From assembly GCA_008363075.1 (NCBI GenBank), contig RHKK01000009.1, positions 1 to 50,569 of the forward strand: a stretch of 50,569 nt of DNA, written 5' to 3'. This document shows, in pieces, positions 1 through 50,569 of the stretch. The notes beneath the pieces are model-generated. The model had not been told where the DNA came from, did no database searches, and saw only the letters and a program-made list of their open reading frames with translations. Position numbers and translations under genes: made by a program. Source of the DNA: Candidatus Uhrbacteria bacterium (GTDB lineage: Bacteria > Patescibacteriota > Patescibacteriia > 2-12-FULL-60-25). Position 1 is the stretch's first letter. Each line of letters opens with the position of its first letter.

Positions 1-1
1 G

Positions 2-73
2 AGCGGGTGAGGGGAATCGAACCCCTGTCATCAGGTTGGAAACCTGAGGTAATGGCCATTATACGACACCCGC
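2..73 (-). tRNA. tRNA-Gly (anticodon UCC)
   Basis: Read on the minus strand this folds as a cloverleaf: acceptor stem GCGGGTG/CACCCGC, TTCGATT T-loop, anticodon stem CAGGT/ACCTG with loop TTTCCAA giving anticodon UCC. The last base before the window edge is the first C of CCA, so whether CCA is encoded cannot be seen. Confidence 0.96.
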
Positions 74-94
74 CTGCTCTTTTATTGTGACGGC

Positions 95-123
95 AATCTA
101 TCCAAAAGTTCGTCCACGCGCAA
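95..123 (-). promoter_or_regulatory. Promoter of tRNA-Gly
   Basis: Minus strand -35 TTGCGC, exactly 17 bases, -10 TAGATT, placing transcription start about 15 bases before the tRNA. Confidence 0.5.
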
Positions 124-184
124 GGGCTATATCTTATTATTTATTCACAGATCCGCCGTTCCTTGATCGACCTCGGTTTGCTAT

Positions 185-200
185 CCTCCTCGCGAGGAGG
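185..200 (+). promoter_or_regulatory. Palindrome containing the ribosome binding site
   Basis: CCTCCTCGCGAGGAGG is a perfect 16-base palindrome. Its right half is the Shine-Dalgarno sequence of the gene starting at 209. Folding as CCTCCT/AGGAGG around CGCG would mask the site, so translational control is possible (inference). Confidence 0.45.
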
Positions 201-208
201 TGAGACGA

Positions 209-718
209 ATGACGCGAAGAATCCTCTTCGTCGCGTATGACTTCGCCTCGCGGACACGCGGGGACGACGGCGAGCGGTACACCGACACGCGCGCCATCTT
301 GTCCACGTTCGGCAAGGTCGTGCGCGCTCACACGAGCGGCGTCTATCGACGCGTCACGCCGCCGGACGGCATCTCGCTCGTGGCGCCGGATGCGTCGGAT
401 GCCGAACGCCGGGACCGGGAGACGCGCCTACAATTCCTCATCAGGGAATTGCCCGCCGCGCATTGCGTAGTGGCGCGCGTGGACAGCATGGATCGGGTCA
501 TGATCACGGGCCTCGGATACGCGGTCCGGATCGGCAAGCCCGTCCTCCTGCTTCAGGAGGGCGAACCCGTCCTCTTCGAGGCACGGGACCGGTTCAAGAA
601 CCGTGAACACGAAGGGATCGTGTACCGGGTCTTCCGCACGTCCAAGGAGCAGGAAACCTACATCGTGCGCTTCATGCAACGCGTGCCGAACGGCGACGCG
701 ATCGGAGGCGTCGCCTGA
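209..718 (+). CDS. Nucleoside 2-deoxyribosyltransferase-like protein
   Basis: A 169-residue soluble protein. The N-terminus reads RRILFVAYDF and is followed by charged segments, then a central stretch (VVARVDSMDRVMITGLGYAVRIGKPVLL, split over about residues 85-115) that resembles the core of nucleoside 2-deoxyribosyltransferase/TIR-like Rossmann folds: an Asp-containing strand, a glycine-rich helix start, then 'GKPVLLL'. Family assignment is by general resemblance only and no catalytic Glu could be fixed with certainty. I chose ATG at 209 because GAGGAGG lies eight bases upstream; an in-frame GTG at 200 overlaps that site. It stands alone between tRNA-Gly and a convergent gene, with a terminator directly after the stop. 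Confidence 0.55.
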   Translation: MTRRILFVAYDFASRTRGDDGERYTDTRAILSTFGKVVRAHTSGVYRRVTPPDGISLVAPDASDAERRDRETRLQFLIRELPAAHCVVARVDSMDRVMITGLGYAVRIGKPVLLLQEGEPVLFEARDRFKNREHEGIVYRVFRTSKEQETYIVRFMQRVPNGDAIGGVA

Positions 719-745
719 CCGGCATCCGCCGGCTTTTTTCTTTCC
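719..745 (+). terminator. Intrinsic terminator
   Basis: CCGGC-ATCC-GCCGG stem followed by C and six T, starting right after the TGA of the gene ending at 718. Confidence 0.75.
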
Positions 746-750
746 GACGC

Positions 751-776
751 AAAAACGACCCCGCCGGGCGGGGTCG
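751..776 (-). terminator. Intrinsic terminator
   Basis: CGACCCCGCC/GGCGGGGTCG hairpin followed on the minus strand by TTTTT; it ends the convergent gene at 817-1683. Confidence 0.8.
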
Positions 777-816
777 CTTGCATGGTGCACCAGGGTAAAG
801 GAAGTCAGAACTTTGC

Positions 817-1683
817 TCATGGGCACTGAGCAATAACCTTCTTGTTGAATTCGTCTCTTTCCGTTTCCTCACCCTCCCTAAATAGCACACGGTTCAGCTT
901 CGCCAAGAGTACGTTTGCATTGTGCTCACCGATATTTCTACCCTGCTCATCGAGCATTTGAAACCCATCCGATTTCTTGTCGCAAAACAGGTATTCCGCG
1001 AACACAAGAGTAACTTCTTTGAGTCGCGCGACTTCCTTATCCGCATCAGCTTTTGATGCTGCAACCTCAGTCTTGGCCGCATCAAGCGTTGTAATGAGCC
1101 CGCTTACCTCTCTGGCCTTGATATCGACCTGACTGATAAGCGACTTCGCTTTACCAATAGTGCTCGTTGTCTCCCCTGTAACCTCAGCAACAAGCGTTTC
1201 CATCCCTGCTACCGAGCCCTGTAGACCAACGAGCTTCGAGAGCACCACTGCCTGATCCTCCTTCGCCCTCAAGAATCCCTTCTCCACCTCAACATTCGCG
1301 GAAATGGCTTTCATGGTGCTCTCCTGTATATCAATCAGTCTTCCGCCAATTTCCTCCTTTTGCTTGTTCACCTCGTCACGTACCGCACCGAGTCGCCAAC
1401 CCTGTGTAAAGGAGTACACGCCTATCAAAGCGCACGCGACTAGGAAGACCCACGCAGATGGCCAAACCAGTTTATGCACCGCCTTGACCGCACGGTCGAC
1501 GGTCTCGGCAAGGCGCAGGTAGGTCCTTTCTACTACCGTCTCAATACCTCGCAAACGCTCAATCGCTTGCTCCGCAGCCACGGCTCTTAACTCTGCGGCC
1601 TTCGCTTCTGCCCGTGCCTTTAGTAGCTCTGCCTCCGCCTCGCTCGATCCTCCATTCGACTTTGTGTCTATTGGCTCTGTCAT
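817..1683 (-). CDS. Single-pass membrane protein with coiled coils
   Basis: A 288-residue protein I do not recognise by name. Residues about 12-48 are Ala/Glu/Lys/Arg-rich and look like a coiled coil. Residues about 74-94 (WPSAWVFLVACALIGVYSF) form one hydrophobic span. About 100-230 are again coiled-coil-like, with long runs lacking proline and regular E/K/L/V spacing, ending in a small region with two cysteines. The architecture recalls membrane-anchored structural or signalling coiled-coil proteins such as methyl-accepting-like stalks, but no signalling domain is seen. No clear ribosome binding site precedes the ATG. A possible promoter upstream is TTGCAA, 17 bases, TAAGCA (weak). Confidence 0.7.
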   Translation of the reverse strand: MTEPIDTKSNGGSSEAEAELLKARAEAKAAELRAVAAEQAIERLRGIETVVERTYLRLAETVDRAVKAVHKLVWPSAWVFLVACALIGVYSFTQGWRLGAVRDEVNKQKEEIGGRLIDIQESTMKAISANVEVEKGFLRAKEDQAVVLSKLVGLQGSVAGMETLVAEVTGETTSTIGKAKSLISQVDIKAREVSGLITTLDAAKTEVAASKADADKEVARLKEVTLVFAEYLFCDKKSDGFQMLDEQGRNIGEHNANVLLAKLNRVLFREGEETERDEFNKKVIAQCP

Positions 1684-1702
1684 ATGCGGGCTGCTTACAG
1701 CT

Positions 1703-1836
1703 CGTACCAGAACATTGCAATATCAAGAGTTCAGCCTTATCTGGAGGAAGAAGAGGAATAAGAGGAAGAATACGGCGAGAACATTTCGTTTGAGGAAGCT
1801 CACATAGTCGCCAACCGAGCAGCAGGTCGTGATTAA
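1703..1836 (+). pseudogene. Decayed copy of the small gene at 3004-3234
   Basis: The stretch encodes fragments in two frames: '...YQEFSLIW' and, after a frame change, 'EEEYGENISFEEAHIVANR', ending at TAA 1834-1836. These match 'HEFRKIWKEEYGEDIPFEEARVVAER' of the intact gene at 3004-3234. Shared exact DNA blocks include TACGGCGA and TAGTCGCC. An internal stop and a GA-rich duplication break the frame. It lies on the opposite strand from its neighbours, and the Shedu-like gene sits between the two copies. Confidence 0.65.
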
Positions 1837-1880
1837 ACACAAATCCTCCGGGAGGAGGGTAAAGGGCTTCAGAAGCCTTG

Positions 1881-2963
1881 TCATGAGCGAAACAGATTTA
1901 CAACTCGCTCCGCCATGCGGAACAACTGGTCATAAGTCAGCACTTCGATTCGGTGAAGATGGCTGTTGAGATTCCGGAGCGCTGCCTGCGCATGTTCATC
2001 TCCGTCTCGTCCCATTACAACTCTGGCCCGAATCTTGAGCGGATCTTCATCATCGTCAGCCCGAATCGCATTTCGCTGCTTATCGATTTCCTCGATGTAT
2101 TTCATCACCTGTCCAATTGCCTCACTCAAATCCGCAGCAGGCACCCATGCGTCATGCGATTTGTCATATCGAAACAGATCCGCGGTAGGACGCTTGATCT
2201 CCAGGATCTCAAGATATCCGTCGGCCGTCCGTCGAAGCATGAAATCGGCCTGATCATCACGGACCCAAACCCTTCGATCCAAAAGCTCGCTGTATTCGGT
2301 ACCAAACATCCAGGCTTGGCCGGTAAGAAACTCTTGATATCTGGGTTCTGTGAGGGTTTCGTCGCCAAGCATTTCCTGAAATCTTGCCAAGGCAGAAGAG
2401 TAATCCGCCAATTTAACCGCGGCGGCGAAATCCAAAAAGACTCCGCCGTCCCCCGCCTCGATGCGCGCCTGGAGGGCGTCTTGCGTCTCCTTTGATCGAG
2501 CCAATCCTTCCGCCACGACCTTCAATACCTGAATCTTTCCGCTCAACTCCAGCGAAGGGATATCGCGGGCAATCTGGACCAATCTTTCATGCGCATCCTT
2601 TGGAATAATACGATATTGTCCCGGTGCATCAGGCAGAGTGCCGGACATGAAGGCGTCCAAGAAGCTCTTGAGCGGCGTAACCTCATCCGGATCGCGATCA
2701 GTCAATCCAACGCTGCGTTTATCAACCGTCGACCAAAGGCCGCCCTTCCTTTCATGACTTTCGATTCGAAGTTCACGATGATGAAGCTCCCCGCCCGAAA
2801 CGATCTCGGTCAACTTGGCGCTCTTCATCGATCTGGGTCCCTTAGACAGGGGTACATTGTGAACGTTCCCGACGTTCGAGTTCCGTTTCGCTTCGATCGT
2901 AGTGACCTCGAGAAATTCCTCGTGAGTCTGTTGATTATTGTCTTCGGACATACTAAGACGCAC
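1881..2963 (-). CDS. Shedu-type defence nuclease (DUF4263, SduA family)
   Basis: 360 residues. The C-terminal half (about 200-360) carries the DUF4263/Shedu pattern: 'RYQEFLTGQAWMFG' (208-221), then a PD-(D/E)xK-type nuclease core with D240 in 'DDQADFML', E255-x-K257 in 'LEILEIKRP', and a following helix with Q285 ('GQVMKYIEEID'). Shedu proteins are single-gene anti-phage systems; the C-terminal domain is the nuclease and the variable N-terminal part is thought to sense infection. Residues 1-190 here are not recognised. Start: GTG at 2963 has AGGA five bases upstream; ATG at 2951 is an alternative. It stands alone, divergent from the small gene at 3004, and is flanked by an intact and a decayed copy of that gene. 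Family call is by motif only. Confidence 0.82.
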   Translation of the reverse strand: MRLSMSEDNNQQTHEEFLEVTTIEAKRNSNVGNVHNVPLSKGPRSMKSAKLTEIVSGGELHHRELRIESHERKGGLWSTVDKRSVGLTDRDPDEVTPLKSFLDAFMSGTLPDAPGQYRIIPKDAHERLVQIARDIPSLELSGKIQVLKVVAEGLARSKETQDALQARIEAGDGGVFLDFAAAVKLADYSSALARFQEMLGDETLTEPRYQEFLTGQAWMFGTEYSELLDRRVWVRDDQADFMLRRTADGYLEILEIKRPTADLFRYDKSHDAWVPAADLSEAIGQVMKYIEEIDKQRNAIRADDDEDPLKIRARVVMGRDGDEHAQAALRNLNSHLHRIEVLTYDQLFRMAERVVNLFRS

Positions 2964-3003
2964 TCTGGTCCTAAACGTGCCTATTCGTCAACGATGTACG
3001 TAT

Positions 3004-3234
3004 ATGCGTCTCCCTCACGAAGCCATCCACGAGTTTCGCAAGATTTGGAAGGAAGAGTACGGCGAAGACATCCCCTTCGAGGAGGCTCGGGTAGTCGCCG
3101 AGCGATTCTTGTCCGGGATTCGCTTGATGCTGACTATCAAAGACGACGAAAAGGGTCCGAAGACACCGACCGAACAGCAGGATCGAACTGATTTGGACGA
3201 AGGAGCGAACTCATCACTCTCAGAGAATGGCTGA
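3004..3234 (+). CDS. Small conserved CPR-type protein
   Basis: 76 residues starting MRLPHEAIHEF. The core 'EFRKIWKEEYGEDIPFEEARVVAERFLSGIRLM' is a helical motif I associate with a small protein family common in Patescibacteria genomes and of unknown role; the tail is hydrophilic. I chose ATG 3004 because upstream in-frame residues do not belong to that core and would run antisense into the Shedu-like gene. No ribosome binding site is evident. A frame-broken copy lies at 1703-1836. A hairpin terminator follows at 3243-3270. Confidence 0.7.
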   Translation: MRLPHEAIHEFRKIWKEEYGEDIPFEEARVVAERFLSGIRLMLTIKDDEKGPKTPTEQQDRTDLDEGANSSLSENG

Positions 3235-3242
3235 GTAGAAAC

Positions 3243-3270
3243 GCAAAAGCCGCCCGTTGGAGCGGCTTTA
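3243..3270. terminator. Bidirectional terminator
   Basis: AAGCCGC/GCGGCTT hairpin with A run on the left and T-rich right side; it can end the small + strand gene and the minus-strand tRNA-Phe. Confidence 0.7.
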
Positions 3271-3275
3271 TGCTC

Positions 3276-3350
3276 TGGTGCCGAGGGCCAGGATCGAACT
3301 GGCGACGCAAGGATTTTCAGTCCTTCGCTCTACCACTGAGCTACCTCGGC
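3276..3350 (-). tRNA. tRNA-Phe (anticodon GAA)
   Basis: Minus-strand cloverleaf GCCGAGG...CCTCGGC, D-arm GCTCAGTGGTAGAGC, anticodon arm AGGACTGAAAATCCT with loop CTGAAAA, T-arm with GTTCGAT; 3' CCA is encoded. Confidence 0.97.
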
Positions 3351-3389
3351 GAGATTCGGAGCGCCGAGAACGTATCAAATCTTTTTGAA

Positions 3390-3417
3390 AAAGAAAAGAC
3401 CCGGCATCGGTCGGGTC
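3390..3417 (-). terminator. Terminator of purM
   Basis: GACCCG/CGGGTC hairpin whose first bases overlap the purM stop codon, followed on the minus strand by TTTTCTTTTT. Confidence 0.75.
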
Positions 3418-4519
3418 AGCGGATCTTCAGATCCTCCTCGGTGAACTCGATGTCGCGCGGCGAGATCACCACGCGGCGCGCGGCGCTCTTCTCGACCGAC
3501 CCCGCGACGATCGCGTCGTACGGCAGCGCGAGCTCGCGCACGAGCTCCGCCACTTTCCGCGCCTCGGACGGGGGCAGGATGAGCGCGAATCCCGCGCCCA
3601 TGTTGAACGTCTTGTACGCCTCGCGCTCCTCCATCGGGGCATGCGTCATGAGGAAGCGGAAGATTTCCGGCGACTCCGGAATCTCGTCAAGGACGTAGGC
3701 GAAAGGCTGGGGCGCGCGCATGAGCTTGCACCACCCGTGACCCGTCACGTTCACCGCGTAATGCGGAACGATATCGCGCAGGAAGCACTCGCGCAGCAGC
3801 CGCGTGTAGATGTGCGTCGGCTTGAGCAGCTCGGTGCCGAGATCGAGACCGTTGCCGACCGGCGCGTCGTACCCGTCCGGCAGCCGGTCCGCGATCTTGC
3901 GCGCGAGCGACAGGCCGTTCGCGTGGATGCCGCTGCTCTCGAGCAGGACGATGACGTCGCCCGCACGGACGTTGGCACCGATCATGAGCCGGTTCTTCGG
4001 CTTGACGAGCCCCCAGGCCGAACCCGAGAGCACGGCCGTCTCCTCGCCGACGACGCCGCGCAGGGTCGGCGTCTCGCCGCCGCCCCACGCGCAACCCGCC
4101 AGGTCGCACGCCTTCTTCCATCCCCGGATCAGGAACTCGGCGCGGCGATCATGCGCGAACCACGCGTCGGATCCCACCGCCACGTGCATCGCGACCGAGA
4201 CGGGCAGCGCGCCGACGGTGATGAGGTCGTTCACGATCATCGCGACGGTGTCCTGGGCGATGAGATCGTACGACGAACCGCGGCCGGCGCGCTCGAGCGC
4301 CTCGGCGATGAGATTCTTGGTACCGAGGCCTTCCTCGACATGCGCGATGAAGCCGTCGTCGGCCTCGACGAGATACGCGCTCTCGCCGCGGCTCGGCTCG
4401 TACTCGCGCATTCCGAATCCGACATTGTCCGCCGTTTCGCGCGCCGCGAGCTGACAGGCGCGCTTGAACGGGTCGAGGGCGCCGTAATCCACGCCCGCAT
4501 CCTTGTACGTAATGCCCAT
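3416..4519 (-). CDS. purM: Phosphoribosylformylglycinamidine cyclo-ligase (AIR synthase, PurM)
   Basis: 367 residues, close to the usual ~345. PurM closes the imidazole ring of 5-aminoimidazole ribonucleotide using ATP in purine synthesis. Landmarks in order: 'VND' at 96-98, 'GGGET' around 146-150, and the long loop 'GDVIVLLESSGIHANGLS' near 187-204, which is the AIR-synthase family signature; the C-terminal AIRS_C half has 'NMGAGFALILPP'. A strong AAGGAGG precedes ATG. No other pur genes adjoin it; purB lies 27 kb away. It is a single-gene unit with its own promoter and a terminator overlapping the stop codon, unlike the housekeeping operons nearby, so acquisition by transfer is possible. 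Confidence 0.93.
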   Translation of the reverse strand: MGITYKDAGVDYGALDPFKRACQLAARETADNVGFGMREYEPSRGESAYLVEADDGFIAHVEEGLGTKNLIAEALERAGRGSSYDLIAQDTVAMIVNDLITVGALPVSVAMHVAVGSDAWFAHDRRAEFLIRGWKKACDLAGCAWGGGETPTLRGVVGEETAVLSGSAWGLVKPKNRLMIGANVRAGDVIVLLESSGIHANGLSLARKIADRLPDGYDAPVGNGLDLGTELLKPTHIYTRLLRECFLRDIVPHYAVNVTGHGWCKLMRAPQPFAYVLDEIPESPEIFRFLMTHAPMEEREAYKTFNMGAGFALILPPSEARKVAELVRELALPYDAIVAGSVEKSAARRVVISPRDIEFTEEDLKIR

Positions 4520-4572
4520 GCGGGCCTCCTTGCGTTTGGGTGAATGGTGCGATGTGCGTTTGGCACGGCGAA

Positions 4573-4601
4573 ACCGTATCCGATCGAAAAGTCAAAGGCA
4601 A
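4573..4601 (-). promoter_or_regulatory. Candidate purM promoter
   Basis: Minus strand TTGCCT, 17 bases, TACGGT, about 45 bases before the purM start. Confidence 0.4.
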
Positions 4602-4832
4602 CACAAAACCGATGTGAGGCATTCGGTTCATCGAAAATGGGGCCATGCCTCCCGTTGACGCGGATTTCCAGTTTGCACCGAAAGCCCCGTCACAAGGGGG
4701 TGATTTGCCGCCCGAGACCCTCGCTCCTCCGCCTTCCGCGGATGCGCCGTCCAGGTCCCAAGAACCAAATGTTTGGCCGAATCCTCACACCGGCCCTTGT
4801 ACTTTATCACGCGAGACTTGGCGCGCAATATC
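4602..4832. other. Stretch without a supported gene
   Basis: Together with the purM upstream region this leaves about 330 bases between genes. A + strand open frame from 4645 has no ribosome binding site, runs antisense through the downstream gene and shows no recognisable domain. I see no RNA gene or clear repeat here. Confidence 0.5.
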
Positions 4833-4856
4833 AAAAAAGACGACCGTTCAGTCGTC
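4833..4856 (-). terminator. Terminator of first paralog
   Basis: GACGAC-loop-GTCGTC with the stop codon inside the hairpin, then TTTTTT on the minus strand. The same design (ACGACTGA...GGTCGT + T run) ends the other two paralogs. Confidence 0.8.
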
Positions 4857-5753
4857 AGAGTTTGCCGTCTTTACGTCGGCGGGTTTTCGGAAGGCGCCGC
4901 TGCCGCCCTCTTCCTCGATGGCTTGCGCGAGCAGCTCGTCTTCCCGCTTGCGCAGCTCCCCGATCTCGACCCGCACCTTCGCGAGCTTGGCACGGACGGT
5001 TTCGGGCGGAGGCTCGTCTTCTGTCTCGACACGGAGCTTTTCAGGTTCGCGCCCGGGATCGATTCCGGACAGGAAGTCCTGAGTCTCGATGCCGAGCTGT
5101 TCGGAGAGTTTGTTCACCCGCTCCTGGAGATTGATCGCTTTCGCGTGATGCTTGTCATGCGTTGCACGCCATTCGTCATGCTGTTGCTTGAGCGCTAGCT
5201 CGAAAGCTCTCCTCGCATCCCAGCCGGGAAAACCCTTCCGGGGCGGAAGCCAATCGCTCGGGTAAAGCTTGTTCCACGGTTTGCCTTTTGCATGGTTTAG
5301 AGGAATCCACTCCTCCAGCCAGTGGTAAAGCGGAGCACGCGGAGTGAGTCTTGCCCAGCACGCAAAGGCGTCACCGAGTTCATACCTCCGGATGGCTACG
5401 TCATATAACAACTCGGGAGAGCTGGTTTGCGGGAACGTGCGCCCCAGTTTGTTCAGGTGCTGGATCTCTGACACCAGACCGGCTAGCTGTTCGCTGAGAC
5501 TCTTCAGCTTCTCTGCTTGCTTTCGTTTGCGTCGAGAGATCACCGCTGGACGCTTGCGCCGCCAGTCACGACCTGCCCTTGTAGCAAGGAACAAGATGGT
5601 CGACACGAGCGGGAGCGCCAAAGTTCCAGCGCACCAGAACGAGGCACCTTGTGTAAATGCGGCCGCCGCCAAGCCCATTGCTATGATCGCAGCAACGAGC
5701 CATGTAGCTTTTATTGCCCCAACGAAGCCAGACCGAAACTCTTCGTCATCCAT
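4848..5753 (-). CDS. Membrane/coiled-coil protein, paralog 1 of 3
   Basis: 301 residues from ATG 5753, preceded by GAGGAGGG. Two hydrophobic spans at about 17-37 and 42-62, then a basic segment and a long cytoplasmic, mostly helical part with coiled-coil stretches (about 75-105 and 200-290), ending 'KTANSDD'. The middle (about 105-190, 'YELGDAFACWARLTPRAPLYHWLEEWIPL') is unlike the other two paralogs. Function unknown. The promoter-leader and terminator are nearly identical to those of the genes at 6332-7021 and 7199-7600, while the coding middles differ strongly. An upstream extension of the frame would translate the promoter and is not used. Confidence 0.7.
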   Translation of the reverse strand: MDDEEFRSGFVGAIKATWLVAAIIAMGLAAAAFTQGASFWCAGTLALPLVSTILFLATRAGRDWRRKRPAVISRRKRKQAEKLKSLSEQLAGLVSEIQHLNKLGRTFPQTSSPELLYDVAIRRYELGDAFACWARLTPRAPLYHWLEEWIPLNHAKGKPWNKLYPSDWLPPRKGFPGWDARRAFELALKQQHDEWRATHDKHHAKAINLQERVNKLSEQLGIETQDFLSGIDPGREPEKLRVETEDEPPPETVRAKLAKVRVEIGELRKREDELLAQAIEEEGGSGAFRKPADVKTANSDD

Positions 5754-5790
5754 CTGAACCCTCCTCTTCGGAGTAAAAGTTGCTGCCGCG

Positions 5791-5819
5791 ACGCTAGCGG
5801 GGAAATAATGGAATGTCAA
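5791..5819 (-). promoter_or_regulatory. Paralog leader promoter, copy 1
   Basis: TTGACA, 17 bases, TAGCGT, followed by a leader with AACTTTTACTCCG that can pair with the GGAG of the ribosome binding site. The block from 5770 to 5820 is almost identical to 7043-7093. Confidence 0.6.
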
Positions 5820-5865
5820 TCCTGATCTATCCCCTCCATCTCCCCTTGTATTCAAGGGGAGCGTC

Positions 5866-5894
5866 TTGACAAACGGGATGAAATAATGAACGTG
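5866..5894 (+). promoter_or_regulatory. Promoter inside the DUF559 element
   Basis: TTGACA, 17 bases, AACGTG (non-canonical -10), seven bases before the ATG at 5902: would give a leaderless mRNA. Confidence 0.4.
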
Positions 5895-5901
5895 GTATTT
5901 C

Positions 5902-6273
5902 ATGAATTATCTTTACAATGATCCGCTTCTTACGGAACGCCGACGCGAGCTGCGTCGATGTTCAACCGATGCAGAGAGGGCGCTCTGGGAACGGTTACGA
6001 GGCAGGCGATTCCAAGGACTTCGTTTTCGAAGACAATTTGGTGTGGATCGATTCATCTTGGATTTTTATTGCCCTCGACTCCGACTGGGAATCGAGGTTG
6101 ATGGCGATATACACTTACATTCACAAGAACGGGATCGTGAACGCGACGAGATCATCGAAGCGCACAACATTCAAGTGCTTCGATTCTGGAATCGCGAGAT
6201 ATTTGAAAACATCGATACTGTTCTGCGACAGATCGCGGTGGCCGTTGAATTCAGAAAACGCCTCCCTTTGTAA
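5902..6273 (+). CDS. DUF559 endonuclease-like protein
   Basis: 123 residues, full length for the DUF559 family, which belongs to the restriction-endonuclease-like fold related to very-short-patch repair (Vsr) nucleases. Seen here: 'RRCSTDAERALWERLRGRRFQGLRFRRQ' (split across 18-45), 'VDRFILDFYCPRLRLGIEVDGDIH' (48-71) with the D-x(n)-E-V-D core, and 'RDEIIEAHNIQVLRFWNREI' at 81-100. The gene is embedded between inverted repeats, and similar hairpins recur at 7113-7183, 23083-23109 and 32713-32798. In related genomes I recall DUF559 genes next to such hairpins. A role in moving these repeats is my inference. Confidence 0.88.
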   Translation: MNYLYNDPLLTERRRELRRCSTDAERALWERLRGRRFQGLRFRRQFGVDRFILDFYCPRLRLGIEVDGDIHLHSQERDRERDEIIEAHNIQVLRFWNREIFENIDTVLRQIAVAVEFRKRLPL

Positions 6274-6315
6274 AAGGGAGGCTGGGAGGGATAGAGCCAA
6301 GCGGATGAAGTCATA

Positions 6316-6339
6316 TGAAAAAACGACCTCATCAGTCGT
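6316..6339 (-). terminator. Terminator of second paralog
   Basis: ACGAC/GTCGT hairpin with the TGA stop inside, followed on the minus strand by TTTTTT. Confidence 0.8.
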
Positions 6340-7021
6340 CAGTGGGGATGCCGTGCTTGAGGCGTTCGGGGCCGGAGGCGTTCCGGTTCTCCTCTTCGAG
6401 GAGCTCCTCTTGGAGCGTTTCGACGCGGACACGAGCCCGCTTCAGCTCCTCACGCTTGGCGTCTCGCGGATCGGCAGAAGACTCGAGCCGGAGCTCGGAT
6501 TCGAGGCGCAAGATCTCTTCCTCGATCTCGTCCATCGCGATCCGCATCTCCCGTGCCGTCAGCTCCCAGGATTTGCGCTGCGCTTCGAATGCGACCACGA
6601 GCTCGGTGCGGGCTGCATCGGAGTCGGGAATTCCCAACTCATCACTTGGTCCGTCGAACGAGTGACGCTTGAACCACACATGGATCGGATCACCGTGACT
6701 GAAGCATAGGGTTGTGAGGATATATCTGCTCGATCCCATCTGTCTCAGTTGATCGTAGACGTCTCTCCAAAACTCGATGCGTCTGGGAAACCTTTTCCGA
6801 AGCGCGTCCAGGTTTTCCATGCGAATGCGCAGTCGCTCACGATCCGCGTAGATCGCGACGAGCTGCGCTTCGACCGAGGCCGGAAGCCCGTGGCCTTGCC
6901 ATTTCCGCCGGAGAAGCGCGACGAGCTTCCCCATCCAGCCGAGTTGTACTTCGAGCGCCATGCCGACGACAACCGCGCTCGACCACGCGCCGAGCGCAAG
7001 CGCCAAAATATCCCATTCCAT
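6332..7021 (-). CDS. Membrane/coiled-coil protein, paralog 2 of 3
   Basis: 229 residues; ATG preceded by GGAGGAGG. One hydrophobic span at the N-terminus (about 4-30), then a largely helical, charged protein. A variable middle (about 60-135) contains 'RFPRRIEFWRDVYDQLRQMGSSRY'. The last ~45 residues form a coiled coil ending 'ASGPERLKHGIPTDD', identical over about 24 residues to the end of paralog 3. Function unknown. The conserved ends with divergent middles suggest recombination or fast divergence of the centre. Confidence 0.7.
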   Translation of the reverse strand: MEWDILALALGAWSSAVVVGMALEVQLGWMGKLVALLRRKWQGHGLPASVEAQLVAIYADRERLRIRMENLDALRKRFPRRIEFWRDVYDQLRQMGSSRYILTTLCFSHGDPIHVWFKRHSFDGPSDELGIPDSDAARTELVVAFEAQRKSWELTAREMRIAMDEIEEEILRLESELRLESSADPRDAKREELKRARVRVETLQEELLEEENRNASGPERLKHGIPTDD

Positions 7022-7063
7022 ATCGGACCTCCTCCGATCTTCGGAGTAAAAGTTGCTGCCGCG

Positions 7064-7092
7064 ACGCTAGCGGGGAAATAATGGAATGTCAA
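7064..7092 (-). promoter_or_regulatory. Paralog leader promoter, copy 2
   Basis: TTGACA, 17 bases, TAGCGT; same leader as copy 1. A CTCCG/CGGAG pairing could cover the GGAGG site. Confidence 0.6.
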
Positions 7093-7112
7093 TCAGGGCG
7101 ATGGGCGCGGAG

Positions 7113-7183
7113 GTAGACCACCCCCGGCCCCCTCCTCATGCGAGGAGGGGGTGCCGAGCGATAGCGAGGCGGGGGTGGTCTAC
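7113..7183. repeat. Gene-less hairpin element with 13-base terminal inverted repeats
   Basis: GTAGACCACCCCC (7113-7125) and GGGGGTGGTCTAC (7171-7183) are perfect inverted ends. Inside is CCCCCTCCTC-ATGC-GAGGAGGGGG (7128-7151) followed by GCCGAGCGATAGCGAGGCG. It looks like a 71-base MITE-like relative of the DUF559 element ends. Confidence 0.75.
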
Positions 7184-7206
7184 AAAAAAACGACCTTGTC
7201 AGTCGT
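7183..7206 (-). terminator. Terminator of third paralog
   Basis: ACGAC/GTCGT hairpin overlapping the stop codon and followed by TTTTTTT on the minus strand. Confidence 0.8.
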
Positions 7207-7600
7207 CAGTGGGGATGCCGTGCTTGAGGCGTTCGGGGCCGGAGGCGTTCCGGTTCTCCTCTTCGAGGAGCTCTTCTTCGAGCGCGCGCTCATCGGCGCG
7301 AAGCGCTTTGATGTCGGCCCGGATTTTCGCGAGCTCCGCTCGTCGATGGTCAACGGAAGCGCTCTCCTCCGCTGCAACACGAGTCTGCGAACGCCGCTTG
7401 TGCTTGGACAACTTCTTGCAACCCACCTTGATCGCCAAGCCTCCGGCGATCAGAAGGAAGGTTAGTAGGGCACTTTGTTGCCTGTTGGCCAGCATGCCGC
7501 CATAAACGATGAGTAAAAAGAGGGCGGAGAGCCACAGGCCCGCCACCATCCCGGCCCACATCCACAGGAACGCACGCCGTCCTGCATCGGGTTGCGCCAT
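7199..7600 (-). CDS. Membrane/coiled-coil protein, paralog 3 of 3
   Basis: 133 residues from ATG 7600 (AGGAGG six bases upstream; GTG 7603 is a weaker choice). Two hydrophobic spans at about 11-35 and 44-62, a basic linker, then a coiled coil (about 80-115) and the tail 'ASGPERLKHGIPTDD' shared with paralog 2. It is the shortest of the three and lacks any variable middle domain, so it may show the minimal form: membrane anchor plus conserved coiled-coil tail. Function unknown. Confidence 0.7.
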   Translation of the reverse strand: MAQPDAGRRAFLWMWAGMVAGLWLSALFLLIVYGGMLANRQQSALLTFLLIAGGLAIKVGCKKLSKHKRRSQTRVAAEESASVDHRRAELAKIRADIKALRADERALEEELLEEENRNASGPERLKHGIPTDD

Positions 7601-7637
7601 CACACACCTCCTCCTCGGAGTAAAAGTTGCTCCCGCG

Positions 7638-7666
7638 ACGCTAGCGGAATGTCATAATAAAATCAA
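7638..7666 (-). promoter_or_regulatory. Paralog leader promoter, copy 3
   Basis: TTGATT, 17 bases, TAGCGT. The -35 half differs from copies 1 and 2, yet box spacing is kept at 17, which supports these as the functional boxes. Confidence 0.55.
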
Positions 7667-7696
7667 GACCCCCGCTTGCGGCGGGAATCTTTTTTG
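7664..7696. terminator. Bidirectional terminator after ndk
   Basis: CCCGC-TTGCG-GCGGG followed by AATCTTTTTT on the plus strand; on the minus strand by GGTCTTGATTTT, where it overlaps the next -35 box. Confidence 0.55.
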
Positions 7697-7700
7697 ACGT

Positions 7701-7735
7701 TTCACTCTTCACTCTTCACGTATCACGCTTCATGC
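7701..7735. repeat. Heptad array (TTCACTC type)
   Basis: TTCACTC twice, then TTCACGT, ATCACGC, TTCATGC: five consecutive 7-base units. The ndk stop codon lies in the last unit. Confidence 0.8.
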
Positions 7736-8314
7736 CAGAAACCACTTCGGATCGTATTGGACGCGATCGTTGACGTGCTCGTATTTGTAGAGCTCGACGT
7801 CCGTGAACCAGATCTTGATCTCGTTGTTCGCCTCTTCGACATTGCCGGAGGCGTGGATCAGGTTGCGAAGCGGGCGGTTCTGCGCGTTCGAGAGCGCGTA
7901 GGTGTCGTGCGAAAGGTCACCGCGGATGGTGCCGGGAGCGGACGAAGCGGGTTCGGTCGCGCCGACGAGCTTGCGCACAAGCGACACGGCCATTTCGCCT
8001 TCGAGAACCAGCGCGACGATCGGTGCGGATTTGAGGAACGTCACGAGTCCATTCTTGATGTCCGTGCCGTAAGCGATGTGATCCGGAAACGGAAACGGCT
8101 CGTTGTTGGCCTCGTACTTGGCCTTGGCCTTTTCATACACCGCTTTCATCCATTCTTCCGTCAACGCATAGTGCTGATCGACATCTTCATGGGACGCGTG
8201 GACCATTTTCATGGCAATCAGCTTGAGACCAGCGCGTTCGAATCGCCCGATAATCTCCCCAACAAGGCCGCGCTGGACGCCGTCGGGCTTGATCAACACG
8301 AGTGTTTTTTCCAT
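7730..8314 (-). CDS. ndk: Nucleoside diphosphate kinase
   Basis: 194 residues, longer than the usual ~140-150. It transfers the gamma-phosphate between nucleoside triphosphates and diphosphates. The N-terminus 'EKTLVLIKPDGV' has the ATP-contacting Lys9; the phosphorylated histidine is H154 in 'NLIHASGN'. Extra residues at about 60-95 ('YEKAKAKYEANNEPFPFPDHIAYGTDIKNG') form an insertion that I associate with Patescibacteria-type Ndk. Start is ATG 8314; no Shine-Dalgarno, and the promoter implies a leader of only about five bases. It is divergent from rpmF. Confidence 0.95.
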   Translation of the reverse strand: MEKTLVLIKPDGVQRGLVGEIIGRFERAGLKLIAMKMVHASHEDVDQHYALTEEWMKAVYEKAKAKYEANNEPFPFPDHIAYGTDIKNGLVTFLKSAPIVALVLEGEMAVSLVRKLVGATEPASSAPGTIRGDLSHDTYALSNAQNRPLRNLIHASGNVEEANNEIKIWFTDVELYKYEHVNDRVQYDPKWFLA

Positions 8315-8325
8315 AAGTTGGCCCA

Positions 8326-8354
8326 AGATTAGAGGTTACGGGTCATTTTTGCAA
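8326..8354 (-). promoter_or_regulatory. ndk promoter
   Basis: TTGCAA, 17 bases, TAATCT, 11 bases before the ndk ATG. Confidence 0.6.
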
Positions 8355-8382
8355 GGGCCGGGAGCCCTAAATCCTGCAAAAC

Positions 8383-8411
8383 TTGCCAAAAAACGGGCTT
8401 TCCGTTATACT
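8383..8411 (+). promoter_or_regulatory. rpmF-nusB-rnc promoter
   Basis: TTGCCA, 17 bases, TATACT; divergent from the ndk promoter. Confidence 0.7.
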
Positions 8412-8432
8412 TTATTCATCAATGTCGACACT

Positions 8433-8460
8433 TCTGACATCTGACTTTTAACCTCTGACA
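8433..8460. repeat. Heptad array (TCTGACA type) in the rpmF leader
   Basis: TCTGACA, TCTGACT, TTTAACC, TCTGACA: four units in the untranslated leader just before the start codon. Confidence 0.75.
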
Positions 8461-8468
8461 TTCCTGTT

Positions 8469-8735
8469 ATGGGTCTTCCCGGACATCGTCGTACCAGTTC
8501 GCATAAGCGCCGCCGCGCCTCGCATTTCGCATTGACCAAACCCGCGCTCACCACCGATAAAGCCGGCCGTACACATCTCATGCACCGCGCCGCCAAGGGC
8601 GCCACTGAATGGAACGGAGTAAAAATTCACGTAAAAGGAATAGATCGCAAGGTGGAAAAAGCGCTTGCCAAGACACGACCGCACGAGCACGAAAGTCACG
8701 ATCACACGCACGAGGAAAAAACCGGTAGTCAGTAG
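8469..8735 (+). CDS. rpmF: 50S ribosomal protein L32
   Basis: 88 residues. 'MGLPGHRRTSSHKRRRASHFAL' is the conserved L32 N-terminus in this group. The four zinc-binding cysteines of C+ L32 forms are absent: the region reads 'TKPALTTDKAGRTHLMHRAAKG', so this is a C- type. The protein continues past the usual ~60 residues into a hydrophilic tail with a His/Glu-rich run 'RPHEHESHDHTHEEK'; the last codons fall in a heptad array. First gene of a run with nusB and rnc, with its own promoter and a ~50-base leader. Confidence 0.88.
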   Translation: MGLPGHRRTSSHKRRRASHFALTKPALTTDKAGRTHLMHRAAKGATEWNGVKIHVKGIDRKVEKALAKTRPHEHESHDHTHEEKTGSQ

Positions 8736-8776
8736 TCGGTAGCGTAGCCCTCAAGCTACCGCCTACAGCCTACCGA
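8724..8776. repeat. Inverted heptad arms (GTAGTCG type)
   Basis: Left arm GGTAGTC, AGTAGTC, GGTAGCG; short core; right arm CTACCGC, CTACAGC, CTACCGA. The arms are approximate reverse complements. The rpmF stop codon lies in the left arm. Confidence 0.8.
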
Positions 8777-8798
8777 CTCCCCCTAGCACCTTTGCCCT

Positions 8799-9278
8799 AT
8801 GTCCAATCGACACCTTGCCCGCGCCGTCGCGATGCAATCCCTCTACGAGTGGGATTTCTACGGCGGCGCCAAGGACGCGGCGGAGATCGCCGAACGCAAT
8901 CTGGCGGAACAGCCGGAGAGCTTCGACGAGAAGGATTTTGCGTTGTCGATCGTGAATGGCGTGATGCAGCACCGCGAGGATATCGACAAGGCGATCACCA
9001 CGTTCGCTCCGGATTGGCCGCTGCCCAAGATCACGACGGTGGATCGCAACATCCTGCGCATCGGCACCTACGAGCTGCTGTATAACTTCGACATCCCGAG
9101 CAAGGTCGCGATCAACGAAGCGATCGAGCTGGCCAAAACGTTCGGCGGCGAGTCGAGCGGCAAATTCGTCAACGGGGTCCTTGGCGCCGTCTATCGCGAC
9201 CAACTCGCGCAGGGCGTCGAAAAAGAATCCGACAAGCCGAAGGAAAAAAAGGAGAAACCGACAAAAACTGACAACTGA
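8799..9278 (+). CDS. nusB: Transcription antitermination factor NusB
   Basis: 159 residues. NusB pairs with S10 (NusE) and binds boxA RNA in rRNA antitermination. Seen: '[19 protein letters not shown]' at the N-terminus, '[17 protein letters not shown]', '[18 protein letters not shown]' and '[28 protein letters not shown]', all typical. The C-terminal ~20 residues are a Lys-rich tail whose last codons come from the heptad array before rnc. Between rpmF and rnc, ten bases before rnc. Confidence 0.96.
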
Positions 9279-9286
9279 CAACTGCC
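9266..9286. repeat. Heptad array (AACTGAC type)
   Basis: AACTGAC, AACTGAC, AACTGCC directly before the rnc start; contains the nusB stop codon. Confidence 0.75.
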
Positions 9287-9287
9287 T

Positions 9288-10007
9288 ATGACCATGCCAG
9301 ACTTCGGCCCGCTGGAGGAACGATTGGGACACGCCTTCCGTGACCACTCGCTCCTCCTGCAGGCCCTCACCCACCGGTCCTACCTCAACGAAAATCCGAG
9401 CTACGAATTCCCGCACAACGAGCGGCTGGAGTTTTTGGGCGATGCCGTGCTCGAACTGATCGTGACCGAGTACCTGTACAAACATTACGCGAACGACGAG
9501 GGCGAGCTCACCAACTGGCGCGCCGCGCTCGTGAACGCGAAGACGCTGGCCGGCATCGCGCGCGAGCTGGATTTCGAGCCGCATCTCCTGCTGTCCAAGG
9601 GCGAGGCAAAAGACAAGGATTCCAAGGCGCGCATGTACATCCTTGCGAATGCGATCGAGGCGATCATCGGCGCGATCTATCTCGACGGCAGCATGCCGGC
9701 GGCGGAGAAATTCATCGGCCAACATATCTTGAGTCACCTGCCGAAGATTTTGGAAGACGAGCTGTACGTGGACGCGAAGAGCAAATTCCAGGAAACGGCG
9801 CAGGAGCTCATGGGTGTGACGCCGACGTATAAAGTCTTGGAGGAAAAAGGGCCGGACCACGCGAAGGAGTTCACGATCGGCGTGTTCCTCGATCGGGAGC
9901 TCGTCGCCGTCGGACGCGGGACGTCGAAGCAGGAAGCGCAGGTCGCGGCGGCGGATGCGGGGCTTGAGGCGAAAGGCTGGCGCGGGCACAAACCGAAGGG
10001 GAAATAA
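9288..10007 (+). CDS. rnc: Ribonuclease III
   Basis: 239 residues, normal length. It cleaves double-stranded RNA in rRNA and mRNA processing. The RNase III signature 'NERLEFLGDAVLEL' is at 44-57 with the metal-binding Glu/Asp, and the second acidic helix 'NAIEAIIGAIYLDG' is at 121-134. A C-terminal double-stranded RNA-binding domain runs from about 158 ('AKSKFQETAQELMGVTPTY') to 'KQEAQVAAADAGLEA'. ATG 9288 or ATG 9294 could start it; no ribosome binding site is seen. A strong terminator follows. Confidence 0.97.
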   Translation: MTMPDFGPLEERLGHAFRDHSLLLQALTHRSYLNENPSYEFPHNERLEFLGDAVLELIVTEYLYKHYANDEGELTNWRAALVNAKTLAGIARELDFEPHLLLSKGEAKDKDSKARMYILANAIEAIIGAIYLDGSMPAAEKFIGQHILSHLPKILEDELYVDAKSKFQETAQELMGVTPTYKVLEEKGPDHAKEFTIGVFLDRELVAVGRGTSKQEAQVAAADAGLEAKGWRGHKPKGK

Positions 10008-10034
10008 AAACACCCCCGCGATGCGGGGGTGTTT
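10008..10034. terminator. Bidirectional terminator after rnc
   Basis: AAACACCCCCGC-GAT-GCGGGGGTGTTT with further T run; also positioned to end the convergent tRNA-Arg. Confidence 0.9.
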
Positions 10035-10039
10035 TTTTA

Positions 10040-10114
10040 TGGTGTCCCCGGAGGGAATCGAACCCCCATTACGTGGTTCGAAGCCACGCGTCCTATCCGT
10101 TGAACGACAGGGAC
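10040..10114 (-). tRNA. tRNA-Arg (anticodon UCG)
   Basis: Acceptor GTCCCTG/CGGGGAC, anticodon arm CGTGGCTTCGAACCACG with loop CTTCGAA, T-loop TTCGATT, encoded CCA. Confidence 0.96.
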
Positions 10115-10125
10115 AGACGGCGCGG

Positions 10126-10154
10126 AGCATAGCGCGAAACGGACAAAAAATCAA
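10126..10154 (-). promoter_or_regulatory. tRNA-Arg promoter
   Basis: TTGATT, 17 bases, TATGCT. It overlaps the divergent gpsA promoter. Confidence 0.65.
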
Positions 10155-10168
10155 GGCTTTGATACACT
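10140..10168 (+). promoter_or_regulatory. gpsA promoter
   Basis: CGGACA, 17 bases, TACACT ending seven bases before the ATG, implying a leaderless transcript. Confidence 0.5.
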
Positions 10169-10175
10169 GCGGCGC

Positions 10176-11174
10176 ATGAAATCCCCCATCGCGATTTTGG
10201 GCGCGGGCAACATGGCGAGCGCGCTCGCACTTCATCTTGCGCGACACAAGCGTCCGGTGCGTCTGTATTGCATTGAACCGGATGTGGAAGAAGATATGCG
10301 CGCGAACCGATGCAACACGAAATATCTCGCAGGTCATCGCTTTCCGAAGCATGTCACGGCGACATCCGATCTTGCCGCCGTGTTGAAAGACGCGGAAGAC
10401 GTATTTGTCGCGGTTCCGTCATTCGCCGTGGCCGAGGTCATCGCAAAGGCGAAGCCATTCCTGTCTCCCAAGATCAAAAGTGTCGCGAGTATCACCAAAG
10501 GTCTTGATCCGAAGACGCTCGAACCGCTCACCCTCTCCGAGGCGAAGGCGTTGCCGACGAGGCTGCGTCGCAAGGTCTGCACGCTCGGCGGTCCGGCCAT
10601 CGCGGCGGAAATGGCCAAAGGATCACCGACGGCCTTCGTGGTCGCGGGTCGGGACAAAACGACGATCTCGCGCGTGAAGAAACTTCTCGAGATCGAGGCG
10701 GTCAAATGCGCGACGTCATCCGACCTCCTCGGCGTCGGTCTCGCGAGCGCGCTGAAGAACCCGTACGCGATCGCGCTCGGATTGTGTGATGGACTTGGCT
10801 ATCCGACCAACGCAAAGGCGCTGGTCCTCGCGCTCGCGATCGAGGAAATGGAGCGTCTTGTGGTCAGCGCCGGCGGTCATATCGATACGGCGACGGGACT
10901 CGCGGGGCTTGGCGATTTGATCGTGACCGGCATGAGTCCGCACGGGCGCAATCGCACATACGGCGAACGGCTCGTCGGCGCGAAGTCGAAGCATCCCGCG
11001 GATCTCGGGCTTGGCACCGTGGAAGGCATCGCGGCGACGACGCTCGCGAGCAAACTCGCGCGGCGCCGCAAAACCAAGACGCCGCTGCTCGACGCGATTG
11101 ACCTGTGTTTGCGCGCCCGTCAGAATTTCGAGCGACCGTTCGTGCAGTATCTCAAACAGTTGAAATTATCTTGA
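10176..11174 (+). CDS. gpsA: Glycerol-3-phosphate dehydrogenase [NAD(P)+]
   Basis: 332 residues, full length. It reduces dihydroxyacetone phosphate to sn-glycerol-3-phosphate for phospholipid synthesis. The Rossmann 'ILGAGNMASALA' is at 7-18 (usual GxGxxG reads GAGNMA), with 'ASITKGLDPKT', 'TLGGPAIAAEMAKGSPT', and the catalytic lysine region 'GVGLASALKNPYAIALG' around 185-202. The C-terminal domain has 'TGLAGLGDLIVTGMSPHGRNRTYG', a family hallmark. No ribosome binding site; the promoter sits so close that the mRNA is probably leaderless. Single gene. Confidence 0.95.
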   Translation: MKSPIAILGAGNMASALALHLARHKRPVRLYCIEPDVEEDMRANRCNTKYLAGHRFPKHVTATSDLAAVLKDAEDVFVAVPSFAVAEVIAKAKPFLSPKIKSVASITKGLDPKTLEPLTLSEAKALPTRLRRKVCTLGGPAIAAEMAKGSPTAFVVAGRDKTTISRVKKLLEIEAVKCATSSDLLGVGLASALKNPYAIALGLCDGLGYPTNAKALVLALAIEEMERLVVSAGGHIDTATGLAGLGDLIVTGMSPHGRNRTYGERLVGAKSKHPADLGLGTVEGIAATTLASKLARRRKTKTPLLDAIDLCLRARQNFERPFVQYLKQLKLS

Positions 11175-11182
11175 TGTCGCAC

Positions 11183-11207
11183 GGGCAAGGCGCGCCTTGC
11201 CCCTACC
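11183..11207. repeat. Perfect palindrome followed by CCTAC
   Basis: GGGCAAGGCGCGCCTTGCCC is a perfect 20-base palindrome followed by CCTAC, in the gap between gpsA and the next gene. Similar palindrome-CCCTAC units lie at 23372, 33948 and 37365. Confidence 0.7.
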
Positions 11208-11211
11208 AAAT

Positions 11212-11649
11212 ATGCAAATCCCCGAAGCCTTGCAGCATTTTCCCGAACCGGCGTTGATCGTGACCGCCGACCATGTCCACGCGCGGCTGTGGCTCGCGTT
11301 TGAAGACTCGATGGAAGAACTCGAGACGCTTGAAATGCCAAGCGAATTAAAAAGCGACAACGAGGGCGGGTTCTATAACCCCGACTCGGGAGGCGTGAAC
11401 GCTCCGGAGCCGCGCCTCGATGAAGAACGGTTGCGCAAATTCATCCACGTGCTGGCCCACCGCGTCAACCAACTCATCCGCGACGAGGAAGCGGCAACCT
11501 CGGTGCATCTGATCCTGCCGGACGACATGCTCGCGCCATTCAAAAAGGAGCTCGCACCCGAAGCGGCAAACATCCTCGGCAAGGAGATCCGCGCGAACGT
11601 CATGAAGGAGGACGAGGTGCAGATCCTGGAACGGATCGTGGGCGCGTAA
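11212..11649 (+). CDS. Conserved hypothetical protein
   Basis: 145 residues from ATG 11212 (an upstream TTG would translate the palindrome and is rejected). N-terminal strand 'EPALIVTADHVHARLWLAF', an acidic central linker, then a helical half 'LRKFIHVLAHRVNQLIRDEEAATSVHLILPDDMLAPFKKELA'. The second half resembles the C-terminal part of bacterial release-factor-like or host-attachment proteins (baeRF group), where a long helix precedes 'hLlhP..hL..hr..L'. That likeness is weak and I would not name it. It converges on the Memo-like gene with no gap. Confidence 0.7.
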   Translation: MQIPEALQHFPEPALIVTADHVHARLWLAFEDSMEELETLEMPSELKSDNEGGFYNPDSGGVNAPEPRLDEERLRKFIHVLAHRVNQLIRDEEAATSVHLILPDDMLAPFKKELAPEAANILGKEIRANVMKEDEVQILERIVGA

Positions 11650-12618
11650 TCACTCCCAAAACCCGACGAGATACGTCGTCGTAAACAGCGGCGAACCGCT
11701 ATAGGCGTTGGAAATGGACTCTCCGAGGAGGGTCCATTTCGCTTCCTCGAGCGCCTCCATCACGATCGCGATGGATTTACCGTTATCAGTGAGGTCATCA
11801 TTCGCGCGTGCAAAAAAAAGCGCATCCCTTGTCTCCAACGCCGCCTTTGTCCGTCGATCGTTGCTCATGGCACTTCGTTCATCGAGGTAATGCGACATGT
11901 CGGCCGAGACGATCACGAACGTACGGCCGGCCGCGAGCTCGGATGCGAGCCAGGAAGCGATCGCGCGGCGCTCGGTTTCGATCACCGATGAACGGATTAC
12001 GACGGGAACGAGTTTCGCGTCCGGATACGCGTCGGCTAGGAACGGAACGATCGCGCCGATGCCGTGTTCGCGTTCAAACAGAGCGGACTGCTCACGGACG
12101 AACGGGAGCTCGAGCAGGCGCGATACGCCCTCCGCATCCATGACAAGATCGCGTCCGACCGTCCGGTAAGGAAGACGATGCGTCGCGGCGGCCGTCGATG
12201 CGGCGAGATTGTGATCCGGCGAGAGGATCACGAACCGCTCGATATCCGGTCGGCAGCGGTTCAATGTGCGGAAAAATCCCGCGAGCAAATCGGACGCAAG
12301 CGCGTGATGGTTCACGATGCCGGCGCGAAACGGCGCGCATGCGATCGTCTCTTCGCCCGGTAACCGACGCGTGGCCTGCTTGCCCAATTCCGGAACCGCG
12401 AAGCGGTCGACGTCGATGAATGCCTCCCGTGGACCATCATTCCGACCGAAGCGCAGCGAAGCGGAGAAATCGCTTCGAAGGGATCCCTCGGCTTCGACCG
12501 GCATGCGCCGGTCTTCGCCCGGGATGAAAACGGGGATCCCTGTAGGGTTTGAATACCAACAGCCCGCACCCGTGAGGATGCAGGCTGCGATGACGATGGC
12601 GATCCTCCCCTGCGTCAT
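11650..12618 (-). CDS. Memo-like (AmmeMemoRadiSam B) lipoprotein
   Basis: 322 residues. 'MTQGRIAIVIAACILTGAGC' is a lipoprotein signal with lipobox LTGAGC, so the protein should be anchored outside the cytoplasmic membrane. The body matches the Memo/AMMECR1-associated family: 'GIVNHHALASDLLAGFF', 'IERFVILSPDHN', 'AIVPFLADAYPDAKLVPVVI', 'FVIVSADMSHYLDE', each with the histidines or aspartates of the Memo metal-like pocket. Its ATG overlaps the stop codon of the upstream macroglobulin gene (ATGA), so the two are translationally coupled. Residues about 45-65 are encoded by a dispersed repeat (see 12438-12472). Confidence 0.85.
   Translation of the reverse strand: MTQGRIAIVIAACILTGAGCWYSNPTGIPVFIPGEDRRMPVEAEGSLRSDFSASLRFGRNDGPREAFIDVDRFAVPELGKQATRRLPGEETIACAPFRAGIVNHHALASDLLAGFFRTLNRCRPDIERFVILSPDHNLAASTAAATHRLPYRTVGRDLVMDAEGVSRLLELPFVREQSALFEREHGIGAIVPFLADAYPDAKLVPVVIRSSVIETERRAIASWLASELAAGRTFVIVSADMSHYLDERSAMSNDRRTKAALETRDALFFARANDDLTDNGKSIAIVMEALEEAKWTLLGESISNAYSGSPLFTTTYLVGFWE
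12438..12472. repeat. ATTCCGACC-type dispersed repeat inside a gene
   Basis: CATTCCGACCGAAGCGCAGC and the following GAAGCGGAGAAAT resemble widely dispersed 'ATTCCGAGCGAAGCGAGGAAT' repeats of bacterial genomes. It is read in frame in the Memo-like lipoprotein. Confidence 0.5.
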
Positions 12619-15600
12619 TTGATCTCCATCGTTTGATCCTGACCCACTGCCGCCACGGCCGGGAATTGCTCGTGTTGGATCACCGGTGCTTCGGCCGTGT
12701 ACGTGCCGCGCGAGACCACGCGAGCAGTATAACGGATCGTCCGGTCGCCGCGCGTCGTCTTGCACGTGACGAACGAGACGACGCCGTCCTCCACGAGGAG
12801 CGGATACCAGTTCCACCCGCCGCCCGCGATGCGGTATGCCTGCTCGGCGCCCCATCCGACGACGGCCTGCCAGCCGCCGGGCATGTGGTCGCGCACGACG
12901 TAGCAGCCGTCCTGCGCGCTTGCCTGCCATTCCGGCGCGAGCGTCACCTCGACCGCGTCGCCTTCGCGCAGGTCGGCGAGCGGCTTGCCCGCCTCATACC
13001 GGCGCGAGATCGCGATCTCCGGCACGGAGATCGGGCGGCCCGCGACGCGGCGCACGAACGTGATGGCGACGGGGCCGTCCACGCTCGTCACGCGGAAGCG
13101 CGCGGCTTCGTCGGCGGTGAGATCGAGCGTCTGAACCGCGCCGTTCGCGAACGTGAGCACGCTCTCGCCCTCGCCCAGCGTGTACTTGAGCTCGATGTCG
13201 CGGTTCGCGCGCGTCGGCAGCACCGCCTTGAGATAGCGCGCCTTGGCGAGCACCGGGAAGGCGTCCTTGACCCAGTTCGTCTCCACGAAACGCATGAGAT
13301 TATCCGCTTCCGGGTGCGCGAGGCGTGCGGCCAGGCCGGCGGCGTCGGCCGTCGCTTCATAGACGTCGGCCTCGCGCTCGGACACCACGAGGCGCGTCAC
13401 CTCGTCTCGGCGTTCGGCCGTCTCGAGGAGCTTCTCGAGCAGACCGCGCGCTCGCTCGCGATCGCCGGCGGCTTCAAGTCCGCGCGCGACGGCCAGCGTC
13501 TCGCGCCACTCGAGCCCTTCCATGGAGGCGGCCTGCTGGAGCGACGGCAAGACGGGTTCGCCGAGAGCGGCAAGACCCGCGAGCGCCTGGATCTGCACTT
13601 CGCGACTCGCGTTCTTGTCGTCGAGACGATTCCAGAAATACGCGGAGAGCGTCTCGCCGTCGACATATTCCGGCACGGTTGCGGCCACCTCCGCGGACAA
13701 CTCGAGATCCGGACTGCCGTACGTCACGAGCCGGACGCCGCCTCCTTCGTCCTGATAATCCGAGAGGCGGCGCGCGAGATCCCGGTCATCCGGCAACCAC
13801 GAACCCCACCAGCGGTCTTCTGCCTTGAATTCATCACGCAACAACATGGCCGCATATCGACCGGCGTACAACGCATCGGAACGGCTCGACCCCGTCCACC
13901 ATACGAGATCATTCGCCAACGATTGCAGCGCCGCTCGGTTCTGCGGGACGAATTGGAGCGTAGCTTCGGGCCGGCCGAGCTCGGGCAGACCGGTGCCGGG
14001 CGCAAGGTCCACGCGCACGAATTCATCCTTCATGAACCGCGACGGGACGACGGTCACGATCCGTTCGATCGCGTCCGCGCCCTTGGCGGTGCCGAGACCC
14101 ACGGTCACGACGTGACGGCCGTTCACGAGATTCCTGATGCCCACGTAGACGGGCTCGCCCGCACGTCCCTGGACGGTTTCGTCGATGCCGAGCGACGGCG
14201 CCCGTACCGCGAACGTCACGGCGTCGCCGTGCGACAGCTCGGCACCGAAGGCGCGGAGCTTTAAAAACGGCTGATCCTTTTCGAGCAGGCGCGGCGGCGC
14301 GACCACGTCCACGAAGACGGGTTTTGTGACGTTCACGTCCACGCGAGCCGCGCCGGCCTCGAGGCGCGACGACACGCCGACGAGCTCGAGCCGCCAACCC
14401 GTGATGTTGTCCGGCGCGCGGAAGCGCACGGTCGCGCGGCCGGTGCCGTCGGTCATCACCGTCCCGAACGCGGCCGTGTCCTTGAAGTTCTTACGCACCT
14501 GGGCGGAAAGCGCGGCGCGGTCGAACCCGCCCCCACCCTTTTCCGCGCCGCCGAAGCCGTCATACGCCTCGTCATGCGTACGCGACGTGAAGATCACGCC
14601 GTCTGAAACGTAGCCGTAGATCGAGTTCAGCGGATCGGCTTCGGCGTCGTACGCGAGCGCGAGGAGCGCCTTGTCCACGGCACCGAAGGCGACGAGCGTG
14701 TCGCGCGCGACGTCGCCCGTTCCCTTCACGTGCACGGTGACATCCACCTCGACCTCCTCCCCAGGCGCGTAGCGGTCCTTCTTCGGCCTGGCCTCGATCT
14801 CGAGCGCCCGGTCATCGCGGCGGTACAGGACGCCGGCCTGCACCGTTTCGAATTTGCCCTCGCGCCACGTGATGGCACGCAGCTCCGCATTCGGCGCCCA
14901 CGCTTCGTCGAAGCGGAAAGCGTACTCCGCGCCGCCGATGGTCGCCGTGCGGATGCCGCGGCTCCCCATGACATACAGGACGCCGGGCGCGTTGCCGGTA
15001 TCCAGCGAGCGCGTCCCGATGCGATAGGTCGCGGTGATCTGTTCGCCGACGCCGTAGCCGATCGGCTCCCCCTCGGCCGGCGGCGGGGAAAGTTCGAGTG
15101 ACGGATAGGCGGGTTCTTCGCCAGTGTCCGTGGGTGTCGGCCGCGGCGTGCCGTATCCGCCCTGCCACACCCACGTGCGCTGCTGTGTCGGCCGGCTTTG
15201 ATCGTCGCGCGTCTCGGCGACGACGTAGTACGAACGCGTCTCATCCATGGGGAAGACGTGCCGGAACGCGCCGCGTGCGTCCGTGCGCACTTCTACCGTC
15301 ACCGGCGGGTCCCATCGTTCTTCATACCGGAAAATCTCTACCTGTTTCTTTTCGATGAAATCGTACCGGAAGCCGTTGGGAATTTTTTCCCAGCGGTGTC
15401 CGTGGATCACGAGCGTGACGGGGCGATTTGCCCAGGTCTGTGAGCGACCGCCGTCCTCGGCCTCAAGATTCTGCCGCCAAACAGAACCGCTCACCGTCGC
15501 GCTCGTGCGATCGCCGCGCGCCTCAAGCGACAAGGCCGCTTGGCTGCGATGCACGATCACGGATGCGGATCCGACCGTGTCGCCTTCCTCGCCTTCCTCC

Positions 15601-17951
15601 GGCACGACGGTGACCGACAGCCACTCCGACGGGCTGCACCACGCACGCTGCGCGAGCGCGGACTGGCACGGCGGCATGCGGCGCGTGAAATTGAACCGTG
15701 CCATGCCGGCATCGTCCGTCTCGACGACGGTAGAGCCTCCCTCCCAGCGCACGCGGACGCGCAACCGGGACATGGGCGTCCCCTCGAAAAACGCCGCGCG
15801 CACCGTCCCAGCGATCTCTTCGCCGTCGTACACGGCGTCTTTGTCCATCGTCACCGAAAGCGCGTACGCCGGTTTCGAGAACTCGCGCACCTCGAACGAA
15901 CGCGAGGCGAGCGTTTCGTCGCCGCGTCGCGCCTCGATCGTGTAATAGCCCTGCGACAACTCGGTCCACTCGAACGACGCTTCGAAACGGCCGGCCGCGT
16001 CGGTCTGCACGGTCTTGCGCCGGTACACCTTGTCCTCGCCCGTCCCCCAATCGATCCAATACGTTTGTTTGCGCAGGCGCACTTCGACCTCTCCCGCCCC
16101 TTGGCGCGTCGCGCGATCCTGCGCGAGTCCGAAGAGCTTGAGTTCGTCGCTCGTGCGGTACAACGGACGGTCGAGATAGAGATAGCTCCACGTCTTGGAG
16201 ACGCCCGCGTCGCGATTGCCGAGATCGAACCAGTAGCCGTCGAACGCGCGGCGCACGATGCCGATGGCACGCAGATCCGTTCCCTCGTCGCCGTATTCGA
16301 TGAGCTCGAACGGATAGACGTCGCCCGATTTCACGTCCGTACGCTTCAGCACGTCGGGCGTCGAAAGCTCGACCAGCCCGCCCGCGTCCGTGCGTTTATC
16401 CTGTCCCGCGAGGCGGACGCGCGTGTTCTGCAGCGCGCGGTTCGTGGACGGGTTCACAGTCCAGGCGAAAAAGCGGTCTTGGTCGGCGATGAGGTACGCC
16501 GCGACGTCCGTCGCTTGCAGGAACAACCACGACGCTTCGCCTCCTTGCGGCGCCTTGGGCGTCACACGCACGGCGTAGAAGCCGGGCGCCACCGACGGCA
16601 TCGCCACCTCGCGCTGGTAATTGACCACGACCGTGTCCGCCTCGAGACGAAATGCCTCGCTCTTGTTCGCCTGCTCGTACGCCTCGTACCGACCGGCTTC
16701 GACCGGCGCCCAGGTCGGGATCTGCAACCGACGCTCAAGCAGGCGCTTGGCCTCGGCCATGTCGAGCCGGTAGCCGATCACCTCGGCACGCACCGCATCC
16801 GTTCCCTCGCGCATCGGGGCATAGCCGAGCGTGAGCGACCATGTCTTGTTCGGGACTTCTTCCTTGAATTCATCGACCGTAAAGCGGATCGGGGATGCCG
16901 CGGACGGGCCCGCCGGCGTCGGCGCCGCGGTCTCGAACCGGATCTTCACATCTTCCTTCAAACCCGCGTCTCCGGCTCCGGCGCCAAATCCCTGCTTCAA
17001 TGTCACGTCATAACGGCGTCCAGGCTCAAGCGGCATTTTTGGTACGAACGTCAGATAGCGTCCGCGAATATCGAAGCGGCCTTCCACTGGCGGCACGATC
17101 GAGAACGAGGAGGTCGCGTCCTCGAATCCGTCGCGCGAGAGCTTGAATTCGATGCCCGTGGTCACGGGCACGAAACCGCTTCCGTCTCGCGGGATAGTCG
17201 AGAGGACGCGCATGTCGTTCTTGGCCTGCAGCGCCCAGGAAAATTCGCGGCGCAACCTGGCGCCGTCGTCCCGGTCGACGAGCGTCTCGATGGAAATACG
17301 ATAGGTTTCCCCGGGCGTGAGTGGTTCGCGAGGCGTCACCTTGTACGTCCCACTCCCCGCGCGTGTCACGTCCACGTCGAGCGGCGGCTCGATGCGCAGC
17401 GACTGCTTCAGCACCTCCGGCGTGACATCGACCTTGGACGTGATCGTGAGCGTCGAATCATGCGCGACGCCGGAGGCGTCCGCGGCGTCGGCCACCAGTA
17501 CGAAGGCGTCCGCGGCCACGGCGGCCGGGATGGACAAGGCCGTCGCGATCGGGTGTGACGGCGGAAGCGTGCGGAAGCCGTAGGGACTCACAAACACCAA
17601 AATGAGCACGGCGGCGGCAAGCACGCCGGCAAATCCGTACAGAAACCCCCGCCAATGCGACGTGCCCTGCGGTTTGCGATTTGCGATTTGCGGTTTGGGT
17701 GGGGACATAACGGGGGCGGGAGAGGTAGATGAGGACACGGACGCGGGTTTGAGTTCCGCAGCATGCGCGAGCAGGGCCGCGCGATGACGGGTTTTGACCG
17801 CGTCCGAAAGCGGCTCGGACGGTTCCCCTGCGACGGACGCAAGGACGTCGGCCGCATCGGACAACGGCTTCGGCATCGGGGCATGACGAGGCGCCTCGTC
17901 GGGCGGGACCGGAGAGGACGTGTCGTGATTGGGGTTGAGGAAGTCGGTCAT
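12615..17951 (-). CDS. Giant alpha-2-macroglobulin-like membrane protein
   Basis: 1,778 residues from ATG 17951. Residues 1-100 are cytoplasmic, with a short helix 'LSDAVKTRHRAALLAHAAE' reminiscent of the cytosolic part of anti-sigma factors. One membrane span lies at about 102-122; the rest is extracytoplasmic. It has bacterial macroglobulin features: repeated MG-type beta domains ('LYLDRPLYRTSDELKLFGL', 'EVREFSKPAYALSVTMDKD') and the bait/MG10 'ITGWRLELVGVSS'. The helical TED-like domain follows, but the thioester motif CxEQ is missing: the expected place reads 'GSSRSDALYAGRYAAML' (about 1,350-1,370). It resembles YfaS/MagD-type forms without thioester. ATG overlaps the sigma factor stop, and its own stop overlaps the Memo-like start. 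Confidence 0.88.
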   Translation of the reverse strand: MTDFLNPNHDTSSPVPPDEAPRHAPMPKPLSDAADVLASVAGEPSEPLSDAVKTRHRAALLAHAAELKPASVSSSTSPAPVMSPPKPQIANRKPQGTSHWRGFLYGFAGVLAAAVLILVFVSPYGFRTLPPSHPIATALSIPAAVAADAFVLVADAADASGVAHDSTLTITSKVDVTPEVLKQSLRIEPPLDVDVTRAGSGTYKVTPREPLTPGETYRISIETLVDRDDGARLRREFSWALQAKNDMRVLSTIPRDGSGFVPVTTGIEFKLSRDGFEDATSSFSIVPPVEGRFDIRGRYLTFVPKMPLEPGRRYDVTLKQGFGAGAGDAGLKEDVKIRFETAAPTPAGPSAASPIRFTVDEFKEEVPNKTWSLTLGYAPMREGTDAVRAEVIGYRLDMAEAKRLLERRLQIPTWAPVEAGRYEAYEQANKSEAFRLEADTVVVNYQREVAMPSVAPGFYAVRVTPKAPQGGEASWLFLQATDVAAYLIADQDRFFAWTVNPSTNRALQNTRVRLAGQDKRTDAGGLVELSTPDVLKRTDVKSGDVYPFELIEYGDEGTDLRAIGIVRRAFDGYWFDLGNRDAGVSKTWSYLYLDRPLYRTSDELKLFGLAQDRATRQGAGEVEVRLRKQTYWIDWGTGEDKVYRRKTVQTDAAGRFEASFEWTELSQGYYTIEARRGDETLASRSFEVREFSKPAYALSVTMDKDAVYDGEEIAGTVRAAFFEGTPMSRLRVRVRWEGGSTVVETDDAGMARFNFTRRMPPCQSALAQRAWCSPSEWLSVTVVPEEGEEGDTVGSASVIVHRSQAALSLEARGDRTSATVSGSVWRQNLEAEDGGRSQTWANRPVTLVIHGHRWEKIPNGFRYDFIEKKQVEIFRYEERWDPPVTVEVRTDARGAFRHVFPMDETRSYYVVAETRDDQSRPTQQRTWVWQGGYGTPRPTPTDTGEEPAYPSLELSPPPAEGEPIGYGVGEQITATYRIGTRSLDTGNAPGVLYVMGSRGIRTATIGGAEYAFRFDEAWAPNAELRAITWREGKFETVQAGVLYRRDDRALEIEARPKKDRYAPGEEVEVDVTVHVKGTGDVARDTLVAFGAVDKALLALAYDAEADPLNSIYGYVSDGVIFTSRTHDEAYDGFGGAEKGGGGFDRAALSAQVRKNFKDTAAFGTVMTDGTGRATVRFRAPDNITGWRLELVGVSSRLEAGAARVDVNVTKPVFVDVVAPPRLLEKDQPFLKLRAFGAELSHGDAVTFAVRAPSLGIDETVQGRAGEPVYVGIRNLVNGRHVVTVGLGTAKGADAIERIVTVVPSRFMKDEFVRVDLAPGTGLPELGRPEATLQFVPQNRAALQSLANDLVWWTGSSRSDALYAGRYAAMLLRDEFKAEDRWWGSWLPDDRDLARRLSDYQDEGGGVRLVTYGSPDLELSAEVAATVPEYVDGETLSAYFWNRLDDKNASREVQIQALAGLAALGEPVLPSLQQAASMEGLEWRETLAVARGLEAAGDRERARGLLEKLLETAERRDEVTRLVVSEREADVYEATADAAGLAARLAHPEADNLMRFVETNWVKDAFPVLAKARYLKAVLPTRANRDIELKYTLGEGESVLTFANGAVQTLDLTADEAARFRVTSVDGPVAITFVRRVAGRPISVPEIAISRRYEAGKPLADLREGDAVEVTLAPEWQASAQDGCYVVRDHMPGGWQAVVGWGAEQAYRIAGGGWNWYPLLVEDGVVSFVTCKTTRGDRTIRYTARVVSRGTYTAEAPVIQHEQFPAVAAVGQDQTMEIK
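17672..17699. repeat. Heptad array (ATTTGCG type) inside the macroglobulin gene
   Basis: GTTTGCG, ATTTGCG, ATTTGCG, GTTTGGG; encodes 'PKPQIANRKPQ' in the cytosolic linker just before the membrane span. Confidence 0.75.
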
Positions 17952-18514
17952 ACGGTTGGAACGGCGTAATGCTTGCGCAATCGTCCGAGTGCCCGGTAAC
18001 AAAGGACGGATACGTGATTGGCGGAGATGCCGAGCAGCATCCCGATCTCTTCCGGATCCAGTCCGGCAAAATATCTCAAGTCAAGCACTTGCTGGTCGCG
18101 CGGCGACAACGTCTTCATCGCGGCGAGCAGTTTGTCCTTCTCGAGCGAAAGCTCGGCGTGCCACGACGGATCATCTTCCGGCATCGGCGAGTCGAAGTTT
18201 TCATCTAACTCACGATCCATGCGCACGCTCGCGCTGCGCCAGTGATCGATGAGCGCGTTCGACGCGCTGCGATAGAGATACGCACCGATCGTCACGCCTT
18301 GCCACTCGATATTGGGCAGCGCTTCCATGAATTTGATGAATACGCGCGATGCCAGATCCTCGGCGGTTTCCTTGTGACCGCAACGTTTGAGCAGGAAACC
18401 GAACACCTTGTCCGCGTACCGATCGTAAATCTCGGCCACAAGCGCGGGGTTTTGCTTGGCCCGCTCGAGAAGCTCTTTTTCGGTTTGGAGCTCCGTTTCG
18501 CTAACGTTTTTCAT
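17948..18514 (-). CDS. ECF-type sigma factor
   Basis: 188 residues. Region 2 'YDRYADKVFGFLLKRCGHKETAEDLASRVFIKFMEAL' (about 30-66) and region 4 'LSPRDQQVLDLRYFAGLDPEEIGMLLGISANHVSVLCYRALGRLR' (about 137-181) are clear, joined by an acidic linker, as in extracytoplasmic-function sigma factors. Its TGA overlaps the ATG of the macroglobulin gene. No separate anti-sigma gene is seen; the cytosolic segment of the downstream membrane protein could do that job (inference). Confidence 0.93.
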   Translation of the reverse strand: MKNVSETELQTEKELLERAKQNPALVAEIYDRYADKVFGFLLKRCGHKETAEDLASRVFIKFMEALPNIEWQGVTIGAYLYRSASNALIDHWRSASVRMDRELDENFDSPMPEDDPSWHAELSLEKDKLLAAMKTLSPRDQQVLDLRYFAGLDPEEIGMLLGISANHVSVLCYRALGRLRKHYAVPTV

Positions 18515-18522
18515 GCGTCGGA

Positions 18523-18551
18523 ATGACGATATCGTAACACACCTGTATAGT
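18523..18551 (+). promoter_or_regulatory. Promoter of the thiol-redox operon
   Basis: ATGACG, 17 bases, TATAGT preceded by TG; eight bases before the ATG at 18560, so likely leaderless. Confidence 0.55.
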
Positions 18552-18559
18552 TAGGCTAT

Positions 18560-19087
18560 ATGTTGAACACAAAATCGGCCCTTTATTCGCTCCTCCCCAT
18601 GGTTGCCGCGTTTGCCTTATTCGGACAAGGGTGTCCGACCCCCGTGACGGTACCCGACGCGACGGCGCCCGCACCAGCGACACAAGAGGAATCCGCCACG
18701 ATAAACGCGGGCGACGCTATGGAGAACGAAACGCCGCAAACCGCGTCCACATACGAACCGTTCACGCGGGCGAAGTACGACGCGGCGCGGGCCGCCGAAA
18801 AGCCGATATTATTATATTTCTACGCGAATTGGTGTCCGTTTTGCCGGGAACAGGATCCGCGATTCGCGCGCGTGATTCCCGAGCATGACGGCGGCGTGGT
18901 CGCGTTGCGCGTGAATTACAACGACACGGACACGGATGACGACGAGCGGGCGCTCGCGCGTACGTTCGGCGTCACGTACCAACACACCATGTTCTTCATC
19001 GGACCTGACGGCGAAGTGAAAAAGAAAGTGATCGGCACGATCTCGGACGCGCAGACGGTCGAGTATCTCGATCTCATCTCGCGGTAA
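18560..19087 (+). CDS. Thioredoxin-fold lipoprotein
   Basis: 175 residues. Lipoprotein signal ending in 'LFGQGC' (C25), a low-complexity linker to about residue 65, then a thioredoxin fold with 'LLYFYANWCPFCREQ' (C92, C95) and the cis-Pro side 'GVTYQHTMFFIGPDG' (the usual cis-Pro is replaced by His-Thr, which is unusual). Likely a surface-anchored disulfide reductase or isomerase. First gene of an operon with CcdA two bases downstream, which would supply reducing power across the membrane. Confidence 0.88.
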   Translation: MLNTKSALYSLLPMVAAFALFGQGCPTPVTVPDATAPAPATQEESATINAGDAMENETPQTASTYEPFTRAKYDAARAAEKPILLYFYANWCPFCREQDPRFARVIPEHDGGVVALRVNYNDTDTDDDERALARTFGVTYQHTMFFIGPDGEVKKKVIGTISDAQTVEYLDLISR

Positions 19088-19089
19088 CT

Positions 19090-19803
19090 ATGTTCCAATT
19101 CCTGCTCGCGCTCCTCGCCGGCCTCGTCACGATCGGCGGGCCGTGCATCCTCCCGCTTTTGCCCATCGTCCTCGGCACTTCCACGACCGGACGACATGCC
19201 CTGCGGCCGGTGACGATCGTCTTCGGTTTTACGCTGACATTCACGGCATTCGCGCTTGTTTTCTCGCTCTTCGGCTCGTTCCTCGGACTATCCCCGCAGG
19301 CCTGGCGGTACGTCGCGGCCGCGGTGATCGGGCTGTTCGGCGTCGTGATGCTTTTCCCCAAGCTTCAGGCGTCGATCTTCGCGCGGTTCGAGTCGTCGCT
19401 TGCAAAGATCCTCCCGAAAACGGATCCAACACGCACGGATTTGTGGAGCGGATTCATCCTCGGTCTCTCGCTCGGCGCGGTGTGGACGCCGTGCGCCGGG
19501 CCCGTGCTCGGCTCGATTCTCACGCTGATCGCGGCGAAACAAAACCTCGCCCAAGCCACGGCTTTACTCTTCGCGTTCGCGGTCGGCGCGGGACTCCCCA
19601 TGATGCTCATCGCCTATGGCGGACAGGCGGCGGTCACGCGCGTGCGGGCGCTGTCAAAATACACCGTGGCGCTGCAGCGCACGTTCGGCGCGCTCATCAT
19701 TCTCGTCGCGGTCGGGCTCGTCACGCAGGCGGACATCGCTTTCCAAGCCTGGCTGCTTGAACGCGCGCCGTGGCTCTTTTTCGGACTGACCTTCACCCTT
19801 TGA
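19090..19803 (+). CDS. CcdA/DsbD-type thiol-disulfide transporter
   Basis: 237 residues with about six hydrophobic spans. It passes electrons from cytoplasmic thioredoxin across the membrane to outer thiol proteins. The paired cysteines of the family are present: 'TIGGPCILPLLPIVLG' in the first span and 'GAVWTPCAGPVLGSIL' in the fourth, each followed by proline. It overlaps no neighbour but is separated by two and three bases from thioredoxin-fold genes on both sides, which marks one redox operon. Confidence 0.92.
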   Translation: MFQFLLALLAGLVTIGGPCILPLLPIVLGTSTTGRHALRPVTIVFGFTLTFTAFALVFSLFGSFLGLSPQAWRYVAAAVIGLFGVVMLFPKLQASIFARFESSLAKILPKTDPTRTDLWSGFILGLSLGAVWTPCAGPVLGSILTLIAAKQNLAQATALLFAFAVGAGLPMMLIAYGGQAAVTRVRALSKYTVALQRTFGALIILVAVGLVTQADIAFQAWLLERAPWLFFGLTFTL

Positions 19804-19806
19804 CGT

Positions 19807-20877
19807 ATGAAGCTCAAGCCCGGCGCCTGGTTCCTGATCGGGTTCGGCGGCCTGATCCTGCTCGCGTTTTTCATCGTCGCGCTCGCCCCCGCCCCGATGC
19901 CGTCTCCGGATGCCGGTTTTCTGCGTTCGTCGCCGATGCCCGTGATCACGGGCTCGCGATTGCCGGTGCTCGCGGACGCGATGCCGCCGTTTTCGGGCAT
20001 CACACGTTGGTGGAATACGGACGGCGACCGCCCGCTGACCGCGGAGGATCTGCGGGGAAAGGTCGTCTGGATCGATTTCTGGACCTACTCCTGCATCAAC
20101 TGCATCCGCACGCAGCCGTTTCTGCGCAAGATGTGGGAAACGTATCAGGACGACGGACTCGTCATCGTGGGCGTACACACGCCGGAATTCGCGTTTGAGA
20201 AGGATCCGGATAACGTCGAGCGGGCCATCGGCCGGGCGGGGCTCGAGTATCCGATCGCGCTTGATCCGAATTACGAAACATGGAACGCATACGGCAATCG
20301 GTACTGGCCGGCGGGCTATTTCTTCGATCGCGAGGGTCGTCTGCGGTTTGCGCATTTCGGCGAAGGCGAATACGAGGAACAGGAACGCGTGATCCGCGAA
20401 CTGCTCGAGGAAGGCGCGGCGTTGGCGGAAGCACCGGTCGGCGGCATCCCGATGCCCGCCTTCGCGCTGACGCGTACGCCGGAAACGTATTTCGGCTCCG
20501 CGCGCATGGCCTCGTTCGCGAACCGCGACGAATTCCAAGCCGAGACCGACGCGCGCTATACGCTTCGGGACGTCGGGGCGAACGAGTGGAGCGTGGACGG
20601 GCGCTGGAACATCCGGCCGGAATACGCCGAAAGCCTGCACGCCGGCAACCGGTTCCGCATGAACGTCGAATCAAACGCCATGCATCTCGTCCTCGGCTCC
20701 TCGAACGGGACGAAACGCGTCCGCGTCACGGTCGACGGCGTATTCACGGATGAGATCGAGGTGACCGTAAAACAACTGTATACGGTCGCCCGCTTTCCCG
20801 AAGGAGGGAGACATCTTGTCGAGGTCGAGCTCGCGGACCCCGGCGTCGAATTTTACGCGGTGACGTTCGGCGAATAA
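19807..20877 (+). CDS. DipZ-like thioredoxin with C-terminal beta domain
   Basis: 356 residues. Signal anchor at 8-28, then a TlpA/DipZ-type thioredoxin domain with 'VVWIDFWTYSCINCIRTQPFL' (C96, C99) and 'VIVGVHTPEFAFEKD'. The 'WPAGYFFDREGRLRFAHFGEGEYEEQERVIRELL' segment is typical of DipZ. Residues about 220-356 form the beta-sandwich found at the C-terminus of mycobacterial DipZ. In DipZ the CcdA part is fused to this; here the two are separate adjacent genes. Third gene of the operon. Confidence 0.9.
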   Translation: MKLKPGAWFLIGFGGLILLAFFIVALAPAPMPSPDAGFLRSSPMPVITGSRLPVLADAMPPFSGITRWWNTDGDRPLTAEDLRGKVVWIDFWTYSCINCIRTQPFLRKMWETYQDDGLVIVGVHTPEFAFEKDPDNVERAIGRAGLEYPIALDPNYETWNAYGNRYWPAGYFFDREGRLRFAHFGEGEYEEQERVIRELLEEGAALAEAPVGGIPMPAFALTRTPETYFGSARMASFANRDEFQAETDARYTLRDVGANEWSVDGRWNIRPEYAESLHAGNRFRMNVESNAMHLVLGSSNGTKRVRVTVDGVFTDEIEVTVKQLYTVARFPEGGRHLVEVELADPGVEFYAVTFGE

Positions 20878-20888
20878 GATGATGCGAT

Positions 20889-21161
20889 ATGACCAAACTC
20901 GATTTCCTGAACCGCGGCGATTTTTTCAGCGAGCTGTCCGATCTCGCGCGGCGCAACGGCGTTTCGAACCGCTCGACGTGGAACGACCTCGTGGAAGCCA
21001 CGGTCGAAAGCCATCGCGAGCTCGGCGAGCTGGATCCCGACCAAGACCTGCAAGGATTGAAAGATGACTTGCGTGGCATGTGGGATGAATACGTGCGGCA
21101 AGCCGGTCCGATGGACGAGCGCGCGCTCGACGAGGACCCGGAAACGCCGCGCGCAGAGTAA
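20889..21161 (+). CDS. Small hypothetical protein
   Basis: 90 residues, acidic and helical ('FFSELSDLARRNGVSNRSTWNDLVEATVESHRELGELD', then 'LKDDLRGMWDEYVRQ'). No domain recognised. Eleven bases after the DipZ-like gene and before a terminator, so probably the last gene of the redox operon, though its link to redox work is not shown. Confidence 0.65.
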   Translation: MTKLDFLNRGDFFSELSDLARRNGVSNRSTWNDLVEATVESHRELGELDPDQDLQGLKDDLRGMWDEYVRQAGPMDERALDEDPETPRAE

Positions 21162-21164
21162 AAA

Positions 21165-21192
21165 AGAGCCGTCTCGAGAGAGGCGGCTTTTC
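21165..21192. terminator. Bidirectional terminator
   Basis: AGCCGTCTC/GAGAGGCGGCT hairpin with A run on the left and TTTTC on the right; separates convergent genes. Confidence 0.75.
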
Positions 21193-22189
21193 AGAGTACG
21201 ACGTCGACGCAGCGCTCGTCGATGAGACCGTCGCAGTTCTGGTCGATGCCGTCACAGAGCTCGATCGCTCGAAGATGGCGCGAAGCGTCTTCGTCGTCGC
21301 AGTCGAGATGGAAGGGTGTGCCGTCGCCGTCATGGTCGCGCATGAGCGCGATTGGTTCGTCGGCCGGGCAGATCGTGAACGTCTCGCGCGTGAAGGGCTC
21401 GCCGAACGCGACGAGGTCCTCGAACCGTTCGTGCGGGAGATCCGTGATGCCCCGTTCGAGGTATCCGGCTTCCCGTGCGAGTTCCGGCGGACGAAACGCA
21501 TGCGCCTCGCCTCGCAAGAGGTAGTACAGCCCTTCCTCCGTGCGGACGATCTGCCCGTCGCGGAAGGAGAACAGCGGTCCCACCTCTTCGAACGAAGCCC
21601 ATGCTTCGTCCCCGGCGTCGAACGGGTCGAGCCAATGGGACGAGAAGCCGTGCGAGTCGAGGACGGCGGGCGCCGTGCTCCGGCGCAGGCGCCGCTCCCA
21701 GTCGAGGACGTACACGCCCTCGTCGTCGCCGGGACCGATCACCGGATGCCAGCGCATGATTTCCGGGTACCAGTACTCGACGTCGGGCACGGGTCGGAGA
21801 CACCGCTCCTCCTCGGGCGACATGCGGATCGCGTCACCGGTTCCGAGACCGGTTTCCGCGAGCACGTCGTCGCCCGAGACTTCGCGTCGCTCGAGCCGGT
21901 TCACGACCATCCACATGACGCGGTCCGCACTTCGGAGCAGCGTGCCCGGCGGATGCGTCCGGGGACGCCATACGGGCTCGATGCGCGATTCGCATCCGTC
22001 ACACGGCGGTTCGACCTGGCACCGCTCGCACGACCGTGGTTCATCGACGGTTCGAGGCGCGGCGGCGTCGAAGGGTACGTGAGCGTCGCTCGCGACCTCC
22101 GAGGCATCGCCAAAACCGCCTCCGCCCGGGATACAGCCCTGCACGAGCCACATCCCGACGAACGCAAAAGGGATCAAACGCGTATCCAT
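21191..22189 (-). CDS. Lipoprotein with MopE-like metal-binding C-terminus
   Basis: 332 residues from ATG 22189 (AAGGAGG upstream; an overlapping GTG at 22192 is less well spaced). Lipobox in 'MWLVQGC'. Residues about 50-70 have four cysteines ('CERCQVEPPCDGCE'). The C-terminus carries the calcium-binding repeat 'DHDGDGTPFHLDCDDED' followed by 'ELCDGIDQNCDGLIDERC', the putative metal-binding motif found in MopE-type surface proteins. In between is a region with several Trp/Tyr motifs ('YWYPEIMRWHPVIG', 'GLYYLLRGEAHAFRPPE') seen in CPR surface proteins. Single-gene unit with strong ribosome binding site and terminator. Confidence 0.78.
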   Translation of the reverse strand: MDTRLIPFAFVGMWLVQGCIPGGGGFGDASEVASDAHVPFDAAAPRTVDEPRSCERCQVEPPCDGCESRIEPVWRPRTHPPGTLLRSADRVMWMVVNRLERREVSGDDVLAETGLGTGDAIRMSPEEERCLRPVPDVEYWYPEIMRWHPVIGPGDDEGVYVLDWERRLRRSTAPAVLDSHGFSSHWLDPFDAGDEAWASFEEVGPLFSFRDGQIVRTEEGLYYLLRGEAHAFRPPELAREAGYLERGITDLPHERFEDLVAFGEPFTRETFTICPADEPIALMRDHDGDGTPFHLDCDDEDASRHLRAIELCDGIDQNCDGLIDERCVDVVL

Positions 22190-22251
22190 CACTTCCTCCT
22201 TGATTCCCCGATCGGATGACCGGGTCCGGGGTTTTCTCTCCCCACTCCTAC

Positions 22252-22280
22252 CACGTTCCCTATTTTGAATGGTTTGTCAA
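22252..22280 (-). promoter_or_regulatory. Candidate promoter of the MopE-like gene
   Basis: TTGACA, 17 bases, AACGTG. The -10 is poor but identical to that of the DUF559 gene promoter at 5889-5894. Confidence 0.35.
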
Positions 22281-22327
22281 GGGTGTTGATATCCAAGATG
22301 ATTCATGGTCTTCTTCGCATATATCCC

Positions 22328-23500
22328 ATGCCACAAATCCCCCGCAAACCACGCGCCATCCTGATCGATGTTATTCCGCCGTCGATGGACGCGCGCACGG
22401 CCGCCCGGCGTATGTACGAGCTTGAATCGCTGGTCGGCACATACGGCGGCATCATCGTCGTGAAACAAATCCAAAAACGCGGTTTGCCGGATTATCGTAC
22501 GTACATCGGCCCGGGAAAGCTGGAAGAGCTCGCGCAACTCGCAAAGTCGGAACGGGCGGAAGTGCTCATCATCAATAACTTGATGAAACCGGGGCAGATG
22601 TACAACGTCGCGGAATATCTTCGAAAGCAGAAGCTTCGCATGCAGGTCTGGGATCGCGTGGATCTTATCCTGAAAATCTTCGCCAAACATGCCAAGACGT
22701 CGGAGGCGAAGCTGCAGATCAAGCTCGCGGCGATCCGCCACATGGGACCGCGCATCTTCGGTATCGGGCAGGAAATGATGCAACAAGCCGGCGGCACGGG
22801 CACGCGCGGCGGACAGGGCGAAACGAACACCGAAATGATGAAACGGCACATGTTCGAGCAGGAAAAGAAAACGAAACGGGATTTGGAGCGGCTCGCCGTG
22901 GCGCGCGAGAACCATCGCAAACGCCGTGACCGCGTCGGATTTAAAACCGTCTCGGTCGTCGGATATACGAATGCGGGCAAGTCCTCGCTCGTGAACGCGC
23001 TTACCAAAAAAGGCGCGCTCGTCGCGGACGCGCTCTTCGCCACGCTCGACACGCATATCGGGAAGATGTGGTTTCCGGACCCCCCTGTATCCCCCCTTGA
23101 TAAGGGGGGAATGGGCCGCGGAACGGACGTGCTCATTTCAGACACGATCGGGTTTATCCAGGATTTGCCGCCAAAACTGATCGATGCCTTCCGCTCCACG
23201 CTCGACGAAACCGTGGACGCGGATTTGCTCTTGCATGTGATCGATGTAAGCGATCCGTTCCTGCATGAAAAAATCGCGGAAGTGGAAGATGTGCTGACCA
23301 AGCTCAAGGTGGATGGGGCGCCGAAGATTTATGTGTTCAATAAGATCGATTTGATGAAACGGGCGGGGAAAGGCGTATTGCCATACGCCCCTACACTGAA
23401 AAAACGATATGCCGACTTCGCTCCCCTATTCGTTGCCGCGCATACGGGCGAAGGGTTGGAGGCGTTGAAGGCGGAGATCGGGAAGAGGCTGCTCGCTTGA
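22328..23500 (+). CDS. hflX: GTPase HflX (ribosome-associated)
   Basis: 390 residues from ATG 22328 (in-frame ATG 22298 is possible). HflX splits or rescues stalled ribosomes. N-terminal HflX domain 'RMYELESLVGTYGGIIVVKQIQKRG' and 'YIGPGKLEELAQ'; the coiled middle; then the G domain with 'GYTNAGKSSLVNAL' (P-loop), 'DTIGFIQDLPPKLIDAFRSTLDE' (G3) and 'FNKIDL' (G4). Between strand 'IGKMWFPD' and 'TDVLISDT' there is an extra ~14-residue insert 'PPVSPLDKGGMGRG' encoded by a hairpin repeat. A second palindrome encodes 'GVLPYAPT' near 350. Both keep the frame. No ribosome binding site. Confidence 0.94.
   Translation: MPQIPRKPRAILIDVIPPSMDARTAARRMYELESLVGTYGGIIVVKQIQKRGLPDYRTYIGPGKLEELAQLAKSERAEVLIINNLMKPGQMYNVAEYLRKQKLRMQVWDRVDLILKIFAKHAKTSEAKLQIKLAAIRHMGPRIFGIGQEMMQQAGGTGTRGGQGETNTEMMKRHMFEQEKKTKRDLERLAVARENHRKRRDRVGFKTVSVVGYTNAGKSSLVNALTKKGALVADALFATLDTHIGKMWFPDPPVSPLDKGGMGRGTDVLISDTIGFIQDLPPKLIDAFRSTLDETVDADLLLHVIDVSDPFLHEKIAEVEDVLTKLKVDGAPKIYVFNKIDLMKRAGKGVLPYAPTLKKRYADFAPLFVAAHTGEGLEALKAEIGKRLLA
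23083..23109. repeat. In-frame hairpin element inside hflX
   Basis: CCCCCCTT-GAT-AAGGGGGG (23091-23109) preceded by CCCTGTAT. Same hairpin style as the DUF559 element ends. It adds about 14 residues to a surface loop before the G3 motif. Confidence 0.7.
23372..23395. repeat. Palindrome followed by CCTAC inside hflX
   Basis: GGCGTAT-TGCC-ATACGCC then CCTAC; read in frame as 'GVLPYAPT'. Confidence 0.6.
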
Positions 23501-23525
23501 CGAGAACGCCATATTTTGTTACGAA
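23497..23525 (+). promoter_or_regulatory. Promoter of the putative zincin gene
   Basis: TTGACG, 17 bases, TACGAA; the -35 overlaps the hflX stop codon. Confidence 0.5.
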
Positions 23526-23570
23526 TCCGAATCCGGTATTTCCACCGGAGCCCTTTGCAGGAGGTGTCCA

Positions 23571-24605
23571 ATGACACGCAAGAAGAAGAGGCGCATGATC
23601 CCAAAGCCCGTCGCCGCGCACCCCGACTCGCGCCGGGCCGGGCGCGTTCTCTTGATCGGTCTCATGCCGGTCATGGCGATCCTGGCACTTGCGGCCGTGA
23701 ACGCGCGTAGTCGCGACCCCGAGCCGCGTAGCCGCGTCGATGACCGACGCGACGGCATCCGCGAATCTCCGCCGCCCGATCCCCGGGCGGACGAGCGCCG
23801 CCGCGTGGAGGCGCTAATCGAGGCCAACGAGGCCATGAACCGCGACTTCGAACAGTGGTTCGACATTGCCGAGGAAGTCGCCGGTGACGATGCGCAGGCG
23901 CGCATCCTGATCGAGTTCGCCCGTTCGAGCGCCGTCCCCACGATGCTCCTGCCGGGCGGAATCACCCAGTTCATCGTCACGGGCGATGTCGACCGCGCGC
24001 TTGGAAACCAGGCGCGCCTCTCGGCCGAGCCGTCCGAAGCCACTCCCCGGGCCTTCGAGATCACGGTTGCGGACATGGCTCGACGCCGTGCCTATGGCAT
24101 GCGGGCGCTGTCCGACTGGCAGTACGACCAGGGCCGCAACCAGCTCTTCGTCCCGCCCAGGGCGCGCTATAGCCGCCTCTACGGGTCGATCCTACTGCTG
24201 CACGAGCTGCAGCATGCCTACGACCTGTGTACCGGCCGCGAGCCCGGACGCCCGTCGGACCGGGAATGGGCCGAGGGCGAGGCACGCGCCTACGAGCTCG
24301 AGCTGCGCCTCGTCAACCGGCTCACGAATGGGGCCGCGTCTCGGTTCGCGCGCACCCTCGCCGACCGGTATCGCCCGCCCGGCGACACGCGATGGATCTG
24401 GCCGCATCAAACGCCGGACATCGGTCCGTCGCTCCGGGAGTGGAGCCGCATCCTCGGCGAACCTCCCGCGACCGAAGAAGAGACCGGTCCGCGCGGCGGG
24501 ACGCTGCTCGTCCTCATGAACCGGGAACTCGCCGAACGCGAAGGTCTTTCGTCGGACGCCTTCCTCGAGTTCATCCTCGCGACCCGCTCGATGCCCCCAA
24601 CGTAG
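23571..24605 (+). CDS. Membrane-anchored putative zinc metalloprotease
   Basis: 344 residues. Basic N-terminus, one hydrophobic span at about 25-43, a Pro/Arg-rich linker, then an outer domain. 'LYGSILLLHELQHAYD' contains HELQH (211-215), the HExxH zinc-protease motif, and 'REWAEGEARAYELELR' about 20 residues later offers a candidate third ligand (E235 or E237). No known peptidase family is otherwise recognised and activity is inferred from the motif only. AGGAGG precedes the ATG; it has its own promoter and a long terminator that includes the last codons. Confidence 0.7.
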   Translation: MTRKKKRRMIPKPVAAHPDSRRAGRVLLIGLMPVMAILALAAVNARSRDPEPRSRVDDRRDGIRESPPPDPRADERRRVEALIEANEAMNRDFEQWFDIAEEVAGDDAQARILIEFARSSAVPTMLLPGGITQFIVTGDVDRALGNQARLSAEPSEATPRAFEITVADMARRRAYGMRALSDWQYDQGRNQLFVPPRARYSRLYGSILLLHELQHAYDLCTGREPGRPSDREWAEGEARAYELELRLVNRLTNGAASRFARTLADRYRPPGDTRWIWPHQTPDIGPSLREWSRILGEPPATEEETGPRGGTLLVLMNRELAEREGLSSDAFLEFILATRSMPPT

Positions 24606-24628
24606 GGGTCATCGACGGGTCTTTTCAT
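24583..24628 (+). terminator. Terminator with long imperfect stem
   Basis: GACCCGCTCGATGCCCCC pairs with GGGGTCATCGACGGGTC, loop AACGTA, then TTTTC. The stop codon lies in the loop. Confidence 0.7.
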
Positions 24629-24642
24629 ATATACTAGTCCCG

Positions 24643-26115
24643 ATGCCGCGCATTTCGTTCGACTCCCAAGAACCCCGACTGCTCGAGGCGGCGCAGGCGG
24701 TTTCGAGGCGTGTGCCCAAAGCGAGGCTCGTGGGCGGATTCGTGCGCGATTGCCTGCTCGGCATCTCCTCAAAAGACGCGGATCTTGAAACGTACGGCAT
24801 TGGCGCGGACGAGCTTGAGACGGTCTTGAAAGCATTGTTTGACGGGAAGGTCGAAACCGTCGGACGGAGCTTCGGCATCTTCAAAGTGTTTCTTGGCGAC
24901 GGGTTCGATCTCGACGTCGCGATTCCGCGCCGCGAATCGAAGACGGGACCGGGGCACAAGGGGTTTGAAGTCGAGGGCGATCCGGACCTTGATCCGAAGG
25001 AAGCGGCGCGGCGGCGTGATTTCACGATCAACGCGATCGCGGCCGATCCGGAGACGGGCGAGCTCTTCGACCCGTTCGGCGGCGTCGACGATCTCAAAAA
25101 GAAGATCCTGCGCGTGGTGGACGGCGCAACGTTCGTGGATGATCCGTTACGCGTCTATCGTGGCGTGCAATTCGCGGCGCGATTCGGGTTACGAGTCGAT
25201 CCGGCGACCCTCGAGCTCATGCGTCTCATGGTCGCTCGCGGCGATTTGGACGAGCTCTCGAAAGAGCGCGTGACAGACGAATGGAAAAAGCTCCTGCTCA
25301 AATCACCGAAACCGTCGCTCGGGCTTGAGCTTATGCGCACGCTCGGACTCATCCGTCGAAGTTATCCGGAATTGCACGCGCTGATTGATACGCCGCAGGA
25401 ACCCGAATGGCATCCGGAGGGCGACGTGTGGATCCACACGATGATGGTCGTGGACGAGGCGGCCCGCATTTCGCGTCGTGAATTCGCCACGGATAACGAG
25501 CGCTTGCAGGTGATGATGGGCGCGCTCTGCCACGACCTCGGCAAACCGTCGACGACGGCGATGGGAGAAAAAAACGGCGTGCCGCGTATCCGGTCCATGG
25601 GACACGAGGAGGCGGGCATCGCCCCGACGGAAGCGCTGTTCGATCGGCTCGCGTTCGGCGAGTCCATACGCCATGCCGCGATCGTCTCCGCCAAGGATCA
25701 CCTGAAGCCCGGCATGCTGTGGCGCCAGCTCGAAAAAGGCGTCCTGACGGAAGCAGCGTACGCAAACGCCGTACGAAAATTGATCAAACGCGCAAAACCG
25801 ACGAGCTGGCGCGTCCTCTTGGCGATCTCCGAATCCGATCACTTCGGTCGCGGACTTCCCGACGTCGAACGTGAGCCGCATGCCGCGGGCGAGTTGTTCG
25901 CGCGCACCGTAATCGAGCACGGGCTGGACGGCGACGGCATCAAACCGCTGATTCACGGACGCGATCTCATGGCGCTCGGCATGGAGCCCGGTCCGCTCAT
26001 GGGGCGGCTCTTGCGGGAAATCGAGCGATTGCGTGACGAAGGAAAGATCAAAACAAAAAAAGACGCGCTCGCCTACGTTTCGCGTTTCACCTTCACGAGC
26101 AATCCGTTTGAATGA
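24643..26115 (+). CDS. cca: CCA tRNA nucleotidyltransferase with HD domain
   Basis: 490 residues. It adds or repairs the 3' CCA of tRNAs. Head domain 'LVGGFVRDCLLG' (29-40) with catalytic 'KDADLETYG' (44-52); 'RRRDFTINAIAAD' and 'FVDDPLRVYRGVQFAARFG' are the tRNA/NTP-recognition motifs. An HD-type hydrolase domain follows ('WIHTMMVVDEAA', 'MGALCHDLGKPSTT'), as in E. coli-like multifunctional forms. Since tRNA-Phe, -Arg, -Ile and -Leu here encode CCA, repair is a likely role. A TATACT box ends seven bases before the ATG and there is no ribosome binding site, so translation is probably leaderless. Confidence 0.94.
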   Translation: MPRISFDSQEPRLLEAAQAVSRRVPKARLVGGFVRDCLLGISSKDADLETYGIGADELETVLKALFDGKVETVGRSFGIFKVFLGDGFDLDVAIPRRESKTGPGHKGFEVEGDPDLDPKEAARRRDFTINAIAADPETGELFDPFGGVDDLKKKILRVVDGATFVDDPLRVYRGVQFAARFGLRVDPATLELMRLMVARGDLDELSKERVTDEWKKLLLKSPKPSLGLELMRTLGLIRRSYPELHALIDTPQEPEWHPEGDVWIHTMMVVDEAARISRREFATDNERLQVMMGALCHDLGKPSTTAMGEKNGVPRIRSMGHEEAGIAPTEALFDRLAFGESIRHAAIVSAKDHLKPGMLWRQLEKGVLTEAAYANAVRKLIKRAKPTSWRVLLAISESDHFGRGLPDVEREPHAAGELFARTVIEHGLDGDGIKPLIHGRDLMALGMEPGPLMGRLLREIERLRDEGKIKTKKDALAYVSRFTFTSNPFE

Positions 26116-26123
26116 CACGCGGT

Positions 26124-26152
26124 TTGCCAACCTCGAATCATCGCTCTAGGAT
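26124..26152 (+). promoter_or_regulatory. Superoxide dismutase promoter
   Basis: TTGCCA, 17 bases, TAGGAT; leader of about 22 bases. Confidence 0.6.
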
Positions 26153-26181
26153 GAAGGTCGAGATCTAACATTTCGATTCTT

Positions 26182-26757
26182 ATGTTGAAATCCTACGAAG
26201 CAAAAACCTTTACGCTCGGCACGCTGGACGGCTTGTCCGAAGCCCAGATCGCCGAGCATCTCAAGCTCTATGCGGGCTACGTGAAAAATACGAACGCCTT
26301 GCTGCAAAAGATCGAGCAACATAAGCAACATTCGGAAGCGATGGCCATCGAACTTTCGGAGCTCACGCGCCGGCTCGGATTCGAGTTCAACGGCATGCGC
26401 CTGCATGAGTACTACTTCTCGCAATTCGAGACATCGGAAGGATCGGGGGACGCGCTCAAGAAGGAGCTCGAAGCGCAGTACGGTTCGTTCGACGCTTGGA
26501 AACATCAGGTTTCGGCGACGGCCATGATGCGCGGCATCGGCTGGGTCTTACTCGTGCAGGATGAGACCAACGGCAACCTGCTCACGATCTGGGTGACGGA
26601 TCACGAACTCGGACAGCTCGGCGGGCAGAAAATCCTGTTTGCCCTCGACGTGTGGGAGCATGCGTACACCGTGGATTACAAGCCGACCGAACGCGCCAAG
26701 TATCTCGAAGCATTCTGGAAGAATCTCAACTGGCAGAACGTGGAAGAGCGGTATTGA
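26182..26757 (+). CDS. Superoxide dismutase (Fe/Mn family)
   Basis: 191 residues, full length. It converts superoxide to hydrogen peroxide and oxygen. The four metal ligands are in place: H26 ('EHLKLYAGY'), H75 ('RLHEYYF'), D156 and H160 ('ALDVWEHAYTVDY'), with Y30 as the gateway tyrosine. The N-terminal hairpin is shorter and more charged than in typical SodA/SodB; metal preference cannot be told from sequence alone. Its last 32 bases overlap the convergent membrane-protein gene. Confidence 0.93.
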   Translation: MLKSYEAKTFTLGTLDGLSEAQIAEHLKLYAGYVKNTNALLQKIEQHKQHSEAMAIELSELTRRLGFEFNGMRLHEYYFSQFETSEGSGDALKKELEAQYGSFDAWKHQVSATAMMRGIGWVLLVQDETNGNLLTIWVTDHELGQLGGQKILFALDVWEHAYTVDYKPTERAKYLEAFWKNLNWQNVEERY

Positions 26758-27352
26758 TTCCCTCCACCGCAAATCTGTGCCATACGCGTTTTGATCGCCA
26801 CAAGGTGATCGCGGCAATGACCAGACCCGCCGTTCCGAAGAGAATATCTTCCGTGACGTCGCGCGTGATGCTCTGCACCTGGTCGTAGAAGAGAAGCGTG
26901 CCGAACACACGATCGGACGTGAACTGGAATAACTCGAAGCCGAACAGTCCGACGAACACGATACCGATCGCGATCCAAAACGTGCCGGCGCGTGATGCAT
27001 GCTTGCCGCGGATCGCCGCCACGACCGGAATCGCGAGGAACGGGATGAGCACGCCGCACACGAAGTGAAGAAACCGGTCGTATTGCACGCCAAGGTCGTG
27101 CAGGATGAGACTCCCCGGCGCGTTCACGAGGATGACGAGCATCGCGACCGTCTCGACCGTCCGGAACCAGGACGGCGCAAGGCGCGCGCGCACTGTAGAT
27201 GAAACCGCGGCGGCAATCCGCGGCAACGCAAACAGGAGCGGGTTCACGAATCCGTACGCGATCCACACGACCGGTTTCGGATTGATCCAGAGCGCGAGCA
27301 GCGCGGTCGACCACGAAACTAGAAGCCCGATCCAAAACGTCGCCATATTCAT
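26726..27352 (-). CDS. Integral membrane protein, YjdF/DUF2238-like
   Basis: 208 residues from ATG 27352, with five to six hydrophobic spans. The segment 'YDRFLHFVCGVLIPFLAIPVV' and the later 'GLFGFELFQFTSDRVFG...YDQVQSITRDVTEDILFGTAG' resemble the YjdF/DUF2238 family of small polytopic proteins of unknown function, with conserved D/H and E/D residues in membrane helices. A TATACT box directly before this ATG would make the next ATG (27346) a leaderless start; a GGAGG lies further up. It converges on superoxide dismutase. Confidence 0.72.
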   Translation of the reverse strand: MNMATFWIGLLVSWSTALLALWINPKPVVWIAYGFVNPLLFALPRIAAAVSSTVRARLAPSWFRTVETVAMLVILVNAPGSLILHDLGVQYDRFLHFVCGVLIPFLAIPVVAAIRGKHASRAGTFWIAIGIVFVGLFGFELFQFTSDRVFGTLLFYDQVQSITRDVTEDILFGTAGLVIAAITLWRSKRVWHRFAVEGINTALPRSAS

Positions 27353-27419
27353 AGTATACTCCACCTCCGACGCCTCGACAGGTCGCGCCGGATTTCGTAC
27401 GCTGCGAGCGAATGCGCGT

Positions 27420-28346
27420 ATGATGAAGACGTATTACCGCAACGTGAAGGGCGAGGCGCTCGGAGAGATGACCGAGTTCCGTCCGGGCTCGTGGATCCGC
27501 GCGGAGGAGCCAAGCGCGGATTCCATCAAACAGCTTGCCGAGACCTTCGGCTTGGATGAAGGGCACCTGCGTGATGCGCTTGATCCGCTCGAGGTTCCCC
27601 GCTACGAGGTTGAGCCCGGCGCCGTGTATCTCTATACGCGCATCCCCGTCCGGGACGGCGAGGCGTTCACGACCGTTCCGTGGCTCCTCGTCTATCACGA
27701 CGAAGCCGTGATCACGATCGCGTCGCGCGCGCTGCCGCCGGTGGATCACTGGGCGGCGAAAACCACGACCGCGATCACCACGCAGAAAGCAAAGCTTCTG
27801 CTCCAGCTTCTCAACATCGTCAACCAGACGTACGCGCAGCACCTGAATGCGATCGCGCGCGCGATCCGCGCGCTCGGCCCGAAGCTCCTCGAGCGCGACG
27901 TGCAGAATCGGGACGTCCTTCGTCTCGTCGGGCACGAAGGGGTGTTGCAGGATTTCCTCACCTCCCTCCAGCATTCGCAGGTCATGCTGAACCAGCTCCT
28001 TCACGGACGACACATCCAATTCCACGAGGAAGACAAGGATTTGATCGAGGACCTCGTCCTCAATACCGGACAGATGGTCGAGCTGTGTCGCTCAAGTCTC
28101 AAGACGATCGTCTCGCTGCGCGAGGCCTCTTCCACCATCCTCACCAACAACCTAAACCGCGTCATCCGCCTACTCACCTCGCTCACGGTAATCCTGATGA
28201 TCCCGAACCTGATCACCGGGCTCTACGGCATGAACGTGACGCTCCCGCTTGCGGAGTCGCCCGCGGCATTCACCGGCATCCTCGCCCTCATTACCGCGCT
28301 CACCGCCCTCTTTTTCTGGATTTTTCAGAAAAACCGCTGGCTATAA
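27420..28346 (+). CDS. corA: CorA-type magnesium transporter
   Basis: 308 residues. Long cytoplasmic alpha/beta and coiled-coil part, then two membrane spans at the C-terminus with the pore signature GMN in 'LITGLYGMNVTLPLAES' (about 264-280) and a basic end 'FQKNRWL'. It transports Mg2+ (or Co2+/Ni2+) as a pentamer. ATG 27420 or 27423 fit the family start; upstream in-frame codons would run antisense over the divergent membrane gene. Confidence 0.93.
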   Translation: MMKTYYRNVKGEALGEMTEFRPGSWIRAEEPSADSIKQLAETFGLDEGHLRDALDPLEVPRYEVEPGAVYLYTRIPVRDGEAFTTVPWLLVYHDEAVITIASRALPPVDHWAAKTTTAITTQKAKLLLQLLNIVNQTYAQHLNAIARAIRALGPKLLERDVQNRDVLRLVGHEGVLQDFLTSLQHSQVMLNQLLHGRHIQFHEEDKDLIEDLVLNTGQMVELCRSSLKTIVSLREASSTILTNNLNRVIRLLTSLTVILMIPNLITGLYGMNVTLPLAESPAAFTGILALITALTALFFWIFQKNRWL

Positions 28347-28351
28347 CGAGG

Positions 28352-28380
28352 TTGACGTTTTGGATTCGATTGTCCAAGCT
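28352..28380 (+). promoter_or_regulatory. Promoter of small gene after corA
   Basis: TTGACG, 17 bases, CAAGCT. The -35 and first spacer bases (TTGACGTTTTGG) are identical to those of the secG promoter. Confidence 0.45.
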
Positions 28381-28411
28381 CGAAGCAGGATCACCAACCA
28401 ATGGGGGTTTC

Positions 28412-28825
28412 ATGCGGGTGAACCTGATCGCAGCCGCCGAGGAACCGGCGGTCATACGTACGTTCGACCATTGGGTCGTCGAGCTTCATTCGGACCAGGA
28501 GTATCCGGGCACATGTCGCAGCCGGTTGCCGCTTCGGCGGATCCTCCGCCCGGACGATCTCAACGCGCACGAACGCGCCGAGTTGTACGAGATCGTACTC
28601 CCCACGATCGAGGAAGCGCTGCTCGCGGTTCTCACTTGGAGCCGGAGCGTGTACGAGCGCTGGGTGCGCGAAGACGACAACGGCTCGATGCTTCTCATTC
28701 CGCTCGCGAGGCATGCGAAGGTCCCGGTCCTCGACCGGCCGATCGCGCCGTCCGAAGCCGAACGACACGCGCTCGTCCACCGGCTGCGTACGCATCTCCG
28801 ATCCTGCCCCCCACCCCTTTCGTGA
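28412..28825 (+). CDS. Small hypothetical protein
   Basis: 137 residues starting MRVNLIAAAEEP, with a GGGGG-containing leader before the ATG. Sequence is soluble, with 'DHWVVELHSDQEYPGTCRSRLPLRRILRPDDLNAHERAELYEI' and a helical middle 'LPTIEEALLAVLTWSRSVYERWVRED'. No domain recognised. It is a single-gene unit with its own promoter, and the terminator begins within the last codons. Confidence 0.65.
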   Translation: MRVNLIAAAEEPAVIRTFDHWVVELHSDQEYPGTCRSRLPLRRILRPDDLNAHERAELYEIVLPTIEEALLAVLTWSRSVYERWVREDDNGSMLLIPLARHAKVPVLDRPIAPSEAERHALVHRLRTHLRSCPPPLS

Positions 28826-28845
28826 AAGGTGTGGGGGTTTTGTTC
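28808..28845 (+). terminator. Terminator with CCCCCAC stem
   Basis: CCCCCACCCCTTT pairs with AAAGGTGTGGGGG (one mismatch), then TTTTG. The stem style resembles the dispersed hairpin family. Confidence 0.75.
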
Positions 28846-28855
28846 TTCAATTTGA

Positions 28856-28883
28856 CTCTTCACCCTTCACCCTTCACCCTTCC
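28856..28883. repeat. Heptad array (CCCTTCA type)
   Basis: CTCTTCA, CCCTTCA, CCCTTCA, CCCTTCC ending five bases before the ABC-F start codon. Confidence 0.8.
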
Positions 28884-28888
28884 CCTCC

Positions 28889-30661
28889 ATGGGCGTGCTT
28901 CTGCATATCGAGCATCTCGACAAGGCGTATGGGCCGCATACGCTGTTCGAAGACGCGGTGGTTTCGATTTCCGACGGCGACAAGATCGGTCTCGTGGGAC
29001 GCAACGGCGCGGGCAAGTCTACTTTGCTGCGCATGATCATCGGTGATGAAACGCCGGATGCTGGCGATATCGTCATCCATCCGGAGTGCCGGCTCGGCTA
29101 TCTCAAGCAACACGAGGATTACCAAAAAGGCGAAACGATCATCGACTACCTGCAGCGAACGTCGAACAAGGAAGAATGGTCATGCGCCAAAATGGCGGGA
29201 CGGTTTGATCTGAAAAAAGAACGCTTGCTTCTCCCTTACGAATCCCTGTCCGGCGGATATCGCATGCGCGTAAAACTCGCGGCCATGCTTTTGCACGAGC
29301 CGAACCTTTTATTATTGGATGAGCCGACGAACTTTCTCGACTTGCAGACGCAGCTGTTGCTCGAACGTTTTTTGCAGGAATGGAACGGCGCGTTTTTGAT
29401 CGTCTCGCATGACCGCGAATTTCTCCAGAATACCTGCGAACAAACCCTGGAAGCCGAACGCGGGAAACTCTTTCTCTTTCCGCGCCCGCTCGACGAATAC
29501 CTCGCCTACAAGGAAGAAAAGCTCGCGCTCGATGTGAAGTACAACCAGAATATCGAGGCGCAAAAGAAGCACCTCGAGGCGTTCATCAATCGCTTTCGCG
29601 CGAAGGCATCGAAAGCAACGCAGGCGCAGTCGAGGATGAAACAACTGCGCAAACTGAAGACGATCGAGATCCCGTCGATGCTGAAGACGGTGAAAATCCG
29701 CATTCCGGCCGTGGATCATCGCAAACAGTTCGCCGTACGCACGCTGCGGCTTGCGATCGGATACGGGGATCGTGTTGTCGCACAGGATATCTCGTTTGAA
29801 ATCGACCGCGGAGAGCGCGTCGCGATTTTGGGCGAGAACGGCAAGGGAAAATCCACGCTTTTACGGACACTAGCCGGCAAAATCGAAAAGCTCGACGGGA
29901 CGTTTGCATGGAACAATCGCCTCACGCTCGGATTTTACGACCAGCATGCGCCGGACGAGCTCTATCCGAAGGAAACCGTGTGGCAATATCTCGAACGCGT
30001 CGCGCTACCCGGGACGGAAAAGGAGGACGTAATGCGCATGGCGGGCGACTTCCTGTTTCCGAAAGACGATCTCGAAAAAACGATCGGGATGCTCTCCGGC
30101 GGCGAACGATCGCGCCTCGTGCTCGCGGGGCTGCTGCTTTCGCGTCCGGAAGTCCTGCTGCTCGACGAACCGACGAACCACCTCGATCTCGAAACGGTCG
30201 AGGCGCTCGGCAACGCGCTCCGTAGATGGAACGGGACGGTGCTCTTCATCTCGCACTCGCGCACGTTCGTGAACCTCATCGCCACGCGTATTTTAGACGT
30301 GCGAGATGGGACCGTGAGAAATTATCCGGGAACATACGAGGAATACGTGTACGATGTGGCAAAAGAAGAGGGTGTCGTCTCGAAAGAAGATCAGCTAGCG
30401 CAGCAAGAAGCGCGTGTGCGCGGGGCGTCGAAGACGGAGCGGTATGAAAAGCAAAAAGAGCTGAAACGCGCGATCTCGAAAGTCGAGAAGCAACTTGATG
30501 CGCTGGAAGACGAGCGGTCCGGCATCATGAAATTGTTCACACAGGATCCGGCGAAGTTTGATTTGGAGCGTACGAAGCGTCTCTCGACGCTGGAAACGAT
30601 GATTCAGCATTCGGAAGCAGAATGGGAACGGTTGCAGGCCGAGCTTGCGGAGATCGGATAA
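28889..30661 (+). CDS. ABC-F family ATPase
   Basis: 590 residues with two ABC domains and no membrane spans. Walker A motifs 'GRNGAGKST' (37-45) and 'GENGKGKST'; signature motifs 'LSGGYRMRV' and 'LSGGERSRL'; Walker B 'LLLLDEPTNFLD' and 'VLLLDEPTNHLD'. The inter-domain linker (about 215-270) is Lys/Arg-rich ('FINRFRAKASKATQAQSRMKQL'), as in ABC-F proteins that act at the ribosomal E site or confer ribosome protection. The C-terminal ~80 residues form a coiled coil like that of Uup/YdiF. No ribosome binding site; the heptad array directly precedes the ATG. Confidence 0.94.
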   Translation: MGVLLHIEHLDKAYGPHTLFEDAVVSISDGDKIGLVGRNGAGKSTLLRMIIGDETPDAGDIVIHPECRLGYLKQHEDYQKGETIIDYLQRTSNKEEWSCAKMAGRFDLKKERLLLPYESLSGGYRMRVKLAAMLLHEPNLLLLDEPTNFLDLQTQLLLERFLQEWNGAFLIVSHDREFLQNTCEQTLEAERGKLFLFPRPLDEYLAYKEEKLALDVKYNQNIEAQKKHLEAFINRFRAKASKATQAQSRMKQLRKLKTIEIPSMLKTVKIRIPAVDHRKQFAVRTLRLAIGYGDRVVAQDISFEIDRGERVAILGENGKGKSTLLRTLAGKIEKLDGTFAWNNRLTLGFYDQHAPDELYPKETVWQYLERVALPGTEKEDVMRMAGDFLFPKDDLEKTIGMLSGGERSRLVLAGLLLSRPEVLLLDEPTNHLDLETVEALGNALRRWNGTVLFISHSRTFVNLIATRILDVRDGTVRNYPGTYEEYVYDVAKEEGVVSKEDQLAQQEARVRGASKTERYEKQKELKRAISKVEKQLDALEDERSGIMKLFTQDPAKFDLERTKRLSTLETMIQHSEAEWERLQAELAEIG

Positions 30662-30663
30662 GA

Positions 30664-30687
30664 AAAAAACCCGCCACGACGGGGGGT
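30664..30687 (-). terminator. Terminator
   Basis: Minus-strand CCCG-loop-CGGG hairpin directly after the stop, followed by TTTTTTTC. Confidence 0.65.
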
Positions 30688-31124
30688 CAGTCTCGGCGGG
30701 CGCGGCCGGCGGCGAGCATTTCGCCGACGATCTCCGGATCCACGTCCTCGGCAAGAAGCTCGGAGACGGATCTGACCGGTTCCGAGGGCGGCGGATGCAT
30801 GGACGGCACCCGCACCTGGATCTTGGAGACCTCGTCGTCGAACGCCTCCGCGCCGATCTCCTCGAGCCTGGTCTTGAGGTCGTTGAGATCGACTTCCGCC
30901 TCGTCGGCCTTACGCTTCGCGGCATCGCGAGCACGACGCCTCGCGCGGCGAAGCGCGACTCCGACCATGCCCGCACACACGACCGCTCCGGCGTTGAATC
31001 CCGCAAGCGCGGAGAACCAGTCGTCGGTTCCCGCCCACCAGACGACGGACAACGCGGCATTGAGGGACAACGCCGCGGGAAGCCACTTCTTCCAATGCCG
31101 CTCGAGCCAGGATTTTTCTTCCAT
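30687..31124 (-). CDS. Small two-span membrane protein
   Basis: 145 residues; GGAGGAC precedes the ATG. Basic start 'EEKSWLERHWKKWLP', two hydrophobic stretches (about 14-32 and 38-57), then an Arg/Ala-rich coiled coil (about 58-100, 'RRARRRARDAAKRKADEAEVDLNDLKTRLEEIG') and an acidic tail ('SVSELLAEDVDPEIVGEMLAAGRARRD'). It has the same plan (membrane anchor, coiled coil, terminator on the stop) as the three paralogs at 4848-7600 without sequence identity. Function unknown. Confidence 0.68.
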   Translation of the reverse strand: MEEKSWLERHWKKWLPAALSLNAALSVVWWAGTDDWFSALAGFNAGAVVCAGMVGVALRRARRRARDAAKRKADEAEVDLNDLKTRLEEIGAEAFDDEVSKIQVRVPSMHPPPSEPVRSVSELLAEDVDPEIVGEMLAAGRARRD

Positions 31125-31167
31125 GTCCTCCTTCCTTTCACGTTCAATGAACGATTCCTACCATTCG

Positions 31168-31196
31168 ATTGGAGCAGGTTTTGGATCGATCGTCAA
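31168..31196 (-). promoter_or_regulatory. Candidate promoter
   Basis: TTGACG, 17 bases, TCCAAT, with TGC just before the -10 (possible extended -10). Confidence 0.45.
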
Positions 31197-31206
31197 CGAT
31201 TCGGAA

Positions 31207-31229
31207 TGAAAAATCCCGCGTGGCGGGAT
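31207..31229 (-). terminator. Terminator of purB
   Basis: ATCCCGC/GCGGGAT beginning in the stop codon, followed by TTTTTC on the minus strand. Confidence 0.85.
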
Positions 31230-32635
31230 CAGTCCTCCTTCTTCGACCCGTTCAGGCCGAAGCGCGTGTAGTACACGTCCTCGTGGCGCACCCACCACTT
31301 CGGATCGAGGGAGCGCTCGAAGGCATCCGACTCTCCGATCTCGCGCCGGAGGTCGAACGAGACCTCGTCGTCGTCGATCTTGAGGAAGACGTCCGAGAGC
31401 GGGATGCGCTTCTCGGCGGAGAGGAACGCGCACTTCTGCATGAAGCGATACGCGGTCTCGCCGGGGACGCCGCGTGCGCCGAGGAGTTCGCGCAGCGGCT
31501 GCGTCGCGTACGACTCGTTGGTCGCACGCAGGTTCTCGGCCATGCGCTCGGGGAACGTCTCGAGGCCCTCGAGCACGCGACCGAGCTGCCGGAGCAAGTG
31601 GTCGGTGAGGCCGTAGGCGTCGGGCACGGCGATGCGCTCGACCGAGCTGTGGCTGATGTCACGCTCGTTGGCGGTCGCGACGCTCTCGAGCATCACGTGG
31701 GCGTACGCGCGGACGAGGCGCGGCAGGCCGTAGAGCTTTTCGAGCGTGATCGGATTCTTCTTGTGCGGCATCGCGCTCGAGCCCTTCTGCTTCTTGCCGA
31801 AGGGTTCGCGCACCTCGCCGATCTCGCTCTGCGACAGGAGCCACAGGTCGCGCGCGATCTTCTCGATCACGGCGGCAAGTTCGGCCAGAGAGGCGATGTG
31901 CTGCGCCCGGCGGTCGAGCGGCAGGATCTGCGTCGCGACGTCCGCGATCTTGAGATCCAGCTCCGTCGCGACGTCCTCCTCGATCTCGGGACCGAAGGTG
32001 CCGTACATGCCGACCGCGCCCGAGAGCTTCATGACCGCGACCTCCTCGGCCGAGGCCTTGAGACGATCGCGGGCGCGCTCGACCATCTCATACCAGTCGA
32101 GGCACTTCTTGCCGAACGTGACGGGCTGCGCCCACTGACCGTGCGTGCGGCCGATCATGACCGTGCCGCGATGCTCCACAGCCAGCGCCTTCAGCGCCTC
32201 GAGCACACGTTCGATTCCGCCGTCGATCACCTCGTCCGCCTCGCGGAAGAGGAGCGCCATGGCCGGCTCCTCGGTGTCGTAGCTCGTCATCCCTGCGTGG
32301 AACTCGTGGTCCCACTTCTGCGGATGACCGAGCGCGAGCGTGTTCTCGATGCTCTGCCCATCGTGGGCGGTCGCCGCGTGGATCATCTGACTTCGCATGA
32401 TCTCGACGAAGGCGTTGAGATCGTGGCCGATCTCTTTCTCGCGGTTGTTGATCGCCTCGGCGACGTACGAGTCGATGAACGTCGTCTTCGCGATCCCCTC
32501 GGCCGTGCCGGGCGGGATCTCGCCGCGCCGCTCGCGGACCTTGAGCACCGCGAGCTCGACCTCGAGCCACTTGGCGAACTTGTTCTCGTCCGTCCAGACG
32601 CGAGCCATCTCCTCACTCGAATATCTCGGAATCAA
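31229..32635 (-). CDS. purB: Adenylosuccinate lyase
   Basis: 468 residues from TTG 32635. It cleaves SAICAR and adenylosuccinate, releasing fumarate. The start 'IPRYSSEEMARVWTDENKFAKWLEVE' is the classical PurB N-terminus and fixes the TTG, which has GGAGG upstream; longer readings would translate the promoter. Further marks: 'GMTSYDTEEPAMALLF', 'MIGRTHGQWAQPVTFG' and the fumarase/ASL signature 'GSSAMPHKKNPITLEKL'. Not near other pur genes; like purM it is a single-gene unit with its own promoter, strong ribosome binding site and a terminator on the stop. Confidence 0.95.
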   Translation of the reverse strand: MIPRYSSEEMARVWTDENKFAKWLEVELAVLKVRERRGEIPPGTAEGIAKTTFIDSYVAEAINNREKEIGHDLNAFVEIMRSQMIHAATAHDGQSIENTLALGHPQKWDHEFHAGMTSYDTEEPAMALLFREADEVIDGGIERVLEALKALAVEHRGTVMIGRTHGQWAQPVTFGKKCLDWYEMVERARDRLKASAEEVAVMKLSGAVGMYGTFGPEIEEDVATELDLKIADVATQILPLDRRAQHIASLAELAAVIEKIARDLWLLSQSEIGEVREPFGKKQKGSSAMPHKKNPITLEKLYGLPRLVRAYAHVMLESVATANERDISHSSVERIAVPDAYGLTDHLLRQLGRVLEGLETFPERMAENLRATNESYATQPLRELLGARGVPGETAYRFMQKCAFLSAEKRIPLSDVFLKIDDDEVSFDLRREIGESDAFERSLDPKWWVRHEDVYYTRFGLNGSKKED

Positions 32636-32675
32636 AGGTTCATCCTCCTTCTCCGACGACGTGTCGGGTGACGGG

Positions 32676-32704
32676 AGGGTGGCAGATTTGATCGAAGAAA
32701 TCAA
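32676..32704 (-). promoter_or_regulatory. Candidate purB promoter
   Basis: TTGATT, 17 bases, CACCCT preceded by TGC; weak -10. Confidence 0.35.
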
Positions 32705-32712
32705 GGTTCGGA

Positions 32713-32798
32713 CCTAACTCCCTCAGTCCCTCTTGTACTCAAGAGGGAAGCGCTCTTACGCCCTCCTCTTTCGCAAAAGAGGAGTTGGAGGAGTTAGG
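32713..32798. repeat. Gene-less two-hairpin element with inverted ends
   Basis: CCTAACTCC (32713-32721) and GGAGTTAGG (32790-32798) are perfect inverted ends. Next to each is a hairpin: TCCCTCTTG-TACT-CAAGAGGGA (32727-32748) and CTCCTCTTT-CGCA-AAAGAGGAG (32763-32784). The order matches the DUF559 element (end, hairpin, AGCG-TCTT, hairpin, end) but the gene is missing, so it looks like an internally deleted form. Confidence 0.75.
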
Positions 32799-32804
32799 AA
32801 CGAT

Positions 32805-32828
32805 AAAACGGACCACGTAGTCCGTTTT
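32805..32828. terminator. Terminator of tRNA-Ile
   Basis: AAAACGGAC-CACGTA-GTCCGTTTT symmetrical hairpin six bases after the encoded CCA on the minus strand. Confidence 0.8.
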
Positions 32829-32833
32829 ATTCA

Positions 32834-32910
32834 TGGTGCGGGAGGATGGGATCGAACCATCGACCGGGCGTGTATAAGACGCCTGCTCTAACCAACTGAG
32901 CTACTCCCGC
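32834..32910 (-). tRNA. tRNA-Ile (anticodon UAU)
   Basis: Acceptor GCGGGAG/CTCCCGC, D-arm GCTCAGTTGGTTAGAGC, anticodon stem GGCGT/ACGCC with loop CTTATAC, so anticodon UAU reading AUA; T-arm with GTTCGAT; encoded CCA. Most bacteria read AUA with a CAU tRNA modified by TilS, so UAU is unusual. Confidence 0.93.
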
Positions 32911-32920
32911 AAGCGTCTGG

Positions 32921-32949
32921 AAGATACGTTTCTCCGACGGACGTGTCAA
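32921..32949 (-). promoter_or_regulatory. tRNA-Ile promoter
   Basis: TTGACA, 17 bases, TATCTT. Its -35 overlaps the -35 of the divergent pseudouridine synthase gene. Confidence 0.7.
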
Positions 32950-32971
32950 AACCGCCGGGATCGTTTATGCT
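32943..32971 (+). promoter_or_regulatory. Pseudouridine synthase promoter
   Basis: GTGTCA, 17 bases, TATGCT ending six bases before the ATG: leaderless. Confidence 0.5.
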
Positions 32972-32977
32972 GCCGCC

Positions 32978-33940
32978 ATGGAAACCCAAACTTGGACGAT
33001 CGGGCCGGAACACGAGGATGAGCGGCTTGATCTCTTTCTCACCGCCGAGATGCCGGACCGGTCGCGGTCGGCCATACAAAAGCTGATCAAGGACGGCCAT
33101 GTCACGGTCAACGGCGCGCCGGCGACGGTTCACCGCTTCTTGAAAGAGGGCGATCATGTTGCGTGGGATGGCATCGAACGTTCGAGTAGCGAATATCGAG
33201 TATCGTCAATCCCTGCGCCATCCGACGTTACTCGTTACTCGTTACTCGACATGATCGTCGAAGAATCCCCCGATTGGATCGTCCTCGACAAACCGGCGGG
33301 ACTCTTGGTGCATCCCGATGCCAAGTCGAAGACGGGCACGCTCGTCGACATCCTCATCGCGCATGAGCCGACGATCGCCAAAATCGGCGAGGATCCGGAA
33401 CGGCCCGGTATCGTCCATCGGCTCGACCGCGAGGTGAGCGGACTCATGATCGTCGCCAAGACGCAAAACGCGTTCGACGAGCTCAAGCGGCAATTCGCTT
33501 CGCGCGAAGTGCGCAAAAAATACCTTGCCCTTTGTCATGGGTCTCTCCCGGAAGAAGAGGGTGACATCAAATTCCGCATCGCGCGCTCGACGACGCAACC
33601 GCGCATGGCCGCGCGTCCGTCGCATGAAGAGGAAGGGAAAGCGGCCTGGACGCATTATCGCGTGAAAGAACGATTCAAGGGCGCGACCTTGGTCGAATTG
33701 GAAATCCTCTCCGGACGCACGCACCAAATACGTGCGCACCTCCACGCGATGCAATGCCCGGTCATAGGTGATGCGCTCTACGCGATCAAAAAAACCGAAC
33801 GCAACGTCAAGGCGCCGCGACTCATGCTGCAAAGCGTCGAGCTCGAATTCACCGATCCGACCAGCGGCGAGCGCAAACACTTTGATCTCGCTCCGGTACC
33901 GGAATTCGAGACATTGTCGGAAGAGTTTCGTACGTCGTAA
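32978..33940 (+). CDS. RluA/RluD-family pseudouridine synthase
   Basis: 320 residues. N-terminal S4 RNA-binding domain (about 14-62, 'ERLDLFLTAEMPDRSRSAIQKLIKDGHVTVNG'), then the catalytic domain with 'IVLDKPAGLLVHPD' and 'GIVHRLDREVSGLM', where D150 is the catalytic aspartate, plus 'RTHQIRAHLHAMQCPVIGD'. It isomerises specific uridines in rRNA. Between the two domains, residues about 69-91 ('SSSEYRVSSIPAPSDVTRYSLLD') are encoded by an inverted heptad array of 69 bases that keeps the frame. Overlapping divergent promoters link it to tRNA-Ile. Confidence 0.93.
   Translation: METQTWTIGPEHEDERLDLFLTAEMPDRSRSAIQKLIKDGHVTVNGAPATVHRFLKEGDHVAWDGIERSSSEYRVSSIPAPSDVTRYSLLDMIVEESPDWIVLDKPAGLLVHPDAKSKTGTLVDILIAHEPTIAKIGEDPERPGIVHRLDREVSGLMIVAKTQNAFDELKRQFASREVRKKYLALCHGSLPEEEGDIKFRIARSTTQPRMAARPSHEEEGKAAWTHYRVKERFKGATLVELEILSGRTHQIRAHLHAMQCPVIGDALYAIKKTERNVKAPRLMLQSVELEFTDPTSGERKHFDLAPVPEFETLSEEFRTS
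33183..33250. repeat. Inverted heptad arms (CGTTACT type) inside the pseudouridine synthase gene
   Basis: Left arm CGAGTAG, CGAATAT, CGAGTAT; right arm three exact CGTTACT units. The arms are approximate reverse complements; the insert lies in the linker between S4 and catalytic domains. Confidence 0.85.
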
Positions 33941-33947
33941 TTCGCAA

Positions 33948-34000
33948 GCGCATGACCATGCGCTCCCTACGGCTACTTTCTACTCACTACTTTCTACTCA
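33948..34000. repeat. Palindrome-CCCTAC plus heptad array (CTACTCA type)
   Basis: GCGCATG-AC-CATGCGC then TCCCTACGG, then CTACTTT, CTACTCA, CTACTTT, CTACTCA. The array ends six bases before the cytidylate kinase start. The same order occurs inside uvrA (37365-37437). Confidence 0.75.
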
Positions 34001-34006
34001 CTCCCC

Positions 34007-34567
34007 ATGATCATCACCATTTCCGGCGTGCCGGGCTCGGGCAAAACCTCGGCGGGAAAAATCGTCGCGGAGAAACTGGGGCTGCGCTTCTATTCGATCG
34101 GCGGACTGCGCGCCAAGATGGCCGAGGAACGCGGCATCACCATCGACGAACTGAACGCGATCGGCGAACAAGACCACACCACCGACACGGACGTGGACGC
34201 GTATCAAAAAAAGCTCGGCGAAACCGAAGACAATCTCATCATCGAAGGACGCCTGTCGTGGCATTTCATTCCGCACTCGTTTAAGATCTTCCTTGATTGC
34301 GACCGCGACGAGGCCGCGCGGCGCATCTATCTCGCAAAACAATATGGCGAGCGGAGTGATGAAGGAACGTACATGAGCGCGGAAGACGCGCGAAAAAAAC
34401 TGGATGAACGCATGGCCTCGGATACGCGCCGGTATCAGGCTATTTACGGCCTCGACTACCAGGATCCGAGTCACTACGACCTCGTGATCGACACGACCGA
34501 TCTTGATGGTCCGGAAGCGACCGCCCAACGCATGCTCGAGGCGCTCAAGATGCGTGACCTCGCGTGA
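34007..34567 (+). CDS. cmk: Cytidylate kinase, archaeal type
   Basis: 186 residues. P-loop 'ISGVPGSGKTSAGKIVAEKLGLRFYSIGGLRAKMAEERG' at the N-terminus, 'NLIIEGRLSWHFIPHSFKIFLDCD' (Walker B-like strand), and a lid 'EDARKKLDERMASDTRRYQAIYGLDYQD'. This matches the short cytidylate kinases of archaea and Patescibacteria (AAA_33/Cmk type 2) that phosphorylate CMP/dCMP. No ribosome binding site; a heptad array directly precedes the start. Confidence 0.9.
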   Translation: MIITISGVPGSGKTSAGKIVAEKLGLRFYSIGGLRAKMAEERGITIDELNAIGEQDHTTDTDVDAYQKKLGETEDNLIIEGRLSWHFIPHSFKIFLDCDRDEAARRIYLAKQYGERSDEGTYMSAEDARKKLDERMASDTRRYQAIYGLDYQDPSHYDLVIDTTDLDGPEATAQRMLEALKMRDLA

Positions 34568-34599
34568 GAGCATCGCGTCCGCTACACTAACATCAACCT

Positions 34600-35481
34600 A
34601 TGAAATCGTTATTTTCTTTATGCATGGCGACCGTGTTGCTGTGCGCGACCGCTCTTCCCGTCTCGGCGCAAAGCGGCGCGCAGACAATCAACTTTGCCGC
34701 ATCGACGTTTTCCACGAGCAAATCCGTGGTGCGCGCGGACGGCATCGACAACGCGGTGGTGAGCGTCACGATCAAGAATGATTTTTTCGGGCCGCTCGAA
34801 GGCGCGACGGTGGAGCTACGGTCCAGCCGCGGCGATCAGGATGAAATCATCGCTCAAAATAACGTCACGAACTCGTTTGGCCGCGCCAGCTTTCTCCTCC
34901 GATCGCTACGCAACGGCACCTCGACGCTGACCGCGATCGTGAACGGCCAGACCTTCCCGAAAACCGTGGACGTGTTTTTCGACCAGGGGCTCGCGTTGCA
35001 GCTCCCCGTCGGCGCGCTCATCAAGATTCCGGACGATAACGACGTGAACACGCTGAACGACACGGCCGTTTATTACTATGCCTCGAACGGCAAACGCTAC
35101 GTGTTCCCGAACGAGAAAACCTACTTCACGTGGTATGCGGATTTTTCTCAGGTCCGCATCATCCCGATCGACCAGATGGCGCTCATTCCCATCGGCGGAA
35201 ACATTACCTATCGCCCGGCATCGCGCCTCGTGAAGTTCCAAACCGACCCGAAGACGTATCTCCCGACCAAAGGCGGCGTGCTACGATGGGCCAAGACCGA
35301 GGAGATCGTGCGCACGTGGTTCGGCCCGCAATGGAACACGTTCATCGACGACATTTCCGAGGCGTTTTACGTGAACTACACGTTCGGCTCGCCGATCGAA
35401 GGACCGTACGACGTCTCGCTTCAGATCATCGCGGACACGGCGCGGACGGTGAATGAGAATTTAGGACTGGGAAGGCCGTAA
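34600..35481 (+). CDS. Secreted protein with Ig-like domain
   Basis: 293 residues. Signal peptide '[23 protein letters not shown]' with likely cleavage after ALPVSA. Residues about 30-125 look like an invasin-type Ig-like (Big) domain: '[37 protein letters not shown]' and '[25 protein letters not shown]'. The rest has '[28 protein letters not shown]', a motif I have seen in CPR surface proteins of unknown role. A TACACT box ends 11 bases before the ATG. It overlaps the 3' end of convergent rplS by 21 bases. Confidence 0.8.
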
Positions 35482-35826
35482 CTTCACCACTTTCTCTTCG
35501 CGCAGGCGCTTTTTGGAGCTTCGGACGAATCCGATGTTCTTGCGACGCGTCTTGATCTTCTTCACGATTTCGATTTTGGCGATGATCGGCGACGCGAGCG
35601 GATAGATGCGCTCGACGCCGATCCCGTCCGCGACCTTTCGCACGGTCATCGTCTTGGAAATGCCGGAACCGCCGACCTTCAACACCAGCCCCTCAAAGAC
35701 CTGGATACGTTCCTTTTCTTCGCCTTTGGTGTTCACGTCCTTGATTTTCTGGTGGACGCGGATGGTCATGCCGGTCTCGATCTGCGAGGGCTCGATCGTG
35801 GCCGGGAATTGCGTGATTTCGGGCAT
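35461..35826 (-). CDS. rplS: 50S ribosomal protein L19
   Basis: 121 residues from ATG 35826 (an upstream TTG is less likely). Typical L19: '[80 protein letters not shown]', seen across residues about 15-105 with the family's length. It sits at the 30S-50S interface. Promoter lies inside the uvrA 3' end; leader about nine bases. Confidence 0.96.
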
Positions 35827-35841
35827 ATCGGAATGGGCCAA

Positions 35842-35870
35842 AGGTTAGAGGAAAACGCGGACTACGTCAA
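35842..35870 (-). promoter_or_regulatory. rplS promoter
   Basis: TTGACG, 17 bases, TAACCT; the -35 lies in the last codons of uvrA. Confidence 0.65.
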
Positions 35871-38744
35871 TACCTCCTTCAAATACCTCCCGGTCCAGGA
35901 CTTTTTGTTCTTGGCGATCTCTTCCGGACGCCCCTCGGCTACGACCATGCCGCCCTTCATGCCGCCTTCCGGTCCCATGTCGATGACGTGGTCGGCCATG
36001 CGGATAACGTCGAGGTTGTGCTCGATCACGAGGACGGTGTTGCCCTTGTCCACGAGCGCGTTCAAGACGCCCATCAATCGCTTGATGTCCTCGAAGTGCA
36101 GGCCGGTGGTCGGTTCGTCGAGGATGTAGAGCGTACGGCCCGTGGCGCGACGCGAAAGCTCGGTCGCGAGTTTGACGCGTTGCGCCTCGCCGCCGGAGAG
36201 CGTCGTTGCCGGCTGGCCGAGCCGCACGTATCCGAGACCGACCTCGTGCAGGACGGAGAGCTTGTCGTAAATGAGCGGCTGGTCCGCGAAGAACCGGCGC
36301 GCCTCCTCGACCGTCATGTCGAGCACGTCGGCGATATGTTTGCCGCGGTACGCGACTTCGAGCGCCTCGGCGTTATAGCGTCGGCCGTTGCATTCGTGGC
36401 ACTCGACGTACACGTCGGGCAAGAACTGCATGGCGATTTGCACGTAGCCGTCGCCCGAGCACGCCTCGCACCGGCCGCCGCCTTTCACGTTGAACGAGAA
36501 CTTGCCCGCATCAAAGCCGCGCGTCTTCGCTTCCGGAATCTCGGTGAAGAGATCGCGGATGGCGGTGAAGACGCCGGTGTACGTGGCGGGATTCGAGCGC
36601 GGCGTGCGGCCGATCGGCGACTGGTCCACGGAGACGACTTTATCGACATGCTCGATGCCGTCGATTTTTTTGTGCTCCCCGATCGGATCCTTGGATCCGT
36701 AAAAATGGCTCGACAACGCGCATCCGAGGATATCGAGTACGAGCGTGGATTTGCCCGAGCCGGAGACGCCCGTCACGCAGACGAGCCGGCCGAGCGGGAA
36801 TTTTACATCGACGTTTTGCAGGTTGAACGCGTTCGCGCCACGCACGGTGATGTACTTACCGTTCCCCTTACGACGCGTCTTGGGTGCCTCAAGACACTTC
36901 TTGCCGCACAAATACAGTGCGGTCTCGGATTCCTTGTTCTTCTTGATCTCGGCCAGGGTTCCTTGCGCGACGATCTCGCCGCCATACTCGCCCGCGCCCG
37001 GACCGACGTCCACGATGTGGTCCGCCGCGCGCATCACGGCTTCGTCATGCTCGACGACGATCACGGTATTGCCGAGATCGCGCAGGCGCTTGATCGTATG
37101 GATGAGTTTGTCGTTGTCGCGCTGATGCAATCCGATGGACGGCTCGTCAAGGATGTACGTCACACCCGAGAGCTCGGAACCGAGTTGCGCGGCCAACCGC
37201 ACACGTTGCGCCTCGCCGCCGGAGAGCGACATAGCCGATCGATCCAACGTCAAATAGTCAAGCCCGACCTCGAGCAAATTCACAAGGCGACGTTTCACCT
37301 CCCCCGTGATTTGATCGACCACGAGGCGTTCACGCTCGTTCAATCCCGCCGCGTCGGGCGCATCAGGTGCGATGAATCGCGCCCCTACGGTTTTCTTGCC
37401 TTTTTGCTTATTGCCTACGGCTTTTTGCTTTTTCCCCAGTCCTTCAAAAAACACGGCGAGCTCATCAAGCGGCAGGCGCACGAGATCCGCGATGGTCTTG
37501 TCCGCGACGTTCACGGCGAGCGCCTCCTTACGTAGACGATGCCCTCCGCAGGCCGGACACGTCAGCTCGCGCATGTACTGCTCGATCTCTTTTTGGACAT
37601 ACTCGGAATCGGTTTCCTTGTGTTTTGCCTCAAGCATCGCCAAGATTCCTTCGAATTCTCCGTCCCCGCGGAACAGAACGTCGAGCTGCTTGGACGTGAA
37701 CTCCTCGATCGGCTGGTTGATCGTGAACCCGTGTTTCGCGCCGACCTGCTCGAGCTTTTTCAGCTGCGACGTTTGCGAACCGGCGATGCGCGTCCACGGC
37801 TTCACGGCGCCCTGTGCCAACGTCAGGCGCTTGTTGGGGATGACAAGCTCCGGCTCAAGCACGAGCTTGATGCCAAGGCCGGTGCAGTCGGGACAAGCGC
37901 CATGCGGCGAATTGAACGAAAACAGACGCGGCTCCAAGGGCGGCAGACACGTGCCGCACTGCGTGCAGGAGAGCGATTGCGAGAGGGCGCGCTCCTCCCC
38001 CGAATCCTCGGAAAGCAGAACGAGCATTCCTTTGCCGATTTCGAGCGCGCGCTTCACGAGTTCGGTCGCGAGCTCGGACGTCATCGGTGACTTCCTTTCG
38101 ATGCGTTGCACGACGACCTCAATCGTGTGCGGCGTCGTCTTGTCCACGCGCGTCTGGAGCAGCTCGGCGAGATCGACGAGCGTCCCGTCGAATCGCGCTT
38201 CGTGGAACCCCGCGTCCCGCGCCCCTTTGAGCGCAACCTTGTGCTCGCCCTTCACTTCACGCACGAGGGGCGCGAGTACGAGCAGGGCATCCGTTCTGTT
38301 CCAATCCAGAAGCGCCTGGGCGATGTCCTGCGGCGTCTGCTCGGACACGGGCTTGCCGCATGTTACGCACCGCACGCGTCCCGCACGAGAAAAGAGCAAG
38401 CGCAGGTGGTCATAAATCTCGGTCACGGTCCCGACCGTCGAGCGCGGATTGTGCGACGTGGACTTCTGGTCGATGGCGACGGTCGGAGACAATCCTTCGA
38501 TCGCGTCGACGTCCGGCTTGTCCTGTAGCTCCATGAACTGGCGCGCGTACGACGACATGGATTCCATGTACCGGCGCTGGCCTTCGGCGTGGATCGTATC
38601 GAAGGCAAGGGACGACTTCCCCGATCCGGAGAGTCCCGTCATCACGATGAAGGCGTTTTTCGGCAGGTCGATCGAGACGTTCTTCAGGTTGTTCACCCGG
38701 GCGCCTTTGATCGAAATGCTCTGCAACGAATTCTTTGGCGGCAT
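35862..38744 (-). CDS. uvrA: Excinuclease ABC subunit A
   Basis: 960 residues from ATG 38744. It is the damage-recognition ATPase of nucleotide excision repair. Walker A '[14 protein letters not shown]' near the N-terminus and '[13 protein letters not shown]' in the second half; zinc-binding '[11 protein letters not shown]...GACPDC' and '[10 protein letters not shown]...VECHEC'; signatures '[12 protein letters not shown]' and '[15 protein letters not shown]'. About 30 residues ('[22 protein letters not shown]' and on) before '[12 protein letters not shown]' are extra relative to normal UvrA and come from a palindrome plus heptad array. The promoter probably overlaps the upstream terminator, giving an almost leaderless mRNA. 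Confidence 0.97.
37365..37437. repeat. Palindrome-CCCTAC plus heptad array inside uvrA
   Basis: GGTGCGAT-GA-ATCGCGCC then CCTACGG, then TTGCCTT, TTTGCTT, ATTGCCT, ACGGCTT, TTTGCTT. Read in frame on the minus strand as a Lys/Gln-rich insert. Confidence 0.75.
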
Positions 38745-38754
38745 GTCGGCGGCG

Positions 38755-38783
38755 AGACTAACAAAAAACGGCCGACGGGGCAA
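38755..38783 (-). promoter_or_regulatory. Candidate uvrA promoter
   Basis: TTGCCC, 17 bases, TAGTCT, with the -35 in the loop of the upstream terminator hairpin. Confidence 0.4.
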
Positions 38784-38800
38784 GCCCCGGGGGCGGCCGT
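38762..38800 (-). terminator. Terminator after the pilin-like gene
   Basis: ACGGCCG/CGGCCGT outer stem with GGGGC-AA-GCCCC inside, followed by TTTTTTG on the minus strand. Confidence 0.85.
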
Positions 38801-38809
38801 CTTGATTTT

Positions 38810-40552
38810 CTATCTCGCGCAGGGGGTCGGGGTGGTGAGCACGGACCGAGGCTTGCATTGAGCGGGAAAGGGTCGGCCGGGCTCAAGCACCGTCCAATTT
38901 CGCGCCTCCCCTTCACGACCGGAGGGGCAATACACGCAGACGAACTCCGTGTCCAAGGGCGGGCCATTGCAGAGGAGAGGAAACACGCTCTCGCTCTGAC
39001 CGTTATTGGGCCGAAAGCACGGTGTACCGTCGCGTACCTCAATTTCGCACACTTTATACGGATATCTCGGATCCGCTTCTTCCAGAGAGGCGAACGCGAT
39101 GCGGCGGACAAGGCTTTGAGGAACCACGGGCACACAGCTCCCGTTGGAGCATTGCGCGTCCGAGTCGCATGGTTCGCCCGGTTGGTTGCCGGAGGTGGTC
39201 CAACAGATTTTCCAACTATCGATACAGCTGACGTTTTGCCGCAGATCGCAATGCGCGTTTTCCAGGCAGGGAGCCCCCTTTTCCCCGGTGGAGCACACGC
39301 GAACATTCTGCACGTCTTGAACGATTTCCGTCGTGATGCCGATATCACGTCCGACTTGTCCTCCGACCGTTTCTCCGACAAATGCGCCCGCCGCCTTACG
39401 GGCATCCACGGGAATGAGGTTCCAAATCATGGCTCCGCCTCCGGCCAGGATCGCGCCCGGCACGGCCCCCACTCCCCCCAACACGAATCCCGCACCGCCT
39501 CCCGCCGCCGCCGCCGTGCCGACATCGATCTCTTCGCCGCCGATAAACGAGCCGAGCTCACTTCCCGTCTCCGCGCCCTCCTCGGCCGCCTCCGCCACTT
39601 TCTTTACGGAGAAGACGTAGTTGATCCCCGCCACGCAGCGCCTCCCGGGTCCGCACTGATTATCCGTCGTGCAGCGCGAGTTTTTGATCGCCGCCGGAAG
39701 ATCCAAATCCCGACACTCCACCGGTTCGGGAGGCGTGAAGGAAAGCAACGTCGTGGCGGGATTGATCGTGGAAAGGATCGTGTGCGCGCCGAGGACGATC
39801 AGCATGCCGACGATCGCGTCGACGATGATCTTCTTACCGGCCTGGATATCGCCGATGCTCGCGCCGACGAGATAGCGGAAGCCGCCGTACACGACCATCA
39901 CGATCGCGACGACCAGCACGACGGTGACCAGATAGCGATAGGCGACGTTGATGTAGTCCGGCAAACCGGCGACCTGCGTGATCCCGCCGATGGGAACCGC
40001 GAGCGTCATGGGCAGCAAGCTCTGCGAGCGGCGTTCCTCGCACGCGGCGATCAGCGCTTCCTGCTGCGCCTCCCCGAAGGCGAGGCGCGCCCCGCGCGCT
40101 TCCGTACAGCTCGAGTTCGGATCGGCGACGCACTCCTCGCAAATTTCCTCGCGATACGTCGTCTCATAGTGAATCGATCGCTTCCCCCCGTCGGCCGCGC
40201 ATCGAGCGGCGCATAGGCCGAGGATTTCCTCGCGACGAGCCGGGGTAATATCCATATCCGCGACCACCGTTCGCACGGAGGCGGGGTTTGAAATGGCGCC
40301 GTCCAAGCCGCGCGGCGCGTATCGGATCGGCCACACCGAGAAATCCGTCGTGACCGGGACGCCGGAGTCGATCCGATGGTGATTGCAGACGCGCGTCGTC
40401 TCATCGCGACACCAGCAGCTGAACATGCCGTTCACCGCCGAAGCGGGAGCGGGAATTGCGTGAGCAAAAAGCAAAAAGCAAAAAGCAAAAAGGGCCGGCA
40501 GGTGACGCCACCCCCTTATTCCTTTTTGCCTATTGCCTATGGCCCTATTCAT
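38810..40552 (-). CDS. Cys-rich membrane protein with VirB2/pilin-like core
   Basis: 580 residues. N-terminal signal sequence (about 17-40) encoded largely by a heptad array. A Cys-rich outer region (about 44-165, with 'FSCWCRDETTRVCNHH'). A two-span segment 'YINVAYRYLVTVVLVVAIVMVVYGGFRYLVGASIG' and 'GKKIIVDAIVGMLIVLGAHTIL' (about 205-270) resembles the TrbC/VirB2 pilin-like core often found in CPR type IV secretion or pilus loci. Next comes a Gly/Ala-rich region and a C-terminal part with many cysteine pairs ('GAPCLENAHCDLRQNVSC', 'GEPCDSDAQCSNGSC'), as in Dickkopf-like repeats. Three bases after the DsbA-like gene, which could form its disulfides. Confidence 0.72.
   Translation of the reverse strand: MNRAIGNRQKGIRGWRHLPALFAFCFLLFAHAIPAPASAVNGMFSCWCRDETTRVCNHHRIDSGVPVTTDFSVWPIRYAPRGLDGAISNPASVRTVVADMDITPARREEILGLCAARCAADGGKRSIHYETTYREEICEECVADPNSSCTEARGARLAFGEAQQEALIAACEERRSQSLLPMTLAVPIGGITQVAGLPDYINVAYRYLVTVVLVVAIVMVVYGGFRYLVGASIGDIQAGKKIIVDAIVGMLIVLGAHTILSTINPATTLLSFTPPEPVECRDLDLPAAIKNSRCTTDNQCGPGRRCVAGINYVFSVKKVAEAAEEGAETGSELGSFIGGEEIDVGTAAAAGGGAGFVLGGVGAVPGAILAGGGAMIWNLIPVDARKAAGAFVGETVGGQVGRDIGITTEIVQDVQNVRVCSTGEKGAPCLENAHCDLRQNVSCIDSWKICWTTSGNQPGEPCDSDAQCSNGSCVPVVPQSLVRRIAFASLEEADPRYPYKVCEIEVRDGTPCFRPNNGQSESVFPLLCNGPPLDTEFVCVYCPSGREGEARNWTVLEPGRPFPAQCKPRSVLTTPTPCAR
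40463..40542. repeat. Inverted heptad arms (AGCAAAA type)
   Basis: Four exact AGCAAAA units (40463-40490), a GC-rich core, then CTTTTTG, CCTATTG, CCTATGG (40522-40542). On the minus strand this encodes the start and signal peptide of the pilin-like protein. Confidence 0.85.
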
Positions 40553-40555
40553 ACG

Positions 40556-41278
40556 CTACGGCGTCTTCTTATTCGCGAGGAACTGGTCCACGATGAAGTT
40601 GAGCGCTTCGGCGGACGGCGCGCCTTGGACTTTCACGCCGTTGAAAAAGAAGGTTGGCGTACCCTGGACGCCGGCCTGCAATCCCGCGAGCAGATCGGCT
40701 TCGACCAACGCGCGCGTGCGGCCCGAATCGAGACAGGACGAGAACGTATTGATATTCAAACCGACTTCCCGCGCGACCTGCATGAGATCCGCATCGTCGA
40801 ACGAGCGCCGGTCGAGCAAAAACAGCTTGTCGTGATACGCCCAAAAATTTCCCTGCTCCTGCGCGCATCGAGCCGCCATCGAGGCCCGCGTCGCCCCCGG
40901 ATGCAGGTCTTCCAGCGGAAAGTCGCGGATGATGAGACGCACATCGCCCTGTCGTTCGACCGTCAGCTCACGGACGGGTTCGAATGCCTGGCGACAGAAC
41001 GGGCATCCGTAATCAAGGAACTCGACGATCGTGACCGGCGCGTCGGCCGGACCGACGGACGGCGCCTTGGGATCGGCGAGCGCGACGAGATCTTCTTGCG
41101 TCACGTTTTGGTTCGCCGCGAGCCGGCTGGCGGTGGACTGCAGCCGCTCCTCCAGAAACGGATTCGCCTCGCCGCGCTGGATGGCTTGGTAATACAGGAT
41201 GGTTTGCCGGGCAAAAAGCACGGCCCCGATTCCGAGCAGGATCGCGAGAAGGATGCCAAGCACTTTCCAAACGGACAT
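40556..41278 (-). CDS. DsbA-like membrane-anchored thiol oxidoreductase
   Basis: 240 residues from ATG 41278. One N-terminal span 'VLGILLAILLGIGAVLFA', then a thioredoxin/DsbA fold: 'PVTIVEFLDYGCPFCRQAFEPVREL' with active-site CPFC, an inserted helical domain, and 'GVQGTPTFFFNGVKVQGAPS' with the cis-Pro (TP). This is the Thioredoxin_4/BdbD type that introduces disulfides outside the membrane. It is the first gene of a pair with the Cys-rich pilin-like protein. A TAAACT box ends seven bases before the start, so the mRNA is probably leaderless. Confidence 0.92.
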   Translation of the reverse strand: MSVWKVLGILLAILLGIGAVLFARQTILYYQAIQRGEANPFLEERLQSTASRLAANQNVTQEDLVALADPKAPSVGPADAPVTIVEFLDYGCPFCRQAFEPVRELTVERQGDVRLIIRDFPLEDLHPGATRASMAARCAQEQGNFWAYHDKLFLLDRRSFDDADLMQVAREVGLNINTFSSCLDSGRTRALVEADLLAGLQAGVQGTPTFFFNGVKVQGAPSAEALNFIVDQFLANKKTP

Positions 41279-41295
41279 CGGGACCAGTTTAGCAC

Positions 41296-41348
41296 GAGTG
41301 AAGAGTATAGAGTGAAGAGTCTGACGCTTCACTCTATACTCTTCACAA
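41296..41348. repeat. Perfect inverted heptad arms (GAGTGAA type)
   Basis: GTGAAGAGTATAGAGTGAAG (41298-41317) and its exact reverse complement (41327-41346), each built of 7-base units GAGTGAA, GAGTATA, GAGTGAA; spacer of nine bases. Confidence 0.9.
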
Positions 41349-41374
41349 TCCCAACTCTTCCCAATCCAGGCCGG

Positions 41375-41403
41375 TTGACGTTTTGGCCATACGGGGCTAC
41401 CGT
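41375..41403 (+). promoter_or_regulatory. secG promoter
   Basis: TTGACG, 17 bases, TACCGT; ATG nine bases after the -10, nearly leaderless. Confidence 0.6.
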
Positions 41404-41412
41404 TTGGCCGAT

Positions 41413-41634
41413 ATGCGACAAACCATCATCGCCATCGCCATGATCGCACTTTCCTTCCTGCTGACGGGCGCAATTCTGCTGCAGCAGCGTGGATCCGGTC
41501 TCGGCGCCGCCTTCGGCGGTGACAGCACCGTCTTTCGTACAAAACGAGGTTTGGAAAAGGGCTTGTTCTACGCGACTATTGCGCTTTCCTTCCTGTTTTT
41601 CGGCACGGCCATCCTCAACCTTCTGCTCGTATAA
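41413..41634 (+). CDS. secG: Protein translocase subunit SecG
   Basis: 73 residues. Two hydrophobic spans ('TIIAIAMIALSFLLTGAILL' and 'GLFYATIALSFLFFGTAILNLLL') joined by the conserved loop 'QQRGSGLGAAFGGDSTVFRTKRGLEK'. SecG assists SecYE in protein export. Start chosen at MRQT because upstream in-frame codons cover the promoter. Confidence 0.94.
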   Translation: MRQTIIAIAMIALSFLLTGAILLQQRGSGLGAAFGGDSTVFRTKRGLEKGLFYATIALSFLFFGTAILNLLLV

Positions 41635-41668
41635 GAATGAGGCCTAATGAATGAGGGATTGGGCCTTT

Positions 41669-43504
41669 ATGAATTCCCTTCTCGCCCGTCTGCGCGCCGC
41701 CTGGAACCAGGTCTTTTTTTGGCAGGTGCCGCCGGCCGATGGATCGGGAGAATTCACGCCGCATCCTCATGCGGACCATACGCTCGTGCTCGCGCTCACG
41801 TCCAAAAAGCGCGTACCCCGATGGAAGCAATTGCGCTTCATCAATCGCGTGCTGGCCCCGCAGGAACGACGCCTCCTCTGGGGAGCGCTCGCCGTGGCCC
41901 TGGTCGCGCTCCTGATCGGCGGCGGCGACCTACTGCGCTCGGGCACCGTGCGCGTACCGGCGGCCGGCGGGACGTTCACGGAGGCGGTCGTCGGAACGCC
42001 CAAGCTCGTCAATCCGCTGTTCGCGCAAAATAACGATGTGGACCGCGACCTGGTCGCGCTCATCTTTTCGGGACTCTTCCGTCTCGACGGGACGCTGCAG
42101 GCCGTGCCGGATCTCGCGGAAGCGTACCAGTGGCTCGACGACGGCAAGACCCTGGAAGTACGGTTGCGTTCCGACGCGCGTTTCCACGACGGCGAACCCT
42201 TGACGGCCGACGACGTCGTCTTCACGTACGACGCCATCAAGACTCCCGCTTGGCGCAGCCCGCTCCTATCCACGTTCAATGACGTGCACGTCATCCGCGT
42301 GGACGACCGCACGATTCAGTTCCAGATCCCGCATGCGAATCCCCTGTTCCCGAACGAGCTGACCGTCGGCATCCTCCCTGCGCACCTGTGGAATGACGTC
42401 ACCCCGTCCAACGCGCATCTCGCGGACGCGAATCTCAAGCCCGTCGGCAGCGGCCCCTACCGCGCGGTGTCCTACACGCGAGACGGACGCGGCAACATCC
42501 TGCATTTCCATCTCCAGCGGTTCGCCGGCTATTACGGGTTGCAGCCGTTCATCGACGAGATCCGCTTCCGATTCTACGCCGACAAGACGAGCGCGCTCCT
42601 CGCCGTCACGAACGGACAGGCCGATGCGGTCGGGTTCGTCTCCTGGAGCGAGGCATCGCGGTTGCGCGGCGAGCAGTTTCGCGCCGTGAGCCTGGACCTC
42701 CCGCAGGAAACGATCGCGTTCTTCAACACGAAAGACACGTTGCTCAAGGACGAGAAACTCCGGCTCGCACTCGCGCTGGCCGTGGACCAAGCCGAACTCG
42801 CGAGTCTCGTGAGCGACCGGGCGAAGCCGGTGAACTCCCCGTATCCGTTTTTGAACGACACATCGAGCACGATCCCGAACCTCGATCAAGCCCGCACGCT
42901 GCTCGACGAGCTCGGTTGGAAGCTGCCCGAGGGCGAGAACGTCCGGCGGCTCATGACCGGATCGGCCACGTCGTCCGCCGCGACGACCACGCTTTCGATC
43001 ACGATCGACGTTCCCAACCAACCGGACCTCGTCGCGCTGGCCGAACTCCTGAAGCGCCGGTGGTCGCTCGTCGGCGCGCAGGTCGAAGTCCGTGCGGACG
43101 ACGACGCCGCGCTCCTGCGCGACGCGCTCGCGACGCGTGCGTATCAGGTGCTCGTCTGGAATATCCTCATCCCGCCAAACCAGGACCTCACGCGCCTGTG
43201 GGGCAGCGCGTTCGCCGGCACGTCGCGCGGCCTCAATCTCTCGAACCTGATGGACCGCGACGTGGACACCTCGCTCGAACGCGTGCGCAACGCGACCACG
43301 ACGGAACGCATCCTCGAGGCGCAGCTCGCGGCCTCGCAGGCCATCAAGAAGCGTATCCCCGCGCTCTTTCTCCTGCGTCCCGCCGAGGCATACATCGTTT
43401 CAAGCCGTGTGAAAGGCGTGAGCGACATGCGTATCTCGCGTCCCAGCGACCGGTTCGCCGACATCGCCCATTGGTTCGTGCGCGAGCGGAGGGTTTGGAA
43501 ATAA
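41669..43504 (+). CDS. Peptide ABC-transporter substrate-binding protein
   Basis: 611 residues from ATG 41669. A cytoplasmic N-terminus of about 65 residues, a membrane span 'LLWGALAVALVALLIGGG' (about 69-86), then an outer solute-binding domain of family 5 (OppA/DppA type): 'GGTFTEAVVGTPKLVNPLFA', 'DLVALIFSGLFRLDG', 'VRLRSDARFHDGEPLTADDVVFTYDAIK', 'PVGSGPYRAVSY', 'LALALAVDQAELASLV'. It is membrane-anchored rather than a lipoprotein, and no transporter genes adjoin it, as is common for CPR. It follows secG by 34 bases. Confidence 0.92.
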   Translation: MNSLLARLRAAWNQVFFWQVPPADGSGEFTPHPHADHTLVLALTSKKRVPRWKQLRFINRVLAPQERRLLWGALAVALVALLIGGGDLLRSGTVRVPAAGGTFTEAVVGTPKLVNPLFAQNNDVDRDLVALIFSGLFRLDGTLQAVPDLAEAYQWLDDGKTLEVRLRSDARFHDGEPLTADDVVFTYDAIKTPAWRSPLLSTFNDVHVIRVDDRTIQFQIPHANPLFPNELTVGILPAHLWNDVTPSNAHLADANLKPVGSGPYRAVSYTRDGRGNILHFHLQRFAGYYGLQPFIDEIRFRFYADKTSALLAVTNGQADAVGFVSWSEASRLRGEQFRAVSLDLPQETIAFFNTKDTLLKDEKLRLALALAVDQAELASLVSDRAKPVNSPYPFLNDTSSTIPNLDQARTLLDELGWKLPEGENVRRLMTGSATSSAATTTLSITIDVPNQPDLVALAELLKRRWSLVGAQVEVRADDDAALLRDALATRAYQVLVWNILIPPNQDLTRLWGSAFAGTSRGLNLSNLMDRDVDTSLERVRNATTTERILEAQLAASQAIKKRIPALFLLRPAEAYIVSSRVKGVSDMRISRPSDRFADIAHWFVRERRVWK

Positions 43505-43509
43505 CGCGA

Positions 43510-43538
43510 TTGACAATCGCGACAAAACGGCGCACGAT
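43510..43538 (+). promoter_or_regulatory. tRNA-Leu promoter
   Basis: TTGACA, 17 bases, CACGAT, 42 bases before the tRNA. Confidence 0.5.
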
Positions 43539-43580
43539 GCGGCCGTCTGACTCGGAAGAAGGAGTTCGAAACCGGCTGAA

Positions 43581-43667
43581 GGGCGAGTGGCGGAACTGGT
43601 AGACGCACTGGCTTCAGGAGCCAGCGACCGCAAGGTCATGAGAGTTCGAGTCTCTCCTCGCCCACCA
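43581..43667 (+). tRNA. tRNA-Leu (anticodon CAG)
   Basis: GGGCGAG acceptor pairing with CTCGCCC, anticodon arm CTGGCTTCAGGAGCCAG with loop TTCAGGA, a long variable arm GCGACCGCAAGGTCAT typical of class II tRNAs, T-loop TTCGAGT, encoded CCA. Confidence 0.97.
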
Positions 43668-43691
43668 ACCGGTTTTGAACGAAGGATACAA

Positions 43692-43720
43692 AAAGAACCC
43701 CGGACGATCGGTTCGGGGTT
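43692..43720 (-). terminator. Terminator
   Basis: AACCCCG/CGGGGTT with a CGATCG-containing loop, then CTTTTT on the minus strand, directly after the stop at 43722. Confidence 0.8.
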
Positions 43721-43721
43721 T

Positions 43722-44120
43722 TCAGTTCAGCTCGGCCGGATCGAGCAACGCATCACGACTGCGATAGGCGATCGCCTTGGCGGCGTCCTTCGCCTGCACG
43801 GGAATGCGCGCGTCCGATGACACCCGCTCCGCGATCTGCTTGAACGCGTTCGCGAGCGATTCCCTGGACACGGGGCGCATGAGGCGCTCGCCGACGTCGT
43901 GAACGATCGCGTCGATCCGCGCCTCGCCGAGCGCGACGAGCTTCCGTGCCGCATCCTCGTACGCATGGACGTAACCGGACCTGTGCACGCGCGGCCCGAG
44001 ACTCTCGTCCGGATCCACGCGCGCGTTCTGCGAATCGACTCGGCGGGATGTCGCGATCAGCTCCCGCGACCAGGCGACCAGCGATCGCACGCCCGCCCTC
44101 AATCGTTGCAAAAAGCCCAT
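43722..44120 (-). CDS. Small hypothetical protein
   Basis: 132 residues from ATG 44120, chosen because GGAGGAG lies just upstream; a longer frame would include the promoter. Helical, basic N-terminus 'GFLQRLRAGVRSLVAWSRELIATSRR', then 'YVHAYEDAARKLVALGEARIDAIVHDVGERLMRPVSRESLANAFKQIAERVSSD', and an Ala-rich end. No domain recognised. Single-gene unit with promoter, strong ribosome binding site and terminator on the stop. Confidence 0.65.
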   Translation of the reverse strand: MGFLQRLRAGVRSLVAWSRELIATSRRVDSQNARVDPDESLGPRVHRSGYVHAYEDAARKLVALGEARIDAIVHDVGERLMRPVSRESLANAFKQIAERVSSDARIPVQAKDAAKAIAYRSRDALLDPAELN

Positions 44121-44166
44121 CTCTCCTCCTCCTTCCTGCATTGATCCATCGTCGGAGATGGCTCTT

Positions 44167-44195
44167 ACTTGAGCAGAAAAATCGATCCCCGTCAA
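44167..44195 (-). promoter_or_regulatory. Candidate promoter
   Basis: TTGACG, 17 bases, TCAAGT preceded by TGC; the spacer shares ATCGAT and CTGC with the promoter at 31168-31196. Confidence 0.45.
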
Positions 44196-44228
44196 CTCGT
44201 TCAGGACTCCCGAATCTGGATTCGTTGC

Positions 44229-44257
44229 TTGACGCAGGGAAAAATTCTTGGTATTCT
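44229..44257 (+). promoter_or_regulatory. rnj promoter
   Basis: TTGACG, 17 bases, TATTCT: a strong match; transcript would begin near 44264. Confidence 0.75.
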
Positions 44258-44263
44258 ATTGAA

Positions 44264-44408
44264 TGTAACGTTTTTCGCCGGCGACCCCACGTAAAGCTTC
44301 GCCACGTGGGATCACCTCGAAAGTCGTGACACTAATTTAAGAGTTACGCGGACAGCTAAAGCTTTTTCGCTGTCTTATGGGTCTCGCTGACCCTTTCATT
44401 CCTAGACT
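44264..44408 (+). promoter_or_regulatory. Structured 5' leader of RNase J gene
   Basis: About 145 untranslated bases with three potential hairpins: CCCACGT/ACGTGGG, GACAGC/GCTGTC and GGGTC-TCGCT-GACCC followed by TTT. This contrasts with the short leaders of other housekeeping genes here. It could be a self-cleavage or attenuation target. Confidence 0.5.
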
Positions 44409-46352
44409 ATGGATCAACACAATCAAAAATCTTCAGGGGCGAGCCCGAGCGGCGCGTCCCGTCCTTCGGCGTTCCGCCGAACACCTCAAGGCATGCCCAG
44501 CCTCAAGAAAGGTTTTGCCAAGGAGGAGCGCGGCCCGTCCGACAAACACGAGGTCAAGCGCCGCGGCGGGAAAAAGCGCGGTCCTATGGGCGGCGCCTTC
44601 CAGTCGGTGCCCCGCATGAGCACGTTCAAGCACCAGCCGTTCCGCAAGACCGGCACGGACAAGGACACGCTTGAAGGTGACCAACGTCTCAAAGTGATGG
44701 TGATCGGCGGCAACGAGGAAGTCGGCCGAAACTGCACGGTGATGGAGTACGGCAACGATATCATCATTATCGACATGGGCCTGCAGTTCCCGGATGAAGA
44801 CATGCCGGGCGTGGACTACATCGTCCCGAACCTGTCGTCGCTTAAGGGGAAGGAAAAAAATATCCGCGGCGTGATCATCACGCACGCGCACTACGACCAC
44901 ATCGGCGGCATTCCGCATCTCGCGCCCAAGCTCGGCAACCCGCCGATTTTCGCGACGGACCTCACGTGCGGCATCATCGCCAAGCGTCAGGAAGACCATC
45001 GCGACAAGCCTAAGCTCAACCTGTTCTCGGTGAAATACGATGACGTGCTTCAGCTCGGCAGTTTCAAGGTCGAGTTCTTCGGCGTGTCGCACTCGGTGCC
45101 GTCGTCGGTCGGCGTGATCGTCGAGACGCCGGCGGGCATTATCGTGCACACGGGCGACTTCAAGCTCGATCCGGGACCGGGCTCCCAATCCGTACAAGAA
45201 ACGGAGAAGATCAAGGCGCTCGGCGAGCGCGGTGTGCTCGCGCTCATGATCGACTCGACCAACGCGTCGAAGCCGGGCAAGCAGCTGCCGGAAATCGACA
45301 TCCAGACCAACATCGACGAGATCATTAAAAACGCCAAGGGCCGCGTTATCGTCGGCACGTTCGCGTCGATGATCGCGCGCGTCCAGCAAATCATCAAGGC
45401 GTGCGAGCGACAGGGCCGCAAGGTCGCGATCGAGGGATTTTCGATGAAGTCGAATATCATGATCGCGCAACAGCTCGGCTACATGGATATCCAGAAAGGC
45501 ACGCTGATCGACACGCGCGACATTCATAAATATCCGCGCGAAAAGACGGCCGTCATTTGCACGGGCGCGCAAGGCGAGGAACGCGCGGTGCTCATGCGCA
45601 TCGCCAACCGCGAACACCCGATCCTCTCGATCGAACCGGGCGACACCGTCGTGTTCTCGAGCTCGGTCATTCCGGGCAACGAGCGCTCGGTGCAGCGCGT
45701 GAAAGACACGCTCTACCGCGAGGGCGCGGAGGTCATCCACTACAAGATGATGGATGTGCACGCCGGCGGCCACGCGCAGCAGGACGACCTCGTCGAAATG
45801 CATCAAATGATCAAGCCGAAATATATTATTCCCATTGAGGGGCACTACTCGTTCCTGTGCGATCACGCGAAGGCGGCCGTCGCGGCCGGCTTCCCGGCGG
45901 AACGCATCTTCATCGCGGACAACGGGCAGATCATGGAGTTCGACAAAAACGGCAACGGCCGGCTGACGAACGACAAGGTGGATACGAACTATGTGTTCGT
46001 GGACGGTCTCGGCGTCGGCAACACGAACCAGGTGGTGCTGCGCGACCGCCAGCAGCTCGCGGGCGACGGCGTCGTGATCATCGTCGCGGTGGTGGACGGC
46101 AAGAGCGGCGCGCCGGTGGCCGTGCCGGACATCGTCTCGCGCGGGTTCGTGTTCATGAAGGAACACCAGGAGCTGATCGCGCAGTCGCGCCACAAGGCGC
46201 ATGCGATCCTCAAGGACGGCATGTCGCGCGTCAAAGGCGCGGGCATCGACATGTCGCTTCTCAAGGACAAACTGCGCGACGAAATGGGCGAGTTCCTCTA
46301 CGTCAAAACGGAACTTCGTCCCATGGTGATTCCGGTGATCGTGGAGGTGTAA
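44409..46352 (+). CDS. rnj: Ribonuclease J
   Basis: 647 residues. A metallo-beta-lactamase/beta-CASP ribonuclease with endo- and 5'-exonuclease activity in mRNA decay and rRNA maturation. 'ITHAHYDHIGG' carries the HxHxDH zinc motif (159-164), 'VHTGDFKLDPGP' and 'GTFASMIARVQQII' follow, and 'SSSVIPGNERSVQRVKDTL' and 'DVHAGGHAQQDDLVEMHQMIKPKYIIPIEGHY' are the RNase J-specific parts, with a C-terminal domain to the end. About 90 residues at the N-terminus are an extra basic, Gly/Ser/Lys-rich tail, possibly for RNA binding. A long structured leader precedes it. Confidence 0.96.
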   Translation: MDQHNQKSSGASPSGASRPSAFRRTPQGMPSLKKGFAKEERGPSDKHEVKRRGGKKRGPMGGAFQSVPRMSTFKHQPFRKTGTDKDTLEGDQRLKVMVIGGNEEVGRNCTVMEYGNDIIIIDMGLQFPDEDMPGVDYIVPNLSSLKGKEKNIRGVIITHAHYDHIGGIPHLAPKLGNPPIFATDLTCGIIAKRQEDHRDKPKLNLFSVKYDDVLQLGSFKVEFFGVSHSVPSSVGVIVETPAGIIVHTGDFKLDPGPGSQSVQETEKIKALGERGVLALMIDSTNASKPGKQLPEIDIQTNIDEIIKNAKGRVIVGTFASMIARVQQIIKACERQGRKVAIEGFSMKSNIMIAQQLGYMDIQKGTLIDTRDIHKYPREKTAVICTGAQGEERAVLMRIANREHPILSIEPGDTVVFSSSVIPGNERSVQRVKDTLYREGAEVIHYKMMDVHAGGHAQQDDLVEMHQMIKPKYIIPIEGHYSFLCDHAKAAVAAGFPAERIFIADNGQIMEFDKNGNGRLTNDKVDTNYVFVDGLGVGNTNQVVLRDRQQLAGDGVVIIVAVVDGKSGAPVAVPDIVSRGFVFMKEHQELIAQSRHKAHAILKDGMSRVKGAGIDMSLLKDKLRDEMGEFLYVKTELRPMVIPVIVEV

Positions 46353-46367
46353 TCATCCACCTCACCT

Positions 46368-46400
46368 AAACCCTCTCCTTCGTAAGGAGAGGGTTTTCGT
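46368..46400 (+). terminator. Terminator of rnj, hairpin-family style
   Basis: AAACCCTCTCCTT-CGT-AAGGAGAGGGTTT followed by T. The CTCTCCTT/AAGGAGAG stem resembles the DUF559-type hairpins and may be a captured element. Confidence 0.75.
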
Positions 46401-46403
46401 TAC

Positions 46404-46425
46404 GAAAAAGATCCCTTGCGGGATC
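46404..46425 (-). terminator. Terminator of the DUF84-PRTase gene
   Basis: GATCCC-GCAA-GGGATC overlapping the stop codon, then TTTTTC on the minus strand. Confidence 0.85.
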
Positions 46426-47461
46426 AGTAGAGAGGCAGGTGCCCGAGCGAGATGACGTCCTCGCGCAGTTTGCCTTCCGTGAAGATGGCGAGCGTAGCCG
46501 CGTGACGCGCGCCGACCTTCTCGACCAGCGTCTCGAGTGCCTGGAGCGTGCCGCCGGTCGAGACAACGTCGTCCACGAAGGCGACGCTCCTGCCCGCGAG
46601 ACGGGCCGCGTCCTCGGCGCCGAGGAAGAGCTCCTGCATCCGGTCGGTGGTGATGCTCTTGAGCGAGACGCTCACGACCGGATCGCCCATGTAGGGCTTG
46701 CGCTCCTTGCGCGCGACGAACGTCGGTAGCTGGGTCTCACGGCCCATGACGTGGAGCAGGGCCTGTGCCTTGCCGTCCGGCATGAGGAGCGCATCGATGC
46801 CCTCGGGGACGCGCTTCGCGAGCTCGACGCCCGCCGCTTCGGCAAGCTCCCAATCTCCGAGGAGATTGAAGAGTGCGACGCGGATGTCCGGCGCAACCTC
46901 GCGGATCGGCAGATGTCGCGTCACGGACCCGATGCGGATCCGGCGCATGCCCGGCCAGGACAACTCCTCGAAGAGCTCCACAAGCGCGCTCTTGAGAATA
47001 CACCCGCGGCTCATCTCGCCCTCGGTCAGGAATGAGTGCGGATCCTCGGGATGGCTTCCGTGCTTCTCGGCGAGCAGCTGACCCACGGTGACCTTGAAGC
47101 CCGTCGCCCGCGCCTCTTCGACGAGCGCATCCGGCACGAGGACACAGGCCGTACAATCTGCGTATTCCGAGCCGTCGGGCGCGATGAGATGCAGATAGGC
47201 GCGGTCCACCCAGTCGCGAGGCTGAATGATGCCGTTCTCGATACCGAGCGCATATGCGTCCGGATCGTACGCACGAGCCGCAAGCGCGCGGTTGCGCGCG
47301 CCCGTCATGCTCTCGAGATCTTCGATGGGCTGCGGATTCACTCCCGAGTCGGCCTCGATGCACACCACCTCGCCGTCGACGTTCGCGACCTGGAGCGCAT
47401 GCACGACGGCCTGACGCTTTACCTCGCTCTTGGAACCCAAGACGATCTTGATGGTCATCAT
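46424..47461 (-). CDS. Fusion of DUF84 inosine/xanthosine triphosphatase and phosphoribosyltransferase
   Basis: 345 residues. Residues 1-165 match the YjjX/DUF84 family, which hydrolyses non-canonical ITP/XTP: 'IKIVLGSKSEVKRQAVVHAL', 'SGVNPQPIEDLESMTGARNRAL', 'YALGIENGI', 'FLTEGEMSRGCILKSALVELF'. Residues about 175-345 form a type I phosphoribosyltransferase, with flexible-loop region 'VARKERKPYMGDPVVSVSLKS' and PRPP-binding 'VAFVDDVVSTGGTLQALETLV', most like adenine phosphoribosyltransferase. One chain would clear damaged purine nucleotides and salvage purine bases (inference). GGGGAAG lies before ATG; single-gene unit. Confidence 0.86.
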   Translation of the reverse strand: MMTIKIVLGSKSEVKRQAVVHALQVANVDGEVVCIEADSGVNPQPIEDLESMTGARNRALAARAYDPDAYALGIENGIIQPRDWVDRAYLHLIAPDGSEYADCTACVLVPDALVEEARATGFKVTVGQLLAEKHGSHPEDPHSFLTEGEMSRGCILKSALVELFEELSWPGMRRIRIGSVTRHLPIREVAPDIRVALFNLLGDWELAEAAGVELAKRVPEGIDALLMPDGKAQALLHVMGRETQLPTFVARKERKPYMGDPVVSVSLKSITTDRMQELFLGAEDAARLAGRSVAFVDDVVSTGGTLQALETLVEKVGARHAATLAIFTEGKLREDVISLGHLPLY

Positions 47462-47495
47462 CTTCCCCTTTCACTTTTTTCGAAGAAGCGGGTGG

Positions 47496-47524
47496 ACTGT
47501 GGCACAGAATCTCCAAAGAGTCAA
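47496..47524 (-). promoter_or_regulatory. Candidate promoter of the DUF84-PRTase gene
   Basis: TTGACT, 17 bases, CACAGT preceded by TGC. Confidence 0.45.
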
Positions 47525-47547
47525 TCTCACGACCCCGTGTTTCCTCG

Positions 47548-47576
47548 TTTACACTTTACGCCCTGCGCTCTACACT
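47548..47576 (+). promoter_or_regulatory. trpS promoter
   Basis: TTTACA, 17 bases, TACACT ending six bases before the ATG: leaderless. Confidence 0.6.
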
Positions 47577-47582
47577 TCCCGC

Positions 47583-48575
47583 ATGAAAGACCTCGTGTTT
47601 TCGGGAGTGAAACCGACCGGGACGGCGCATCTCGGCACGTACATCGGAGCGCTGAAGCAATGGGTCGCGATCCAGAAAAACCATCGCTGCCTGTTTTGCA
47701 TCGTGGATTTGCACGCGATTACGGTGCCGCAGGACCCAAAGGAGCTCCGGGCGCTCACGCTCGACGTGGCGGCGGCGTATCTTGCGGCCGGCATCGATCC
47801 CGCGCGCTCGGACATCTACGTCCAAAGCGAGGTGCCGGAACACGCGGAGCTCGCCTGGATTCTCGGCACCATCACCAAGATGGGCGAGCTCGAGCGGATG
47901 ACGCAATTCAAGGACAAGTCGCAAAAGGGCGGGCGCGAGCGCGCGGGCCTCGGGCTCTTCGCGTATCCCGCACTCATGGCCGCGGACATCCTGCTCTACG
48001 ACACGACGGCGGTACCCGTCGGTGAAGACCAGATGCAGCATCTCGAGCTCACGCGCGTCATCGCACGGCGGTTCAACGAGCGCTTCGGAGACACGTTCGT
48101 CGTGCCGCAGGCGCTCATCCAGAAGCACGGGGCGCGCATCATGAGCCTGCAGGATCCGGAAAAGAAAATGTCCAAGAGCGACGAGTCAAAAAGCGGCGTG
48201 ATCATGCTCGATGACGATGCGGACACGGTCCGCCGGAAGATCATGCGCGCGGTCACGGACAGCGAGGGTCGCGTCTATTTCGATCAGGATAAAAAGCCGG
48301 CTGTTTCGAACCTCATGACGATCTACCACCACGTCACGGGATTGAGCCTGAACGAAATCGAAAAGGCGTTCGACGGCAAGGGGTACGGCGATTTCAAAAA
48401 GGATTTGGCGGACCGGTTGATCGAACATCTTGCGCCGATCACGAAACGCTTACGCGAGCTGCGCGACGATCCGTCCGAGCTTGAGCGGATCCTGGACGCA
48501 GGGCGCGACAAGGCGAAGGCGTTGGCGGAAAAGAAGATGAAGCTCGTGCGCGAACGCGTCGGTCTCGGCCGATGA
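47583..48575 (+). CDS. trpS: Tryptophan-tRNA ligase
   Basis: 330 residues, normal length. 'VFSGVKPTGTAHLGTYIGAL' holds the class I HIGH-like motif (here TAHLG), and 'KKMSKSDES' is the KMSKS loop near 198-206. 'GLFAYPALMAADILLYDTTAVPVGEDQMQHLELTR' is typical of TrpRS. It charges tRNA-Trp with tryptophan. No ribosome binding site; the -10 box position implies a leaderless mRNA. A terminator follows the stop. Confidence 0.96.
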   Translation: MKDLVFSGVKPTGTAHLGTYIGALKQWVAIQKNHRCLFCIVDLHAITVPQDPKELRALTLDVAAAYLAAGIDPARSDIYVQSEVPEHAELAWILGTITKMGELERMTQFKDKSQKGGRERAGLGLFAYPALMAADILLYDTTAVPVGEDQMQHLELTRVIARRFNERFGDTFVVPQALIQKHGARIMSLQDPEKKMSKSDESKSGVIMLDDDADTVRRKIMRAVTDSEGRVYFDQDKKPAVSNLMTIYHHVTGLSLNEIEKAFDGKGYGDFKKDLADRLIEHLAPITKRLRELRDDPSELERILDAGRDKAKALAEKKMKLVRERVGLGR

Positions 48576-48579
48576 CCCG

Positions 48580-48610
48580 ACGCCTCTCCCTTGACGGAGA
48601 GGCGTTTTTA
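48580..48610 (+). terminator. Terminator of trpS
   Basis: ACGCCTCTCC-CTTGAC-GGAGAGGCGT then TTTT. The loop holds the -35 box of the next gene. Confidence 0.85.
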
Positions 48611-48619
48611 CTCCCAAAT
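48591..48619 (+). promoter_or_regulatory. Candidate promoter overlapping the trpS terminator
   Basis: TTGACG (begins in the hairpin loop), 17 bases, CCAAAT. Confidence 0.4.
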
Positions 48620-48642
48620 AGGGCGCGCGAAAGGAGGATGCA

Positions 48643-49155
48643 TTGAACTACGCATATCGCATTCCCAACGAACAGGTGGATTTCCGCGGCTGCAAGCAGG
48701 CGGAGCCACTTCGGTTCTTCCTCACGTCAAGAACGGTCGAAGCGTTCGTCCCCTCGGCGACGCCGCGCGACACCCTGCCGCTCGCGCTGCTCGTCGGGTT
48801 TACGGACCCGAAGAAGCCGTACAACGGCTCGCCAGCCTGGACGGTGCCGTTCAAGACCTGCGAGCTCGAGCCTGCGGCCGTTCGCAAACAGAAGCTCGCA
48901 ACGCGTTCCATAAACGTCGGTAAGCTCATCATCCAAACGGACTCGTTCCGTGTCGGCATCGAGCAAGCACTGCTCGAATGGGTCGGCGGATCGTTCCGCG
49001 TCAGCGTCCAACACCATCCCAAGGGCTGGATGATGAGCAACGAGGCGAAATGGCGCATCGAGCTCCTCTTCGGCGACAAGGTGATCTCCCAGTGGGATCG
49101 CTCCATTGCCGAGGCCAAGCTCCCGTTCTTCCTCCCCACGGGCAACCCGGTCTGA
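48643..49155 (+). CDS. Hypothetical protein
   Basis: 170 residues. The TTG start is supported by AAAGGAGG five to six bases upstream. Sequence appears soluble and beta-rich: 'YRIPNEQVDFRGCKQAEPLRFFLTSRTVEAFVP', 'PLALLVGFTDPKKPYNGSPAWTVPFKTCELEP', 'NVGKLIIQTDSFRVGIEQALLEWVGGSFRVSVQHHPKGWMM'. No family recognised. Single-gene unit: promoter, strong ribosome binding site, terminator immediately after the stop. Confidence 0.68.
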   Translation: MNYAYRIPNEQVDFRGCKQAEPLRFFLTSRTVEAFVPSATPRDTLPLALLVGFTDPKKPYNGSPAWTVPFKTCELEPAAVRKQKLATRSINVGKLIIQTDSFRVGIEQALLEWVGGSFRVSVQHHPKGWMMSNEAKWRIELLFGDKVISQWDRSIAEAKLPFFLPTGNPV

Positions 49156-49180
49156 CCGAGCTGAGCTCGGTTTTTTCATT
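49155..49180 (+). terminator. Terminator
   Basis: ACCGAGC-TGA-GCTCGGT followed by TTTTT, starting at the stop codon. Confidence 0.85.
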
Positions 49181-50000
49181 TCTTCGTCATCACCCACGTC
49201 CCGTTCCATTCCGGCGGTGGCGGCGTTTCCTTGTAGATGCGACAGCGCTCGGCGAGATGTTTTGCCGCCGCATCCTCCGGACGCTCGGCGAGCAGCGCCT
49301 CGCCATCGCGAAGTGCCTCGTCAAAACGCCGCGCGAAGTAGTGGTCGAGCGCCGTTTCGAACCGGCGCGCATAGACGAGCCGCTCGTCGGGCACTTCGCC
49401 GGCGAGACCGAGCACTTCGTAAATGCGAATGGGCTCTTTCTTCCCCTTCACCGCGACTTGATCAAGCAGACGCACGTGGAACGCGTCACCCAAATCCGCG
49501 ACGGTATTTTGCGTGACGAGAAGCTCCGCACCGTATTCCTTGCACAGGCTTTCGGTACGCGAAGCGAGGTTCACGCTGTCGCCGATCACGGTGTAATCGA
49601 ATCGCAGCTCGGCGCCGATGTTGCCGACAACCATCTCGCCCGTATTCAACCCCACGCCGACCTTCAATTCGATCCCCTTGGGGAACGCGCCTTCTTCGTT
49701 CATCGCTTTCAGGCGGTCGCGCATGCGCACGCGCGCGAAGACGGGCAGGTTCCCCCGGTGCCCGCGCCCGAGCCGCGGCCCGAGCACGATCACGTCGGTG
49801 GGGTCGCCGTCCGCCGACCAGTAGCCGATCGCGGAGCCGTAGTTGAAGGGGCACGGGACCGGCGAGACGAAGTCGACGCGGCCGTCCGGCCCGCGCTTGA
49901 CGAAGCCGCCCCTGGGGACCTCGATCTCGAAGTCCACGCGCTCCGGCAGGTTCTCCGGCGGGAGGATGGGCGCGGCGAGGCCGGGCGTGGGACCCTTCAT
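49176..50000 (-). CDS. Inorganic pyrophosphatase N-terminus joined to nucleotidyl cyclase C-terminus (probable chimera)
   Basis: 274 residues. Residues 1 to about 91 ('VDFEIEVPRGGFVKRGPDGRVDF', 'PCPFNYGSAIGYWSADGDPTDVIVLGPRL') are the N-terminal third of a family I inorganic pyrophosphatase. From about 93 the protein is the second half of a class III adenylate/guanylate cyclase domain ('RLKAMNEEG', 'KVGVGLNTGEMVVGNIGAELRFDYTVIGDSVNLASRTESL') with a C-terminal helical tail. Neither part is complete: the pyrophosphatase lacks its catalytic Asp loop, and the cyclase lacks the first metal-binding Asp. The switch falls in the GC-rich stretch near 49,715-49,745, where base composition also changes. 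I read this as an assembly join rather than a real fusion. Confidence 0.75.
   Translation of the reverse strand: MKGPTPGLAAPILPPENLPERVDFEIEVPRGGFVKRGPDGRVDFVSPVPCPFNYGSAIGYWSADGDPTDVIVLGPRLGRGHRGNLPVFARVRMRDRLKAMNEEGAFPKGIELKVGVGLNTGEMVVGNIGAELRFDYTVIGDSVNLASRTESLCKEYGAELLVTQNTVADLGDAFHVRLLDQVAVKGKKEPIRIYEVLGLAGEVPDERLVYARRFETALDHYFARRFDEALRDGEALLAERPEDAAAKHLAERCRIYKETPPPPEWNGTWVMTKK
49715..49745. other. Probable junction between two source genomes
   Basis: Within the pyrophosphatase-cyclase frame the family identity changes at the sequence GCGCATGCGCACGCGCGCG. Genes to the right (pyrophosphatase, Hydin/ASH-like lipoprotein) differ in composition and relationship from those to the left. Confidence 0.6.
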
Positions 50001-50066
50001 CCGTGTTCTGGTACCGCATGGCGCGGCCGCGCGCTATCGTGACGGCCGACCACCGGAGTTCGAACC

Positions 50067-50540
50067 ATGCGCGCTGTCCGCCTCCCCACGCTCGCCCTGC
50101 TCGCCGCCTGTGGCGGAGAGACCGGCTTCCAGCAGACCCCTGGCCAGAACACGACCACCGAGGCCAATGGCCAGATGGAGGTCTACCCGAGCGAGCTCAC
50201 CTGGACCGACCTGGAGGTCGGGATCCTCTCGCGCGAGTACCTCAAGATCACGAGCACGGGCGACGAGACGCTGCGCATCTACGACATCAGCGTGGTCAGC
50301 AGCGCCAGCGGCCAGTTCACGATGGAGGAGGTCGAGGAATTCGAGGTCGAACCCGGCCTGGAGCGCGAATTCACCGTGGCCTGCACGCTGGCCGCCGATC
50401 TACCGGCGCAGGGAGAGCTCCGCATCCGAAGCAACGACCCGGACCAGATCGACCTGAGGCTCTCCCTGTACGCCACCCCCTTGGGGTATACCGGTACAGG
50501 GGAGACGGGCGACACCGGCGACACCGGGCAGGGCTCGTAG
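50067..50540 (+). CDS. Lipoprotein with Hydin/ASH-type (choice-of-anchor D) domain
   Basis: 157 residues. Lipobox 'LALLAACGG', a short polar linker, then a single Ig-like beta domain: 'VYPSELTWTDLEVGILSREYLKITSTGDETLRIYDISVVSSASGQF', ending 'GELRIRSNDPDQIDLRLSLYATPLG' (about 38-143). This is the ASPM-SPD-2-Hydin/choice-of-anchor D style typical of Myxococcota and related Deltaproteobacteria. A Thr/Gly/Asp repeat 'TGETGDTGDTG' forms the tail. Divergent from the pyrophosphatase part; probably belongs to the foreign segment. Confidence 0.78.
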   Translation: MRAVRLPTLALLAACGGETGFQQTPGQNTTTEANGQMEVYPSELTWTDLEVGILSREYLKITSTGDETLRIYDISVVSSASGQFTMEEVEEFEVEPGLEREFTVACTLAADLPAQGELRIRSNDPDQIDLRLSLYATPLGYTGTGETGDTGDTGQGS

Positions 50541-50556
50541 CCGGAGGGGAGAGACC

Positions 50557-50569
50557 ATGAGCACGAGTC
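50557..50569 (+). CDS. Start of a gene cut by the window edge
   Basis: ATG AGC ACG AGT preceded by GGAGGGGAGAG; only four codons are visible, so no product can be named. Confidence 0.4.

What the first reader, a model, noticed from the sequence alone, without database searches (positions are those of the whole stretch)
5827..6294. DUF559 nuclease gene bounded by inverted hairpin repeats: a possible minimal mobile element
The two ends (CTATCCCCTCCA + hairpin and CTATCCCTCCCA + hairpin) face each other and enclose only the DUF559 gene, whose stop codon and promoter lie in or beside the ends. DUF559 proteins have a Vsr/restriction-like nuclease fold. A nuclease moving hairpin-ended DNA would parallel REP-associated transposases but with an unrelated enzyme.
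Basis: partly seen in the sequence, partly recalled or inferred. Interest (0 to 1): 0.7.

Follow-up and report, generated by a model that had tools for sequence, protein, structure and literature searches.

The report
DUF559 nuclease with triplex-forming repeat ends
A tiny bacterial gene for a DNA-cutting enzyme sits between two matching folded-DNA end signals, and the same arrangement recurs across many bacterial phyla, even in frame inside essential genes, which suggests that this enzyme is the missing partner that spreads a family of orphan triplex-forming repeats known in E. coli since the 1990s.

Summary
At 5827-6294 a DUF559 gene is bounded by two inverted ends. Each end is a hairpin plus a short spacer plus a tail that is the mirror image of the hairpin's purine arm: an intrastrand purine-triplex motif. 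All three DUF559 genes of this genome have such ends, each with its own sequence. Across 168 DUF559 loci from many phyla, 61% (own class) and 41% (elsewhere) carry this motif within 250 bp, against 1.5% of 673 control genes. Solo copies and paired deletion-like derivatives are scattered in the same genomes. Elements sit in frame inside leuS, elp3, metH, aroA, tsaC and tatD, and sister genomes have the empty or hairpin-only site. The motif is the BoxC/PIT/TM_ECO repeat class, for which no mobility enzyme was known; E. coli's own ycjD (DUF559) lies beside two copies. The structure model matches the I-Bth0305I homing-endonuclease catalytic domain and Vsr. Best reading: a REPtron-like element whose Vsr/EDxHD-type nuclease spreads triplex ends. 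The association is well supported; the enzyme's action on the ends is inferred. I found no paper linking the two.

The parts
5827..5861 (-). Left end: tail 5827-5836 (outermost tag CTATCC), 3-nt spacer 5837-5839, hairpin 5840-5861. Read on the - strand: CTCCCCTTG-aata-CAAGGGGAG-atg-GAGGGGATAG
   Evidence: mirror-tail detector hit at 5841-5861
5902..6273 (+). DUF559 (PF04480, YcjD-like) endonuclease, 123 aa; E25, D54, E65, D67, D78 invariant and H71 at 90% or more in 42 homologs
   Evidence: AlphaFold2 pLDDT 89.2, PDB matches 3HRL, 3R3P, 1CW0
6260..6294 (+). Right end: hairpin 6260-6282, 1-nt spacer, mirror tail 6284-6294 (outermost tag GGATAG); contains the stop codon of the DUF559 gene
5827..6294 (.). 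Whole element (468 bp), lying between the 57-bp repeat upstream of one coiled-coil gene and the terminator-like end of its tandem paralog
7113..7183 (-). Solo palindromic copy of the same end class (hairpin 7129-7151 with mirror tail GGGGGTGGTC) in the paralogous intergenic site
32711..32800 (.). REPIN-like inverted pair of ends (hairpins 32728-32748 and 32763-32783, tag GTTAGG) between an adenylosuccinate-lyase-like and an RluD-like gene; the tag resembles the ends of the DUF559 element on contig C13 (L003)
23076..23114 (-). Solo triplex-type end (hairpin 23091-23110) inserted in frame in hflX (adds about PPVSPLDKGGMGRG)

Best explanation
The region is an autonomous copy of a REPtron-like mobile element. 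A small Vsr/EDxHD-type endonuclease (DUF559) is bounded by two inverted copies of its own cognate end. Each end can fold on one strand as hairpin plus mirror tail (purine-motif triplex) and carries a short outermost tag. SHOWN here: the gene-end association across phyla, the element-specificity of the ends, the mirror-tail architecture, solo and paired derivatives that match the ends of a DUF559 element in the same genome, in-frame residence in conserved genes, and empty or end-only alleles at one such site. INFERRED: the nuclease recognises its folded ends and tag (probably when single-stranded, for example at replication forks) and cuts there or at the target; the element or an end pair is copied or joined into the break during repair. 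Deletion derivatives that keep both end types spread in trans as solo REPIN-like repeats, the BoxC/PIT/TM class. Read-through copies survive inside essential genes.
For: Association: mirror-tailed end within 250 bp of 57/93 (own class) and 31/75 (other phyla) DUF559 genes against 10/673 control genes; both sides 26, 18 and 1. 85% of inverted arms hold a stem of 8 bp or more against 3.3% of shuffles. Tail mirrors arm at 0.9 or better in 54% of 171 ends against 7% with swapped tails; direct repeat 14% against 5%. Arm G faces tail G in 460/469 cases and arm A faces T or A in 210/219, the purine-triplex code; 3-nt spacer in 52/78. Left-right end similarity within an element 34 against 19 between elements of one genome, p 5e-10. 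Tags 76% identical within an element against 37% between. Solo copies: 20 in 702 kb of DUF559-positive genomes, 0 in 461 kb of DUF559-negative ones, with both end types of the resident element. One motif family: 50/121 DUF559-positive against 17/165 negative genomes, OR 6.1, within-family shuffle p 3e-4. elp3: element, hairpin-only and empty alleles at one codon position. leuS: same insertion point in Bacteroidota and Patescibacteria. Closest solved folds apart from 3HRL: I-Bth0305I homing endonuclease domain Z 12.2, Vsr Z 8.8.
Against: No cleavage or movement shown. No target-site duplication and no near-identical empty site: the elp3 alleles are about 70% identical, and the E. coli alleles are replacements. 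39-59% of DUF559 loci fail the strict end test, and 17 genomes carry the motif without a detected DUF559. DUF559 is nearly absent from plasmids (6 of 72,556 records) and had no hit in phages, unusual for an actively transferring element though also seen for RAYTs (from general knowledge). E. coli motif copy number does not obviously follow ycjD presence.
Confidence: 0.62

Rival explanations
1. Homing-endonuclease-like element: DUF559 cuts an uninterrupted target site and the gene is copied in by double-strand-break repair; the palindromic ends are recognition or protection sequences, not transposon ends.
For: The nearest solved relative apart from 3HRL is the catalytic domain of the EDxHD homing endonuclease I-Bth0305I (Z 12.2). 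DUF559 sits at the same codon position of leuS in two phyla, and those DUF559s are each other's nearest neighbours; likewise elp3 and metH.
Against: Most copies are intergenic and at unrelated sites; solo end pairs without the gene are dispersed. The window protein is 123 aa, and the model shows no separate DNA-binding region like that of I-Bth0305I.
Confidence: 0.2
2. Passenger: the palindromic ends are moved by another enzyme (for example a RAYT/IS200-type Y1 transposase) and DUF559 hitch-hikes or uses them as a landing site.
For: Y1_Tnp is common in the class (154/273 genomes) and weakly associated with the motif (OR 2.7).
Against: The window's genome and G244, G257 and G236 have no detected Y1_Tnp although they hold 3, 5, 2 and 1 DUF559. 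DUF559 predicts the motif among Y1-negative genomes (OR 7.3), while Y1 is not significant within DUF559 strata (p 0.056 and 0.15). Ends are specific to each DUF559 copy.
Confidence: 0.13
3. Domesticated genome-maintenance nuclease: DUF559 processes triplex or cruciform DNA formed at these repeats (repair, or control of its own gene) and no longer moves anything.
For: Mostly chromosomal, few copies per genome, nearly absent from plasmids and phages. A Caulobacter DUF559 protein, VsrA, acts like a repair-type nuclease in vivo (PMC12907096). The triplex motif is linked to local rearrangement in E. coli (PMC4666352).
Against: 0-5 copies at different sites among nine genomes of one genus, in-frame insertions in several housekeeping genes, and element-specific ends point to dispersal, at least in the past.
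Confidence: 0.12
4. Ordinary gene between intrinsic terminators or GC-rich hairpins; the end similarity is composition or chance.
For: The right hairpin is terminator-like on the - strand.
Against: Control genes show such ends in only 1.5% of cases, the reversed-pattern control is 0 in 286 genomes, ends occur inside reading frames, and tails and tags match left to right.
Confidence: 0.02

Closest known systems
BoxC / PIT element / TM_ECO intrastrand triplex motif (Holder et al. 2015, PMC4666352)
   Same: Same architecture: C-rich arm, loop, G-rich arm, 3-nt loop, mirror G-rich tail. Occurs as inverted type A + type B pairs and in many genomes. TM_ECO no. 9 (1,351,239-1,351,204) is the copy 3' of ycjD found here.
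   Different: Described as orphan repeats, with no transposase or integrase found nearby. The paper's main text does not mention ycjD or endonucleases. The window's ends belong to the class but do not match the exact E. coli consensus.
REPtrons: REP/REPIN repeats with RAYT (TnpA_REP) tyrosine transposases (Di Nocera et al. 2013, PMC3733652)
   Same: A chromosomal gene flanked by its own tagged palindromes, with dispersed solo and paired non-autonomous copies.
   Different: Enzyme unrelated (DUF559, not Y1/HUH); mirror tails instead of a GTAG tag; no Y1_Tnp detected in the window's genome.
EDxHD homing endonuclease I-Bth0305I and Vsr
   Same: Fold (Z 12.2 and 8.8) and conserved E, D, D, H, D residues.
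   Different: No intron or intein around it; 123 aa only; repeat ends and solo copies.
E. coli YcjD, Caulobacter VsrA and other DUF559 proteins
   Same: Same Pfam family; YcjD detects Vsr by profile search (PMC1189080); VsrA causes a DNA-damage response in vivo.
   Different: Not reported, in the papers I could search, as part of an element with ends.
Rickettsia palindromic elements (from general knowledge)
   Same: Palindromes kept in frame inside conserved genes.
   Different: No gene of their own.

Membership tests
DUF559 (PF04480) | Profile match over the curated cut-off | tested here: met
   112 bits against 20.6, E 1.7e-32
Intrastrand class II triplex motif (BoxC/PIT/TM class) | Y-arm, loop, R-arm, loop, R-tail mirror to the R-arm (G.GC, A or T.AT) | tested here: met
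   Both window ends; 54% of 171 ends at 0.9 or better against 7% with swapped tails. Sequence capacity only; folding not measured
TM_ECO proper | CCCTCNCCC N3-6 GGGNGAGGG N3 GGGNGAGGG | tested here: not met
   No exact match in the window element; exact matches beside ycjD in E. coli
REPtron (RAYT + REP) | Y1/HUH transposase gene between the palindromes | tested here: not met
   The gene is PF04480; no PF01797 match in the own genome
REPtron (RAYT + REP) | GTAG (or, for orphan REPs, CGTC) tag at the foot of the hairpin | tested here: not met
   Outermost tag is CTATCC/GGATAG here; tags vary by element
REPIN-type organisation | Dispersed inverted pairs of the same palindrome without the gene | tested here: met
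   Window 32711-32800; pairs in G067 with the two end types of resident DUF559 elements
Homing endonuclease gene | Enzyme cuts the element-free allele at the insertion point | not testable with these tools
   Needs purified protein; only same-site residence in leuS and elp3 was seen
EDxHD/Vsr-type nuclease | PD-(D/E)XK-like fold with the E, D, H, D residues | tested here: met
   E25, D54, D67, D78 invariant and H71 at 90% or more; fold matches. Catalysis not tested
Insertion sequence / MITE | Target-site duplication at the ends | tested here: inconclusive
   None visible at 5827/6294; no near-identical empty site available

The most novel reading that the evidence does not exclude
A new class of prokaryotic mobile element in which a single-domain Vsr/EDxHD nuclease, not a transposase or recombinase, recognises intrastrand-triplex ends through structure and an element-specific tag. 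It is the source of the BoxC/PIT/TM repeats across bacteria and can insert in frame into essential genes, so that the nuclease persists as an extra domain of the host protein.
Probability: 0.45. Interest if true: 0.93.

Novelty: new variant of a known kind. Interest (0 to 1): 0.85.

Why it matters
BoxC/PIT triplex repeats have been known in E. coli since the 1990s, form triplexes in vitro and mark unstable loci, but nobody had an enzyme that could spread them. DUF559 is a widespread family still without an established role. Linking the two makes both questions testable in E. coli K-12, which carries ycjD and 23 motif copies. If right, it adds a REPtron-like element with a non-transposase nuclease, and a natural route by which a nuclease domain lands in frame inside leucyl-tRNA synthetase, Elp3 or methionine synthase.

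Tried and rejected
(1) A simple 12-mer search for the ends: too weak on its own. (2) RAYT as mobiliser: tested with PF01797, disfavoured. (3) Plasmids and phages as carriers: 6 plasmid records, no phage match. (4) E. coli ycjD presence/absence as a clean empty site: strains without ycjD carry the eef operon instead (PMC12817139), so it is a replacement. (5) E. coli ypfG-tkt motif as an empty site: the alternative alleles carry a classical GTAG REP. (6) A copy-number link with ycjD in E. coli: not evident from the places-per-record counts. (7) Paralogous site in the window as an empty site: it holds another solo end, so it is not empty. (8) Pontibacter and Cyclobacterium empty sites: relatives of those loci could not be searched; only flank comparisons were possible. 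(9) Terminator or promoter explanation: and the control genes.

Full report
OBSERVATION. The two ends exist at the stated coordinates and enclose only the DUF559 gene. The stop codon lies in the right hairpin. No promoter-like site was found. The window is contig C12 of a 1.10-Mb genome, which holds two more DUF559 genes; both are also bounded by inverted hairpin ends, each with a different sequence.

IS IT MORE THAN CHANCE? I collected DUF559 loci from the same class and, through the search for related loci, from other phyla including Bacteroidota, Cyanobacteria, Armatimonadota and Patescibacteria. The best inverted alignment between the 300-bp flanks has median 37, against 19 for flanks paired across loci; the same loci tested 600 bp further out never reach 36 (0/96). 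Of 330 control genes from 20-kb stretches of class genomes, 10 reach 36, against 21/49 and 39/74 DUF559 loci. Two of those ten control genes are 23S rRNA intervening-sequence proteins with their own inverted repeats, so the control is conservative.

ANATOMY OF AN END. 85% of arms hold a stem of 8 bp or more, against 3.3% of shuffles; stem changes between left and right ends are often compensated (16 of 21 and 24 of 33 double changes keep a Watson-Crick pair). Beyond the stem lies a tail that mirrors the purine arm: 54% of 171 ends match at 0.9 or better, against 7% when tails are swapped between loci. G in the arm faces G in the tail (460/469) and A faces T or A (210/219), with a 3-nt spacer in 52 of 78. 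This is the pairing code of an antiparallel purine-motif triplex. At the outermost tip is a tag shared by the two ends of one element (76% against 37% between elements) even where the stems differ. In 20 of 38 scored elements the tails point outward, as in the window; in 18 they point toward the gene, probably because the gene lies between two end pairs (inference).

CO-VARIATION. Within single genomes with several DUF559 genes, left and right ends match within an element (median 34) but not between elements (19), p 5e-10. In G067 two dispersed repeat families have the tags and both end types of two resident DUF559 elements, as expected of internal-deletion derivatives. Mirror-tailed hairpins away from DUF559 number 20 in 702 kb of DUF559-positive genomes (14 of them in G067) and 0 in 461 kb of negative ones. 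One exact motif, whose backwards control gives 0 hits, occurs in 50/121 DUF559-positive and 17/165 negative genomes. Shuffling within families gives p 3e-4, and Y1 transposases do not explain it. In the direct test 57/93 and 31/75 DUF559 genes have such an end within 250 bp, against 10/673 control genes.

INSERTION SITES. DUF559 with its ends lies in frame inside conserved genes: leuS (three genomes in two phyla, always in the same turn of the CP1 domain), metH, aroA, tsaC, elp3 and, by its sequence, tatD. In a genus of the window's family the elp3 site exists with the element (G244, G264, G286), with a lone hairpin of 45-48 nt (G288, G289), with another palindromic insert (G195) and without insert (G287; G257 also gives an uninterrupted match). 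In the window itself a lone end sits in frame in hflX, a pair lies near 32.7 kb, and a solo copy lies in the intergenic site paralogous to that of the element.

THE ENZYME. The AlphaFold2 model (pLDDT 89) matches 3HRL, the catalytic domain of homing endonuclease I-Bth0305I (Z 12.2) and Vsr (Z 8.8). The candidate catalytic residues are conserved. A Caulobacter DUF559 protein causes a DNA-damage response when a methyltransferase is lost (PMC12907096).

KNOWN OR NEW. The repeat class is known: BoxC/PIT/TM_ECO, shown to form triplexes in vitro and linked to rearrangement in E. coli, with the explicit statement that no mobility functions were found nearby (PMC4666352). Its copy no. 9 is the one beside ycjD, and the ST69 allele has a second copy at the ycjD stop codon. 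Of 14 held papers naming DUF559 none pairs it with inverted repeats, and the REP survey sorts most repeats into GTAG and CGTC types (PMC3733652). I therefore treat the link as new, with the limit that subscription papers and preprints were mostly not searchable.

MECHANISM AND CONFIDENCE. That DUF559 and cognate ends form one dispersing unit: about 0.85. That the protein acts on the ends and drives spread: about 0.6. Whether by transposon-like joining or homing-like cut-and-copy: open; the fold and the leuS and elp3 sites favour cut-and-copy, the solo pairs favour end recognition.

CAVEATS. Loci were drawn from the nearest homologs and top profile scores, so the fractions apply to this YcjD-like subset. 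Genomes are related. The detectors were developed on the same loci, although control genes, swapped tails and random stretches were independent. Identification of hflX, purB-like, rluD-like and tatD rests on profile matches where cited and otherwise on sequence reading.

Noticed in passing
L162:12705-13076 and L161:17719-18105: Two 23S rRNA intervening-sequence protein genes (PF05635) are flanked by inverted arrays of short units ((AAGGACT)n and TAGTCCTAGTACTTAGTCCTAG): possibly a second small-gene element type with its own ends.
   Followed up: partly
window 5765-5821, 7038-7094, 7607-7647: A 57-bp repeat (two exact copies, one partial) lies upstream of tandem coiled-coil-like genes, each copy downstream of a shared terminator-like segment; the intergenic gaps have collected different palindromic inserts.
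   Followed up: partly
L171 flanks of 6962-7936: A tRNA-synthetase gene flanked by TGTCATTCCCGC-type repeats resembling the CGTC/dRS3 REP superfamily, another repeat type without a known mobiliser.
   Followed up: no
L055, L095, L107 (leuS): Leucyl-tRNA synthetases predicted to carry an intact nuclease domain in the CP1 editing domain, in Dokdonia and two Patescibacteria.
   Followed up: partly
L085: A methionine synthase gene with two DUF559 insertions in one reading frame.
   Followed up: no
NC_000913 ycjD (1351407-1351760) and ST69 allele L157: In K-12, 12 nt of the triplex motif at the ycjD stop codon are missing relative to ST69; L156 has a 106-bp deletion removing the gene's 3' end.
   Followed up: partly
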